In this document: positions 1 through 46,281 of the stretch, piece by piece | Layout: every line of letters begins with the position of its first letter | Position numbering within the stretch: position 1 is the stretch's first letter | Assembly: GCA_028284945.1 (NCBI GenBank) | Contig: JANQQJ010000017.1 | Location: forward strand, 1 to 46,281 | Direction of reading: 5' to 3' | Origin: Alphaproteobacteria bacterium | Lineage (GTDB): Bacteria; Pseudomonadota; Alphaproteobacteria; SMXS01 | DNA: 46,281 bases | Translations under genes and position numbers: made by a program | Notes under the pieces: generated by a model | What the model was told of the DNA's origin: nothing | What the model saw: the letters and a program-made list of their open reading frames with translations, nothing else | The model's database searches: none

Positions 1-22
1 GTTTAGGTGGGTTCACCTAAAC
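1..22. repeat. Perfect 9-bp hairpin at window edge
   Basis: GTTTAGGTG and CACCTAAAC form a perfect 9-bp inverted repeat around a 4-base loop. It sits at the cut edge of the window, so its upstream gene is not visible. It could be a terminator stem or an operator; no T-tract follows, which argues against a classical intrinsic terminator. Confidence 0.5.
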
Positions 23-50
23 CGATAAACGTGATCTAGATTCAACAAGT

Positions 51-110
51 TAGAGCGGGATCGGACGGAAAACCGGTATCCACTTTTCCTGATCCCGCTC
101 TAGTTTTTTG
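51..110. repeat. Alphaproteobacterial-type dispersed palindrome, terminator-like
   Basis: TAGAGCGGGATC (51-62) and GATCCCGCTCTA (91-102) form a perfect 12-bp inverted repeat. Inside it GGAAAA and TTTTCC pair again, giving the layout GATC..GGAAAACCGG..CCACTTTTCC..GATC. This closely resembles a palindrome that I recall as very common between genes of Rhizobiales and relatives (usually with AGAGCATGATC arms). A T-tract follows at 104-109, so on the plus strand it could also end transcription. Family membership is from memory and was not searched. Confidence 0.7.
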
Positions 111-172
111 GGAACGATTGTCAGGAACCTGCACGCAGCACGGAGTTTGACGGACATGAATGGAATTTGGAT

Positions 173-382
173 ATGACTGACAAGATAGGACCCGGAGCAG
201 AGCCGGGAATCTGGGCCAAAGTAGCCTTGGCCCTAGAGGCGATCGATAAGTCGGAGACCGATCACGTTTGGGATCACCTGGTGGTCCTTCGAAAGGAAAT
301 TCTCGCGCTTCGAACGCGTGTGGACGAGCTTTCGCAAGTTGATAAAGGCGCCGTAAGTGCTCCGGGTATTCAGTCAGACTGA
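173..382 (+). CDS. Small hypothetical protein
   Basis: I do not recognise this 69-residue reading frame. I chose the ATG at 173; a TTG two codons upstream (167) is also possible, and neither has a clear ribosome-binding site. The product is mixed-charge with a predicted helical middle (ALEAIDKSE, then HLVVLRKEILALRTRVDEL) that could form a short coiled coil. It has no signal peptide or membrane segment. Codon use looks like its neighbours. It stands alone between the dispersed palindrome and the convergent oxidase gene. It may be a real small gene or a chance frame. Confidence 0.4.
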   Translation: MTDKIGPGAEPGIWAKVALALEAIDKSETDHVWDHLVVLRKEILALRTRVDELSQVDKGAVSAPGIQSD

Positions 383-452
383 TTTTTCTGAATGTCCAGG
401 AAGCTGCCGGTGAATTGTTGCCCAGGGACCGCTTGGTTAATTGGCCCTGCTC

Positions 453-1715
453 CTAGAAGAACACGAATGAGCGGACAACGACATTCTTTCGGCATGGTGC
501 ATTGAGGGGCAGGGTCGGATCGACGCAGGCCGTGTGGAACGACCAGCGCGAGACCGAGCCATCGGTGACGGAATCGTAGCATTTCAGCATCGACACTTCG
601 TGCGGTTCCTGCTGCGGGATCCAGTACCATTCGTGATCCGGCCGGTAGGTGAAGCGCGTCGTCTCGCCGACCCGGTCGTCATAGATCCGGTAATTGTTGA
701 TGTAGGGCTGGTCGGCGAAGGACGGCCAGGCGCACAGCACGAACGGATATTGCTGCACCGTCTCCATCGGCTTGGCCAGATTGATCGACATAAACCGGCG
801 CGACATTTTTTCGTCCGCCTCGGCCTCGGTGTAGTGCTGGGTGCGGCCGAAATTGCGCAGGTTCTTGGTCAGCAGTTCGCGGCAGCGCACCCGGCCACTG
901 TTGTCGTTTAGATCGTTGTGGACGAGGTTGGCGTACATCGCATTGACGCCCGGGTTCTTGGCGTCCTGGTCCTCCGTCCGGTCGCCTTCGTAGTCCTTGT
1001 CAAAAACGTCGTGGTTGTAGACCAGCGCATCCGTCGCGCCGGGGAAGAAGTCGAGAAGCAGCTTTTCGATTTCGGGATAAAACACCCGCTCAACCTCGGC
1101 CGCGTCATAGAAATTCTGGCACTGGGAGTCGAGATGCGCGAGCGAGACGCCCAGCTTGTCCATGCTTTCGGCCGTGTACGGCGACAGGCCTGGATAATAC
1201 TCCTCGATCCGCCTGGCATCGCGCATGACCTGCGGGAAATAGAGGTTCCGCCGCATGGTGTGCTTTTCTTCCTCGCGCAGCTTGGCCGCTAGATCGGCAC
1301 GGTCCGGATCGTGCCAGATCGCGTTCGACGTCACGACGGAATAGGTCGGCTGCTCGTAGACCGTATAGGGCAGGGGCAGCGCCAGGCCGCCCTCGGGCGC
1401 TTCGATCCCCTCAGCGCGAATGTAATCCATGCATTCGGAATACTTTCTGAAACCGATGCCCCATTTGGTTTCGATCGGGCCGGGTGGGGCGCTCTGAATC
1501 CAGTCATAGACCCGCTGGCCTTCGCCGGTCGCGACCTGTTCAAGCGCGTCTTCAAGCGCTGCTGCCGTGCCGGCGTCTCCGTCCTGGTCGAGCGCCATGT
1601 AAGAGCGGCCGCCATGGGCGGCGATTGGCGCTGGCTGGCCCTTGGTCAGCTCCAACGCTGGCACATAAGGTGTGGGATCGCCGCTCCCGGCCGAAATGTT
1701 TTCAGGTTTGTTCAT
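453..1715 (-). CDS. CmcJ/NvfI-family oxidoreductase
   Basis: A 420-residue protein that I assign to the CmcJ/NvfI (AsaB-like) oxidoreductase family, proteins linked to oxidation steps in secondary metabolism. Seen: a central HND (H266-N-D268), the family-like stretch SMLKCYDS (375-382), then SRWSFHTACVDP (389-400) with H394, and a C-terminal RKNVVVRSFVFF tail. H266, D268 and H394 could make a facial iron triad, but this is inference. The N-terminal ~115 residues are longer than in compact members. It lies 133 bases downstream of a cytochrome P450 on the same strand, so the two may be co-transcribed and act on one substrate. The substrate cannot be told. Confidence 0.72.
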   Translation of the reverse strand: MNKPENISAGSGDPTPYVPALELTKGQPAPIAAHGGRSYMALDQDGDAGTAAALEDALEQVATGEGQRVYDWIQSAPPGPIETKWGIGFRKYSECMDYIRAEGIEAPEGGLALPLPYTVYEQPTYSVVTSNAIWHDPDRADLAAKLREEEKHTMRRNLYFPQVMRDARRIEEYYPGLSPYTAESMDKLGVSLAHLDSQCQNFYDAAEVERVFYPEIEKLLLDFFPGATDALVYNHDVFDKDYEGDRTEDQDAKNPGVNAMYANLVHNDLNDNSGRVRCRELLTKNLRNFGRTQHYTEAEADEKMSRRFMSINLAKPMETVQQYPFVLCAWPSFADQPYINNYRIYDDRVGETTRFTYRPDHEWYWIPQQEPHEVSMLKCYDSVTDGSVSRWSFHTACVDPTLPLNAPCRKNVVVRSFVFF

Positions 1716-1848
1716 CGAATGCGTCCCTCATCCAGTGTGACCGCATCGTCGCACACGGATCGCCGGTTTTCCAGACACGGGCGTACACGCGCCGTGTGCC
1801 GCTATGTAAAGGCACAGGAACCGAGCTGATGCTAGGTCTCTGCGCCTA

Positions 1849-3126
1849 TCACAGGCTCGCCGGTGTGAACTCGATGTGAAGCTCCTTCAGACCACGCAGT
1901 GCAAAGTTGGGGTGGTAGGCGAAGTCATTCTTGCCGTCGGCGAACCGGACGCTGTCGAACCGCTCGATGGCGGTTTTGAAGCCCCAGTAGAGTTCGCGGC
2001 GCGCCAGCGGCGCGCCCAGGCAGTGGTGCGGGCCTGAGCCGAACGCCAGATGCGACCCGGCATTCTTGCGTTCCAGGTCAAACTCCTCCGGGTTCTCGAA
2101 GTGGCGCTCATCGTGATTGGCGCAGCCATAGCGCGGGATCACCGTCGCCCCTTTGGGAATCTTCACGCCTGCAATTTCCGTGTCGTTCTGAGCAAACTTG
2201 TAAAGGCCTTGCGCTGGAGAGTTCGACCGCAGGACCTCCTCGACGAAGGACTTCATGTAGCGGTCGGGATCGGTCTTGAGCTTGTCCCAGACGTCGGGCC
2301 GCTTGATTAGAATTTCCATGCCGGAGGACAGGGCGTTGCGGGTTGTTTCTGCACCGCCGACGAACAGCTCGGGCATGATGTGCGTGTGGATCTCGTTGTC
2401 GTTGAGCTTCCGTCCAAGGGCGGGCACCTCCATGTTGGCTATGTCGCTGATCAGCCCTTCGCCCGGTTCCTCGCGGAAGCGTTCGACCATCGGCTGGAAG
2501 AAGTGCTGGGCCTCAATGAGCTTGCGGACGTTGGCAATCGACTGTTCCTCGTCGCACATGCGTCCAAAAAGGGCGATAAAGGCGTCCGTCCATTCCAGAA
2601 TCCTCGGCAGGTGCTCGTCGTCGACGCCCGCCTGTCTGCCGATGACATAGAGCGGCAGTGGTACGGCAAATTGATTGGTCCAGTCGCAGTGCCCGTCGTC
2701 GATGAAGCCGTCGACAAGCTCAGTCGCGATATCGAAGGCGACGGTGTCCATCTCCTTGATCCGCGTGGGTCGCAGCGCGTGATCAAACACAGATCTGACT
2801 TCGCGGTGTAGTTTCCCACTCAGCGCTTGCAGGCTCTTTCCATAGGGCCAGCCCTTTTCCTCAAACTCCTTCTGGAGCTTGTCGCCCCATGCGTAGCCCG
2901 CCGACACGCTGGAATCGTCCGTATCCGGAGGCGTTGCCAGGAAATTCTCATCGTCCTTCACGAACTTGAAGAGGTCGTCATACCGCGTGACGATGAAGAA
3001 GCCGGAATGGGGGTCCTGATAGACAGGTCCCTGGTCGCGCATGGCCTTGTAGGCATGCCAGGGGCATGCCTGAACCTCCGGATCAAACAGGTTGAGGTTA
3101 ACGTCGTCTTCTACCGGTTTGCTCAT
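1849..3126 (-). CDS. Cytochrome P450
   Basis: A soluble bacterial P450 of 425 residues, which would insert one oxygen atom into an organic substrate using electrons from a ferredoxin. All signature elements are visible: I-helix GGAETT (257-262), the ExxR pair E297/R300, and the heme loop FGSGPHHCLG with ligand C369. I chose the ATG at 3126 (MSKPVEDD) because AGGAG lies 7 bases upstream; a frame eight codons longer has no such site. It faces the LuxR-type regulator across a 119-bp region containing a perfect dyad, and is followed by the CmcJ-type oxidase. No reductase is adjacent. The substrate is unknown. Confidence 0.93.
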   Translation of the reverse strand: MSKPVEDDVNLNLFDPEVQACPWHAYKAMRDQGPVYQDPHSGFFIVTRYDDLFKFVKDDENFLATPPDTDDSSVSAGYAWGDKLQKEFEEKGWPYGKSLQALSGKLHREVRSVFDHALRPTRIKEMDTVAFDIATELVDGFIDDGHCDWTNQFAVPLPLYVIGRQAGVDDEHLPRILEWTDAFIALFGRMCDEEQSIANVRKLIEAQHFFQPMVERFREEPGEGLISDIANMEVPALGRKLNDNEIHTHIMPELFVGGAETTRNALSSGMEILIKRPDVWDKLKTDPDRYMKSFVEEVLRSNSPAQGLYKFAQNDTEIAGVKIPKGATVIPRYGCANHDERHFENPEEFDLERKNAGSHLAFGSGPHHCLGAPLARRELYWGFKTAIERFDSVRFADGKNDFAYHPNFALRGLKELHIEFTPASL

Positions 3127-3181
3127 GTCGGTCTCCTCTTGTCTCCCCACGTGTCGTCTGTACGCTCATAGTCGAGATCGC

Positions 3182-3204
3182 AGTGCGGAGCGGCAACCCG
3201 CACT
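3182..3204. promoter_or_regulatory. Candidate LuxR-type operator
   Basis: AGTGCGG (3182-3188) and CCGCACT (3198-3204) form a perfect 7-bp inverted repeat with a 9-base spacer, midway between the divergent P450 and LuxR-type genes. Size and position suit an operator for the neighbouring regulator, though it is not a canonical lux box. The role is inference. Confidence 0.45.
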
Positions 3205-3245
3205 AATTGGCGGGGACGCGCAACGGGGAGGAATGAGGTGCGGCG

Positions 3246-4046
3246 ATGAGCACCCTGCAGGCAACAGCGAACCAGCTTGAGGAACTGAATCGCCTCATGC
3301 AGCGAGACATTGGCCTTATGGAAGCAGCTGACCTGTTGCGTGGGGCGGGCGAAGTGATGGGCCTGCCTTGGTCCGCTGTTATTGACGATGTGTCGGGAAA
3401 TGCACCTGCTGCGAACGCCGATGTCCGCCTTTTGCTCAAGTACTTCGGGTGGCCCGAATGGATGATCGAGAAGTGGTCCTCACGCGCCTACACAAGACAG
3501 CACCCGATCTACATGCATTGCCGTCTTGAAAACGCGGTCTTCTGTGTCGAAACCGAAAAGATGTGGGATAGCGTGTCGCCGCTGACACCGGCCCAGGAAC
3601 AGATGCGTGCCGATCTTCGGCAACAGGGATCCTTCGGGAGTGTGGTTGCGCCCATTCACCTGTCTCTTGGACGCACGGCAGCTTTGGTTTGGTCTACGCA
3701 AGACAAAGTCGATCTGGAAAACATCGTGGCTTCCTGTGCCGGGCCGCTGCACGCCATTGCCTACAGGTTCATCGCAATCCTGCTGCCAAATGAGCCATCC
3801 TTTGCGGGCGTGCGCGACCTGGCCTATCTGACGGATCGGCAGATCGACTGCCTGTCGTGGCTGGCGCGCGGCAAGACGATCGCGGAGACGGCAACCATTC
3901 TCGATATTTCAGTCCACACCATCCGCGATCACCTGCGCGACATCACGGCTCGTCTGAACGCCGTCAATACAACGCATGCGGTGGCCATCGCGTGCCAACT
4001 AGGCATTGTGAAGCCCCTACTTAAGGGGCCGAAGGATGACGCGTAG
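3246..4046 (+). CDS. LuxR-family solo regulator with autoinducer-binding-like domain
   Basis: A 266-residue transcription regulator. Residues ~15-175 resemble the autoinducer-binding domain of LuxR/TraR proteins, and 194-255 form a LuxR/GerE helix-turn-helix (LTDRQIDCLSWLARGKT, then VHTIRDHL). The ATG at 3246 has GAGG about 7 bases upstream. No luxI-type synthase is in the window, so it is an orphan here. The usual Asp of the DP pair in the ligand pocket appears to be His (H86-P87 in AYTRQHPIY) and the downstream Trp position looks changed, so it may sense something other than an acyl-homoserine lactone. It is divergent from the P450/CmcJ pair and probably controls it. Its stop abuts the stop of the convergent redoxin gene. 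Confidence 0.88.
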   Translation: MSTLQATANQLEELNRLMQRDIGLMEAADLLRGAGEVMGLPWSAVIDDVSGNAPAANADVRLLLKYFGWPEWMIEKWSSRAYTRQHPIYMHCRLENAVFCVETEKMWDSVSPLTPAQEQMRADLRQQGSFGSVVAPIHLSLGRTAALVWSTQDKVDLENIVASCAGPLHAIAYRFIAILLPNEPSFAGVRDLAYLTDRQIDCLSWLARGKTIAETATILDISVHTIRDHLRDITARLNAVNTTHAVAIACQLGIVKPLLKGPKDDA

Positions 4047-4808
4047 TCATTGAAGCGCCTGGAAATGTTCGTCCAGCGCCGCGCGGACGGTATCAGGATC
4101 ACTCCGCTGCATATAGTCGGCGGATTGGTCCTTCCAGCGGACGACGCCCTCGGCGTCCAACATCAGCGTTGTCGGGACCGGGAGGCCATTCACACCAGGC
4201 GGTCGGACAGCGGTGTTGAGATTGCGAAGGCCGAACAGTTCCGTGACCGCGAGGTCCGGATCCGACAGGAACGTACCCTCAAGGCCGTGTTTGCCGCGGC
4301 CCTGTGTGATCTGCTCCGGCGTATCGGTACAAACCGCAACCACCTTCATGCCGCGCTGTTCCAGATCATCGCTCAGCTCTTCTGCCCATCGCCGACACTC
4401 GGCGACACAGTAAGGTCACCAATGACCCCGGAAGAACTTGAACAGCGTGGGGGTGCCGATCAGGGCGTCCGAATTATAGGTCCGCGCCTGATCGTCGAGC
4501 GCCTCGAACATCGGGACCCTATCGCCGACCATGATGGGATTGGCGGCGTTCTGTTTCCGCAGGGTATAGAGTCCGAGAAAGAACACACCGCCGATGGCCG
4601 AAAGTCCGCCAAGGAAGTAGCTCAACCAGTTTGTCCCTGGCCCGCCAAGGCTCGCCAGTCCCAGCACGCCGGCACCCGCCCAGCCGAGCAGAAATGCCAG
4701 CCGGTTATCCGGTATCGCCACCTGGCTCGCCCGCTTGAACCACACGGTCGTCGTCACGATCACGAGCAAAAGGCCGGCAAGGCCGAGCAGAGTTGCAGTG
4801 CTGAACAT
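4047..4808 (-). CDS. Membrane-anchored redoxin, probable selenoprotein (UPYC)
   Basis: Read as one frame of 253 residues with TGA (4416-4418) decoded as selenocysteine at residue 131. Residues 1-84 hold about three hydrophobic segments; ~92-253 form an AhpC/TSA-like thioredoxin fold. The site reads FRGHW-[TGA]-PYCVAECRRW, where relatives have FRGHWCPYC, so the TGA falls exactly on the first Cys of CxxC. Frame is kept on both sides, and the downstream part stays conserved-looking (GLPVPTTLMLDAEGVVRW), unlike a decayed gene. A SECIS-like hairpin follows the TGA. The start at 4808 has GGAGA 8 bases upstream. It would reduce thiols or peroxides with the redoxin domain tethered to the membrane. 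Ordinary gene callers would split it in two. Alternative: pseudogene with a nonsense mutation. No sel genes are in the window. Confidence 0.82.
4387..4418 (-). promoter_or_regulatory. Bacterial SECIS-like hairpin after in-frame TGA
   Basis: In the mRNA, UCGCCGA (4405-4399) pairs perfectly with UCGGCGA (4395-4389) around a GUG loop, extended by two G-U pairs. The loop begins 17 bases after the UGA and its first base is G. This matches the known bacterial SECIS pattern (short hairpin just after the UGA, G in the first two loop positions). SelB recognition is inferred. Confidence 0.72.
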
Positions 4809-4893
4809 TCAGGTTTCTCCGAATAACAACGGTAATGCTAGTGACTTGAGGGCCGGGCCGCAATCGTGCTGCGCCCCTCATCAAAGCAATATA

Positions 4894-4929
4894 TTGACAT
4901 TCGTCTCAAATGAGACATATATGTCTCAT
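4894..4929 (+). promoter_or_regulatory. TetR-gene promoter with overlapping palindromic operator
   Basis: TTGACA at 4894-4899 is followed after 17-18 bases by ATATAT/TATATG (4917-4923). A perfect 20-bp palindrome, ATGAGACATA plus its complement, covers 4910-4929, including the -10 region and the regulator's start codon. A third half-site, GTCTCA at 4903-4908, pairs with TGAGAC at 4911-4916. This is a textbook layout for autorepression, and it may also control the divergent redoxin gene. Confidence 0.8.
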
Positions 4930-5482
4930 GAACAATTCACTTCGTCCCACAACACGAGATGCCATCATCGAGGCATCGTTTGAAATCCTGAGCCGTGATC
5001 CGAGCGCGCCGCTCTCCGACGTGGCTGACCGCGCGGGTGTCGGCCGCGCCACGCTTCATCGCTATTTCGCCAGCCGCGACGATCTGGTCCGGGCCCTGGC
5101 GATGATTGCCATGGAGGAGACAGAGGCAGCAGCAGAGGAAGCGTGTTCAGATGTGTCCTCATATGCAGAAGCGCTTGAACAAACGCTAAAGGCTCTGATC
5201 CCCCTGGGCGACAGGCATGGTTTCCTGGCGCTCGAACCATTCGATGGCGATGACGACGTTGACGCCGCATATGCGCGCCAAATGACTGAAATCCGCGACA
5301 TGGTTGACCAGGCAAAACAGGAAGGGTTTTTCGACCTGGGCGTCCCGACGGCATGGATCGCGCAAGCCTTCGACTATTTGATCTATGCCGGTTGGGAAAG
5401 CGTCAAGGCGGGTGAGGCGACGCATCAACAGGCGGCCGATCTGGCCTGGCGGACTCTTACCATTGGCCTCGGGAGCAAGTGA
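4928..5482 (+). CDS. TetR-family transcriptional regulator
   Basis: A 184-residue TetR-type repressor. The N-terminal helix-turn-helix is clear (APLSDVADRAGVGRATLHRYFASRDDL, residues ~28-53); the rest is a helical ligand domain of unknown specificity. I chose the ATG at 4928; a longer frame begins at 4910 inside the palindrome. Neither has a Shine-Dalgarno site, and the promoter places transcription start at about 4929-4930, so translation may be leaderless. The gene is followed after 4 bases by the sterol-desaturase-like gene, implying one transcript, and is divergent from the redoxin gene. Confidence 0.9.
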   Translation: MNNSLRPTTRDAIIEASFEILSRDPSAPLSDVADRAGVGRATLHRYFASRDDLVRALAMIAMEETEAAAEEACSDVSSYAEALEQTLKALIPLGDRHGFLALEPFDGDDDVDAAYARQMTEIRDMVDQAKQEGFFDLGVPTAWIAQAFDYLIYAGWESVKAGEATHQQAADLAWRTLTIGLGSK

Positions 5483-5486
5483 GCTG

Positions 5487-6377
5487 ATGACACTCGACCA
5501 AATTCAGGAATGGGGCACTGCGTTTGACGATGGGTTCTTTCTCATCGGCGCGGCAATCCTTCTGATCGAAATCGCCAAGGGACTGTTCAACCGCTCGCTT
5601 AAAGGGCGCGGTTTCATGGATATGGTGGCCAGCATCTCGACCCAGATCCCCTCCGTGCTCATCGAGATTTTCGTGTTTTCCTTCGCCTATGCAGGGTGGG
5701 CGCTGCTCGCAGAGAATGCAGTCCCTTGGACCCTGCCGGTTACCATAGGGACGGTGGCGCTGACGCTGCTAGCGTGCGACTTCATTTACTATTGGGAGCA
5801 CCGGATCGCGCATGAAGTCCGCCTGTTCTGGACACAGCACGCGGTCCACCATTCGTCGCGGTTTATGAATGTCAGTGTCGCGATACGGTTTGGGCCACTC
5901 GAAGGATTCCTCTCTGTTCTGTTCCACACACCTTTGGTGCTTATCGGGTTTCCACCCGAAATTGTCATCACCGGCATCTTGGTGGTTCTGGCGTACCAGA
6001 CATGGATCCATACGGAGCTGATCGGAAAACTCGGCGTCCTGGATGCTTTTCTCAACACCCCGGCCAACCACCGGGTGCACCATGGCTGCGACGACAAATA
6101 CATCGACAAGAACTATGGCGGCATCCTGATCATCTGGGACCGGCTGTTCGGCACCTATCAGCGCGAAGAAGAGCGCCCAGTCTATGGCCTCAAGCGGGAT
6201 TTCTCGAGCGTGAACCCGTTTGTCGTCTGGTTCTCTGAACTGCCTGAGTTTTTTCGGGAACTCGGTAAGGCGCAGACCCTGGGCGAGGGGTTACGCTATG
6301 CGTTCGGGCGGCCGGGTCACGCAGCGGCACGCCCTAAGCCGCCAGCCGTCAAACAAGAAGCGACGGAACATGTCTAA
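5487..6377 (+). CDS. Sterol desaturase / fatty acid hydroxylase family protein
   Basis: A 296-residue integral membrane di-iron oxygenase of the fatty acid hydroxylase superfamily. Hydrophobic segments at ~15-32, 50-75, 82-100 and 140-172 surround the histidine boxes: H105-xxx-H109, H118-AV-H121-H122, H175, and NHRVHHG (H195, H198, H199). These enzymes hydroxylate or desaturate lipid-like substrates at the membrane. The ATG at 5487 lies 4 bases after the TetR stop, so the two are translationally coupled and the regulator probably controls this enzyme. A longer frame starting at 5385 would overlap TetR and is unlikely. The real substrate (sterol, fatty acid or carotenoid) cannot be told. Confidence 0.9.
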   Translation: MTLDQIQEWGTAFDDGFFLIGAAILLIEIAKGLFNRSLKGRGFMDMVASISTQIPSVLIEIFVFSFAYAGWALLAENAVPWTLPVTIGTVALTLLACDFIYYWEHRIAHEVRLFWTQHAVHHSSRFMNVSVAIRFGPLEGFLSVLFHTPLVLIGFPPEIVITGILVVLAYQTWIHTELIGKLGVLDAFLNTPANHRVHHGCDDKYIDKNYGGILIIWDRLFGTYQREEERPVYGLKRDFSSVNPFVVWFSELPEFFRELGKAQTLGEGLRYAFGRPGHAAARPKPPAVKQEATEHV

Positions 6378-6396
6378 GCCCAGGGCGAGCGATCAG

Positions 6397-7227
6397 CTAG
6401 AACCGGCCGACGAGGTAGCCCATCACGCCCGTGTGGGCGTAGTCGATCGAGCCAATCCAGTTTTCGTCATCAACGTCGAGGCTGAAATCCAGGCGGTTGA
6501 AGCTGACGCCGACACCGACATTTTCAAAGATGTAGTATTCGATAAACAGGCGAATGTCGTACATCTCGCCGTCCAGATTGCCGATCGACAGGTTGAGCCA
6601 CTGACCTGAGGCGCCGATCTCCCAACGATCCGAGAGCTTGTGATTGACGTGAAAGCCGATCAGCGGGAACGGCCCATCCACCCGTGAGGTCTGTTCTTCA
6701 AATGAAACTGTTGATCGGCCAGCGAGAAACGCGTCACCAGCGATACTCGCGCGGACGCGAATCCAATGAACGCCCAGTGAGGCGGCAACCTCCCAGTTTT
6801 CCGTGTGGACAAAGGAATAGGCGTAGCTGAGCGGCATGATCCGCCACGAGCCACTTGCTTCAATGGTGGCGCCGGTCGGATAGACGGAATCGCGCCACTC
6901 AACATCTCCGGCCAACACACGCTCACCGCTTCTGGAGAGACGGTAATAGCCAACGAAGAGCCTGTGGCGCTTCCAGAGCCGAATTGACGCATCGATGCGG
7001 AAGGTAAATTCGCTGGAGCCGAAGCCTAGGTCGTCTTCGGGGTCGATGGTGCTGTTTGTGCCGTCCTCTTCAAAATCGATCTGAAGGTCGGATCCAATAT
7101 CCGTGAACAGCCCCGAGACGGTTAACTTTGCTGTCTCCTGGCCAAACAGGCCCGCAGCCTCGGCCCGGGTTTCTGTTAAGGCTGCTAGCAGTATGATGCT
7201 AAGGCCCGCTACCTTCGCCATGGTCAT
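6397..7227 (-). CDS. Putative outer-membrane beta-barrel protein
   Basis: A 276-residue exported protein of unknown function. The ATG at 7227 is preceded by a run of six G and begins a signal peptide (MTMAKVAGLSIILLAALTETRAEA). The mature part is rich in alternating hydrophobic and aromatic residues in short strands (RLFVGYYRLSRSG, IRLFIEYYIFENVGVGVSF) and ends in phenylalanine (YLVGRF), both typical of outer-membrane barrels. It runs convergent to the sterol-desaturase gene. A porin-like or structural barrel is likely; no specific substrate can be given. Confidence 0.75.
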   Translation of the reverse strand: MTMAKVAGLSIILLAALTETRAEAAGLFGQETAKLTVSGLFTDIGSDLQIDFEEDGTNSTIDPEDDLGFGSSEFTFRIDASIRLWKRHRLFVGYYRLSRSGERVLAGDVEWRDSVYPTGATIEASGSWRIMPLSYAYSFVHTENWEVAASLGVHWIRVRASIAGDAFLAGRSTVSFEEQTSRVDGPFPLIGFHVNHKLSDRWEIGASGQWLNLSIGNLDGEMYDIRLFIEYYIFENVGVGVSFNRLDFSLDVDDENWIGSIDYAHTGVMGYLVGRF

Positions 7228-7355
7228 GCTGTTCCCCCCGAATTCTCTTGGCCTGGATGAGTCATAGCCTGACCGTGACGTCAATTAAAGGTTGTTGGGA
7301 TTGGCGGGTGCGCCCTCACTTCGGACAAGGTGAGGGGGTGGCTCACATTATAATC

Positions 7356-7371
7356 AACCAAACGGTTGGTT
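7356..7371. promoter_or_regulatory. Candidate operator palindrome
   Basis: AACCAA and TTGGTT flank ACGG, giving a 16-bp near-palindrome. It lies between the divergent barrel and VOC genes in an AT-rich promoter-like stretch and resembles TetR-type operators. The cognate regulator is unknown. Confidence 0.5.
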
Positions 7372-7467
7372 TATTAATTGTTGCTATCTATACTCGCTGA
7401 AGGGCAGTCACCCTTCGGCGGTGATTTGCCGCGCTCAACCGGATGGACCTGATCGGGAGGAACACAC

Positions 7468-7815
7468 ATGATCCAGTCACTGCAGAACATTTATTTCCCG
7501 GCTAAGGATGTCAGCGCGTTTGCCTTGTTCCTTGAAGAGGCTCTTGGTCTCGGTCTTAAATTCCGCGACGGCGACCGGTGGGTGCAGTTCGACTGCGGCA
7601 ATACAAGTCTGTCGGTCAGTGCACCGGATGAGGCCCCGGAGGGTGTCATCAGTCCAGTGCCGGTCCTGGAGGTTGCAGACCTGGACGCGATCCGCGAGAA
7701 AATCACGGCATCAGGCGGCACTATCCTCAGTGAGCGGGACATGGGCGATCACGGCCGGACGCTTGCCTTTTCAGCACCCGATGGCCAGGTGCTCCAGCTT
7801 CTTCAGCGGGCGTAA
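7468..7815 (+). CDS. VOC (glyoxalase/bleomycin-resistance/dioxygenase) family protein
   Basis: A compact 115-residue protein with one vicinal-oxygen-chelate fold: N-terminal IYFPAKDVSAFALFLEEALGL, then ISPVPVLEVADLDAIREKI and the closing FSAPDGQVLQLLQ. GGGAGG lies about 7 bases before the ATG at 7468. It is upstream of and co-directional with the carotenoid-oxygenase-like gene (123 bases apart), so they may share a role, possibly handling an oxidised product. The N-terminal metal-binding His of many members is not evident, so it may be a binding protein rather than an enzyme. Confidence 0.83.
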   Translation: MIQSLQNIYFPAKDVSAFALFLEEALGLGLKFRDGDRWVQFDCGNTSLSVSAPDEAPEGVISPVPVLEVADLDAIREKITASGGTILSERDMGDHGRTLAFSAPDGQVLQLLQRA

Positions 7816-7938
7816 TTCCCGGAGGTTGCGACCTGACTTGAGCGATCCTGAAACCCTGTCTTTACAATGTAAAATTTAGATTGAAATTTGCGCCCCGCTC
7901 CTCGACAATGCGGACAACTCAAACGAGGAGCACTCACT

Positions 7939-9294
7939 ATGTCAGCAGTCTTGAAAGAAGACGTCCCGGCCCATCTCAAGGGCAATGGCCGTCCCGTTAC
8001 CGAAGAACTTACACTCACCGATTTGAAGGTCACGGGAAACATCCCGCCCGAGCTTGATGGGCGCTATGTCCGCGCCGGTGCCAATCCGCTGTCCGGTCAC
8101 AGCGACCACCCGTTCCTCGGCGACGGCATGATGCACGGTGTCCGCCTGCGCGACGGCAAGGCGGAATGGTACCGCAACCGTTATGTCCAGACGCCGTTCA
8201 TCAAAGACCCCAGCATCGACGTGCTCGACATGTCCGTGATGATGGATATGAAATCGTCTAAGGCCAATACGCATGTGATCGGCCACTCGGGCAAGATCCT
8301 GGCACTGGAAGAAGGCCACTTCCCTTATGAGCTCGATGGCAATCTCGAGACGGTCGGTGCGACGGATTTTGATGGCATCCTGAAAGGGTCATTCACGGCC
8401 CACCCGAAAATTTGCCCGGTAACCGGCGAGCTTCTAGCGTTCGGTTATTCCGCGCTGGCGCCTTATCTGCGCTATCTGCGGGTCTCGGCAGACGGCAAGC
8501 TGGTCCAGACGGAAGAAATCACCGTCGGCGGGCCCACCATGATGCATGACTTCAACATCACCGAGAACAACGTGATCTTCATGGATCTGCCGGCCTGCTT
8601 CGATCTGAATGCGGCCATGAGCGGCGAAATGCCGATCCGCTGGAATGACGATTATCCGTCACGTTTGGGCGTCATGCCGCGCAATGGCACCGATGCTGAT
8701 GTCACCTGGTACGACATCAACCCGTGCTATGTTTTCCATCCGATGAACTCCTATGAGGATGGCGACAAGATCATCCTCGACGTCGCGCGCTTCCCCTATA
8801 TCTGGCGCGACTCGACCATGGACTTCCCCGATCCCGTGCTGTGGCGCTGGACCATCGACACCACCAAGGGCACCGTCCACGAAGAGCAGGTCGATGATCG
8901 CCCGGGCGAATTCCCGCGCGTCGCTGACGATGTCGTCGGATTGAAGCACCGCTATGGCTACGAAATGCGGGGCATGGAAGGTGCGTTGGTCGGTGACCCG
9001 GCCAAAGCCTCGGGCGGTATCCGCAAATATGACCGCGAAGCCGGTACTTTTGAGGACTGTGAATTCGGCGTGGGTCGCCTGGGCGGTGAACCCGTCTTCG
9101 CCCCTGCGGCCAACCGCCAGGGCGAGGACCATGGTTACCTGATGACCTATGTCTATGACGCTGAAACGGACCTTAGCGAGCTGATCATCGTCGATGCTCA
9201 GTCCATGGACGATGAGCCGGTCGCGCGCGTGCACCTGCCGCGTGTGCCGGGCGGTTTCCACGGCAGCTGGATCCCGGCGTCAGTCGTCGCTTAA
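7939..9294 (+). CDS. Carotenoid cleavage oxygenase (RPE65/lignostilbene dioxygenase) family
   Basis: A 451-residue non-heme iron dioxygenase of the carotenoid oxygenase family, which cleaves a carbon-carbon double bond of carotenoids, apocarotenoids or stilbenes into two carbonyls. All four iron-binding histidines are visible in order: H155 (FTAHP), H203 (MMHDF), H267 (VFHPM) and H441 (GGFHGSW). I chose the ATG at 7939 because GAGGAG lies 8 bases upstream; a frame 17 codons longer lacks one. A strong intrinsic terminator follows. The length is slightly short for the family but the fold looks complete. Cytoplasmic, no signal peptide. The substrate is unknown. Confidence 0.93.
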   Translation: MSAVLKEDVPAHLKGNGRPVTEELTLTDLKVTGNIPPELDGRYVRAGANPLSGHSDHPFLGDGMMHGVRLRDGKAEWYRNRYVQTPFIKDPSIDVLDMSVMMDMKSSKANTHVIGHSGKILALEEGHFPYELDGNLETVGATDFDGILKGSFTAHPKICPVTGELLAFGYSALAPYLRYLRVSADGKLVQTEEITVGGPTMMHDFNITENNVIFMDLPACFDLNAAMSGEMPIRWNDDYPSRLGVMPRNGTDADVTWYDINPCYVFHPMNSYEDGDKIILDVARFPYIWRDSTMDFPDPVLWRWTIDTTKGTVHEEQVDDRPGEFPRVADDVVGLKHRYGYEMRGMEGALVGDPAKASGGIRKYDREAGTFEDCEFGVGRLGGEPVFAPAANRQGEDHGYLMTYVYDAETDLSELIIVDAQSMDDEPVARVHLPRVPGGFHGSWIPASVVA

Positions 9295-9319
9295 ACAGCC
9301 CATTCATTGAATGGATTGA

Positions 9320-9349
9320 CGGGGCCGGGGAAACCTGGCCCCGTTTTTT
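9320..9349 (+). terminator. Rho-independent terminator after carotenoid oxygenase gene
   Basis: CGGGGCC (9320-9326) pairs with GGCCCCG (9337-9343) around a 10-base loop and is followed directly by six T. It ends 25 bases after the stop of the upstream gene. Confidence 0.9.
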
Positions 9350-9354
9350 GTGCC

Positions 9355-11343
9355 CTATTCGGGGCCGTAAACCGCGAATTCGCTCAGCGATACATATCGC
9401 AAGCCCCCGCTGCCCCCGGACAGACCGCGCAGGCGCATTGACGTGGTCGTCACGACATCGAATGTCAGGGCATAGGTGGCATAGGGCGGATGGTAGAACT
9501 CGCTATTGCCCAAATCAGGTTCCGGCTCGATTCGCAGACCTGGAACCGGCAACCACTCTCCCGACACACTCAGATAGTCAGCCGTCATGGATGTAAACCA
9601 CCCGCCGTCATTGCTCATATTGCCGCCGACAATGACGAGTGTGTTGATGTTCTTTTGCGTGTCCCACTCATAGCCGAATGATACGACCGATGCGTCTGAT
9701 GTCGGGACCGTGCGCACGTTTTCTGCCGCCATTTTCTGCCCGTCGCGCAGCAGGATTGTATCGGTCCCTTCCTCAACATCGGGGGCGATGACATGCTCGG
9801 CGGACAGGGCGAGGTTTTTGCCGTGGACGTGAAAGGCAAAGGTTTGTTCAACTTGCTGACCGGCGTCTTCTGCCATGACGCGAACCGCGTAAACCCCAGG
9901 CTCGGTGGGGGAGCCTGACAGCCGGCCACTATCGAATTGCAGTCCCGGTGGCAATGCGCCATCGACAATGCGCCAGACTGGCGCGCGGCCACCGGCATAG
10001 TAGGTTCTGTTGACCTTGTCGGTCATATTCAGATGTTGAACCGGCTCTGACGCCAGTTCCAGGGGCGGGGTGAAGTCGGCGGTGGCATTGACGGTGTACC
10101 TGACCGCGCCGTTTACTTCTGTTTTTTTACCGCCATTGGCCATGATAACGGCCTCAGCTTGCGCCACAGAGCGGGCGGCAATGTTCTTGAGGCTATCGCT
10201 GGGCAATCCGAAGCGGGAGCGGTTGACGTAACGGTCGTTAAACGGTTCGCTCCAGCCTTCAATCGGCATGAGAAGATCATCGGGTATGCCGGAGCGTCCA
10301 TGAACGACTCCGAGCAGGCCAATCAACGTTGCCGCTTGATTGTCGGCGTCAAACCCCATCGCGCATGCCAGGTCGAGGGTTCTTTGAATGTCGCCCTGGC
10401 CATAGAGCAAGGCCAGAATAGCAGCCGCGCCATTCAGGTTGGCGTTCCAGATCGTCTTATATTCGGCCTGGTGATAGTACTTATGCGCCATGGCCTGACG
10501 CGCCGCGCGCCAGTCTGTTGGATGTGCCGCGTAGAGCCGCTTCATGTCTTCAACCGTTTTGGTAAACCGGGAGCCCTCGGGCAGGGCGGCAGTCCCGATA
10601 TCGATCAGCCGGGCAATGTCGCTTTCAAAGAACGCCGCGGCATACATGGCGCCATAGTGAATGGTCGGCTCGATGCCCCAGCCATCGTTCGAGATACGCG
10701 CGCCCCAGGCGGATTTTGCAGCGGCATAGTCGACCATCCCCGGGGCTGTTACTGCCCAGATTTCGTTGACCAGTTGCGGGTCGATCTGGAACCAGTGGGC
10801 GTTGTTGTGTTTTGAGCCCGTTTCAGGCGGCGAATAGCCATAGGCCATCAGGCCCAGCGCAGCCCGGTTGGCAATCCAGACCCAGTTCCGCACATGATGA
10901 AGCCAGGCGGCCTTGATCTGCGCATAGGTCGGCTCAATGCCGTGCTTTTCCATCAGGTTCAAGTAAACGTATTCGATGTCGGTATCATCGTCCGAGAATG
11001 CACCACCCATCGCCCGCATGACGCCGGTCATGGACCCGGATCCGAAGTGTTGCGGATAGAAGGGAATGTCCCGGTAGTCATAGCCATAGGGAAAGGCGTC
11101 GGGGCCGGGCTCTTCCACGTAGAGATTTTCGTGCGGCAACCCGTAAATGTTGCCCGCCAGCTGGCCAAGCCAGGCGCCATAGATTTTGTCGTAAAGCACC
11201 GCTGCCGAGATCGTTAGCTCAACGGGAGCTTCTTCTTCGGTGTTGGCATTTGCGGCCTGAAGTACTGAGGTGTAACAGACCAACAACAAGGCGCCAGCAG
11301 TGATCAATCGGCTCTGGAGGAAACGGCAGTGGGGTTTGTCCAT
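9355..11343 (-). CDS. Secreted ADP-ribosylglycohydrolase-family protein with Ig-like and discoidin-like domains
   Basis: A 662-residue exported protein. From the ATG at 11343 there is a signal peptide (MDKPHCRFLQ.. to about LQAANA, residue 32). Residues ~45-390 match the ADP-ribosylglycohydrolase fold: YGAWLGQLAGNIYG, the metal-site FSDDDTD (116-122), and a later MGFDADNQAAT where relatives often have DTD. Next comes a putative-Ig (He_PIG-like) domain (ALPPGLQFDSGRLSGSPTEPGVY), and the C-terminal ~150 residues look like an F5/8C-type jelly roll. Export of such an enzyme is unusual because most act in the cytosol. Its substrate may be a glycoside or modified surface polymer rather than ADP-ribosylated protein. 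A frame 49 codons longer upstream lacks a signal peptide start. Confidence 0.82.
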   Translation of the reverse strand: MDKPHCRFLQSRLITAGALLLVCYTSVLQAANANTEEEAPVELTISAAVLYDKIYGAWLGQLAGNIYGLPHENLYVEEPGPDAFPYGYDYRDIPFYPQHFGSGSMTGVMRAMGGAFSDDDTDIEYVYLNLMEKHGIEPTYAQIKAAWLHHVRNWVWIANRAALGLMAYGYSPPETGSKHNNAHWFQIDPQLVNEIWAVTAPGMVDYAAAKSAWGARISNDGWGIEPTIHYGAMYAAAFFESDIARLIDIGTAALPEGSRFTKTVEDMKRLYAAHPTDWRAARQAMAHKYYHQAEYKTIWNANLNGAAAILALLYGQGDIQRTLDLACAMGFDADNQAATLIGLLGVVHGRSGIPDDLLMPIEGWSEPFNDRYVNRSRFGLPSDSLKNIAARSVAQAEAVIMANGGKKTEVNGAVRYTVNATADFTPPLELASEPVQHLNMTDKVNRTYYAGGRAPVWRIVDGALPPGLQFDSGRLSGSPTEPGVYAVRVMAEDAGQQVEQTFAFHVHGKNLALSAEHVIAPDVEEGTDTILLRDGQKMAAENVRTVPTSDASVVSFGYEWDTQKNINTLVIVGGNMSNDGGWFTSMTADYLSVSGEWLPVPGLRIEPEPDLGNSEFYHPPYATYALTFDVVTTTSMRLRGLSGGSGGLRYVSLSEFAVYGPE

Positions 11344-11517
11344 GGTGGTCGTACCTTGAAGGGATGAACCCCACCATACTAGCCCGGGCAATTTGCGGAT
11401 CGGCACATCAATTGTTTGCATGGCCAGCGAGGGCGACTGGCGCGGGACATTGGCTTTTCCTTGTCCGACTGAGCCGCTAGGCTTGGCCAAATGTGTTTAA
11501 ACGGGGGAGAACGATCA

Positions 11518-12294
11518 GTGTCTAACAATCCATTCATGCTCGACGGCGATGTTGCGGTCATAACAGGCGCCGGTAGCGGTATTGGTGAGGGCACCGCCCA
11601 TGTGCTGTCCAATGCCGGCGCGCGGGTTGTCTGCGCCGGTCGCCGCGAGGCTGAAATCGAACGGGTCGCGGCCGATATTCGAAATGCCGGCGGCGAAGCC
11701 ATCGCGGTTAAGGCCGATGTTACCGTAGATGAAGACGTTGAGCGTCTGATGCAGGCGGGCGTCGACGAATGGGGCCGGCTCGATATTTTGATCAATAATG
11801 CCGGTGGATCGCCTTTGCAGGCACCCTTGGTCGACCTGCCGCGTGAAGAGTGGGATGCGACCCTCGCGCTCAATCTGACCGCTGTCTGGAATTGCACCCG
11901 GGTTGCGGCGCGACACATGAAAGAGGGCGGACGGGTCGTCAATGTGTCGTCGATTGCGGCCGCTCAGATTGTCCCCACCAGCGGTCACTACAGCGCTGCA
12001 AAACGCGGCGTAAACTCGCTTACCGAATCCTTCGCCTTTGAACTGGCGCCGCGCATCCGCGTCAATGCAGTAATGCCAGGACTCGTGCCGACTCTCGTCT
12101 CCATGAAGGCCCTTAATTTGACAGAGGCGGACCTGCCCGCCTTTGCAAAACAACTCAAGGTACCAGCGGGACGGCTTGGCAAACCGGAAGATCTGGGGAA
12201 TGCGATCCTGTTTTTCGTCTCGCCCGCCTCCGATTGGGTGACAGGCGAGTGCATCAACGTCTCCGGTGGTGCCAATCTGGCAGGCTCGATTTAG
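11518..12294 (+). CDS. Short-chain dehydrogenase/reductase (SDR)
   Basis: A 258-residue classical SDR that oxidises an alcohol or reduces a carbonyl with NAD(P). Seen: cofactor motif TGAGSGIG, NNAG, catalytic Ser in VSSIAAAQ, and YSAAKRG (YxxxK). It ends in the usual INVSGGANLAGS tail. I prefer the GTG start at 11518 because GGGGGAGA lies 7 bases before it; an ATG at 11491 is in frame but without a site. An Arg in the CAGRRE stretch after strand 2 suggests NADP preference (inference). It stands alone, convergent with the amidohydrolase. Confidence 0.9.
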   Translation: MSNNPFMLDGDVAVITGAGSGIGEGTAHVLSNAGARVVCAGRREAEIERVAADIRNAGGEAIAVKADVTVDEDVERLMQAGVDEWGRLDILINNAGGSPLQAPLVDLPREEWDATLALNLTAVWNCTRVAARHMKEGGRVVNVSSIAAAQIVPTSGHYSAAKRGVNSLTESFAFELAPRIRVNAVMPGLVPTLVSMKALNLTEADLPAFAKQLKVPAGRLGKPEDLGNAILFFVSPASDWVTGECINVSGGANLAGSI

Positions 12295-12297
12295 TAT

Positions 12298-14037
12298 CTA
12301 TTCGGCAGCGATTGAGCCGAGCTGCCGTCCTTCGACCAACCGGCCGGGCAGGGCGCCTGTCGGCTCGCCGTTCCGCATGATCACTTCCCCGGAGACGATG
12401 GTCGCGATATAGCCGTCGGCATCCTGGGTAATCCGACGGCCATTGGACGGGAGGTCGTGCTCGACATGGGGCCGGTGAAGGGTGAGCTGCTCATAGTCGA
12501 TGACGTTGAGGTCCGCCTTCAGGCCTACGGCGATCCGGCCCCGGTCAGCCATGCTCATCATCTCTGCCGGCCGTTGGGTCATCAGGTGAATAAGCTGCGG
12601 TAACGGGATCCTGTCCCGCTCCCGGTCGCGTCCCCAATGAGTAAGCATGAAGGTCGTATAGGTGGAATCGCAGATCATGCCGTAATGCGCCCCGCCGTCA
12701 CCCAAAGCCGGGATGGTGTTGGGGTGGGTAATCATGGTGCGGACCGGGTCCAGCGACTTGTCTTCATAATTGGCGACCGCTGACAGCAGAACGGCATTGC
12801 CGTAATCTTCCAGCAGCAGGTCATAGGCGACCTCCTCCGGCGTCACGCCCTTGGCCGCGGCCAGTGCCTCGATGCTTTGGTCGGGCGACGGTTCATAGTT
12901 GGCGTCCTTGCCGAGCGGATAGATCGCCTGAAACTTGCGTGTCATCACCGGGAACAGATCGCCCAGAATGACAAGATCAACCGGGTCTTCGCTCAGAATG
13001 CGGGCGCGTGTTTCCGGCTTGCGCATTTCGACGACCCGCTCGGCAAGGGGAAGATGCGCGATTGCCTGATAGGACGGGTGGCCGGAGAACGGATGCATGG
13101 TCAGCTCTAACCCCAACAGCACACCCACGGGCCGGGGATATATCTGCGCGGTGACCTGTTCCCCGTTTTGGTTGGCCGCTTCTGTCAGCGCCAGCAAATC
13201 GCTCCAGGATTCTTCACCAAAACCCGCCTGAACCAGCGTGAAGGAAAAAGGAATGCCGGTTTTAAGGCTCACTCGCCGGAACATCTCCAGATCGGGCTTG
13301 GAATCCTGAACCTTGAAGATCGCCTGGATCACGCCGCCGCCGGCATCGCGAATACCTTCGGCAATCGCCTGAATTTCATCCTCGCCCGAATGCGCAGTTG
13401 GGATCACCACGCCATCGGCATTGGTGTGGTTGATGTTTCGTGAGGTGCCAAAGCCCACGGCCCCCGCCTCAATGGCTTCGCGCGTCAGAGCGCGCATTTG
13501 GACAAGGTCTTCTCGCGTGGCCATTTCGAAGTCAACAGCCCGGTCTCCCATCACGTAAAGACGCAATGCCGAATGCGGCAGCTGGACGGCGAAATCAATG
13601 TCGTTCTTCCCGTGACGCAGAACATCCAGATATTCGGGAAAGGTCTCCCAGTTCCAGGCCAGGCCCTCTTTCAGGACGACTTCCGGCATATCTTCGACGC
13701 CCTCAAGCAGGTTGATCAGTGCGTCGTGGTCTTGCGGTTTGCAGGGGGCAAAACCCACCCCGCAATTTCCGGTGACGACGGTCGTTACGCCGTGTGAGGA
13801 AGATGGCGAGCAGTGCTCTGACCACGTCAACTGACCGTCATAATGGGTGTGCACGTCGATGAAGCCAGGCGTGATAATCTTGCCGGTCGCGTCGATTTCT
13901 TCCCTGCCGGTCCCTGCGTAATCGCCGACCACGATGATCGCACCGTCTTTAACGGCGACGTCCCCGATAAAGGGTTCGCCGCCGGTGCCATCGACGATCG
14001 TACCGCCACGAATGACCAGATCAGCTTTGTCCGTCAT
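12298..14037 (-). CDS. Amidohydrolase family protein (D-aminoacylase-like)
   Basis: A 579-residue metal-dependent hydrolase similar to N-acyl-D-amino-acid deacylases. Seen: the N-terminal beta-sandwich start (LVIRGGTIVDGTGG), the metal motif HTHYDGQ (H63, H65), TGNCGVGFAPC, and the late LGDGGAHYGM with a metal Asp, followed by GRIAVGLKADLNVID. These enzymes cleave amide bonds, but this branch is often found with degradation genes and the true substrate is open. It lies 27 bases downstream of the Rieske oxygenase gene on the same strand, so the two form an operon. Its 3' end is 3 bases from the convergent SDR. Confidence 0.88.
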   Translation of the reverse strand: MTDKADLVIRGGTIVDGTGGEPFIGDVAVKDGAIIVVGDYAGTGREEIDATGKIITPGFIDVHTHYDGQLTWSEHCSPSSSHGVTTVVTGNCGVGFAPCKPQDHDALINLLEGVEDMPEVVLKEGLAWNWETFPEYLDVLRHGKNDIDFAVQLPHSALRLYVMGDRAVDFEMATREDLVQMRALTREAIEAGAVGFGTSRNINHTNADGVVIPTAHSGEDEIQAIAEGIRDAGGGVIQAIFKVQDSKPDLEMFRRVSLKTGIPFSFTLVQAGFGEESWSDLLALTEAANQNGEQVTAQIYPRPVGVLLGLELTMHPFSGHPSYQAIAHLPLAERVVEMRKPETRARILSEDPVDLVILGDLFPVMTRKFQAIYPLGKDANYEPSPDQSIEALAAAKGVTPEEVAYDLLLEDYGNAVLLSAVANYEDKSLDPVRTMITHPNTIPALGDGGAHYGMICDSTYTTFMLTHWGRDRERDRIPLPQLIHLMTQRPAEMMSMADRGRIAVGLKADLNVIDYEQLTLHRPHVEHDLPSNGRRITQDADGYIATIVSGEVIMRNGEPTGALPGRLVEGRQLGSIAAE

Positions 14038-14064
14038 CTTGTTCTCCGTAAGGGATGTGTTCCG

Positions 14065-15474
14065 TCAGCCATCCGAGGCTTCGCCCCTGGCGATCATGTC
14101 CCCGATCATCTGATGGGTGCGCCGTATCCGACCTTCCATATAGCTGGTGAAATCGACGACACGCGACGCGCTGGCGCGCATACCGTCCTGCACGTAACGA
14201 AGGTTGGATACATCCTGATCGAACACACGGGCGAGCAACATGCCAAGTTCTTCAGCCGCGTCAGTCACCGGTTCATCATAGTCCAGGTGTCTGACGGCGG
14301 CGGGCTTGGGCCGCGGGCCGTCTTTCGGTACCGGCTTTAAAAGGACGATGTCCATGATTGAACTCTCCGGATCCATGCCATCGGGCCGAAAGCGATAGAC
14401 AAGATTGGAGAACATGCCCGCCCAGAAATTGATATGGGGAAAGACGTTATAGGGCAGGGAGTCGGTCAGTTCGTTGTCACCGGCATGGGAATAGTCATGG
14501 CCTGTTTCGGCTGACAACATGTCGCGCAGCATCTGTGCCGCGAACGCTCGTGCGGTCATGCCCACCGGCACCCGCATTTCCGGGTTTGCCTCCGGATCGA
14601 CTCCCCCGCCCATGAAGGCGTTGAAGATTTCCTGTTCGCTGAGCGTTTCGTCAATATGCGGGCTCTGGACGCCATGCGCGGTGAACTGCCGGCTGACATA
14701 GTCGCTCGGGTGATCATATTGGGTGTTGATGTCGGCGCTCATCGGCAGGCTTTGCCGGTGGGTGCCGATGATGTGATGCGCTTCGATGAAGGCTTCGGAT
14801 GTGGCTTTCCAGTTGGCGCGCATCTTCTTTGTCACATGTGCGGCCTTGTACCGGTTTTCGAAATCATAACGCTCAAAGTGCTCGGGGATAGGGGCCAGCA
14901 CCTGTTCAAGGGAGGGACCATCATGATCCATATTCATGAAGACAAACCCGCCCCACAAGGCCACGCGGGCTTCGGGAAGGTTTAACGCCCTGTCGCGCCA
15001 TTGCGGCATATCCCAGTCGAACGGATTAGCGTGCAGCGTGCCGTCGGCATTCCATTCCATGCCGTGAAACGGGCAGCGAAACGTCGCGCTGGAACCGTCG
15101 CACTCTGCCAGCATGCGACCGCGATGCAGGCAGGAGTTATAGAGCGCTTTGATTTCATCAGGCGCGCTGCGAACGATGATGAACGACTTGCCGACAAATT
15201 CGTAGATCACATGGTCGCCGACCTCAGGGATTTCCTCTTCCCGGCAGGCCCAGTGCCAGACTTTCGGCCACATGTAGTCGACTTCTTTCTGGAAGAAATC
15301 GGGATCGAAATAGCGCGAGACCGGAGTGGACTCGGTGCCGATATCGGTGTCAGGGAGTTCCTTGAAGAACACAGGGGCGGGGACCGCATCGCGGGCCAGA
15401 ATTTCGCCATAGGTGTCACCCGGGCCGCGGTCTGGCCGCGCAGGATTTACATCCCGATTCACGATGTCATCCAT
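14065..15474 (-). CDS. Aromatic-ring-hydroxylating (Rieske) oxygenase alpha subunit
   Basis: A 469-residue Rieske non-heme iron oxygenase. The Rieske cluster site is complete: C115-L-H117 (SCLHRGRML) and C134-PF-H137 (CPFHGMEW). The catalytic domain shows EAFIEAHHIIGTH with the His pair expected to bind mononuclear iron (H234 and H239). No beta subunit, ferredoxin or reductase gene is adjacent, so electrons come from elsewhere and it may be a homotrimer. I chose the ATG at 15474 (MDDIVNRD), with GGGGA about 8-9 bases upstream; the frame extends 14 codons further. It is first in an operon with the amidohydrolase. The substrate may be an aromatic or betaine-like compound. Confidence 0.9.
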   Translation of the reverse strand: MDDIVNRDVNPARPDRGPGDTYGEILARDAVPAPVFFKELPDTDIGTESTPVSRYFDPDFFQKEVDYMWPKVWHWACREEEIPEVGDHVIYEFVGKSFIIVRSAPDEIKALYNSCLHRGRMLAECDGSSATFRCPFHGMEWNADGTLHANPFDWDMPQWRDRALNLPEARVALWGGFVFMNMDHDGPSLEQVLAPIPEHFERYDFENRYKAAHVTKKMRANWKATSEAFIEAHHIIGTHRQSLPMSADINTQYDHPSDYVSRQFTAHGVQSPHIDETLSEQEIFNAFMGGGVDPEANPEMRVPVGMTARAFAAQMLRDMLSAETGHDYSHAGDNELTDSLPYNVFPHINFWAGMFSNLVYRFRPDGMDPESSIMDIVLLKPVPKDGPRPKPAAVRHLDYDEPVTDAAEELGMLLARVFDQDVSNLRYVQDGMRASASRVVDFTSYMEGRIRRTHQMIGDMIARGEASDG

Positions 15475-15765
15475 GACCTGTTCCCCTTTTTCACGCCAAT
15501 CCATCCCCGGCGCCATCGGCGGTCATCTGATTATAGTCCCTCAGGGACGGCGCGGCGACTTCTATGGAAGCCCCTGCTTGAACGATCGCGTTCAGTAGAC
15601 CCCTAAGGCTGAATTGCCGACACATCGGAAATTTTCTGAGACGGATTCTGAACCTTGGGGTAAGTTTCACCAGCGCGCGGGGTGGGGGCAGTATCGGCGG
15701 TGCCGGTTGGCTTTGACTCAGTTGCTTGGACGTCTCGGTTAAACCTTAATCTCGAATAGAATCAA

Positions 15766-16788
15766 TTGCTCAGAAAGCTTCGTCATCGGATTATTCGGAC
15801 GGATTTGGGTACTGCCGCTGCCGCAAAAATCATCCGACAACAGTCCGCACGTCATTTGCAGAAAATCAGCGCAGTTAATCGCCGGGCCCCACCATCGAGG
15901 CATGCAGTTCTGTGCGTCTTTCCAATCCGGGACGAAATCACGCGATTACCGGACTTCTTGCGGCACTATCGCCGACTAGGCGTCGAACGATTTGTCGCCG
16001 TCGACAATGGGTCGAGTGATGGATCGCGGGAGTTCCTGGGCGGAGAACCAGACGTCGACTTGTTTGTAACTGATATGTCGTACAAAGAGTCCCGGTTTGG
16101 AGCGACATGGATTACGGGACTGGTTCACGACTACGGTGTCGACCGTTGGGTGATCAGCGTCGATGTTGACGAGCATCTCGTATTCGACGGCGTCGAAGAG
16201 CGCTCCATTCACGATTTGGCGGCCTTGCTGGAACGGGAGGGACGACGGTCACTGCCTGCGATCATGGTAGATATGTATGGCGCAGAAACGGTCGGCGAGA
16301 CGGTGGTCGATCCAAATAGCCGGCTGATTGATACGGCCCCGTTTTTTGACGGCACGGGGTACGAAATGACCAATTCACCGAGCCAGAGGGGCTCGGGCGA
16401 GCGCCATATCTACTATGTCGGCGGACCGAGGCGCCGCGTATTTCGAAAAGGTAAATCGCCATTCCACTCAGAACTTGCAAAGACGCCCTTGGTCAAATGG
16501 GATCGCGATACGCTTCAATATATGTCGCACGCGGTCTATCCCATGGCGCTCAATTTTGGCGCGCCGCGGGGTGCCCTGCTTCACTACAAGTTGCTGTCAG
16601 ATTTTGAGGCGCGCACAGAAATGGCGGTTGAAAGTGGCCGCTTCTATCAGTCTTCTGCTGAATCCAAGGCATACCGGTCGGTACAGGAACCGTCACAACT
16701 CCGCTTTCGTTATTCGGAATCGGTCCGGTACATGTCAAGCCAGTCGCTGGTCGATGCAGATCTCATGACGTCAATTTCCTGGCGATAA
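15766..16788 (+). CDS. Glycosyltransferase family 2-like protein
   Basis: A 340-residue protein of the GT-A type related to glycosyl transferase family 2 (PF13704-like). Seen: FPIRDEITRLPDFLRHYRRLG, then VAVDNGSSDGS and the acidic VDVDEHLVF that would bind the metal and nucleotide sugar. The start is uncertain: TTG at 15766 gives the longest frame and has no good ribosome-binding site. It is 70 bases upstream of the phosphodiesterase-like gene and in the same direction, so both may take part in modifying a surface polysaccharide or lipid. The acceptor is unknown. The ~290 bases upstream (15475-15765) show no gene, only a short GAACG/CGTTC repeat. Confidence 0.8.
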   Translation: MLRKLRHRIIRTDLGTAAAAKIIRQQSARHLQKISAVNRRAPPSRHAVLCVFPIRDEITRLPDFLRHYRRLGVERFVAVDNGSSDGSREFLGGEPDVDLFVTDMSYKESRFGATWITGLVHDYGVDRWVISVDVDEHLVFDGVEERSIHDLAALLEREGRRSLPAIMVDMYGAETVGETVVDPNSRLIDTAPFFDGTGYEMTNSPSQRGSGERHIYYVGGPRRRVFRKGKSPFHSELAKTPLVKWDRDTLQYMSHAVYPMALNFGAPRGALLHYKLLSDFEARTEMAVESGRFYQSSAESKAYRSVQEPSQLRFRYSESVRYMSSQSLVDADLMTSISWR

Positions 16789-16858
16789 CTTCTTTTTTTG
16801 GTAGCCTTCGTCTTATGGTTTTTACCGCGCCTTCCAACAGCTGGAGTAGAATTGCGAC

Positions 16859-18499
16859 ATGAGCAGAGTCTTGGCGATAGGCCTAGATGGTTATGATGAC
16901 CAGATATTCTCAGCCATGGTTGACAGTGGTGAGCTCCCTGCGATGGCGAAGCTTCGCCAAAATTCCGCTGTTGTTCCCCTTGATCATGGGGCGGCTCAAC
17001 GCTCTGGGCTTGGCTGGGAACAGATTTCGACCGGGCTGGCCCCTGAGGCAAGCGGACGGCACACCGCCGTAAATTTCGACTGTACCCGTTATAGCGTCAC
17101 TCACGAATCTGCGCGCTATCAGCCATTTGTGGCGGGGCTGGGCGCTAAGACAGTGGTTTTCGATGCTCCCTATTTCGACCTGAGACGGGCGCCAGGGACG
17201 CAGGGACTTGTTTGCTGGGGTGGCCATGATCCTGGTGTGCCGCCGATGTCGGAACCACCCGGCCTTTTTGCGGAGGCCGAGTCACAATTTGGGCGCTACG
17301 TTGCGCCAGACTGGACTTATGGATTTGCCTGGCCGTCGGCCGAGCGCGCCCAAACCATGGGTCGTGAGCTCGTCAAAGCAGTGGAGCAAAGGGCCGAGGT
17401 GGCCCTCTGGCTCCTGGACAAAAGGCTGCCAGATTGGGATATGGCCCTTCTTGTTATTGGTGAATTGCATGGCGCCTATGAGGCGCTTTGGCACGGCGTG
17501 GATCCGTCGCATCCTTTACATGACATTGCCTCGGCAAAACCGTCTGGTGATGCCCTTAGAGCTTTATTGGTGGCTGTGGACAAGATGGTCGGCCGGCTTT
17601 GCGCCGCCTTTCCCGACGCGCTGGTTGTTTGCTTTGCCACTCATGGTATGGGTGCGAACAACTCTGATGTCCCCAGCATGGTGCTTCTGCCCGAATTGCT
17701 CTACCGCGCCGAAACGGGCCGCCGTTTGCTCAAAGAGGCTCCCGCAGGTGATGGCGTTCCCATGCTCGAGCCAGACCAAGCCTGGCAGCCCGACCTTGCG
17801 CAACCATTGGCGTACCGATGCAAGGAGGTGATCCGCGGCATTGCCAAGTCCGCGCTCAGCCCGACGCTTATCCGGATGGTAGCGCGATCGCGCGAGTCGA
17901 TGGCACAGGCGCGAGATGCTGTGGCAGGGCGGCCGCTACAATGGCATGTCTCGACACGCTATATGCCCTTCTGGCCAAAGATGAGGGTATTCGGTCTGCC
18001 GTCATTTTACGATGGCCGGGTTCGTATCAATCTCAAAGGGCGAGAGGCTTCCGGCCTTGTCGAGCCTGACGAATACGAGGCGGAAATTGCGTCGGTTTGT
18101 GAGCTTGTCCGAAGCTGCATCGATCCGGCAACCGGGCAGACAATTGTCGCAGATGTCGAACGCCCTGAAGGCAGAGGGCCCGACGGGCTTGACCCTACGG
18201 AAGCCGATGTGACCTTTACCTGGAATGGTAGCCCGCTCGCCTTTTCACATAAGGAACTCGGTACCGTTGGCCCATTGCCCTATCGTCGAACAGGCGGCCA
18301 TACAGGCGGGCATGGTTTTGCATATGTCTGTGGCCCGGGGGTCGAAACGGGACTATATGGCACGCGCGAAGTCTTTGACCTTGTGCCAACGATCATTGAT
18401 CTTCTGGGAAAGCCGGTTCCAGAAAGGTTATCGGGCACCAGTTTCGCGTCCATGATAGGCGCCCGAAGCCAGCATCCGGCGGAGACGCTTACCGTCTAG
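16859..18499 (+). CDS. Alkaline-phosphatase-superfamily phosphodiesterase-like protein
   Basis: A 546-residue protein of the type I phosphodiesterase / sulfatase-like fold. Seen: N-terminal GLDGYD (metal Asp), a Ser/Thr-rich strand SGLGWEQISTGLAPEASGRHT that holds the likely nucleophile, FATHGMGAN with a metal His, and GGHTGGHGF followed by EVFDLVPTIIDLLGKPVPERLSG, the standard C-terminus. It would hydrolyse a phosphate or phosphonate ester. No signal peptide is present, unlike many relatives. It follows the GT2 gene and overlaps the convergent sulfotransferase by 4 bases. The substrate is unknown. Confidence 0.82.
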   Translation: MSRVLAIGLDGYDDQIFSAMVDSGELPAMAKLRQNSAVVPLDHGAAQRSGLGWEQISTGLAPEASGRHTAVNFDCTRYSVTHESARYQPFVAGLGAKTVVFDAPYFDLRRAPGTQGLVCWGGHDPGVPPMSEPPGLFAEAESQFGRYVAPDWTYGFAWPSAERAQTMGRELVKAVEQRAEVALWLLDKRLPDWDMALLVIGELHGAYEALWHGVDPSHPLHDIASAKPSGDALRALLVAVDKMVGRLCAAFPDALVVCFATHGMGANNSDVPSMVLLPELLYRAETGRRLLKEAPAGDGVPMLEPDQAWQPDLAQPLAYRCKEVIRGIAKSALSPTLIRMVARSRESMAQARDAVAGRPLQWHVSTRYMPFWPKMRVFGLPSFYDGRVRINLKGREASGLVEPDEYEAEIASVCELVRSCIDPATGQTIVADVERPEGRGPDGLDPTEADVTFTWNGSPLAFSHKELGTVGPLPYRRTGGHTGGHGFAYVCGPGVETGLYGTREVFDLVPTIIDLLGKPVPERLSGTSFASMIGARSQHPAETLTV

Positions 18500-19416
18500 C
18501 CCAACAGGGTGCCGTTTTGCAGCCAGTCGGCGCAGTCGGCTGGCAGTTTCGCCATCGCGGTGTCGTAGAGCGCCAAATCATCATCGCTGAGGACGCCCTG
18601 CCAGCGGTTGTTGGTGCCCTTGTTGATGAAGGTCTGTGCCCCGCCCTTGAAGCCGCCGTCCATGTTGCCGACGACCTTTTCAGGGTCCTTCTTCACCGTT
18701 GAGAACCGGCAACGGTCGATGACCGAGGGCCATTGTTCTTCGGTCAATTCGATGTCCAGATAGGCGGCGATGTCGCGCATTTGTGCGTCCAGATCCGCCA
18801 GCAGGTCGGCATAGTGGACCAGTTTGATGTTGGGCAGATCGCGGTAGCGCCACCAGGTCCTGCAATGGTGCAGGTGCGACCACATGGGATAACCGTCGCT
18901 CTCCCACTCGAAGCAGCCCTTGGTCATCCAGTCTGTCCAGGCCCGCTTGAGGTCGCCATGATATTTCGGGAAAGGGTCGCCTTTGCGTCCAAGGATCGAG
19001 TTCATCCGGTCGAAGAAGTCGTCGGTATGGTTACCCCAATGATTGAGCAGTGACATGAACACATCACGCGGGTCACGCCCGACCATGATGTATTTCGTCT
19101 CGGCATGATAAGGCAGTCCATCCAAAGGCAAATGGGTCTTGATAAACCGCCGTGTTTCTTGCCTGTCCAATCGGCCCAGGATCAGTTCGAGTGGTACCGT
19201 CCGCATATCGACCCAAGGGGACAGATGGGTTAGTGGCTCAGGCGCATCATCGTCCGGGTACAGCAGATTGCCGACAATCGTCTGCATGAATGTGGTGCCG
19301 GCCTTGTAGGACGTTGAAATCACGATGTCGCCCGGGCGCGGCGTCAGGTAGTTCCAACGGGTGCTGTCCAGATGATGGTGCTGGTAGATGTGCTCGATCT
19401 GGGGCAGGTCGGTCAT
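18496..19416 (-). CDS. Sulfotransferase family protein
   Basis: A 306-residue cytosolic-type sulfotransferase that moves sulfate from PAPS to a hydroxyl or amine. Seen: the 5'-phosphosulfate loop TSYKAGTTFMQ (35-45), catalytic His in KTHLPLDGL (H95), the 3'-phosphate motif VGRDPRDVFMSLLNHW (112-127), and the GFKGGAQTFINKGTNNRW region near the end. I chose the ATG at 19416, with GAGAGGA about 6 bases upstream. It resembles eukaryotic-type enzymes that act on steroids or phenols, but the bacterial substrate is unknown. It is divergent from the acyl-CoA dehydrogenase gene. Confidence 0.92.
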   Translation of the reverse strand: MTDLPQIEHIYQHHHLDSTRWNYLTPRPGDIVISTSYKAGTTFMQTIVGNLLYPDDDAPEPLTHLSPWVDMRTVPLELILGRLDRQETRRFIKTHLPLDGLPYHAETKYIMVGRDPRDVFMSLLNHWGNHTDDFFDRMNSILGRKGDPFPKYHGDLKRAWTDWMTKGCFEWESDGYPMWSHLHHCRTWWRYRDLPNIKLVHYADLLADLDAQMRDIAAYLDIELTEEQWPSVIDRCRFSTVKKDPEKVVGNMDGGFKGGAQTFINKGTNNRWQGVLSDDDLALYDTAMAKLPADCADWLQNGTLLG

Positions 19417-19559
19417 CGGCGTCCTCTCATTCAATTCTGGCAAGCCTATACCAGTCGGCAGTCTTCCTGTACTCGGACATTTCGCGAATGTCGGTCCTTC
19501 CGCAACACTAAATCCCGCCCTATTCTGCCGTGTCCGTTAATCGAAAGAATGGCCCGCCC

Positions 19560-20741
19560 ATGGATCTGGAATTCACGAAAGCTGATCTCGACTTCCGCGA
19601 CGAGGTTCGCACCTTCTTCGAAGAAAACCTGACGGACGAGCTGCGCCAGGCGGGACGGATGACGGCCAGCATCTGGATCGACCCGGAATACTCGCTGGCG
19701 TGGCAGCGTATCCTCCACGAGCGCGGCTGGGCGGCGCCCAGCTGGCCGGTGGAATATGGTGGGCCGGGTTGGAGTGATACCCAGCGTTACCTCTATGCGC
19801 TTGAATGCGCGCGTGCGGGCACGCCGCTGGCGGCGCCGATGGGGCTGGGCATGGTCGCTCCCTGCATCATGGGATACGGGACTGAAGAGCAGAAGGCGTA
19901 CTACCTGCCCCGCATTTTGTCCGGCGAAGATTACTGGTGCCAGGGCTATTCAGAGCCGGGAGCCGGGTCTGATCTTGCATCCCTTCGCCTGCAGGCCGTC
20001 TCGGACGGCGATGACTACATTCTCAACGGCACCAAGATATGGACGTCGCAGGCGCATGTCGCAAACAAGATGTTCCTGCTGGTGCGGACCAATAATGAGG
20101 GTAAGAAGCAGACCGGCATCACCTTCCTGCTGATGGACATGGATATTCCCGGCGTCGAGGTCGATCCCATTATCAATCTGGCCGGTGAGCACGAACTCAA
20201 CCAGGTGTTCTTCACCGATGTCCGGGTGCCCAAAGCCAACCGGGTCGGTGAAGAAAACGATGGCTGGACGGTTGCAAAGTATTTGCTGGAATTCGAACGT
20301 GGCGGCGGAACTTCTGCCGGGACGGAAATCCGGCTCGCGCGGATCAGGGCTAACCTGCTGGAGAATGCCCCGGATGACTCCACGCTGTTTGCGCAACTCG
20401 CCGACCTTGAGCGCCGGTTCGAGGCTGTCAAAATGACCGAGCTGCAGATCTTGTCCAGCCTGGTATCGGGCGAGAGCCCGGGCAGTGCGGCTGCCATGCT
20501 TAAAATAGTGCGGTCAGAACTCGGACAGGATATCAGCCAGTTCGCGGTTGAGACTGCTGGACCCTATGCCTATGCGGTACAGCATGAGGCGCGGGTGCCC
20601 GGGTCCAACGTGGAACCGGTCGGGCCATCGGATTTTCTGGCTTTGATGCCCAGCTATCTGACCGGGCGCGCCTCGACTATCGCCGGCGGGTCGAGCGAAG
20701 TGCAACGCGATATCATCGCAAAAGCTGTTCTGCGATTGTAA
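19560..20741 (+). CDS. Acyl-CoA dehydrogenase
   Basis: A 393-residue flavoprotein that introduces an alpha-beta double bond into an acyl-CoA. Seen: FEENLTDELRQAG, the FAD/substrate loop CQGYSEPGAGSDLASL, ILNGTKIWTSQAH, and the C-terminal AGGSSEVQRDIIAKAVL. The ATG at 19560 is chosen; the ribosome-binding site is weak (GAAAG), and a GTG ten codons upstream (19530) is in frame. The usual catalytic Glu region is not clear, and the pattern resembles the FadE family of steroid-type acyl-CoA dehydrogenases (inference). The ABM-domain gene follows 10 bases later as an operon partner. Confidence 0.93.
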   Translation: MDLEFTKADLDFRDEVRTFFEENLTDELRQAGRMTASIWIDPEYSLAWQRILHERGWAAPSWPVEYGGPGWSDTQRYLYALECARAGTPLAAPMGLGMVAPCIMGYGTEEQKAYYLPRILSGEDYWCQGYSEPGAGSDLASLRLQAVSDGDDYILNGTKIWTSQAHVANKMFLLVRTNNEGKKQTGITFLLMDMDIPGVEVDPIINLAGEHELNQVFFTDVRVPKANRVGEENDGWTVAKYLLEFERGGGTSAGTEIRLARIRANLLENAPDDSTLFAQLADLERRFEAVKMTELQILSSLVSGESPGSAAAMLKIVRSELGQDISQFAVETAGPYAYAVQHEARVPGSNVEPVGPSDFLALMPSYLTGRASTIAGGSSEVQRDIIAKAVLRL

Positions 20742-20751
20742 GGGGGAGACC

Positions 20752-21045
20752 ATGATTTCACTGATCGTCAAGGTTCGGGCCAAGCCCGGCAAAACAGCCG
20801 ACTATGAGCGGATTGCCGGGGCGTTCGGCCGCCATGTCGAGGAAACGCGGCCCGGCTGCATTCTCTTCCGGACTTATCGGACCGACGATCCGTTGGAATT
20901 CATCACCATCGAGCACTTCGAAGATGAGCCTGCTTTGCGCGAACACCAGGCACGCGACGACACCAAGGAGCGCTTGGAAGAGCTGAAGGACGTATTGGAG
21001 GGTGGCCTCGACGCTCAGATCTTCCTTGAAGATCAAGCGATCTGA
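20752..21045 (+). CDS. ABM-domain protein (putative quinol monooxygenase)
   Basis: A 97-residue dimeric-type alpha/beta-barrel protein of the antibiotic biosynthesis monooxygenase (ABM) family. Seen: LIVKVRAKPGKTADYERI, the EETRPGCILFRTYRTDDP strand pair and FITIEHFEDEPALREHQ. Such proteins often oxidise quinols or phenols without cofactor. GGGGGAG lies 4 bases before the ATG. It is in an operon with the acyl-CoA dehydrogenase, 10 bases downstream, and convergent with the Baeyer-Villiger monooxygenase. Activity is not proven for this clade. Confidence 0.87.
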   Translation: MISLIVKVRAKPGKTADYERIAGAFGRHVEETRPGCILFRTYRTDDPLEFITIEHFEDEPALREHQARDDTKERLEELKDVLEGGLDAQIFLEDQAI

Positions 21046-21057
21046 TCTTGGGCCGAT

Positions 21058-22701
21058 TCAGGCGCTGAATTCGAAGCCGCGCCAATCTTGCGCGGCGATA
21101 TGGTCGCAGATCTCGCGGTAGGCTCCGACGCCAGCCGCATAGGGCATGAAAACGCGCGGTTTGCCTTTGATATTGGCCCCCAGATACCAAGATCCGCCCC
21201 TAGGGTAGAGGGTGTCGTTCGCCACGTCATTGACGTGCGACACCCACCAATTTTCTGAATCGAGATTGGCCTCAATTTTAGTCGCATTTTCACGCGCGGC
21301 GCGGGTTAGGCAATCGGCGATGAAGTCGACGTGCTGTTCGATGGACACCAGCATGTTTGACAGGACCGAGGGGCTGCCCGGGCCGGTAATCATGAACATG
21401 TTGGGAAAACCGGCGGCCATCAGGCCCAGATAGGCGCGGGGCCCTTCCACCCATTTCTCTTTGAGTGGTTGCGCGTTTTTCCCGCGAATGTCGATGTTGA
21501 AGAATGGACCGGTCATGGCATCGAAGCCGGTCGCCAAAACCAGCGTATCGATCTCGACTTCGCCGTCGGATAGCAGCACGCCGCGCTCTGTGATTCTTTC
21601 AATCGGCGTCTTACGCAGATTTCGCAGCGTCACATTGTCGCGGTTATAGGTCTCGTAATAGCCGATATCGACGCAGATACGCCGGGTGCCGATGGGATGA
21701 GACGTGGGGCAAAGCCACTCGGCTGTTTCGGGATCGTTGACTGTCTCGCGGATTTTCTTGTGGACAAAGGCAACGAAGCGGGCGTTCGTCCGCTCACTCA
21801 TCATGGAATCCGAAACCACATTCATGAAGTAGGCGCCGCCGCGTTCCCAGCGTTCCTCCAACCCGGCTTCGATTTCAGCATCGCTTAGGTCATCGCCCAC
21901 TTCGGCGAGCGGTACCGTCTCTGCAATTTCGGTTTTCAGGTCACCGAAGCCACTGTTCAGCCCATGTTTCTGGTTGTAGCGATGGCCGCGATAGTTCTTT
22001 TTGAACGCGTCCACCCAGTTCTGATCTAGCGGAAAATTTTGAGCCGGCACGCTGTAGTTAGGGGTGCGCTGAAACACCGTCAGATGATCGGCTTGTTCGG
22101 CGATCACCGGGATGGCTTGGATGGCTGACGAGCCGGTGCCAATGATGCCCACCCGCTGGCCAGAGAAATCCACACCCTCATGCGGCCAAAGGCTGGCTTG
22201 ATAGCGGTGGCCCTTGAAATCATCCAAGCCTTCAATGTCCGGCAGGGCCGGCACGGAAAGGCAGCCGATGGCGGTAATCAGAAACTGTGCCGAGGCGCTG
22301 TCGCCCTGTTCAGTGGTTACCCGCCAGCGGTTGTTCGACTCGTCATAATGCGCGGTATCAACACGCCGCTCGAACCGGATGTCGCGCCTTAGGTCAAAGC
22401 GGTCGGCAACGTGCTCGGCATATTTGAGGATTTCCGGCTGGGTGGCGTAACGTTCGGTCCAGTTCCAATCCTGCTCCAGCTCTTCATCGAATGAGAAGGA
22501 ATAGGCGAGACTTTCTGCATCGCACCGCGCGCCCGGATAACGGTTCCAATACCAGGTGCCGCCGACATTATCCGCCGTCTCATAGACCCTGGCCGTCAGT
22601 CCCATGCCGCGCAGCTTATGCAGCATGTACATGCCGGCGAATCCCGCGCCGATGATGATTGCATCGAACCTTGCGTTCTCGTCAGCCGGTATCTGCGCCA
22701 T
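21058..22701 (-). CDS. Flavin-dependent (Baeyer-Villiger type) monooxygenase
   Basis: A 547-residue FAD/NADPH monooxygenase of the Baeyer-Villiger class, which turns ketones into esters or lactones. Seen: N-terminal GAGFAGMY (18-25) for FAD, GGTWYWNRYPGARCD (48-62), a second Rossmann motif GIIGTGSSAIQ (185-195) for NADPH, and FQRTPNYSVP. The fingerprint reads FKGHRYQASLW (162-172), so the usual His of FxGxxxHxxxW is Gln168. It is last in the six-gene minus-strand operon, 27 bases after the ATP-grasp gene. The altered residue may mean a changed activity; otherwise the fold looks complete. The substrate is unknown, but P450 partners suggest a terpenoid or steroid ketone. Confidence 0.9.
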   Translation of the reverse strand: MAQIPADENARFDAIIIGAGFAGMYMLHKLRGMGLTARVYETADNVGGTWYWNRYPGARCDAESLAYSFSFDEELEQDWNWTERYATQPEILKYAEHVADRFDLRRDIRFERRVDTAHYDESNNRWRVTTEQGDSASAQFLITAIGCLSVPALPDIEGLDDFKGHRYQASLWPHEGVDFSGQRVGIIGTGSSAIQAIPVIAEQADHLTVFQRTPNYSVPAQNFPLDQNWVDAFKKNYRGHRYNQKHGLNSGFGDLKTEIAETVPLAEVGDDLSDAEIEAGLEERWERGGAYFMNVVSDSMMSERTNARFVAFVHKKIRETVNDPETAEWLCPTSHPIGTRRICVDIGYYETYNRDNVTLRNLRKTPIERITERGVLLSDGEVEIDTLVLATGFDAMTGPFFNIDIRGKNAQPLKEKWVEGPRAYLGLMAAGFPNMFMITGPGSPSVLSNMLVSIEQHVDFIADCLTRAARENATKIEANLDSENWWVSHVNDVANDTLYPRGGSWYLGANIKGKPRVFMPYAAGVGAYREICDHIAAQDWRGFEFSA

Positions 22702-22728
22702 TTGGTTTTCGCAGTCCCTTCTGTGCCG

Positions 22729-24021
22729 TTAAAGCGGCACCATGTCGCCATTGGGCAGGGCATCGTCGCCCAGCAAGTTTTTCGCAGCAGTCCTAAAGGC
22801 GGCAAAGTCGCCGACGACGACCAGCCAGTAGAACACCCGGGCGACGCCGTCCATTTCGCGCTCCACCGGTGAAAAGCCCAGCGGCATCACGGCAAAATCA
22901 CCGCTATTGCCGGGTGGGCGTTCGCTGGCAAAATCCTGGAATTGGCGGACCTGATCCAGCTTCAGCAGCTCGAAATAGGGCACGGCATCCCGGCCCTGGC
23001 GGTCAATTCGGCGCAGCGCCTGGGTCGGGAACAGGCCCGCCGTCCAGCGCGGGTTGATTTCCGTGACGATGACCTCACCGTCCTTGCCGATGAAGTAATC
23101 GAGGCCCAGATTGTCGCCCACTTCTGTTCCGAAACCGAAACTGCGGGCATATTCGCCAACCTTGATGAGGATGGCCTCCTGCTCGGAGGTCAGCTGCGGT
23201 TCGGCATGAATCATATTGCCGATCCAGAGCAGATTGTCGGCGACCAGAATGCGTCTGACATTATCGAGCGTGACGCTCTTATCGGTGATCAACAGATCTG
23301 CGGTCCACTCGACATAGTTTTCCAGCGCCAGCCTTTCCTGAACAAGCACTGGGTCGCTGTCGCGGTATTGCGACAGATATTCTTCCGCCTCTTCCATACT
23401 GTTAACCGCTTGGACATTCCGCGAGCCAGGCTGGCCGGTCATTTTCAAAATGACCTTGTTGCCATGCTTGGCGAAGAAAGCGACCGCTGCTTCGTCTTCA
23501 GACAACGGTTGGCTGGCGATGATCGTGTCCGGCATGGGTATACCGAACCCCGGCGCGTTCTCGGCAAAGTGAAACTTGGAATTCAGCTTCAACATCCGGT
23601 CGATGACGCTCTGGTCTTTGTGGATGACCTCGTTTGACCGGCTCATCATCAGGAACGTGACCAGATCCACATTGGGAATCTTGTCGGCTAGATCTTCGTA
23701 AAAGGTCTCGATCGGCGCGTGAACGATGTGATCGAGCGGCACCATGGGAATGCCTGCTTTTGTCGTCAGCGCGTGTTGATGCTCAAGAATTTCCCGCCAG
23801 GGTGCCTGCTGAAAGTCATCGAACAACGCGACATAGTCTTCCGGCTTGCTGATCGACAACAGGGCGACCTGCAGCATGGCAAGCAACTGGTTCTGCTCGT
23901 AGTGGTCTGCCTTCTGCTTTTCGGTCAGGTCCTCCATATCGAAATGCAAGGGCAGGTCGTCGGCCGCCATCGCATAGAACGTGGTCTGTGGCCGGTTCGG
24001 AAAAAAGGACCCGATTTTCAT
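22729..24021 (-). CDS. ATP-grasp domain protein, unassigned ligase
   Basis: A 430-residue protein with an ATP-grasp fold in its C-terminal two thirds. Seen: VILKMTGQPGSRNVQAV (190-206, with lysine K193 for ATP), LVQERLALENYVEWTADLLI, and LDYFIGKDGEVIVTEINPRWTAG (307-329, with metal-binding E321, N323, R325). The N-terminal ~140 residues are not recognised. ATP-grasp enzymes join a carboxylate to an amine or thiol through an acyl-phosphate. It sits in the operon between a P450 and the Baeyer-Villiger enzyme. A ligase among oxygenases suggests that an oxidised acid is conjugated or activated (inference). GGGGGAG precedes the ATG at 24021 by about 10 bases. Confidence 0.78.
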   Translation of the reverse strand: MKIGSFFPNRPQTTFYAMAADDLPLHFDMEDLTEKQKADHYEQNQLLAMLQVALLSISKPEDYVALFDDFQQAPWREILEHQHALTTKAGIPMVPLDHIVHAPIETFYEDLADKIPNVDLVTFLMMSRSNEVIHKDQSVIDRMLKLNSKFHFAENAPGFGIPMPDTIIASQPLSEDEAAVAFFAKHGNKVILKMTGQPGSRNVQAVNSMEEAEEYLSQYRDSDPVLVQERLALENYVEWTADLLITDKSVTLDNVRRILVADNLLWIGNMIHAEPQLTSEQEAILIKVGEYARSFGFGTEVGDNLGLDYFIGKDGEVIVTEINPRWTAGLFPTQALRRIDRQGRDAVPYFELLKLDQVRQFQDFASERPPGNSGDFAVMPLGFSPVEREMDGVARVFYWLVVVGDFAAFRTAAKNLLGDDALPNGDMVPL

Positions 24022-24082
24022 GATGCGTCGTCTCCCCCGTTACGCAGCGTGTGACCTTATCGGTCGCTCTTACTTGGTGCAA

Positions 24083-25342
24083 TCAGGCCGCGTCGAATTC
24101 CAGCGGCAGGTGCCAGGGCTCGATACGGATCGCGATGGGGCCAGGATTAGAGCCAGGCTTGAAGCGCGGGTTCTTGATCACCTTCATCAGTTCCTGTGTG
24201 CCGATGACGCATTCGGCGCGGGCCAGCTGATAGCCGACGCAGAAATGCTTGCCGAGGCCGAAACCGAGGTGACAGGCCCGCCCATCCTGCTGATAGCCGG
24301 ACCGCAGTTCTTTCCCCATATAAAGGTCATCGCGGAAGATGTTGAACTTGTCCGGGTCTTTGAACACCCGGTCATCGCGGTTCGCGCCATAAAGCGACAA
24401 GTGGACATAGCCGCCTTTGGGGATTGTCTCGCCATGCAGCTCGACATCGCGGATCGCTTTGCGGGTCTGGGCGCCTGCGGGACCATGAACGCGCATCATC
24501 TCGGTAAAGGCCGGGTCCAATAACTCCGGGTCCTTTTGCACCGCTTCCCATTGTTCCGGATTGGCCAGCAGCTGATACCAGAGATTGGCAATTGCCTTGT
24601 CCGTTGTCTCGGCGCCGGCAACAAGGATCAGGCTGGCAAAGGACTTGATTTCTTCCTTGGTCATGCGCTGGCCGTCGACCTCGGCGACAGACAGGCGTGA
24701 CAGCAGATCGTCCCTCGGATCTTTCGCGCGCTCGTCGATCAGCGGGTCGAGATAGTCGTGATATTCCGCGTTCGCCTTCTTGCCTTTAATGCGCCATTCC
24801 GGCCCGCCATTGATGCCGTTCATCATGGCGGGATACCACTCATGGAACATGTCGTGGGCTTCCTGCGGCAGGTCGAGCACATCCAGAATGACATTGAGTG
24901 GCAGGCGCGTGGCAAAGTCGTCGACGATGTCAATCTCGCCTGTTTTGGATGCCTCGTCGCCAATCCGCTGGGCCTGTTTCTTGGTGAATTTTTCGATCAG
25001 GGCCATGGTATTGCGGGCGACCGTCGGCAACAGCGCCGTCAGGTTCCGGCCGACGAATTGCGGCGCGACAATGTTCCGCAGGCCTGTGTGGTCATCCCCG
25101 TCATATTCCATCAGGGTCGGTCCAAAGACCTGGCCGATATGCTCGCCATTGGGTGAGGCTGAGAAGTTTTCCGTGTCCCGGAAGGTATTCACCACGTCTT
25201 CATACCGGGTAACCATCCACATATCGGTGCCCGGGATGTTGAAGACCGGATAGTGATCCCGCAGCAGCTTCAGCGTGGGGTAGGGGTCGGCTGCATATTC
25301 CGGACTGCCAAACACGGCTGGATCGATAATGGGTTTGTTCAT
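24083..25342 (-). CDS. Cytochrome P450
   Basis: A 419-residue soluble P450. Signature elements: AGAETT (242-247) in the I helix, E281-MM-R284, and heme loop FGLGKHFCVG with ligand C368. The ATG at 25342 has AGGAG about 10 bases upstream, inside the preceding reductase gene. The two genes are 4 bases apart, so they are co-translated. It is the fourth gene of the minus-strand operon. It shares the DPYPxLKLLRDHYPVF start and FRDDLYMGKxLRSGY stretch with the P450 at 27793-29235, suggesting the two are related by duplication. The substrate is unknown. Confidence 0.94.
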   Translation of the reverse strand: MNKPIIDPAVFGSPEYAADPYPTLKLLRDHYPVFNIPGTDMWMVTRYEDVVNTFRDTENFSASPNGEHIGQVFGPTLMEYDGDDHTGLRNIVAPQFVGRNLTALLPTVARNTMALIEKFTKKQAQRIGDEASKTGEIDIVDDFATRLPLNVILDVLDLPQEAHDMFHEWYPAMMNGINGGPEWRIKGKKANAEYHDYLDPLIDERAKDPRDDLLSRLSVAEVDGQRMTKEEIKSFASLILVAGAETTDKAIANLWYQLLANPEQWEAVQKDPELLDPAFTEMMRVHGPAGAQTRKAIRDVELHGETIPKGGYVHLSLYGANRDDRVFKDPDKFNIFRDDLYMGKELRSGYQQDGRACHLGFGLGKHFCVGYQLARAECVIGTQELMKVIKNPRFKPGSNPGPIAIRIEPWHLPLEFDAA

Positions 25343-25346
25343 GATA

Positions 25347-26354
25347 CTAAGCTCCTGCAGCGGGAAGGCGCATCAGCATTTTCCCGGTGTTTTCGCCTTG
25401 ATAAAGCCGGTGCAGGACGTTCGGGTAGTCTTCGACCGTCCCGTCGACGATGTTTTCGCGCAGTTTCAGCGACCCGTCCTTCAGCCAGCCTGCCATTTCC
25501 GTCCGCGCGGCTTCGTACCGGTCGGCATAGTCGAAGATGATAAAGCCTTCCATCCTGGCCCGCATGGTCGCCAGCGCCAGATAGTTCGTTGGTCCATAGA
25601 TCCGGTCATTGTTGTATTGAGATGTTGCGCCACAGACGACGATCCGTGCGTGCATACCCAGCCGCCTGAACAGCGTATCCAGAAGTGGCCCGCCGACATT
25701 GTCGAAGATCACATCAATGCGCTTGGGCGTGGCTTCTTTCAGGTCCCGGTAGAGCTCGTCGGATTTGTAGTTTACCGCCGCGTCGAACCCCAATTCCTCT
25801 GTCACGAACCGGCACTTTTCGTCCGATCCGGCCAGGCCGACAGCGCGGGCACCTTTAATCCGGGCGATCTGTCCGGCCACCATGCCCACAGCACCGCTGG
25901 CGGCGGTAACGACGACAGTTTCACCGGGTTTCGGGTCGCCCACGTCAAGTAGGCCGAAATAGGCGGTCAGTCCCGTGATCCCAAGCCCCCCGAGCCAGCT
26001 GGTCAGCGGCGCAATACTCAAGTCGCATTTGGTCAGGCTATCACCCGGCACCGCGCCGTACTCTTGGACGCCCACGCCGCCAACCACCATGTCTCCGGCG
26101 GAGAAGCCGGGGTGCCGTGACTCAATCACTTCACCCGCAACACCCACGTCGACGATGCCGCCAATCGCGACCATGGCCCGGTAGGATTCCCCGTCGTTCC
26201 AGTGGGTCCGGGACGATGGATCGATGGAGATGTAGTGACTACGCACCAAGACCTCGCCCTCACCGGGCGTGGGCAATGTTTCTTGAGTGACGGAGAAGTC
26301 GTCCACCGTGGCCTCGCCGCTGGGGCGCCTCGCCAACCTAAGCTGAGTGTTCAT
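25347..26354 (-). CDS. NADP-dependent oxidoreductase, MDR family
   Basis: A 335-residue zinc-independent medium-chain reductase, like curcumin or leukotriene B4 reductases, which reduce the double bond of alpha,beta-unsaturated ketones with NADPH. Seen: SHYISIDPSSRTHWN, GLTAYFGLLDVGDPKPGETVVVTAASGAVGMVAGQIAR for cofactor binding, and DVIFDNVGGPLLD. I chose the ATG at 26354 (MNTQLRLARRP), with GGGAG about 8-9 bases upstream; the frame extends 13 codons further. It is the third gene of the minus-strand operon between a P450-like gene and a P450. A role in the same pathway is likely. Confidence 0.9.
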   Translation of the reverse strand: MNTQLRLARRPSGEATVDDFSVTQETLPTPGEGEVLVRSHYISIDPSSRTHWNDGESYRAMVAIGGIVDVGVAGEVIESRHPGFSAGDMVVGGVGVQEYGAVPGDSLTKCDLSIAPLTSWLGGLGITGLTAYFGLLDVGDPKPGETVVVTAASGAVGMVAGQIARIKGARAVGLAGSDEKCRFVTEELGFDAAVNYKSDELYRDLKEATPKRIDVIFDNVGGPLLDTLFRRLGMHARIVVCGATSQYNNDRIYGPTNYLALATMRARMEGFIIFDYADRYEAARTEMAGWLKDGSLKLRENIVDGTVEDYPNVLHRLYQGENTGKMLMRLPAAGA

Positions 26355-26393
26355 GACCATGTCTCCCGCGAAACCACCCAGCCAACCCACCAA

Positions 26394-27779
26394 TTAAGTG
26401 TCGAACACCACCGGCAGGTCCCAACACGTATGCATATCGCCGATCCGAAGAGACTGCAGATGCGGTTCGGCGCCGGATTGGAGACGCAGGTTGGCTAGCA
26501 TATCGAGCACGATATTGTTGGCTGTCGTCGCCGTATCCCGGGTGATCGCATAGAGCGACCGGGGCCGGTCCTCTGGCAGGGCAGGGTGTTTTGACGGTTT
26601 GCCGAGGCCGAAGGCGATTCCGGCGGGCAACCCATCGGCACGGTAGAGGCCGCGTGGTTCGCGTTGGCACAGGTCTTTGCGGCCAACGATGAATGTGTCC
26701 GGGTCCTGATACTGGCGCGGATCGCGATTGCCTGCAGCGGCTGAACAAATCATCATCGCGCCTTCCGGCAGCAGACGGCCAAAGCGTTCGACTTCATGCC
26801 GGGCAAACCTCTTGGCGGCCAGTACGGGTGCTGAGTGCCGGAGCGTTTCCAAGTAGGCAAATTTCACCATCATGCGCTCGTCACGCACATAGTGAAGCTG
26901 GTCCGGATGGGTCAGCAGCAGAAACCACATGTTTGACAGGGCGCCGTGCAGCGTCTCGTGGTCCCATTCCAGCAGCGTTGCGACAACGTCTTCGGCAGTG
27001 GTTGGCCCGCCTTCGAGCTCGAGCCCGGCAATCGCCGAGATCATGTCTTCACCGGGTGCCGTGCGACGCTGTTCAAGCAGGGGGCGGAAATAATCGGCAA
27101 GCTCATGCATGGCGGCGATGCCGTCTTTCTCGGCATTGGGTTCCCAGTCATACCCGCGCTGCATGCGCCAAAAGCGCTCGACGAATTGGGGGAAGTCGCC
27201 TTCTGGAAGGTCGAGAATCCGGGCCCATAGTTCCAGCGGATAACGGGCGGCGAATTCAACAGCCAGATTGACCTCGCCATCTTTCGCGAAGCCGCCAATG
27301 ATTTCCTCGGCGACCGGCCCGGCAAATGCGTCCGTGCGGCTTTCGTGTGCGACGAGCACAGGCAATTCTTCCCGTAGGTCCCGCCCGAAATTGTCCAGCC
27401 CGTAGAACCACCGTTTTGACCGGGTCTGAAAGTTCGCCTCGTCAGCGAAGATCGACGTGGCATCATCGTAGCGCGTGATCCAATAGGCGTTGCCCAACCA
27501 GTCGCGGTAGCACGGGTAGTTTTCCCGCAGGATTTCCAGGAACGGATAGGGATTGCGCGCAAAATCGTTGGAAATCAGCTGGATTGGCTTGATCTTCTCC
27601 GTCGATTCGCCAACCCGCTCGCGCTGATGAATTTCATAGGTGCGATAGCCCTTACCGCTGCCGACCGTCAGTGCCTTCTTGGCGACGGCGACGCCATTGC
27701 GGCCGGTTACCATTTCCGGTGCGGGGGCATCGGGCCGCGGATGTTGCTCCAGAGTCTGGTTCTGGCTTTGGGTACTCAT
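26394..27779 (-). CDS. P450-fold protein lacking the heme-ligand cysteine
   Basis: A 461-residue protein with most features of a P450: NPYPFLEILRENYPCYRDW at the start, E311-TL-R314 (ExxR), and GNRDPRQYQDPDTF (350-363). The heme loop, however, reads FGLGKPSKHPALPED (390-404) where FGxGxHxCxG is expected: Lys397 replaces the Cys, and His and Gly are also changed. The I helix has EWDHETLHGA instead of AGxETT. The frame is uninterrupted, so decay by frameshift is not evident. I chose the ATG at 27779 (MSTQSQNQ), with AAGGA about 10 bases upstream. It is second in the operon, 13 bases after a canonical P450. It could be a heme protein with another ligand, a non-oxygenase enzyme or a binding partner. 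Confidence 0.85.
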   Translation of the reverse strand: MSTQSQNQTLEQHPRPDAPAPEMVTGRNGVAVAKKALTVGSGKGYRTYEIHQRERVGESTEKIKPIQLISNDFARNPYPFLEILRENYPCYRDWLGNAYWITRYDDATSIFADEANFQTRSKRWFYGLDNFGRDLREELPVLVAHESRTDAFAGPVAEEIIGGFAKDGEVNLAVEFAARYPLELWARILDLPEGDFPQFVERFWRMQRGYDWEPNAEKDGIAAMHELADYFRPLLEQRRTAPGEDMISAIAGLELEGGPTTAEDVVATLLEWDHETLHGALSNMWFLLLTHPDQLHYVRDERMMVKFAYLETLRHSAPVLAAKRFARHEVERFGRLLPEGAMMICSAAAGNRDPRQYQDPDTFIVGRKDLCQREPRGLYRADGLPAGIAFGLGKPSKHPALPEDRPRSLYAITRDTATTANNIVLDMLANLRLQSGAEPHLQSLRIGDMHTCWDLPVVFDT

Positions 27780-27792
27780 AAGCTCGCGGTCC

Positions 27793-29235
27793 TTATTTGA
27801 GGTCGTAGTCGATCCAGAGGTCACGCACGGAAATCAGGCCCATCGGCGCCAGCGTTTTACCGTCGATGTCCTTGGCCTGCAGTTCGGTATTGATGCGCAT
27901 ATTCTTCAGGTGCTTCGACAGAATCCGCACGCCGATGGTTGCTTCCTGATGCGAAATCCACGCACCGGGACACAGATGAGGCCCGACGCCGAATGCCATA
28001 TGGCTATAGCGCCCTTCCTTGGCATAGCCGCTGCGGATCAGCTTGCCGGTATAGAGGTCGTCCCGGAAAATATCGAAGGTCTCCGGGTCCTTGAACACGC
28101 GGTCGTCATGGTTGGCAGAGAAGTCGACCATGTTGACCAGCGACCCGGCGGGAATGTGCACCCCGTGCATAACGATGTCATAGGTATTGTGGCGCGGTTG
28201 CCCGCCGATCGGCGTCGAGTGCCGCAGGGTCTCGTGGAACGCGTTGTCCCAAAGGCTCTCATCCTTCATCACGGCGTCGAACTGATCAGGGTGATTGAGC
28301 AGCAGATAGGTCATGTTCATGATCGCGCCGCGGGTGGTTTCACCACCGCCACCGACCACCAATGCAATGTTCGAGGTGATTTCCTCGGTCGACAGGTAAT
28401 CACCGTCAACTTTGGTTTCGCAAAGTTTGGTGATGATGTCCTTGCTGATGACGTTGCCATCATTGTCATAAAGATAGGTCGGGTTCTTACGGCGTTCCTC
28501 GACAATACCTTCGACATAGTCTTCCAGATGCTGGCGTGCCTCGACCCCCTGTTTATGGGTCTCGGACCCGCCAAGGCCGGTCATCATCGAATTGTACCAA
28601 TAGTAGAAGTCGCCCTGCGCTTCCTTGGGAAAGCCCAACACCTCGCAGACCACACGGATTGGAAATTCGTTAGCGAACGCCTTGCCGATCTCGATAGTGC
28701 GGACGCCATCCTGGTCTTCGATGAAGGGCTCATGGGTCATGCTGTCCCAGTCACCGATCATTTCCTCGGCCAGCCGTTCAATGGCCGGGATCCGGTTGGC
28801 GAGCGACTTGCCGACCAGGTGCTGACCATAAAGATTGCGACGGCGGCGATGCTCCACGCCGCTGAGTTCCAACTGGGTGTTGCCGAGCACGCCACTGGAC
28901 GACCCCTTCGGGATCGTATTGAAGCCCTCGTCGTCGAAATAGCAGTCCGTCACATCCTGATAGCGCGTCACGTAGTAGCAATTGTGCAGCTTGTCGTGGA
29001 ACACCGGATAGTGGTCGCGCATGATCCGGTAATAGGGATAAGGATTGCGCATGAATTCCAGCGAATTGAATATCCGCGGGTCGATCAGCGGTGTGCCGTC
29101 GTCGGCCTTACCCATGTCATAGGCTTCGCCATATGGCATCAGCGGAAAATCTTTTTGCGCGGTGATATCTTCCGACTGATCCGTGGGGCCGGAATCAAGC
29201 GCCTTATCAAGGACGGCGGCAAAACTGGCTGTCAT
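27793..29235 (-). CDS. Cytochrome P450
   Basis: A 480-residue P450, long for a soluble bacterial member because of a ~50-residue N-terminal extension before IDPRIFNSLEFMRNPYPYYR. Seen: GGGGETT (295-301) in the I helix, E335-TL-R338, and heme loop FGVGPHLCPG with ligand C422. It is the first gene of the minus-strand operon ending at 21058. The ATG at 29235 has only a weak site (GAGAG). It is divergent from a 7Fe-type ferredoxin gene that could supply electrons. It resembles the P450 at 24083-25342 in several stretches, so both may share ancestry and substrate class. Confidence 0.94.
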   Translation of the reverse strand: MTASFAAVLDKALDSGPTDQSEDITAQKDFPLMPYGEAYDMGKADDGTPLIDPRIFNSLEFMRNPYPYYRIMRDHYPVFHDKLHNCYYVTRYQDVTDCYFDDEGFNTIPKGSSSGVLGNTQLELSGVEHRRRRNLYGQHLVGKSLANRIPAIERLAEEMIGDWDSMTHEPFIEDQDGVRTIEIGKAFANEFPIRVVCEVLGFPKEAQGDFYYWYNSMMTGLGGSETHKQGVEARQHLEDYVEGIVEERRKNPTYLYDNDGNVISKDIITKLCETKVDGDYLSTEEITSNIALVVGGGGETTRGAIMNMTYLLLNHPDQFDAVMKDESLWDNAFHETLRHSTPIGGQPRHNTYDIVMHGVHIPAGSLVNMVDFSANHDDRVFKDPETFDIFRDDLYTGKLIRSGYAKEGRYSHMAFGVGPHLCPGAWISHQEATIGVRILSKHLKNMRINTELQAKDIDGKTLAPMGLISVRDLWIDYDLK

Positions 29236-29262
29236 ATTTTTACTCTCACACTAGGGCGTTTG

Positions 29263-29277
29263 GGCACGAATAGTGCC
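29263..29277. promoter_or_regulatory. Candidate operator upstream of the P450 operon
   Basis: GGCAC (29263-29267) and GTGCC (29273-29277) form a 5-bp dyad with a 5-base spacer, 28 bases upstream of the first operon gene and divergent from the ferredoxin gene. Its position suits a regulator site; the dyad is short, so the call is weak. Confidence 0.3.
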
Positions 29278-29420
29278 ATATGCGACTGATGGACACAGTC
29301 ATGCTTGACTTTAACCTGCAATCGACGGTACTGGCAATGAACGGTTGCCGGTTAGGGGTTTAATTGATCGTCCGGCGGCCTATCATACTGTGTTCAAGGG
29401 ATGGTCGAGGAAACAACAGC

Positions 29421-29711
29421 ATGACATACGTCATCACAGAAGCCTGCGTCGATGTAAAGGATGAGTCCTGTCTTGAGGTTTGTCCGGTGGACTGCATCTA
29501 CGCCGATGACGAGGATCGGATGCGGTTTATCGAACCGAACGAATGCATCGACTGTGGCGTCTGTGTTGAGGCGTGCCCGGTTCAGGCTATTTTCGCCGAT
29601 GATGACACGCCGGAGAATTCCCGCGATTTCATTGCGATCAACGCGGACTATTTCAAGGACAAAGACGCCGCCCGGTCGAAGGTTAACGACATTATGGGTG
29701 AGGGGCTCTAA
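29421..29711 (+). CDS. Ferredoxin, 7Fe type (FdxA-like)
   Basis: A 96-residue electron carrier. Cysteines C9, C17, C21, C25, C42, C45, C48 and C52 are spaced like the 7Fe ferredoxin of Azotobacter: C9, C17, C52 for a 3Fe-4S cluster and C21, C42, C45, C48 for a 4Fe-4S cluster, with the two CP motifs CPVDCIY and CPVQAI. I chose the ATG at 29421, with GAGGA about 9 bases upstream; a TTG 19 codons earlier is in frame. It is divergent from the P450 operon, so it may carry electrons to those enzymes (inference). Some P450s do use ferredoxins of this type. Confidence 0.92.
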   Translation: MTYVITEACVDVKDESCLEVCPVDCIYADDEDRMRFIEPNECIDCGVCVEACPVQAIFADDDTPENSRDFIAINADYFKDKDAARSKVNDIMGEGL

Positions 29712-29722
29712 CCCACATTGCC

Positions 29723-29740
29723 GGGGCATTTGGCCCCTTT
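29723..29740 (+). terminator. Weak intrinsic terminator after ferredoxin
   Basis: GGGGC (29723-29727) and GCCCC (29733-29737) pair around a 5-base loop and are followed by TTT. It is short, 12 bases after the ferredoxin stop. Confidence 0.5.
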
Positions 29741-29861
29741 AGAACAGATAATCCAACATTGTGTTGTAGATCACGGAGCTATGGCGCCGAACCTCCTAGG
29801 TTTGCGTGGCCGTTGACGAATCGTCATCGGCTAATGCGGATAAAACCTGAGGAGAAAAACA

Positions 29862-30008
29862 ATGTTCATGGAAGTCATGCGCCACGCCGCCATGTTCGGC
29901 CATCGTGACAACATTCGCGACATCAGTCGCCAGCGCCGGATTGCCCGGGCACGCCGTGCGGAACAGAATCGCCGTTCCCGGACACCGGTCGTCTACTCGC
30001 GCTTTTGA
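29862..30008 (+). CDS. Arginine-rich small protein, 48 residues
   Basis: This short frame has a strong ribosome-binding site, TGAGGAG, about 6 bases before the ATG at 29862. The product is very basic: 13 of 48 residues are Arg and none is Lys, with an Arg-rich middle (RQRRIARARRAEQNRRSR) and a TPVVYSRF tail. No signal peptide, membrane segment or cysteine is present. The codons look like the neighbours'. It is followed by an unusually long hairpin. I do not recognise the family; it resembles small basic proteins that bind nucleic acid, but this is a guess. Confidence 0.68.
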   Translation: MFMEVMRHAAMFGHRDNIRDISRQRRIARARRAEQNRRSRTPVVYSRF

Positions 30009-30055
30009 TCATGGTGGAAAGCGTAGATCGTAAACCGACGCTGTCAGCAATTGAA

Positions 30056-30131
30056 GGCGGACAGGGCGGCATTCCAGGAAGATCATAAGGATCCAAGTTT
30101 TGGCCTTCCTGGAATGCCGCTCTGTCTCGCC
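30056..30131. repeat. Very long stem-loop after the small protein gene
   Basis: Arms at 30060-30081 and 30105-30126 pair over 22 positions with one G-U pair around a 23-base loop; with one bulge the stem extends to 26 pairs (30056-30131). The core GCGGCATTCCAGGAAG matches its complement perfectly. No T-tract follows, so it is not a typical terminator. It may be a small mobile palindrome, an mRNA-stabilising structure or a structured RNA. Confidence 0.8.
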
Positions 30132-30223
30132 GACAGCCTTCCTTCCTTGATGGCGCCTTGACCCGAGCCCAATCCCACTCAGATAGTGATGATATGATCA
30201 ATGCATCAGGGTGAGGGACGGAG

Positions 30224-31150
30224 ATGAGTGGCATCAAGGACAGTTCGGACACTAAAGTCCAACAAGAGGTTGCTGGACCTGTCGACCGGCGGCGGTTTCT
30301 GGTCGCCGGCGCAGCAGGACTGGCGGCCCTGGGCGCGGGCGCGGCACTTGCTGAAACCCGCGGTCCCGAAAACTATACCTGGGACCAACCCGGTGCTGGC
30401 AAGCGGTTTGCGGATAAGACGGTGCTGATCACCGGCGCCACGTCCGGCATCGGCGCGGCGACAGCGCGGGCCTTTGCGGCTGAAGGCGCCAACGTGATGT
30501 TCTGTGGCCGCCGGGTCAATCTTGGTGAGGAGGTCGAAGCCGGGATTCGCGCCAAGGGTGGCGAGGCCACCTATATGCGGGCCGACGTACGCGAACCCGA
30601 TCAGGTGAAGGCGTTCGCCGAAGCTTGTGTCGAGCGGTATGGCGGAATTGATATCGGCTTCAACAATGCCGGGATCGCCGGACCGGCGGGCAGTTACGCG
30701 ACGGCCAAGCTTGATGGCATAGACGGCTATCATGACGTCATGAAGACCAACGTCGATGGTGTGTTTTATGCCATGCAGCAGGAGATTCCGGTCATGCTCG
30801 AGCAGGGCCATGGGATCATCATCAACACCGCATCGATGCTGGGCAGTAAAGGCTCCGCCGGCGTCGGGCCATACAGTGCAACCAAGCACGCAGTCATCGG
30901 TCTGACCCGCTCCGCCGCGCTGCTCTACACGCGCCAGAACCTTCGAATCCTGTCAATTTCCCCGGGGCCCGTTGATACGCCTTTGATGCGGGCTGACGGG
31001 AACGACCTGGACCGGGTGGCAGCTGCCAATCCCAGCGGGCGGTTGGCGACATCAGAGGAAATCGCTGAAATGGTGTTGGTGCTCGCGGCCCCGCATTCGG
31101 GCTTCCTCAATGGCGAGGATGTGAAGGTAGATGGCGGCGCGTCGGCCTAA
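30224..31150 (+). CDS. Tat-exported short-chain dehydrogenase
   Basis: A 308-residue SDR with an N-terminal twin-arginine signal: DRRRFLVAGAAG (21-32) followed by a hydrophobic stretch ending at ALA (residue 43). The enzyme part has TGATSGIG, NNAGIAGPAG, catalytic Ser in TASMLGS and YSATKHA, and the closing VDGGASA. Tat export suits a folded protein carrying NAD(P) into the periplasm, which is uncommon for SDRs. GAGGGACGGAG lies just upstream of the ATG. It stands alone, convergent with the Anbu operon with no gap between stop codons. The substrate is unknown. Confidence 0.9.
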   Translation: MSGIKDSSDTKVQQEVAGPVDRRRFLVAGAAGLAALGAGAALAETRGPENYTWDQPGAGKRFADKTVLITGATSGIGAATARAFAAEGANVMFCGRRVNLGEEVEAGIRAKGGEATYMRADVREPDQVKAFAEACVERYGGIDIGFNNAGIAGPAGSYATAKLDGIDGYHDVMKTNVDGVFYAMQQEIPVMLEQGHGIIINTASMLGSKGSAGVGPYSATKHAVIGLTRSAALLYTRQNLRILSISPGPVDTPLMRADGNDLDRVAAANPSGRLATSEEIAEMVLVLAAPHSGFLNGEDVKVDGGASA

Positions 31151-31915
31151 TCAGCCGGATCCCATCAGGTTGAGCAGGGGTTCTTCCCAGTCCGGGTCGG
31201 GCAGCCGGTTAAACGTATTGCTAAGAGACTGGGACCAGGACTCTCTCAAGCTGCTGAAATAGGGGTCGTCTTCGTGGATGGTGCGGTTCATCGCCAGTTC
31301 CAGCGTATCGCGTTTGTAGACGACGAGGCTCAGCGGCATGCCAACTGAAATATTCGATCGCAGGGTCGAGTCCATGGAAAGCAGCCCGAGCTTCATGGCG
31401 CCGTTCAGCGGTGTCGCATATTCAAGAACCCTGTCCAGAATGGGTTTGCCGTACTTCGTCTCGCCGATCTGAAAGAACGGTGTCTGGCGGCTTGCTTCGA
31501 TGAAGTTGCCGGCGGAATAGATTTGAAAGAGCCGAAGCCCCCGGCCCCTTACCTGACCGCCCAGGATCAGTGAGACGTTGAAGCCGCCCGTGTCGGCGAC
31601 CAGGCTATCGCCATACATGCTGTGGACCTGTTTGACGGCCTCGCCCACGAGTCTTGCGGCATCGAACATGGACGATACGGTCAGCAGGGTTTCTGTTGTG
31701 CCATCGGCGTTGTCGATGCCTTCCCGCAACAGATTTACAACGGTCTGGCTGATCGACAGATTCCCCGCCGACATCAGGACAATGACCCGGTCACCCGGCA
31801 CTTCCCAGACATGCATTTTCCGGAATGTAGAGATGTGATCGACCCCCGCATTGGTGCGCGAGTCCGACAGCATCACCATGCCTGACGATAGCAGCATTCC
31901 CACACAATAGGTCAT
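31151..31915 (-). CDS. Anbu-type proteasome-like peptidase
   Basis: A 254-residue protein of the Anbu family, bacterial relatives of proteasome beta subunits. After Met removal, Thr2 would be the N-terminal nucleophile (MTYCVGMLLSSGMVMLSDSRTNAGVD), with Asp18 in the SDSR strand and Lys33 in TFRKMH matching the family pattern. Length is normal. It is the last gene of a four-gene operon with transglutaminase-like, alpha-E and circularly permuted ATP-grasp proteins, the usual Anbu setting. It may help make or remove a peptide-like modification; its substrate is not known. No signal peptide. Confidence 0.93.
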   Translation of the reverse strand: MTYCVGMLLSSGMVMLSDSRTNAGVDHISTFRKMHVWEVPGDRVIVLMSAGNLSISQTVVNLLREGIDNADGTTETLLTVSSMFDAARLVGEAVKQVHSMYGDSLVADTGGFNVSLILGGQVRGRGLRLFQIYSAGNFIEASRQTPFFQIGETKYGKPILDRVLEYATPLNGAMKLGLLSMDSTLRSNISVGMPLSLVVYKRDTLELAMNRTIHEDDPYFSSLRESWSQSLSNTFNRLPDPDWEEPLLNLMGSG

Positions 31916-31983
31916 TCCAGGTCGTTCCTCTGTTGGCTGGCCGCCACTATGATCGGGCAGCCGATAAGGTGCAATCGCTGAAA

Positions 31984-32802
31984 TTACTGCTGGACAATGG
32001 CGGCGTCGAGGACCGCAACACGGACGGCCATGCGTTCCTCCCCGGGCCCGGTCCTCAGGCCGCGAACCGGGGCCGTGTCGGCATAATCCCGGCCGACCGC
32101 CACGCGCAGATACCCTTCATGTGGGCTGACACCATTGGCCGGGTCAAAAGCCACCCATCCTAGATCAGGCACCAGCGCTTCTGCCCAGGCATGGCTTGCC
32201 TGCTGCTGGTCACCGTCTTCTGTTGCGCATAGGTATCCACTTACATAACGCGCGGGCAGACCGGCCAGCCGGGCGCAGGCCGCGAATATGTGGGCGTGAT
32301 CCTGACAGACGCCACGGCCTGCTTCCAAGGCTTGGGCGGCGGTAGTGTCCACGTCGGTCTCACCGGGAATGTAGGTCACGCGGTCTGTTATCTCGCGCAG
32401 CAGGTCATGCAGAAAGTCCAGGGACGCTGCGGGGCGAGCCCCTTTTGTGGCCAGAACAAGATCGCGCACAGCCTCAGAGGGTTTGGTCAGCGCCGTCGGC
32501 TGGATCAAAAACCCGGCGCCTTCAATAGAGCCGTCATAGGGCAGGATCCCATCCATATTGGCTGTTGAGACGATGCCGTTCACCTGAAGAGACATCGTAT
32601 CGTGGTCTTCAGCCATGACCAATGTATGGACAATATTACCGAATCCGTCCTGCCATGCCGTCAGCTCTGCCGGGGCATCAATCGTCCATTCGCGGACCTG
32701 TTGCCCTGGTCCGCTTGTGGGTGTCAGACGGATATACTGGATAGAATGCTTGTTCGGCTCGGAATAGGTGTATTCCGTCCGGTGATCGACATGAATGTCC
32801 AT
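31984..32802 (-). CDS. Transglutaminase-like cysteine protease family protein
   Basis: A 272-residue protein with a bacterial transglutaminase N-terminal domain (HRTEYTYSEPNKHSIQYIRLTP) and a transglutaminase-core domain with the triad C166 (GVCQDHAHIF), H204 (SHAWAE) and D220 (VAFDPANG). These enzymes cleave or exchange amide bonds. It lies in the Anbu operon, 3 bases after the alpha-E gene and 68 bases before the peptidase gene. Its likely role is peptide cleavage or amide transfer on the same substrate as the ATP-grasp ligase. Cytoplasmic. Confidence 0.93.
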   Translation of the reverse strand: MDIHVDHRTEYTYSEPNKHSIQYIRLTPTSGPGQQVREWTIDAPAELTAWQDGFGNIVHTLVMAEDHDTMSLQVNGIVSTANMDGILPYDGSIEGAGFLIQPTALTKPSEAVRDLVLATKGARPAASLDFLHDLLREITDRVTYIPGETDVDTTAAQALEAGRGVCQDHAHIFAACARLAGLPARYVSGYLCATEDGDQQQASHAWAEALVPDLGWVAFDPANGVSPHEGYLRVAVGRDYADTAPVRGLRTGPGEERMAVRVAVLDAAIVQQ

Positions 32803-32805
32803 TAA

Positions 32806-33753
32806 CTATCCGTTGAGCAGGAAATTGTCCGCGATTTCGGCGCCCAGGCGCGCGTTCCGTTCCACATAATCGGTCAGATATTCGTGCAAACCTTGGTCGA
32901 ACATCTGCTCGATTTTGCCGTACTTTAGCCGCGAGTGGGTTTCACCTGCCAGCCTGTGGCACTCGTGTTTCTGCCCGTAGCGTTCCGCGAGCGCGTCCAG
33001 GTGCAAGACGATCTCGCTCTGACAATGGTGGATCGACCGGGGCATGGCCTCGACCAGAATCAACAATTCGGCGACCTGAAGCGGCACAACTTCGGCGCCA
33101 TAAAGCGACCGGTAGTTGCGGAATGCACTGACCGACCGCAGCAGGGCTGCCCATTGGTAGTAGTCGGTCGCACCACCGACGCCTTCGCCTTGGGGCAGAA
33201 GGATATGGTACTTCACATCGAGAATACGGGCGGTGCTATCACCACGCTCAATGAACGTGCCCAGTCGGGTGAAGTGAAAGGCTTCATCATGCAGCATCGT
33301 GCCGACCGAAATACCGCGGAACAGGCTCGATCGCTCTTTCACCCAGTCATAGAATTGCTGGACGCCGCGGGCGCGGATTTGTGCCTCGGTCATGTCGCGG
33401 ATATCGATCCAGGTTGCGTTGACCGCTTCCCAGACTTCGGTGGGCACGGCGTGGCGAATACCTCTGCAGTTTTCGCGCGCGGCCTTCAGGCTTGAATAGA
33501 TGCTGGATGGGTTGTCGGCGTCCAGCGCCATGAAGGCGAGAACGGATTGTTCGTCGGCCACGTCATGCCGTTCGGGGAACGTTTCATCGCCGCCGGATAT
33601 GGTGACAACCGACTGCCACTGGGTCGCCGCTGCCTCAGGCGTTGACGGCATCATCGACATGCGCTGGGCCACGTCGAGAATACGGGCATTGTTTTCAGCC
33701 CGCTCGATATAGCGGCCCATCCAATACAAATTATCTGCGGTTCTGCTCAGCAT
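32806..33753 (-). CDS. Alpha-E domain protein
   Basis: A 315-residue, mostly helical protein of the alpha-E family, seen from the start MLSRTADNLYWMGRYIERAENNARILD and later GTFIERGDSTARILDVKYHILLP. It has no known enzyme activity. The family almost always accompanies the circularly permuted ATP-grasp and transglutaminase-like proteins, as here, with gaps of 6 and 3 bases. It probably acts as a partner subunit of the ligase. No signal or membrane segment. Confidence 0.92.
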   Translation of the reverse strand: MLSRTADNLYWMGRYIERAENNARILDVAQRMSMMPSTPEAAATQWQSVVTISGGDETFPERHDVADEQSVLAFMALDADNPSSIYSSLKAARENCRGIRHAVPTEVWEAVNATWIDIRDMTEAQIRARGVQQFYDWVKERSSLFRGISVGTMLHDEAFHFTRLGTFIERGDSTARILDVKYHILLPQGEGVGGATDYYQWAALLRSVSAFRNYRSLYGAEVVPLQVAELLILVEAMPRSIHHCQSEIVLHLDALAERYGQKHECHRLAGETHSRLKYGKIEQMFDQGLHEYLTDYVERNARLGAEIADNFLLNG

Positions 33754-33759
33754 GGTCTG

Positions 33760-35172
33760 TTATGCCTCCAGAACCCAGGTGTCTTTGGTGCCGCCACCCT
33801 GGCTGGAGTTCACAACCAACGAGCCTTCGCGAAGTGCCACGCGGGTCAAGCCACCGGGCACAACCCGGACGTCTTCACCGCTCAGGATAAAGGGGCGTAG
33901 ATCCACATGGCGTGGCGCGATGCCGTTCTCAACAAATGTTGGGCAGGTACTCAACGACAGGGTCGGCTGCGCGATATAGGCTTCGGGATGGGCCTTGATC
34001 AGATTTGTGAACTTGTCCAACTCGTCCTTGGTCGCCGCTGGTCCAACCAGCATGCCGTATCCGCCCGACCCGTGAACCTCCTTCACAACCAGGTCTGAAA
34101 GATTTTCCAGCACGTAGGCTCGTTCGTCATCCTTGCGGCAGTCATAGGTCGGGACGTTGTTGAGGATCGGTTCTTCTCCCAGGTAGAAGCGAATGATTTC
34201 GGGCATGTAGATATAGATCGCCTTATCATCTGCGATGCCGGTGCCCACTGCATTGATGATGTTGACGTTGCCAGCGCGATAGGCGCTCATCAGTCCGGGC
34301 ACACCCAGCGCGGAGTCAGGCCGAAAGGCAAGGGGATCCAGGAAATCGTCGTCCAGCCGGCGATAGATCACATCGACTTGGCGGGGCCCCTGCGGTGTCC
34401 GCATAAAGACGTGCCCCTTGTCGACAAACAGGTCCTGACCCTCGACCAGCTCGACGGACATTTCGTCTGCGATATAGGCGTGTTCAAAATAGGCGCTGTT
34501 ATAGATACCCGGGGTCAGCACCGCGATGGTTGGCGTTGTTGCCGAGGCGGGGGCGATGCTGCGCAGGGTGCGCCTCAACTCGGCTGGATAGGTTTCCACC
34601 GGCGCGACGCGGTGTCCGGCGAATAGCTCCGGGAACAACCGCATCATCACTTCACGATTTTCCAGCATATAGGCGACGCCAGAAGGCGTCCGGGCGTTAT
34701 CTTCCAATACGTAAAAGTCGTTCTCACCCGTGCGAACCATGTCAATGCCGATAATGTGGGCATAGATATTGTGTGGCAGGTCAAGCCCAATCATTTCGGG
34801 CCGAAACTGGTCGTTCTGCATCACCAGCTCGGTCGGCACGATGCCGGCTTTCAGGATCTCCTGATCATGATAGACATCGTGAATAAAGGCATTGATTGCC
34901 TTTACGCGCTGGATCGCACCGCTAGATAGAAGCGACCATTCATCGGCGCCAAAAATGCGGGGGACGACGTCAAAGGGAATAAGCCGTTCCGGGTCCCCGC
35001 CCTCCGTATAGACAGAAAATGTGATGCCGAGCCGCCGGAATATTGTGTCGGCTTCCTGGCGTTTCCGCTCAAGGTCCTCCGGCGCTGATGCGTCCAGCCA
35101 TCGCTGAACTTTTTGGTATACGCTGCGCGGTGGCTGACCCGGCTGTGCCATTTCGTCGAATACGGTGTCGAT
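33760..35172 (-). CDS. Circularly permuted ATP-grasp protein
   Basis: A ~470-residue ligase-like protein of the circularly permuted type-2 ATP-grasp family. Seen: RKRQEADTIFRRLGITF, IPFDVVPRIFGADEW, FYVLEDNARTPSGVAYMLENR (nucleotide/metal site), VDVIYRRLDDDFLDPLAF, VVKEVHGSGGYGMLVGP, and the C-terminal HVDLRPFILSG. It would make an amide bond through an acyl phosphate. The start is unusual: GGAGGG lies 6 bases before ATC at 35172, and relatives begin near this FDEM stretch; the nearest in-frame ATG (35151) lacks a site and the GTG at 35286 lies upstream of a candidate promoter. It is first in the Anbu operon. Confidence 0.9.
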   Translation of the reverse strand: MDTVFDEMAQPGQPPRSVYQKVQRWLDASAPEDLERKRQEADTIFRRLGITFSVYTEGGDPERLIPFDVVPRIFGADEWSLLSSGAIQRVKAINAFIHDVYHDQEILKAGIVPTELVMQNDQFRPEMIGLDLPHNIYAHIIGIDMVRTGENDFYVLEDNARTPSGVAYMLENREVMMRLFPELFAGHRVAPVETYPAELRRTLRSIAPASATTPTIAVLTPGIYNSAYFEHAYIADEMSVELVEGQDLFVDKGHVFMRTPQGPRQVDVIYRRLDDDFLDPLAFRPDSALGVPGLMSAYRAGNVNIINAVGTGIADDKAIYIYMPEIIRFYLGEEPILNNVPTYDCRKDDERAYVLENLSDLVVKEVHGSGGYGMLVGPAATKDELDKFTNLIKAHPEAYIAQPTLSLSTCPTFVENGIAPRHVDLRPFILSGEDVRVVPGGLTRVALREGSLVVNSSQGGGTKDTWVLEA

Positions 35173-35199
35173 AGCTGTCCCTCCATTTTCTCCTGTCCA

Positions 35200-35229
35200 T
35201 CCATATGATGTTGCAGTGCAGCAAGTCAA
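35200..35229 (-). promoter_or_regulatory. Candidate promoter of the Anbu operon
   Basis: On the minus strand TTGACT (35229-35224) is followed after 17-18 bases by ATATGG/TATGGA (35206-35200). Transcription would start at about 35193, just before GGAGGG, which excludes the in-frame starts further upstream. The -10 match is modest. Confidence 0.4.
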
Positions 35230-35347
35230 GGATTCCGGGTGATTCTGTAAGCATCGTTGCATGGCCGTGTTGGTTTCGGCTAACACTGGCGCAGAATGAC
35301 AGCGATGCCAGAGCGGTGGGCCTACCTATGACACGGCGAGCCAACAA

Positions 35348-36301
35348 ATGACGGTGACGAGCCTCTCCGACCTTGATGTTGCGGTGTTGATTCCCTGCTA
35401 CAACGAGGCCGTCGCGATCCCGCAGGTGATCGCGGACTTTCGTGCCGTTCTTCCCGATGCGACGATCTACGTCTATGACAACAACTCCAGCGACGATACG
35501 GTTGGCGTTGCCGAGGCAGCCGGTGCCGTTGTCAGGACAGAGCCGTTGCAGGGCAAAGGCAATGTGGTTCGCCGGATGTTCAGCGACATTGAGGCTGACA
35601 TCTACCTTTTGGTGGATGGTGACGATACCTATGACGCTGCCAGTGCGCCCAAACTGATTGAGGCGTTGCTGCAAGATCAGCGGGACATGATCGTCGGCGC
35701 CAGGGTGGATGACTCGAACGAAGAGGCCTATCGATTTGGCCACCGATTTGGCAACGCGCTGCTAACCGGGTTGGTCGGCATGATCTTCGGCAATCGATTC
35801 CGCGATATGCTGTCAGGCTACCGGGTCTTTTCCCGCCGTTTTGTTAAGTCCTTTCCGGCTTTGTCTGCAGGCTTCGAGATCGAAACCGAACTCAATGTTC
35901 ATGCTTTGGAACTTCGGGTGAAGTCCGCCGAAGTCGATACGCCCTACAAGGAACGGCCAGAGGGATCGGTCAGCAAACTGAGCACCTACCGGGATGGCTG
36001 GCGTATTTTGAGAACGATCGCCTTTCTTGTGAAGGAAGAGCGCCCGCTACAATTCTTTACCGGGCTCTTCGCTGTTTTGATCCTGTTGGCGCTGGTTCTT
36101 GGCGTTCCGGTTTTGCTGGAGTTCATGCAGACAGGACGCGTTGACCGGTTCCCCACCGCCATTCTGTCCATGGTGCTTGTCCTGATGGCGGCGCTGAGCA
36201 TGACGTGTGGGTTGATCCTCGACACGGTCACGACAGCCCGGCGGGAAATCAAGCGCCTGTCTTACCTGTCGCACCCCGCCTTGCCCTGGCGTCAGGAATA
36301 G
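35348..36301 (+). CDS. Polyprenyl-phosphate-type glycosyltransferase (GT2)
   Basis: A 317-residue GT2 protein, like dolichyl/polyprenyl-phosphate sugar transferases. Seen: N-terminal VLIPCYNEAVAIPQVI, VYDNNSSDDT, metal motif DGDDTYD, and the MLSGYRVFSRRFVKSFP stretch. Two membrane helices (~231-255 and ~266-290) close the protein. It would transfer a sugar from a nucleotide donor to a lipid carrier on the cytoplasmic side. The ATG at 35348 has only a weak site. It is followed 5 bases later by a GtrA-type protein, forming the usual carrier/flippase pair. Confidence 0.92.
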   Translation: MTVTSLSDLDVAVLIPCYNEAVAIPQVIADFRAVLPDATIYVYDNNSSDDTVGVAEAAGAVVRTEPLQGKGNVVRRMFSDIEADIYLLVDGDDTYDAASAPKLIEALLQDQRDMIVGARVDDSNEEAYRFGHRFGNALLTGLVGMIFGNRFRDMLSGYRVFSRRFVKSFPALSAGFEIETELNVHALELRVKSAEVDTPYKERPEGSVSKLSTYRDGWRILRTIAFLVKEERPLQFFTGLFAVLILLALVLGVPVLLEFMQTGRVDRFPTAILSMVLVLMAALSMTCGLILDTVTTARREIKRLSYLSHPALPWRQE

Positions 36302-36306
36302 GTTCT

Positions 36307-36717
36307 GTGTGGAATGCCGCTGAAAAGCGTCACGTGGCTGGCCAGTTTCTCCGTTATTCCATGGTCGGCACTGTCGGGTTTGTCGTTGATTCTTCGATGT
36401 TGTACCTGGCGATGTATGGGTTTGGTCTGGACCCGTATTCCGGCCGTGTCCTGTCGTTCCTGGTTGGGGTGACAACGACGTGGATGCTCAATCGCCGGTT
36501 TACATTTCCGGCTGCACCTAAAGAGTCGCCGCGCCGCCAATGGGCCACGTTTGTGGCCTTTATGCTGTTGGGCGCCAGCCTGAACTACGCGACCTATGCC
36601 GCGATTATCTATTACGGTCCCGACCATCCGCTTACCCCCTTGGCAGGGGTTGCCGCGGGCGCGATTGCAGGCCTGTCGGTCAATTTCACAACCAGCAGAT
36701 TGTTTGTTTTCCGTTAG
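36307..36717 (+). CDS. GtrA family membrane protein
   Basis: A 136-residue protein with four membrane segments, typical of GtrA (GtrA/DPMS-like) proteins thought to move lipid-linked sugars or stabilise the transferase. Seen: FLRYSMVGTVGFVVDSSMLYLA, SFLVGVTTTWMLNRRFTF, FVAFMLLGASLNYATYAAI and AGVAAGAIAGLSVNFTTSRLFVF. I chose the GTG at 36307, with AGGA about 10 bases upstream; a longer frame from 36205 would run inside the transferase gene. It forms an operon with the upstream GT2 gene and overlaps the convergent enoyl-CoA hydratase by 4 bases. Confidence 0.9.
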   Translation: MWNAAEKRHVAGQFLRYSMVGTVGFVVDSSMLYLAMYGFGLDPYSGRVLSFLVGVTTTWMLNRRFTFPAAPKESPRRQWATFVAFMLLGASLNYATYAAIIYYGPDHPLTPLAGVAAGAIAGLSVNFTTSRLFVFR

Positions 36718-37553
36718 TCTGTTTTGACGCGCTCAAAATTCGGCGGACGCTGATCCAAGAACGCCTGCACACCTTCCTTGAAGTCATCGCGTGCAGTGCT
36801 TTCGGCAATCCATTCCAGGGTTTCTCCCAATGCATCGCCCAGCGGCATGGTCAAATGCCGGTAAACTTGCCGCTTCATCATCATCAGCGAATAAGGCGCT
36901 GCCGTTGCAGCCAGGTTCTCCAGATAAGCGCGGGCCTCTGCTGCAACCTGATCGGCCGGGTGCAGATGGTCTGCCAGACCCATTTCTTTGGCTTCAGGGC
37001 CGCGGATCTTGCGCGACGTCCATAGCAGGTCGAGCGCCTGGGAAACGCCAATGATGCGCGGCAGCAACCAGCTGACCCCATACTCGGCCACCAGCCCGCG
37101 CTGGGAGAAAGACGCCGTAATAACAGCTTCTTCCGCCACAAACCGGATATCGCACAGCATGGCCAGGACAAAGCCCAGGCCCGCACAGGGGCCGTTGATT
37201 GCCGCGACGATGGGCTTGCGGACGGCCATCATATAGTTGTGGGCGATCTTGAAATCCTCGCCCATGGCCGGGTCGCCGGGATCGGCGTCGAGCCCGAAAT
37301 CTTCCTTGCCGCGGCTCGATGTGCCGCCGGCCTGGCCGAGGGCCGACAGGGCCTGCATATCCATGCCGGCGCAAAAGCCACGGCCTTCACCAGTGATCAG
37401 AATACCGACCACGGCTTCGTCGGCTTCAGCCTGGCCGATGGCGTGTTTCATCTCGGCCAGCATTTTGCGGGTCAGGGCATTCAGGCGGTCCGGACGGTTG
37501 AAGCGGATCTCAGCGACATTGCCTTCAACGCTATAGAGGATTTCGTCATACAT
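36714..37553 (-). CDS. Enoyl-CoA hydratase/isomerase family protein
   Basis: A 279-residue crotonase-fold enzyme acting on enoyl-CoA. Seen: RFNRPDRLNALTRKML, GRGFCAGMDMQAL, the oxyanion-hole stretch GPCAGLGFVLAMLCDIRF, and SFSQRGLVAEYGVSWLLPRIIG with the Glu positions. Length and fold are normal. It is followed on the minus strand by nothing and is preceded by a VOC-family gene 35 bases upstream, forming a likely operon. A role in fatty acid or side-chain beta-oxidation is probable, together with the nearby acyl-CoA dehydrogenases. Confidence 0.92.
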   Translation of the reverse strand: MYDEILYSVEGNVAEIRFNRPDRLNALTRKMLAEMKHAIGQAEADEAVVGILITGEGRGFCAGMDMQALSALGQAGGTSSRGKEDFGLDADPGDPAMGEDFKIAHNYMMAVRKPIVAAINGPCAGLGFVLAMLCDIRFVAEEAVITASFSQRGLVAEYGVSWLLPRIIGVSQALDLLWTSRKIRGPEAKEMGLADHLHPADQVAAEARAYLENLAATAAPYSLMMMKRQVYRHLTMPLGDALGETLEWIAESTARDDFKEGVQAFLDQRPPNFERVKTD

Positions 37554-37588
37554 AGATGTGTTCCCTAGAGAGTTCTTTGTTGTTCGGG

Positions 37589-38368
37589 TTATGCCGATAG
37601 CAGATTGAAGCGCACGCCGCCAATGACGAGTTGGTCTTTGTGACCCGGTAGCCCCAGTTTCTTCGCGGCCTGATCGACATGATTCCGGTCGTTAATCAGC
37701 ACGTCGATTTCGCTGAGGCCCTCGCCGCGCCCGTCGGCGTCTTCCACAAAATAAAGGGATCCCTGCTCAAGCGGGATGGATAATCCGTGTGCGTCGTTTG
37801 ACAGGTCGCGGTCCAGTATCCCGGCCCATCGTTCGGCGAGTGTTTGCGGATCCGGTGACTGGATCGTCGCCGACGCAATCCCGGTCGTAACCGACGTTTG
37901 CTTGGCCTGCTGCCAGCCCTCACCGGCAGGATACCAGGGGCCGTCATCCTGGTCGAAGCCGGACGTGTGATCGATTTCGAGGAATGTACCGCCCGTATCC
38001 CGGGGGTGGAGTTGGACGCCGTCATAGTCGTCCCGGTCGATCACCGTGACAATCCGCATGCCAAGCGCATCGGCCCGCGCGTTCCGTCCCGCTGGATCGG
38101 TGCACTGCAGGATGACCATGTAACCACCATCGCCGCCGCGCCGCTCAAGGTAGCGGCCCGCTGTCGTGCCTTCTTCGATCGGGGCCACCACTTCGATGAA
38201 CTGATCGCCTACGGGCACCACGATGTTTTCCAGGCCATATTTTGCGACCCCCGGGTCGCGGTGTGCGACCTTCAGCCCAAATACCTCGGTCAGCGCCGTT
38301 TCCACGGGACCGAGTTTTTCAGCAACCAGTGCCAGTTGCCGCACCCGGTAGCGGTTGTCTTGAGTCAC
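37589..38368 (-). CDS. VOC family (glyoxalase-like domain) protein
   Basis: A 259-residue protein with two vicinal-oxygen-chelate halves: VRQLALVAEKLGPVETALTEVFGL at the start, then GDQFIEVVAPIEEGTTAGRYL and a C-terminal half (DVLINDRNHVDQAAKKLGLPG). It resembles the Glyoxalase_3-type domain family. I chose the GTG at 38368 because GGGGAGG lies 8 bases before it; a GTG three codons upstream (38377) overlaps that site. No clear metal triad can be assigned, so the function may be binding or isomerisation. It sits upstream of the enoyl-CoA hydratase gene on the same strand. Confidence 0.78.
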   Translation of the reverse strand: MTQDNRYRVRQLALVAEKLGPVETALTEVFGLKVAHRDPGVAKYGLENIVVPVGDQFIEVVAPIEEGTTAGRYLERRGGDGGYMVILQCTDPAGRNARADALGMRIVTVIDRDDYDGVQLHPRDTGGTFLEIDHTSGFDQDDGPWYPAGEGWQQAKQTSVTTGIASATIQSPDPQTLAERWAGILDRDLSNDAHGLSIPLEQGSLYFVEDADGRGEGLSEIDVLINDRNHVDQAAKKLGLPGHKDQLVIGGVRFNLLSA

Positions 38369-38471
38369 GGTTTTCACCTCCCCTTAACGCGTTCCAGGGC
38401 ACCATAGCAGAAGGGGGTCTGCGGCGCGTGAGTGGTGTGCTAGAGAGCGGTTGAACAATGAGGGGCATGCC

Positions 38472-39629
38472 ATGTCATTCGATGCATCACTGGAACAGGT
38501 TCGGCGGTTCACGCGCGAGGTGTTGATTCCCGCTGAACAAAAACTGGAGGATGAGGCAGAGGTGCCGGCAGCCATCATCCAGCAGATGAAAGACATCGGG
38601 CTGTTCGCAATCTCGATCCCCGAAGCCTATGGCGGGCTGGAATTCACCCAGGAGCAGCAGGTCCTGCTGACGTTTGAGTTTACGCAAGCCTCGGCGGTCT
38701 ATCGCTCGATCTTCTCAACCACCATCGGCCTGTGTTCGCAGGCGCTCCTGGACTTCGGCACCGACGAACAAAAAGAGACCTATCTGCCCGGTATGGCGGC
38801 GGGCGACATCATCGGTGCGTTCGCGTTGACCGAACCGGAAGCTGGATCGGACGCTGCTTCTCTGACAACCAAAGCCATCCGCGACGGCGATAGCTATGTC
38901 ATCAACGGCACCAAGCGGTACATTACCAACGCCCCTTATGCGCAGGTTTTTCTGGTGATGGCGCGCACCGACCCTGACAGCACAGGTGGGTCTGGTATTT
39001 CCGCTCTTCTGGTCGATTCTGGCACGCCGGGCCTGACGGTGGGGCCAATCCCTAAAATGCTCGGCCAGACGGGATCAGCGTCGACCGAGGTCTACTTTGA
39101 CGACTGCCGCGTGCCAGCCAGTGCGCTGGTCGGCGGGCAAGAGGGGGGAGGTCTGCGCGCCGCGCTGCGGGGGATCAATCACGCCCGGACTCATGTGGCC
39201 GCCACCTGTGTCGGCCAGGCGATGCGGCTGATCGACGAGATGACGGATTTCGCCATTCAGCGCGAGCAATTCGGCACGCCACTGGCGGATATGCCGTCGA
39301 TCCAGAACATGATCGCCGATTCCTACGCCGAAACACAGGCGACCAGGGCGATGACGCTGGAAGCGGCTCGCGCTTTTGATCGCGCCGTCGCAGAAGGCAC
39401 GCCGCTGCCGACGACCGAAATTGCCGCAGCCAAGTATTTCGGGTCGGAGATGGTCAGCCGCGTGGCCGACCGCGCTGTTCAGATCATGGGCGGCGCCGGG
39501 TTCATGGAGGGCAATCCGATCACACGCATGTACAGGGACACGCGTCTCTTCCGAATTTTCGAAGGCGCCTCACAGGTCCAGCAGCGCAACATTGCCCGTG
39601 ATGTTGTGGCCCGCAGAAGACGCGCTTAG
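38472..39629 (+). CDS. Acyl-CoA dehydrogenase
   Basis: A 385-residue FAD enzyme of the standard acyl-CoA dehydrogenase family. Seen: RFTREVLIPAEQKL, FALTEPEAGSDAASL, YVINGTKRYITNAP, the REQFGTPLADMPSIQNMIAD stretch and MGGAGFMEGNPITRMYRDTRLFRIFEGASQVQQRNIARDV. I chose the ATG at 38472 with GAGGGG 7 bases upstream; a TTG seven codons earlier is possible. It is divergent from the VOC/enoyl-CoA hydratase pair and is followed by a dispersed palindrome. The chain length it prefers is unknown. Confidence 0.95.
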   Translation: MSFDASLEQVRRFTREVLIPAEQKLEDEAEVPAAIIQQMKDIGLFAISIPEAYGGLEFTQEQQVLLTFEFTQASAVYRSIFSTTIGLCSQALLDFGTDEQKETYLPGMAAGDIIGAFALTEPEAGSDAASLTTKAIRDGDSYVINGTKRYITNAPYAQVFLVMARTDPDSTGGSGISALLVDSGTPGLTVGPIPKMLGQTGSASTEVYFDDCRVPASALVGGQEGGGLRAALRGINHARTHVAATCVGQAMRLIDEMTDFAIQREQFGTPLADMPSIQNMIADSYAETQATRAMTLEAARAFDRAVAEGTPLPTTEIAAAKYFGSEMVSRVADRAVQIMGGAGFMEGNPITRMYRDTRLFRIFEGASQVQQRNIARDVVARRRRA

Positions 39630-39638
39630 TTTATCGCT

Positions 39639-39739
39639 GTCATTGCGAGGAGCCCTGGTTAGGGCGACGCGGCAATCCGAAAGCAACTGCCAACCCAGGC
39701 AGATCTGGATTGCTTCGCGCCCAAGGCGCTCGCAATGAC
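39639..39739. repeat. Dispersed palindromic element (MITE-like)
   Basis: GTCATTGCGAG (39639-39649) and CTCGCAATGAC (39729-39739) are perfect 11-bp terminal inverted repeats; GGCAATCC and GGATTGCT pair further in. The 101-bp element matches the CATTGCGAG...GGATTGCTTCG type found between genes in many proteobacterial genomes (from memory). It lies between two genes transcribed toward each other. Confidence 0.8.
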
Positions 39740-39743
39740 GGGT

Positions 39744-40667
39744 TTAGCCTTTAGCGCCACCGGCATGAGGGGCCAGTGCTGACGCAATAAAAGCGTGGGT
39801 TGGCGTTGGCACGCCGGTTTCCTCGCCGAACCTGGCGACCGCGCCGCTCAGCCAGGGGAGTTCCATCTTCTTGCCACGCTCCAGGTCGACCAGCATCGAC
39901 GACTTCGTTTCGTAAGGCGCACTGCGGACGCCGCCTTGAACCAGCGGCGCGGCATCGTCTTTCAGCCCCACACCTTTGGCACGGCCAACGGCGACAACCT
40001 CTTCGATGGCGGCATCGACCAGGGCCGCTGTTGCCGGATCGTCCAGAATGGGACCGATGGGCAGGCGGGTGATCGCTGTCATGCCGCTCATGACTGTCAG
40101 GGGAATAAATTTCTCCCACATGGTGGTCTCGATCTGGTCGGTTAGTTCGACGTCGATGTCCGCGTCGGCACAGGCCTTCTCAAACGCACGGCCTCTGTCG
40201 CTCAAACGGCCATCCAGCTCGCCGAAGACGATGCGCTGGAAGGTCCCGATATGATGAATCATGCCGGGGCCCGTGATATGCGAGATAATATAGGTTGAGC
40301 CGCCCAGAACGCGGTCAGCGCCAAGAACGCTGCTGATCAGCTTCGGCCCCGAAACGCCATTTTGCACCGTCACCACATAGGTGTCAGGCCCCATGATGGG
40401 TTTGATGGCTTCGGCCGCTTCGATGGTGTCGTAAAGCTTGGTACAGAACAGTACCGCATCGACCTCACCGATGGTCGATGGATCATCGGTTGCCTTGACC
40501 GGGTTCACCGCGATCTCACCGCTGTCCGTTTCGATCTTCAGGCCGTTTGCCTTCATCGCTTCCAGATGCGGCCCGCGGGCGATAAAGGTGACGTCGTTCC
40601 CGGCCAGAGCCAGCTTGGCACCGAAATACCCGCCAACGCCGCCGGAACCCATGATTGCGATTTTCAT
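39744..40667 (-). CDS. 2-dehydropantoate 2-reductase family (PanE/ApbA-like) protein
   Basis: A 307-residue NADPH-dependent reductase of the ketopantoate reductase fold. Seen: N-terminal MKIAIMGSGGVGGYFGAKLALAGNDV, VLFCTKLYDT, VVTVQNGVSG, the catalytic-type Lys in MWEKFI and the C-terminal KSSMLVDLERGKKMELPWLSGAV. I chose the ATG at 40667, with AGGA upstream. Paralogs of this fold are common and may act on other keto acids, so panE is not assigned. It lies downstream of the formaldehyde dehydrogenase gene after a hairpin. Confidence 0.88.
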   Translation of the reverse strand: MKIAIMGSGGVGGYFGAKLALAGNDVTFIARGPHLEAMKANGLKIETDSGEIAVNPVKATDDPSTIGEVDAVLFCTKLYDTIEAAEAIKPIMGPDTYVVTVQNGVSGPKLISSVLGADRVLGGSTYIISHITGPGMIHHIGTFQRIVFGELDGRLSDRGRAFEKACADADIDVELTDQIETTMWEKFIPLTVMSGMTAITRLPIGPILDDPATAALVDAAIEEVVAVGRAKGVGLKDDAAPLVQGGVRSAPYETKSSMLVDLERGKKMELPWLSGAVARFGEETGVPTPTHAFIASALAPHAGGAKG

Positions 40668-40736
40668 ATCCTCAGTCCTGTCGTTTGTTTGGGTCCCCCT
40701 CACCCTGCTCGGCCCGCGCTTTGCTCGGCCTTGCTT

Positions 40737-40759
40737 CCCTCTCCCCTGAGGGGAGAGGG
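40737..40759. repeat. Perfect 10-bp hairpin in GC-rich spacer
   Basis: CCCTCTCCCC and GGGGAGAGGG pair perfectly around a TGA loop. A further GGGAGAGGGG copy lies at 40782-40791. The surrounding text (CCCCTCACCCTGCTCGG.. pattern) looks like an intergenic repeat family of alphaproteobacteria. It may end or attenuate transcription between the two minus-strand genes. Confidence 0.7.
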
Positions 40760-40797
40760 TGGTCTGAGCAGCGCGAAGACCGGGAGAGGGGTTTCAC

Positions 40798-41916
<1,119 letters not shown>

Positions 41917-41919
41917 TGA

Positions 41920-42705
41920 TTATCCTCCTGCGGCTGGCGGCAACTGTGCCGTGACAGCGTCGATAAAAGCGATGATCCGTTTGGCATTGGCACCCAGGTC
42001 GCCCTCACCGACGCGGGAGGCGGAGCGTACATCGAGTGCCGTTTGATTGTCCGCATCAAGGCGCACTCTGATCACCACATCATCCTTGTAGCCGAATAGC
42101 GGGGTGGTCGCAGTGGCTTCAATGCGGCCCTCTTCTGCCACGACTGCGGCGACCTCCCAGCCCATTTGAGCCGCCGCGTTTTCGGCCGCCTTGAACACGT
42201 CGTTCACCGAATTCGACAGTGTGACAGTTTTCAGGTCGGGGTAGGCGCCCGCAATATCGATTTGATCGCGGCTTTCGTCATAGGCGGCGAAGCTGTCATA
42301 GTCACGGCCCGCATAGTGTGCGTCATAAAGGGTGACAAACTCCGGCGGGTCGCTGGGCGCGGTGGTGACATCATGAATGGGTGGCGCGCTCAGCCCGTCT
42401 TTGACGATGAAGAATGTTATGGCGATCGCAGCGATGCCCAAGACGATGGCCAGCCAGCCCTTGGTGCCGCCAATGACGTGGGGCGATGCCCAGCCGCGAA
42501 TGACGCCGAACAGACCCAGCACGATCGCCGTGATCACGACCAGCGCGCCGATGCCGAACATCGGCAAGGCAATGCTGGTGCCGATAATGCCGGTTCGATT
42601 GCCGATGGTTCCCAGGATCATCAAGCCGATCCCGATAAGCGCCAGCGTGTATCCCAGGCGGGATGCGAGCGATACGGGCGTTGCGCCCGCCATGGCCTCT
42701 GACAT
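41920..42705 (-). CDS. DUF1499 domain membrane protein
   Basis: A 261-residue protein with about three N-terminal membrane segments (~17-37, 45-70 and 83-103) and a C-terminal soluble domain that matches DUF1499 (YPDLKTVTLSNSVNDVFKAAENAAAQMGWEV, then LDVRSASRVGEGDLGANAKRIIAFID). The function is unknown. GGGAG lies 8 bases before the ATG. Its stop is 3 bases before the formaldehyde dehydrogenase start, so the genes are co-translated. Membrane location is inferred from the hydrophobic stretches. Confidence 0.85.
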   Translation of the reverse strand: MSEAMAGATPVSLASRLGYTLALIGIGLMILGTIGNRTGIIGTSIALPMFGIGALVVITAIVLGLFGVIRGWASPHVIGGTKGWLAIVLGIAAIAITFFIVKDGLSAPPIHDVTTAPSDPPEFVTLYDAHYAGRDYDSFAAYDESRDQIDIAGAYPDLKTVTLSNSVNDVFKAAENAAAQMGWEVAAVVAEEGRIEATATTPLFGYKDDVVIRVRLDADNQTALDVRSASRVGEGDLGANAKRIIAFIDAVTAQLPPAAGG

Positions 42706-42816
42706 GGTGAAATCTCCCTCAATTCTTTGGCCGTCATTCTAGCGGCTGAAAGGTTTGGCGAAAGTCTTCGTTTTCGGTTGCAGCCGAGGGGGCAGGGGCG
42801 TATTGGTTTGCGCGTT

Positions 42817-43227
42817 ATGGCTCTGTCGAAATTGATTTCCGCAAAACCCCGCGCGCGCCGTCTCGTCAGCGTGATGGCGGCTTTCGGGATTTTGCTTCAG
42901 AGCCTGATCCCGATGCAGGCAATGGCTGTTGCACCCGCCTCCGATGCATCGGAACTGCTCGCCGGTAAAGTCGCCATTTGTTCACCATTTGGCGTCACCT
43001 ATGTTGAGGTTGAGCCGGGTGAGCAAGCGCCGGCACCGGTACAGCCTGCCCATAGCGGCTGCATCGATTGCTGCCCCTGCACAATTTCTGTCTTGCTGGC
43101 CGCCGGTGGCGCCTATGGTTGTACGTTTTCTTCTGGAACGGCGATCTCGGCAATCACAGCAAAAAGTGCCGCGCTGCAACGTCTGGCGCTGGCAAGACAC
43201 GCCCCCCGCGCACCTCCCGCCGCCTAA
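42817..43227 (+). CDS. Small exported Cys-rich protein (DUF2946-like)
   Basis: A 136-residue protein with a signal peptide-like start (MALSKLISAKPRARRLVSVMAAFGILLQSLIPMQAMA) and a Cys-rich stretch HSGCIDCCPCTI around residue 82-92. It resembles small periplasmic proteins with CxxCC motifs that often accompany metal-related genes. The ATG at 42817 is chosen, but the ribosome-binding site is weak, and a TTG at 42808 is also in frame. It lies 72 bases upstream of an outer-membrane-like protein rich in His and Met, so a role in copper or other metal handling is possible but unproven. Confidence 0.65.
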   Translation: MALSKLISAKPRARRLVSVMAAFGILLQSLIPMQAMAVAPASDASELLAGKVAICSPFGVTYVEVEPGEQAPAPVQPAHSGCIDCCPCTISVLLAAGGAYGCTFSSGTAISAITAKSAALQRLALARHAPRAPPAA

Positions 43228-43299
43228 GCAAACCCAAAAAACGAAAACCAAACGGCTGCGCGTAATGCGGCAGCCACCTGCTTGCTTAGGGAGTTTCCT

Positions 43300-44316
43300 T
43301 TGACGACGTATTCTGCGGCGACGGCCGCGATTTTAAGCCTTTGTTTGACTTCAGCTGCCATGGCTGACGCAACCCACGATCACGGCTATCCGGATCGCCC
43401 GGACAGTCACGCCCCGATCGGTGTGATGGGTGATCACACCCATCCGAAGGGAGAGTTCATGCTGTCTTATCGCTATATGCATATGGACATGGAGGGCAAT
43501 CGGGCTGGATCGAACAGCATCAGTATTGAAGACACGCTGGCGCAGTTCCCGGTTTCGCCTACGGTCATGACCATGGATATGCATATGTTCGGTGCGATGT
43601 ACGCCCCCACCAATTGGCTCACCGCCATGGTCATGGTGCCGTATATTGAAAAGGATATGGACCATGTCACTCGTATGGGCGGCACGTTCACGACCCGCAC
43701 GAAGGGCGTCGGTGACGTAAAGCTGAGCGGCCTGATCAGCTTGATCAATACGCCGGACCATAATTTGCACCTCAATGCCGGCATCAGTTTCCCAACCGGG
43801 TCTATTGGCGAACGCGGTGCGATTCCCATTAATCCGGATGCCCAACTGCCCTATCCGATGCAGATCGGTTCCGGCACCTATGACCTGATGCCGGGCATTA
43901 CTTATTCTGGCCGCGCGGAAACCCTGTCCTGGGGCGCGCAGCTCAGCGGTGTCATTCGACTCGATACCAATAGCCGTGGTTACTCGCTGGGAGACCGGTT
44001 TCAGGCAACGGCCTGGGGCGCGGTCAAACTGGCGGAATGGATCAGCATATCGCTCCGCGTCGCCTATGAACATTGGGGCAATGTCGATGGTGCCGACCCT
44101 GAACTCATGCAGGGGCTGGTGCAAACCGCGCGGCCGGACTTTCAGGGGGGAGATCGAATCGACCTTGGCTTTGGCATCAATCTGTTGGGTCAGGACGGGC
44201 TTCTGAAAGGCCACCGTATCGGCCTGGAATTCATCCTGCCGGTTTATCAGAACTTGAACGGGATCCAGATGGAACGTGACTGGAGCATCACGGTCGGCTG
44301 GCAGAAGGCCTTTTGA
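43300..44316 (+). CDS. Putative outer-membrane transporter, His/Met-rich
   Basis: A 338-residue exported beta-barrel-type protein. The TTG at 43300 is chosen because AGGGAG lies 7 bases before it; the signal peptide (MTTYSAATAAILSLCLTSAAMA) follows. The N-terminal mature part is rich in His and Met (THDHGYPDRPDSH, SYRYMHMDME, TMDMHMFGAMYAP), as in metal-contacting proteins. Later strands are barrel-like and it ends in VGWQKAF. It resembles the transporter/phenol-degradation MetA-type family (inference). It is co-directional with the small Cys-rich protein, a likely operon partner. Confidence 0.75.
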   Translation: MTTYSAATAAILSLCLTSAAMADATHDHGYPDRPDSHAPIGVMGDHTHPKGEFMLSYRYMHMDMEGNRAGSNSISIEDTLAQFPVSPTVMTMDMHMFGAMYAPTNWLTAMVMVPYIEKDMDHVTRMGGTFTTRTKGVGDVKLSGLISLINTPDHNLHLNAGISFPTGSIGERGAIPINPDAQLPYPMQIGSGTYDLMPGITYSGRAETLSWGAQLSGVIRLDTNSRGYSLGDRFQATAWGAVKLAEWISISLRVAYEHWGNVDGADPELMQGLVQTARPDFQGGDRIDLGFGINLLGQDGLLKGHRIGLEFILPVYQNLNGIQMERDWSITVGWQKAF

Positions 44317-44413
44317 TCCGGACCCGTTCTAAAAACAGGTCAGGGTCACTGCCTTGTCTCTCCCCCTCTTCGCGGGCAAAATGTGTGCGTGAGATAGGGG
44401 GAGAGTGTTGGTC

Positions 44414-44845
44414 ATGAAGATTGAGTCGGTTCTGCAGGAAAAGGGTCGCGACGTCATCACCATCAGCCCCGGCGCCAAAGTTGCAGATGCCGTCGATACC
44501 ATCCACAAACGCCGCATCGGCGCCCTGGTCGTTACCGGCGGTGATGGCGGGGTTCTTGGTATCTTTTCCGAGCGCGATGTCATGGACGGGCTCGCGAAAC
44601 ATGGTGCACGGACGCTTTCAACTGAAGTGCGCGAAAACATGACCGAACTGGTTCACAGCTGCACGCGGTCAGACACGGTCGTCGAGGTCATGGGCATGAT
44701 GACCCGCCGCCGTATTCGTCATATTCCGGTCGTCGAGCGGAGCGAGCTGCTGGGCCTGGTCAGTATTGGCGATCTGGTTAAAGCCCGTATCGCCGAGACC
44801 GAGTCCGAGGCCGAGGCGCTGAAAGAGTACATCGCTACCGGATAA
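44414..44845 (+). CDS. CBS-domain protein
   Basis: A 143-residue protein made of two CBS motifs: ITISPGAKVADAVDTIHKRRIGALVV...GIFSERDVMDGLA (residues ~16-62) and CTRSDTVVEVMGMMTRRRIRHIPVV...GLVSIGDLVKARI (~81-130). Such pairs bind adenosine nucleotides and tune other proteins. The ATG at 44414 has GGGGGAG about 10 bases upstream; GTG at 44405 is possible. No partner gene is fused or adjacent. Cytoplasmic. Confidence 0.92.
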   Translation: MKIESVLQEKGRDVITISPGAKVADAVDTIHKRRIGALVVTGGDGGVLGIFSERDVMDGLAKHGARTLSTEVRENMTELVHSCTRSDTVVEVMGMMTRRRIRHIPVVERSELLGLVSIGDLVKARIAETESEAEALKEYIATG

Positions 44846-44912
44846 CAGTTCTCGTCACGGCTCTTCTTATATGGAACCATGATCGCAACACATCGCGTTC
44901 AAAGGCTCCTCC

Positions 44913-45569
44913 ATGATTGATCTCTATTCCGCTTCGACCCCCAATGGCTGGAAGGCTTCCATCGCGCTGGAAGAACTGGCGCTGCCGTACGAACTGCACC
45001 GGATCGATCTGGGGGCAGGGGAGCAGAAGGCGCCCGATTATCTGAAGATCAACCCGAACGGCCGCATTCCCACGATTGTTGACCGGGACGCGGGCGATTT
45101 TGCGGTCTTCGAGTCGGGGGCGATTCTGGTCTATCTGGCGGATAAAACCGGCCGGCTGATGCCCACCGATTCGAAAGGCCGGTCGCTGGTCATGCAATGG
45201 CTGATGTTCCAGATGGGCGGTGTCGGACCGATGCAGGGTCAGGCGAATGTCTTCATCCATTCGGCGCCGGACGCAATTCCCTTCGCCATCGACCGATACA
45301 GAGATGAGACCAGACGACTCTATGAGGTGCTGGATACGCGGCTGCGTGAGGCAGAGTTTCTCGCCGGTGATCTCTCTATCGCCGATATCGCGACGTGGCC
45401 ATGGGTATCGCTGCATGCCATTGCCGGCGTGGAAATTGAGGATCTGCCTGGGCTGACGCGTTGGGTCGATGTGCTGGCGGCGCGGCCGGCCTTTATCAAA
45501 GGTGTTGAGGTTACGCCGTTGCCCGCCGAAATCCTGGAGCGCATGGCCCAGAGCGAGCGGCTTTCCTAG
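44913..45569 (+). CDS. Glutathione S-transferase family protein
   Basis: A 218-residue GST, similar to the Nu-class/YfcG-YghU type that often shows disulfide reductase activity. Seen: [22 protein letters not shown], the glutathione-binding [32 protein letters not shown], and the helical domain with [12 protein letters not shown] (Asp cap). Length is normal. The ATG at 44913 has a weak upstream site. It stands alone between the CBS gene and the rrn operon. It may detoxify oxidised products. Confidence 0.93.
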
Positions 45570-45687
45570 GCAGTCTTGAACGCTTTTTCCGGCTCCCTAT
45601 TTGTGGTATCATCAAGTTTCGCGCCGGGGCCATCCGCGCCGTTTTTCGGGTGGCCAAAAAACGTGTCATTTTTTTGAAAAAACACGT

Positions 45688-45716
45688 TTGACAAGGTTCG
45701 GGGAGCCGCCTATAAC
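45688..45716 (+). promoter_or_regulatory. rrn promoter
   Basis: TTGACA (45688-45693) and TATAAC (45711-45716) are separated by exactly 17 bases, preceded by an A/T-rich stretch (45655-45685) that could act as an UP element. An AAACGTG/CACGTTT inverted repeat (45659-45689) overlaps the -35 box and may be a regulator site. Confidence 0.88.
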
Positions 45717-45936
45717 GCGCCTCCCACGACGCGGCGGGACGCGCTGAGAAATTGGCACCGAACGTCGCGTTGTTTTTTGATCTTTGACATTGTGGTTTTT
45801 TAGAAGGGAATTGTGGGCGGCGGTCTGCCGCGCACAATTCAACCAAGCCAATGATTTAGACTTCGGTCTTGATCATAGGCGCTTGTGATGTGCGCAGGTT
45901 CTTGGAAAACGTCTTTCGAGACGGTTTCTTATATCA
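45717..45936 (+). other. rRNA leader with boxA-like site
   Basis: Untranslated leader between the rrn promoter and the 16S gene. TGATCTTTGACATTG at about 45778-45792 resembles the antitermination boxA seen in alphaproteobacterial rrn leaders. No reading frame in this stretch has convincing support. Confidence 0.7.

Positions 45937-46281
<345 letters not shown>

Follow-up and report, generated by a model that had tools for sequence, protein, structure and literature searches.

A redoxin gene interrupted by one TGA codon

The window, by which we mean the whole stretch of 46,281 nucleotides of alphaproteobacterial DNA analysed here, carries a gene of 253 codons at 4047-4808. These coordinates are those of an earlier reading made from the sequence only, which had left the strand unstated. 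It is the minus strand that carries the gene, with its ATG at 4808 and a TGA stop at 4049-4047. Its single interruption is another TGA (4418-4416, codon 131), located at the first position of the CxxC site of a redoxin (FRGHW-U-PYC, where U marks the TGA). The features of the locus, and those of related loci mentioned below, are collected in Table 1. The gene is flanked by genes for a LuxR-type (3246-4046, plus strand) and a TetR-type regulator (4910-5482, plus strand). A partial 16S sequence is present at the end of the window, and its closest matches among plasmid records are alphaproteobacterial replicons, from which the taxonomy of the host was deduced.

Table 1. Features of the redoxin locus (window coordinates) and of related loci (coordinates of the locus named)
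Feature	Position	Strand	Remark
Predicted selenoprotein CDS	4047..4808	-	253 codons with Sec at TGA 131, followed by TGA stop 4047-4049
Shine-Dalgarno-like GGAG	4817..4820	-	8 nt upstream of ATG; from sequence
Membrane helix 1, residues 4-28	4725..4799	-	AlphaFold2 model; hydropathy
Membrane helix 2, residues 37-55	4644..4700	-	AlphaFold2 model; hydropathy
Membrane helix 3, residues 61-83	4560..4628	-	AlphaFold2 model; hydropathy
AhpC-TSA/Redoxin domain, residues 94-234	4107..4529	-	Pfam
Predicted Sec codon TGA (U of UPYC, residue 131)	4416..4418	-	TGA also in 15 relatives
Cys134, proposed resolving cysteine	4407..4409	-	invariant in 14 aligned proteins
Putative bSECIS hairpin	4388..4406	-	arms 4400-4406 and 4388-4394, loop AGUGU 4395-4399
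Second TGA redoxin (SAVW-U-PPC)	L072 about 5481-6722; L073 about 5110-6372	+	
Protein of about 530 residues, CPTC site	L060 16-1608; L056 1099-2685; L057 987-2576	-	

Both halves of the gene form a single AhpC-TSA/Redoxin domain across the TGA in Pfam searches (PF00578, E 1.1e-20, 74.3 bits for a cut-off of 26; PF08534, E 3.6e-18), so that the 3′ half does contain the normal redoxin sequence it had been credited with. The placement of the TGA at the first Cys of the redoxin CxxC site was confirmed, as more distant membrane redoxins have a Cys at this codon. It had also been argued that the two halves stay in one frame. This is true but weak evidence, since 27 TGA codons in the window are preceded by 90 or more open codons and followed by 60 or more, and frame continuity was rejected as a stand-alone argument. 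What gives the selenoprotein case its weight is that homology extends to both sides of the TGA, that the TGA falls on the catalytic Cys, and that the relatives described below share it.

The fusion of the redoxin to three membrane segments was borne out by hydropathy and by an AlphaFold2 model, computed with Cys in place of Sec (mean pLDDT 90.4). In the model, three helices are followed by a thioredoxin-like domain, and residue 131 stands immediately before the active-site helix (residues 132-144). Charged residues are found between helices 1 and 2 (K25, R26, R36) and after helix 3 (R84, K85), and none between helices 2 and 3, a pattern which by the positive-inside rule places the redoxin domain probably in the cytoplasm. 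We conclude that the predicted product is very likely a membrane-anchored UxxC redoxin.

Conservation of the TGA and of the hairpin that follows it

A TGA at exactly codon 131 was found in 15 relatives from other genomes, none of which has another internal stop or a frameshift. They comprise 4 MAG relatives (57-64% identity across the full length), 4 genomes of the class, and 7 additional genomes of the order to which L024 belongs; the L068 copy runs into a contig end and is incomplete. The UPYC motif is present in the window protein and in 15 of the 15. Among the 385 genomes of the class, 398 of the phylum and 391 of the order that were searched, all matches at E 1e-44 or better have the TGA, and the next matches (L051, L052 and L070, E 1e-40 to 1e-32) share the three-helix layout, with TGC instead of TGA. 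Counting Cys versus TGA in relatives, as had been suggested, therefore gave TGA in all the close ones and Cys in the more distant ones. The reverse picture, with TGAs spread at unrelated positions and frameshifts, was not seen in the relatives.

Alternatively, a nonsense mutation, pseudogene formation or a sequencing error could have placed a dead stop in a Cys redoxin that is decaying. Two separate ORFs are indeed what the standard code yields. However, the 15 relatives with the identical TGA come from independent assemblies and have 0 other stops or frameshifts, residues are conserved on both sides of the TGA, and the hairpin described below contains compensated pairs. As far as the sequence reaches, a dead stop is refuted, and we hold it to be very improbable; the original argument that a random nonsense mutation would hardly fall on the catalytic Cys is supported by the same relatives.

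A tree built from 15 Sec forms and 7 Cys forms places the Sec forms in two blocks; the three close Cys forms stand beside one of these with weak support (82/59). It is possible that Sec arose once in these redoxins. The partner of the window protein in this tree is L021, which comes from Pseudomonadales (95/93), and horizontal transfer is a likely explanation. No relative of the redoxin was found in viral contigs; plasmid homologues, among the matches listed, were distant only (about 32% identity or less, none spanning 80% of the protein), and searches of the orders around G036 and G131 gave no genomes beyond those already found. The host genome has a second membrane redoxin, a Cys form (RGNWCPLC) that is 21% identical (L039 1378-2238, plus strand, on G000:C23). 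In the sister genus G009, the N-terminal third of the gene is present at a contig end (L029 1501-1752), and a second contig (L045 3-92) begins inside the gene and then diverges; these pieces reflect either a broken assembly or a truncated gene.

Directly after the TGA lies the hairpin UCGCCG-AGUGU-CGGCGA. The minimum-energy fold closes the A-U pair too, so that the loop shrinks to GUG at 17 nt from the TGA, which agrees with the sequence-only reading (G first in the loop, distance 17). According to the published rules, as excerpted from PMC13188914, a bSECIS has a loop of 3-9 nt, a stem of 4-16 bp, a G among the first two loop nucleotides, a distance of 16-37 nt from the UGA and an MFE of at most -7.5. 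The corresponding values for the redoxin hairpin are a loop AGUGU (or GUG), a stem of 7-8 bp, 16-17 nt and -16.6 kcal/mol. The hairpin thus conforms to the bSECIS model, and covariation was seen as well. Standard pairs fill 97.8% of the pair cells in the 13 sequences that have the proximal hairpin. Three sequences show G-U instead of C-G at pair 17/27, and two show U-A instead of C-G at pair 18/26; these amount to few events, probably one for each pair. The covariation score of 0.28 was reached by 0 of 500 shuffles, slid versions giving 0.08 or less, and RNAalifold recovered the identical helix independently. The loop core AGT is invariant. Where the residue is kept, codon identity amounts to 70% over the ten codons that follow the TGA versus 37% elsewhere; this stretch shows the strongest synonymous conservation of the gene, with the top of 260 scanned segments located there.

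No such hairpin was obtained by folding the Cys genes, nor did the covariance model find one in them. In the 46-kb window, this model matches only the site after the TGA, which was in its training set. Rfam gave no match at the gene. Three of the 15 relatives (L063, L067 and L068) keep the TGA and have a weak match to the proximal hairpin (22-31 bits), which is degraded in all of them (L063 1876-1947, L067 1876-1947, L068 1771-1842). A second hairpin, GAGCUUC-GGUC-GGAGCUC, lies about 40 nt after the TGA and is identical in 3 of 3. It may be that the SECIS moved downstream in this branch, to a place slightly beyond the 16-37 nt rule.

Selenocysteine machinery of the host

The genome to which the window belongs (3.56 Mb, 44 contigs, 99% complete) was found to contain selA, selB, selC and selD, the four genes that the sequence-only reading had proposed to look for; selB and selC, whose absence it held to be decisive against Sec, are both present. 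The tRNA-Sec gene selC scores 78.7 bits, above the cut-off, with anticodon tca by ARAGORN, and it shares contig C14 with selA (1.3e-172), selB (1.1e-84) and selD (1e-108). This selD itself has an in-frame TGA in a UxxK Sec site, SAG-TGA-AGKL (L060 about 2030, plus strand, G000:C14), so the host genome has a second Sec gene. A stretch TCGCA-AGTTT-TGCGG lies 30 nt further on, with a loop resembling that of the redoxin hairpin. The hairpin UCGCA-AGUUU-UGCGG was read by eye; a 20-nt fragment folds that way, and a 56-nt fragment folds differently.

All 9 TGA-redoxin genomes tested, 5 from the class sample and 4 MAG genomes, have selA, a count from which the genomes of L062-L068 are left out. In the class sample, selA is present in 55 of the 385 genomes, including 5 of the 5 with a TGA redoxin (Fisher p 5e-5, or 3.5e-4 without the host's own genome, relatedness being ignored in both). 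The closest Cys forms have selA in one of two genomes tested, which is as expected, because selA shows only the trait.

The same full-length protein would also result if the UGA were read through, or reassigned to Trp or a near-cognate residue, without selenium. We consider this to have a negligible probability: TGA also terminates the same gene, relatives have Cys and not Trp at the UGA position, selA occurs in all the TGA carriers tested, and the full sel set is present in the host. Taken together, Sec is, on sequence grounds, almost certainly encoded at TGA 131, and it is highly probable that the gene specifies a selenoprotein that is also a membrane-anchored redoxin. In the process we propose, SelB with Sec-tRNA(Sec) would bind the hairpin just 3′ of UGA codon 131, and insertion of selenocysteine would give a protein of 253 residues, anchored in the inner membrane via its three N-terminal helices with the redoxin domain in the cytoplasm.

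Proposed activity, known families and gene neighbourhood

By analogy with what is established for UxxC redoxin chemistry, the selenolate of Sec131, located where the active-site helix begins, would attack a hydroperoxide or a disulfide, Cys134 would resolve the intermediate as a selenenylsulfide, and a thioredoxin-like donor would reduce the Sec131-Cys134 selenenylsulfide. We give this detailed scheme an even chance of being right as proposed. Roles as peroxidase and as disulfide reductase appear about equally likely. The classical peroxiredoxin signature PxxxT/SxxC is absent, the site being FRGHWUPYC with U131 in the T/S position. In an alignment with a Bcp, U131 falls on the Ser of 'fSPVC' and C134 on the peroxidatic Cys, from which it follows that UxxC is not a classical peroxiredoxin site but one of thioredoxin type. 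This argues for a selenoprotein acting as a ResA/TlpA-type thiol-disulfide oxidoreductase rather than as a peroxidase, and so does the fact that the best PDB sequence matches are ResA. On the other hand, a Foldseek structure search ranks the Bcp, Tpx and AhpE peroxidases above ResA, and the outward orientation of ResA-type proteins differs from the cytoplasmic location that the charge pattern suggests for the domain here. The probability that we attach to the ResA/TlpA-type role falls a little short of one half.

More than 100 bacterial selenoprotein families are already known. The selenoprotein surveys excerpted here (PMC13188914, PMC9312934, PMC2398784) list UxxC selenoproteins of Prx-like type that carry PF00578 or PF08534, among them the Prx-like thiol:disulfide oxidoreductases (PF00578, UxxC/UxxU; PMC13188914 table 1; 'Prx-like 1' in PMC2398784). 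These oxidoreductases share the PF00578 family and the UxxC motif with the window protein and are likewise bacterial and computationally predicted. The excerpts mention no membrane anchor for them, a comparison by description in which the groups may overlap. Similarly, a redoxin family selenoprotein (PF08534, UxxC, HEU0032618.1), also compared by description, has the Pfam family and the motif type in common with ours. As far as these excerpts go, a three-helix anchor is not mentioned for any listed family. Thus UxxC Prx-like selenoproteins are already known, and for the membrane-anchored subfamily, set apart by descriptions only, no account was found in the excerpted sources; it may sit unnamed inside 'Prx-like 1' or 'redoxin family'. 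Literature matches to UPYC, among those listed, were unrelated words only.

ResA/TlpA/DsbE thiol-disulfide oxidoreductases also combine a membrane anchor with a CxxC redoxin domain, but here Sec is predicted in place of the first Cys, there are three helices and the domain is probably cytoplasmic; the ResA family model NF002854 gives 26.4 of 170 bits, far below its curated cut-off. Sec peroxiredoxin (Prx, TxxU) has the AhpC-TSA fold in common, but its Sec is the peroxidatic residue, whereas here Sec would occupy the T position and be followed by the Cys. Similarity to SelL-related redoxins (NF040769), which have UxxU instead of UxxC, is distant: the window protein scores 21.5 and its best relative 35.7, for a curated cut-off of 120 bits. 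With AhpC-TSA_2/SelU-like PF13911, the window protein has no match at E 0.1, and one relative a weak one (23.2 of 27 bits). For the membrane-anchored subfamily, no NCBIfam model comes near its curated cut-off.

Annotation of the TGA as a stop splits such genes in two, hence a membrane-anchored family is easily overlooked. If translated as predicted, these proteins would extend Sec redoxins to an inner-membrane setting, with one architecture available in a Sec and a Cys form for direct comparison, a SECIS in which two stem pairs change together around a fixed loop core and, in some genomes, a gene placed beside the Sec machinery. The latter arrangement was found in G131, G099 and G234, where the TGA redoxin adjoins selC on the same strand and selD and selA are divergent, selB too where the contig reaches. 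The host genome has selC, selD, selA and selB in a similar cluster, without the redoxin, which is on a different contig. As certain Alphaproteobacteria-like genomes have the redoxin beside selC, selD and selA, the membrane selenoredoxin might serve selenium metabolism, delivering reduced selenium to SelD or reporting selenium status, and spread from one bacterial class to another as a module that depends on selenium; we regard this as an unlikely reading.

Beside selC in three genomes, including the host (L060), where it is the related 530-residue neighbour of the sel cluster, there is a gene for a protein of about 530 residues that has a thioredoxin-like CPTC site at its N-terminal end; this protein had no Pfam match above cut-off. 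Finally, in G1033 and G1104 the UPYC redoxin has as its neighbour another redoxin, also interrupted in frame by a TGA (SAVW-U-PPC) and fused to a longer C-terminal part, which from its sequence is likely to be another selenoprotein.
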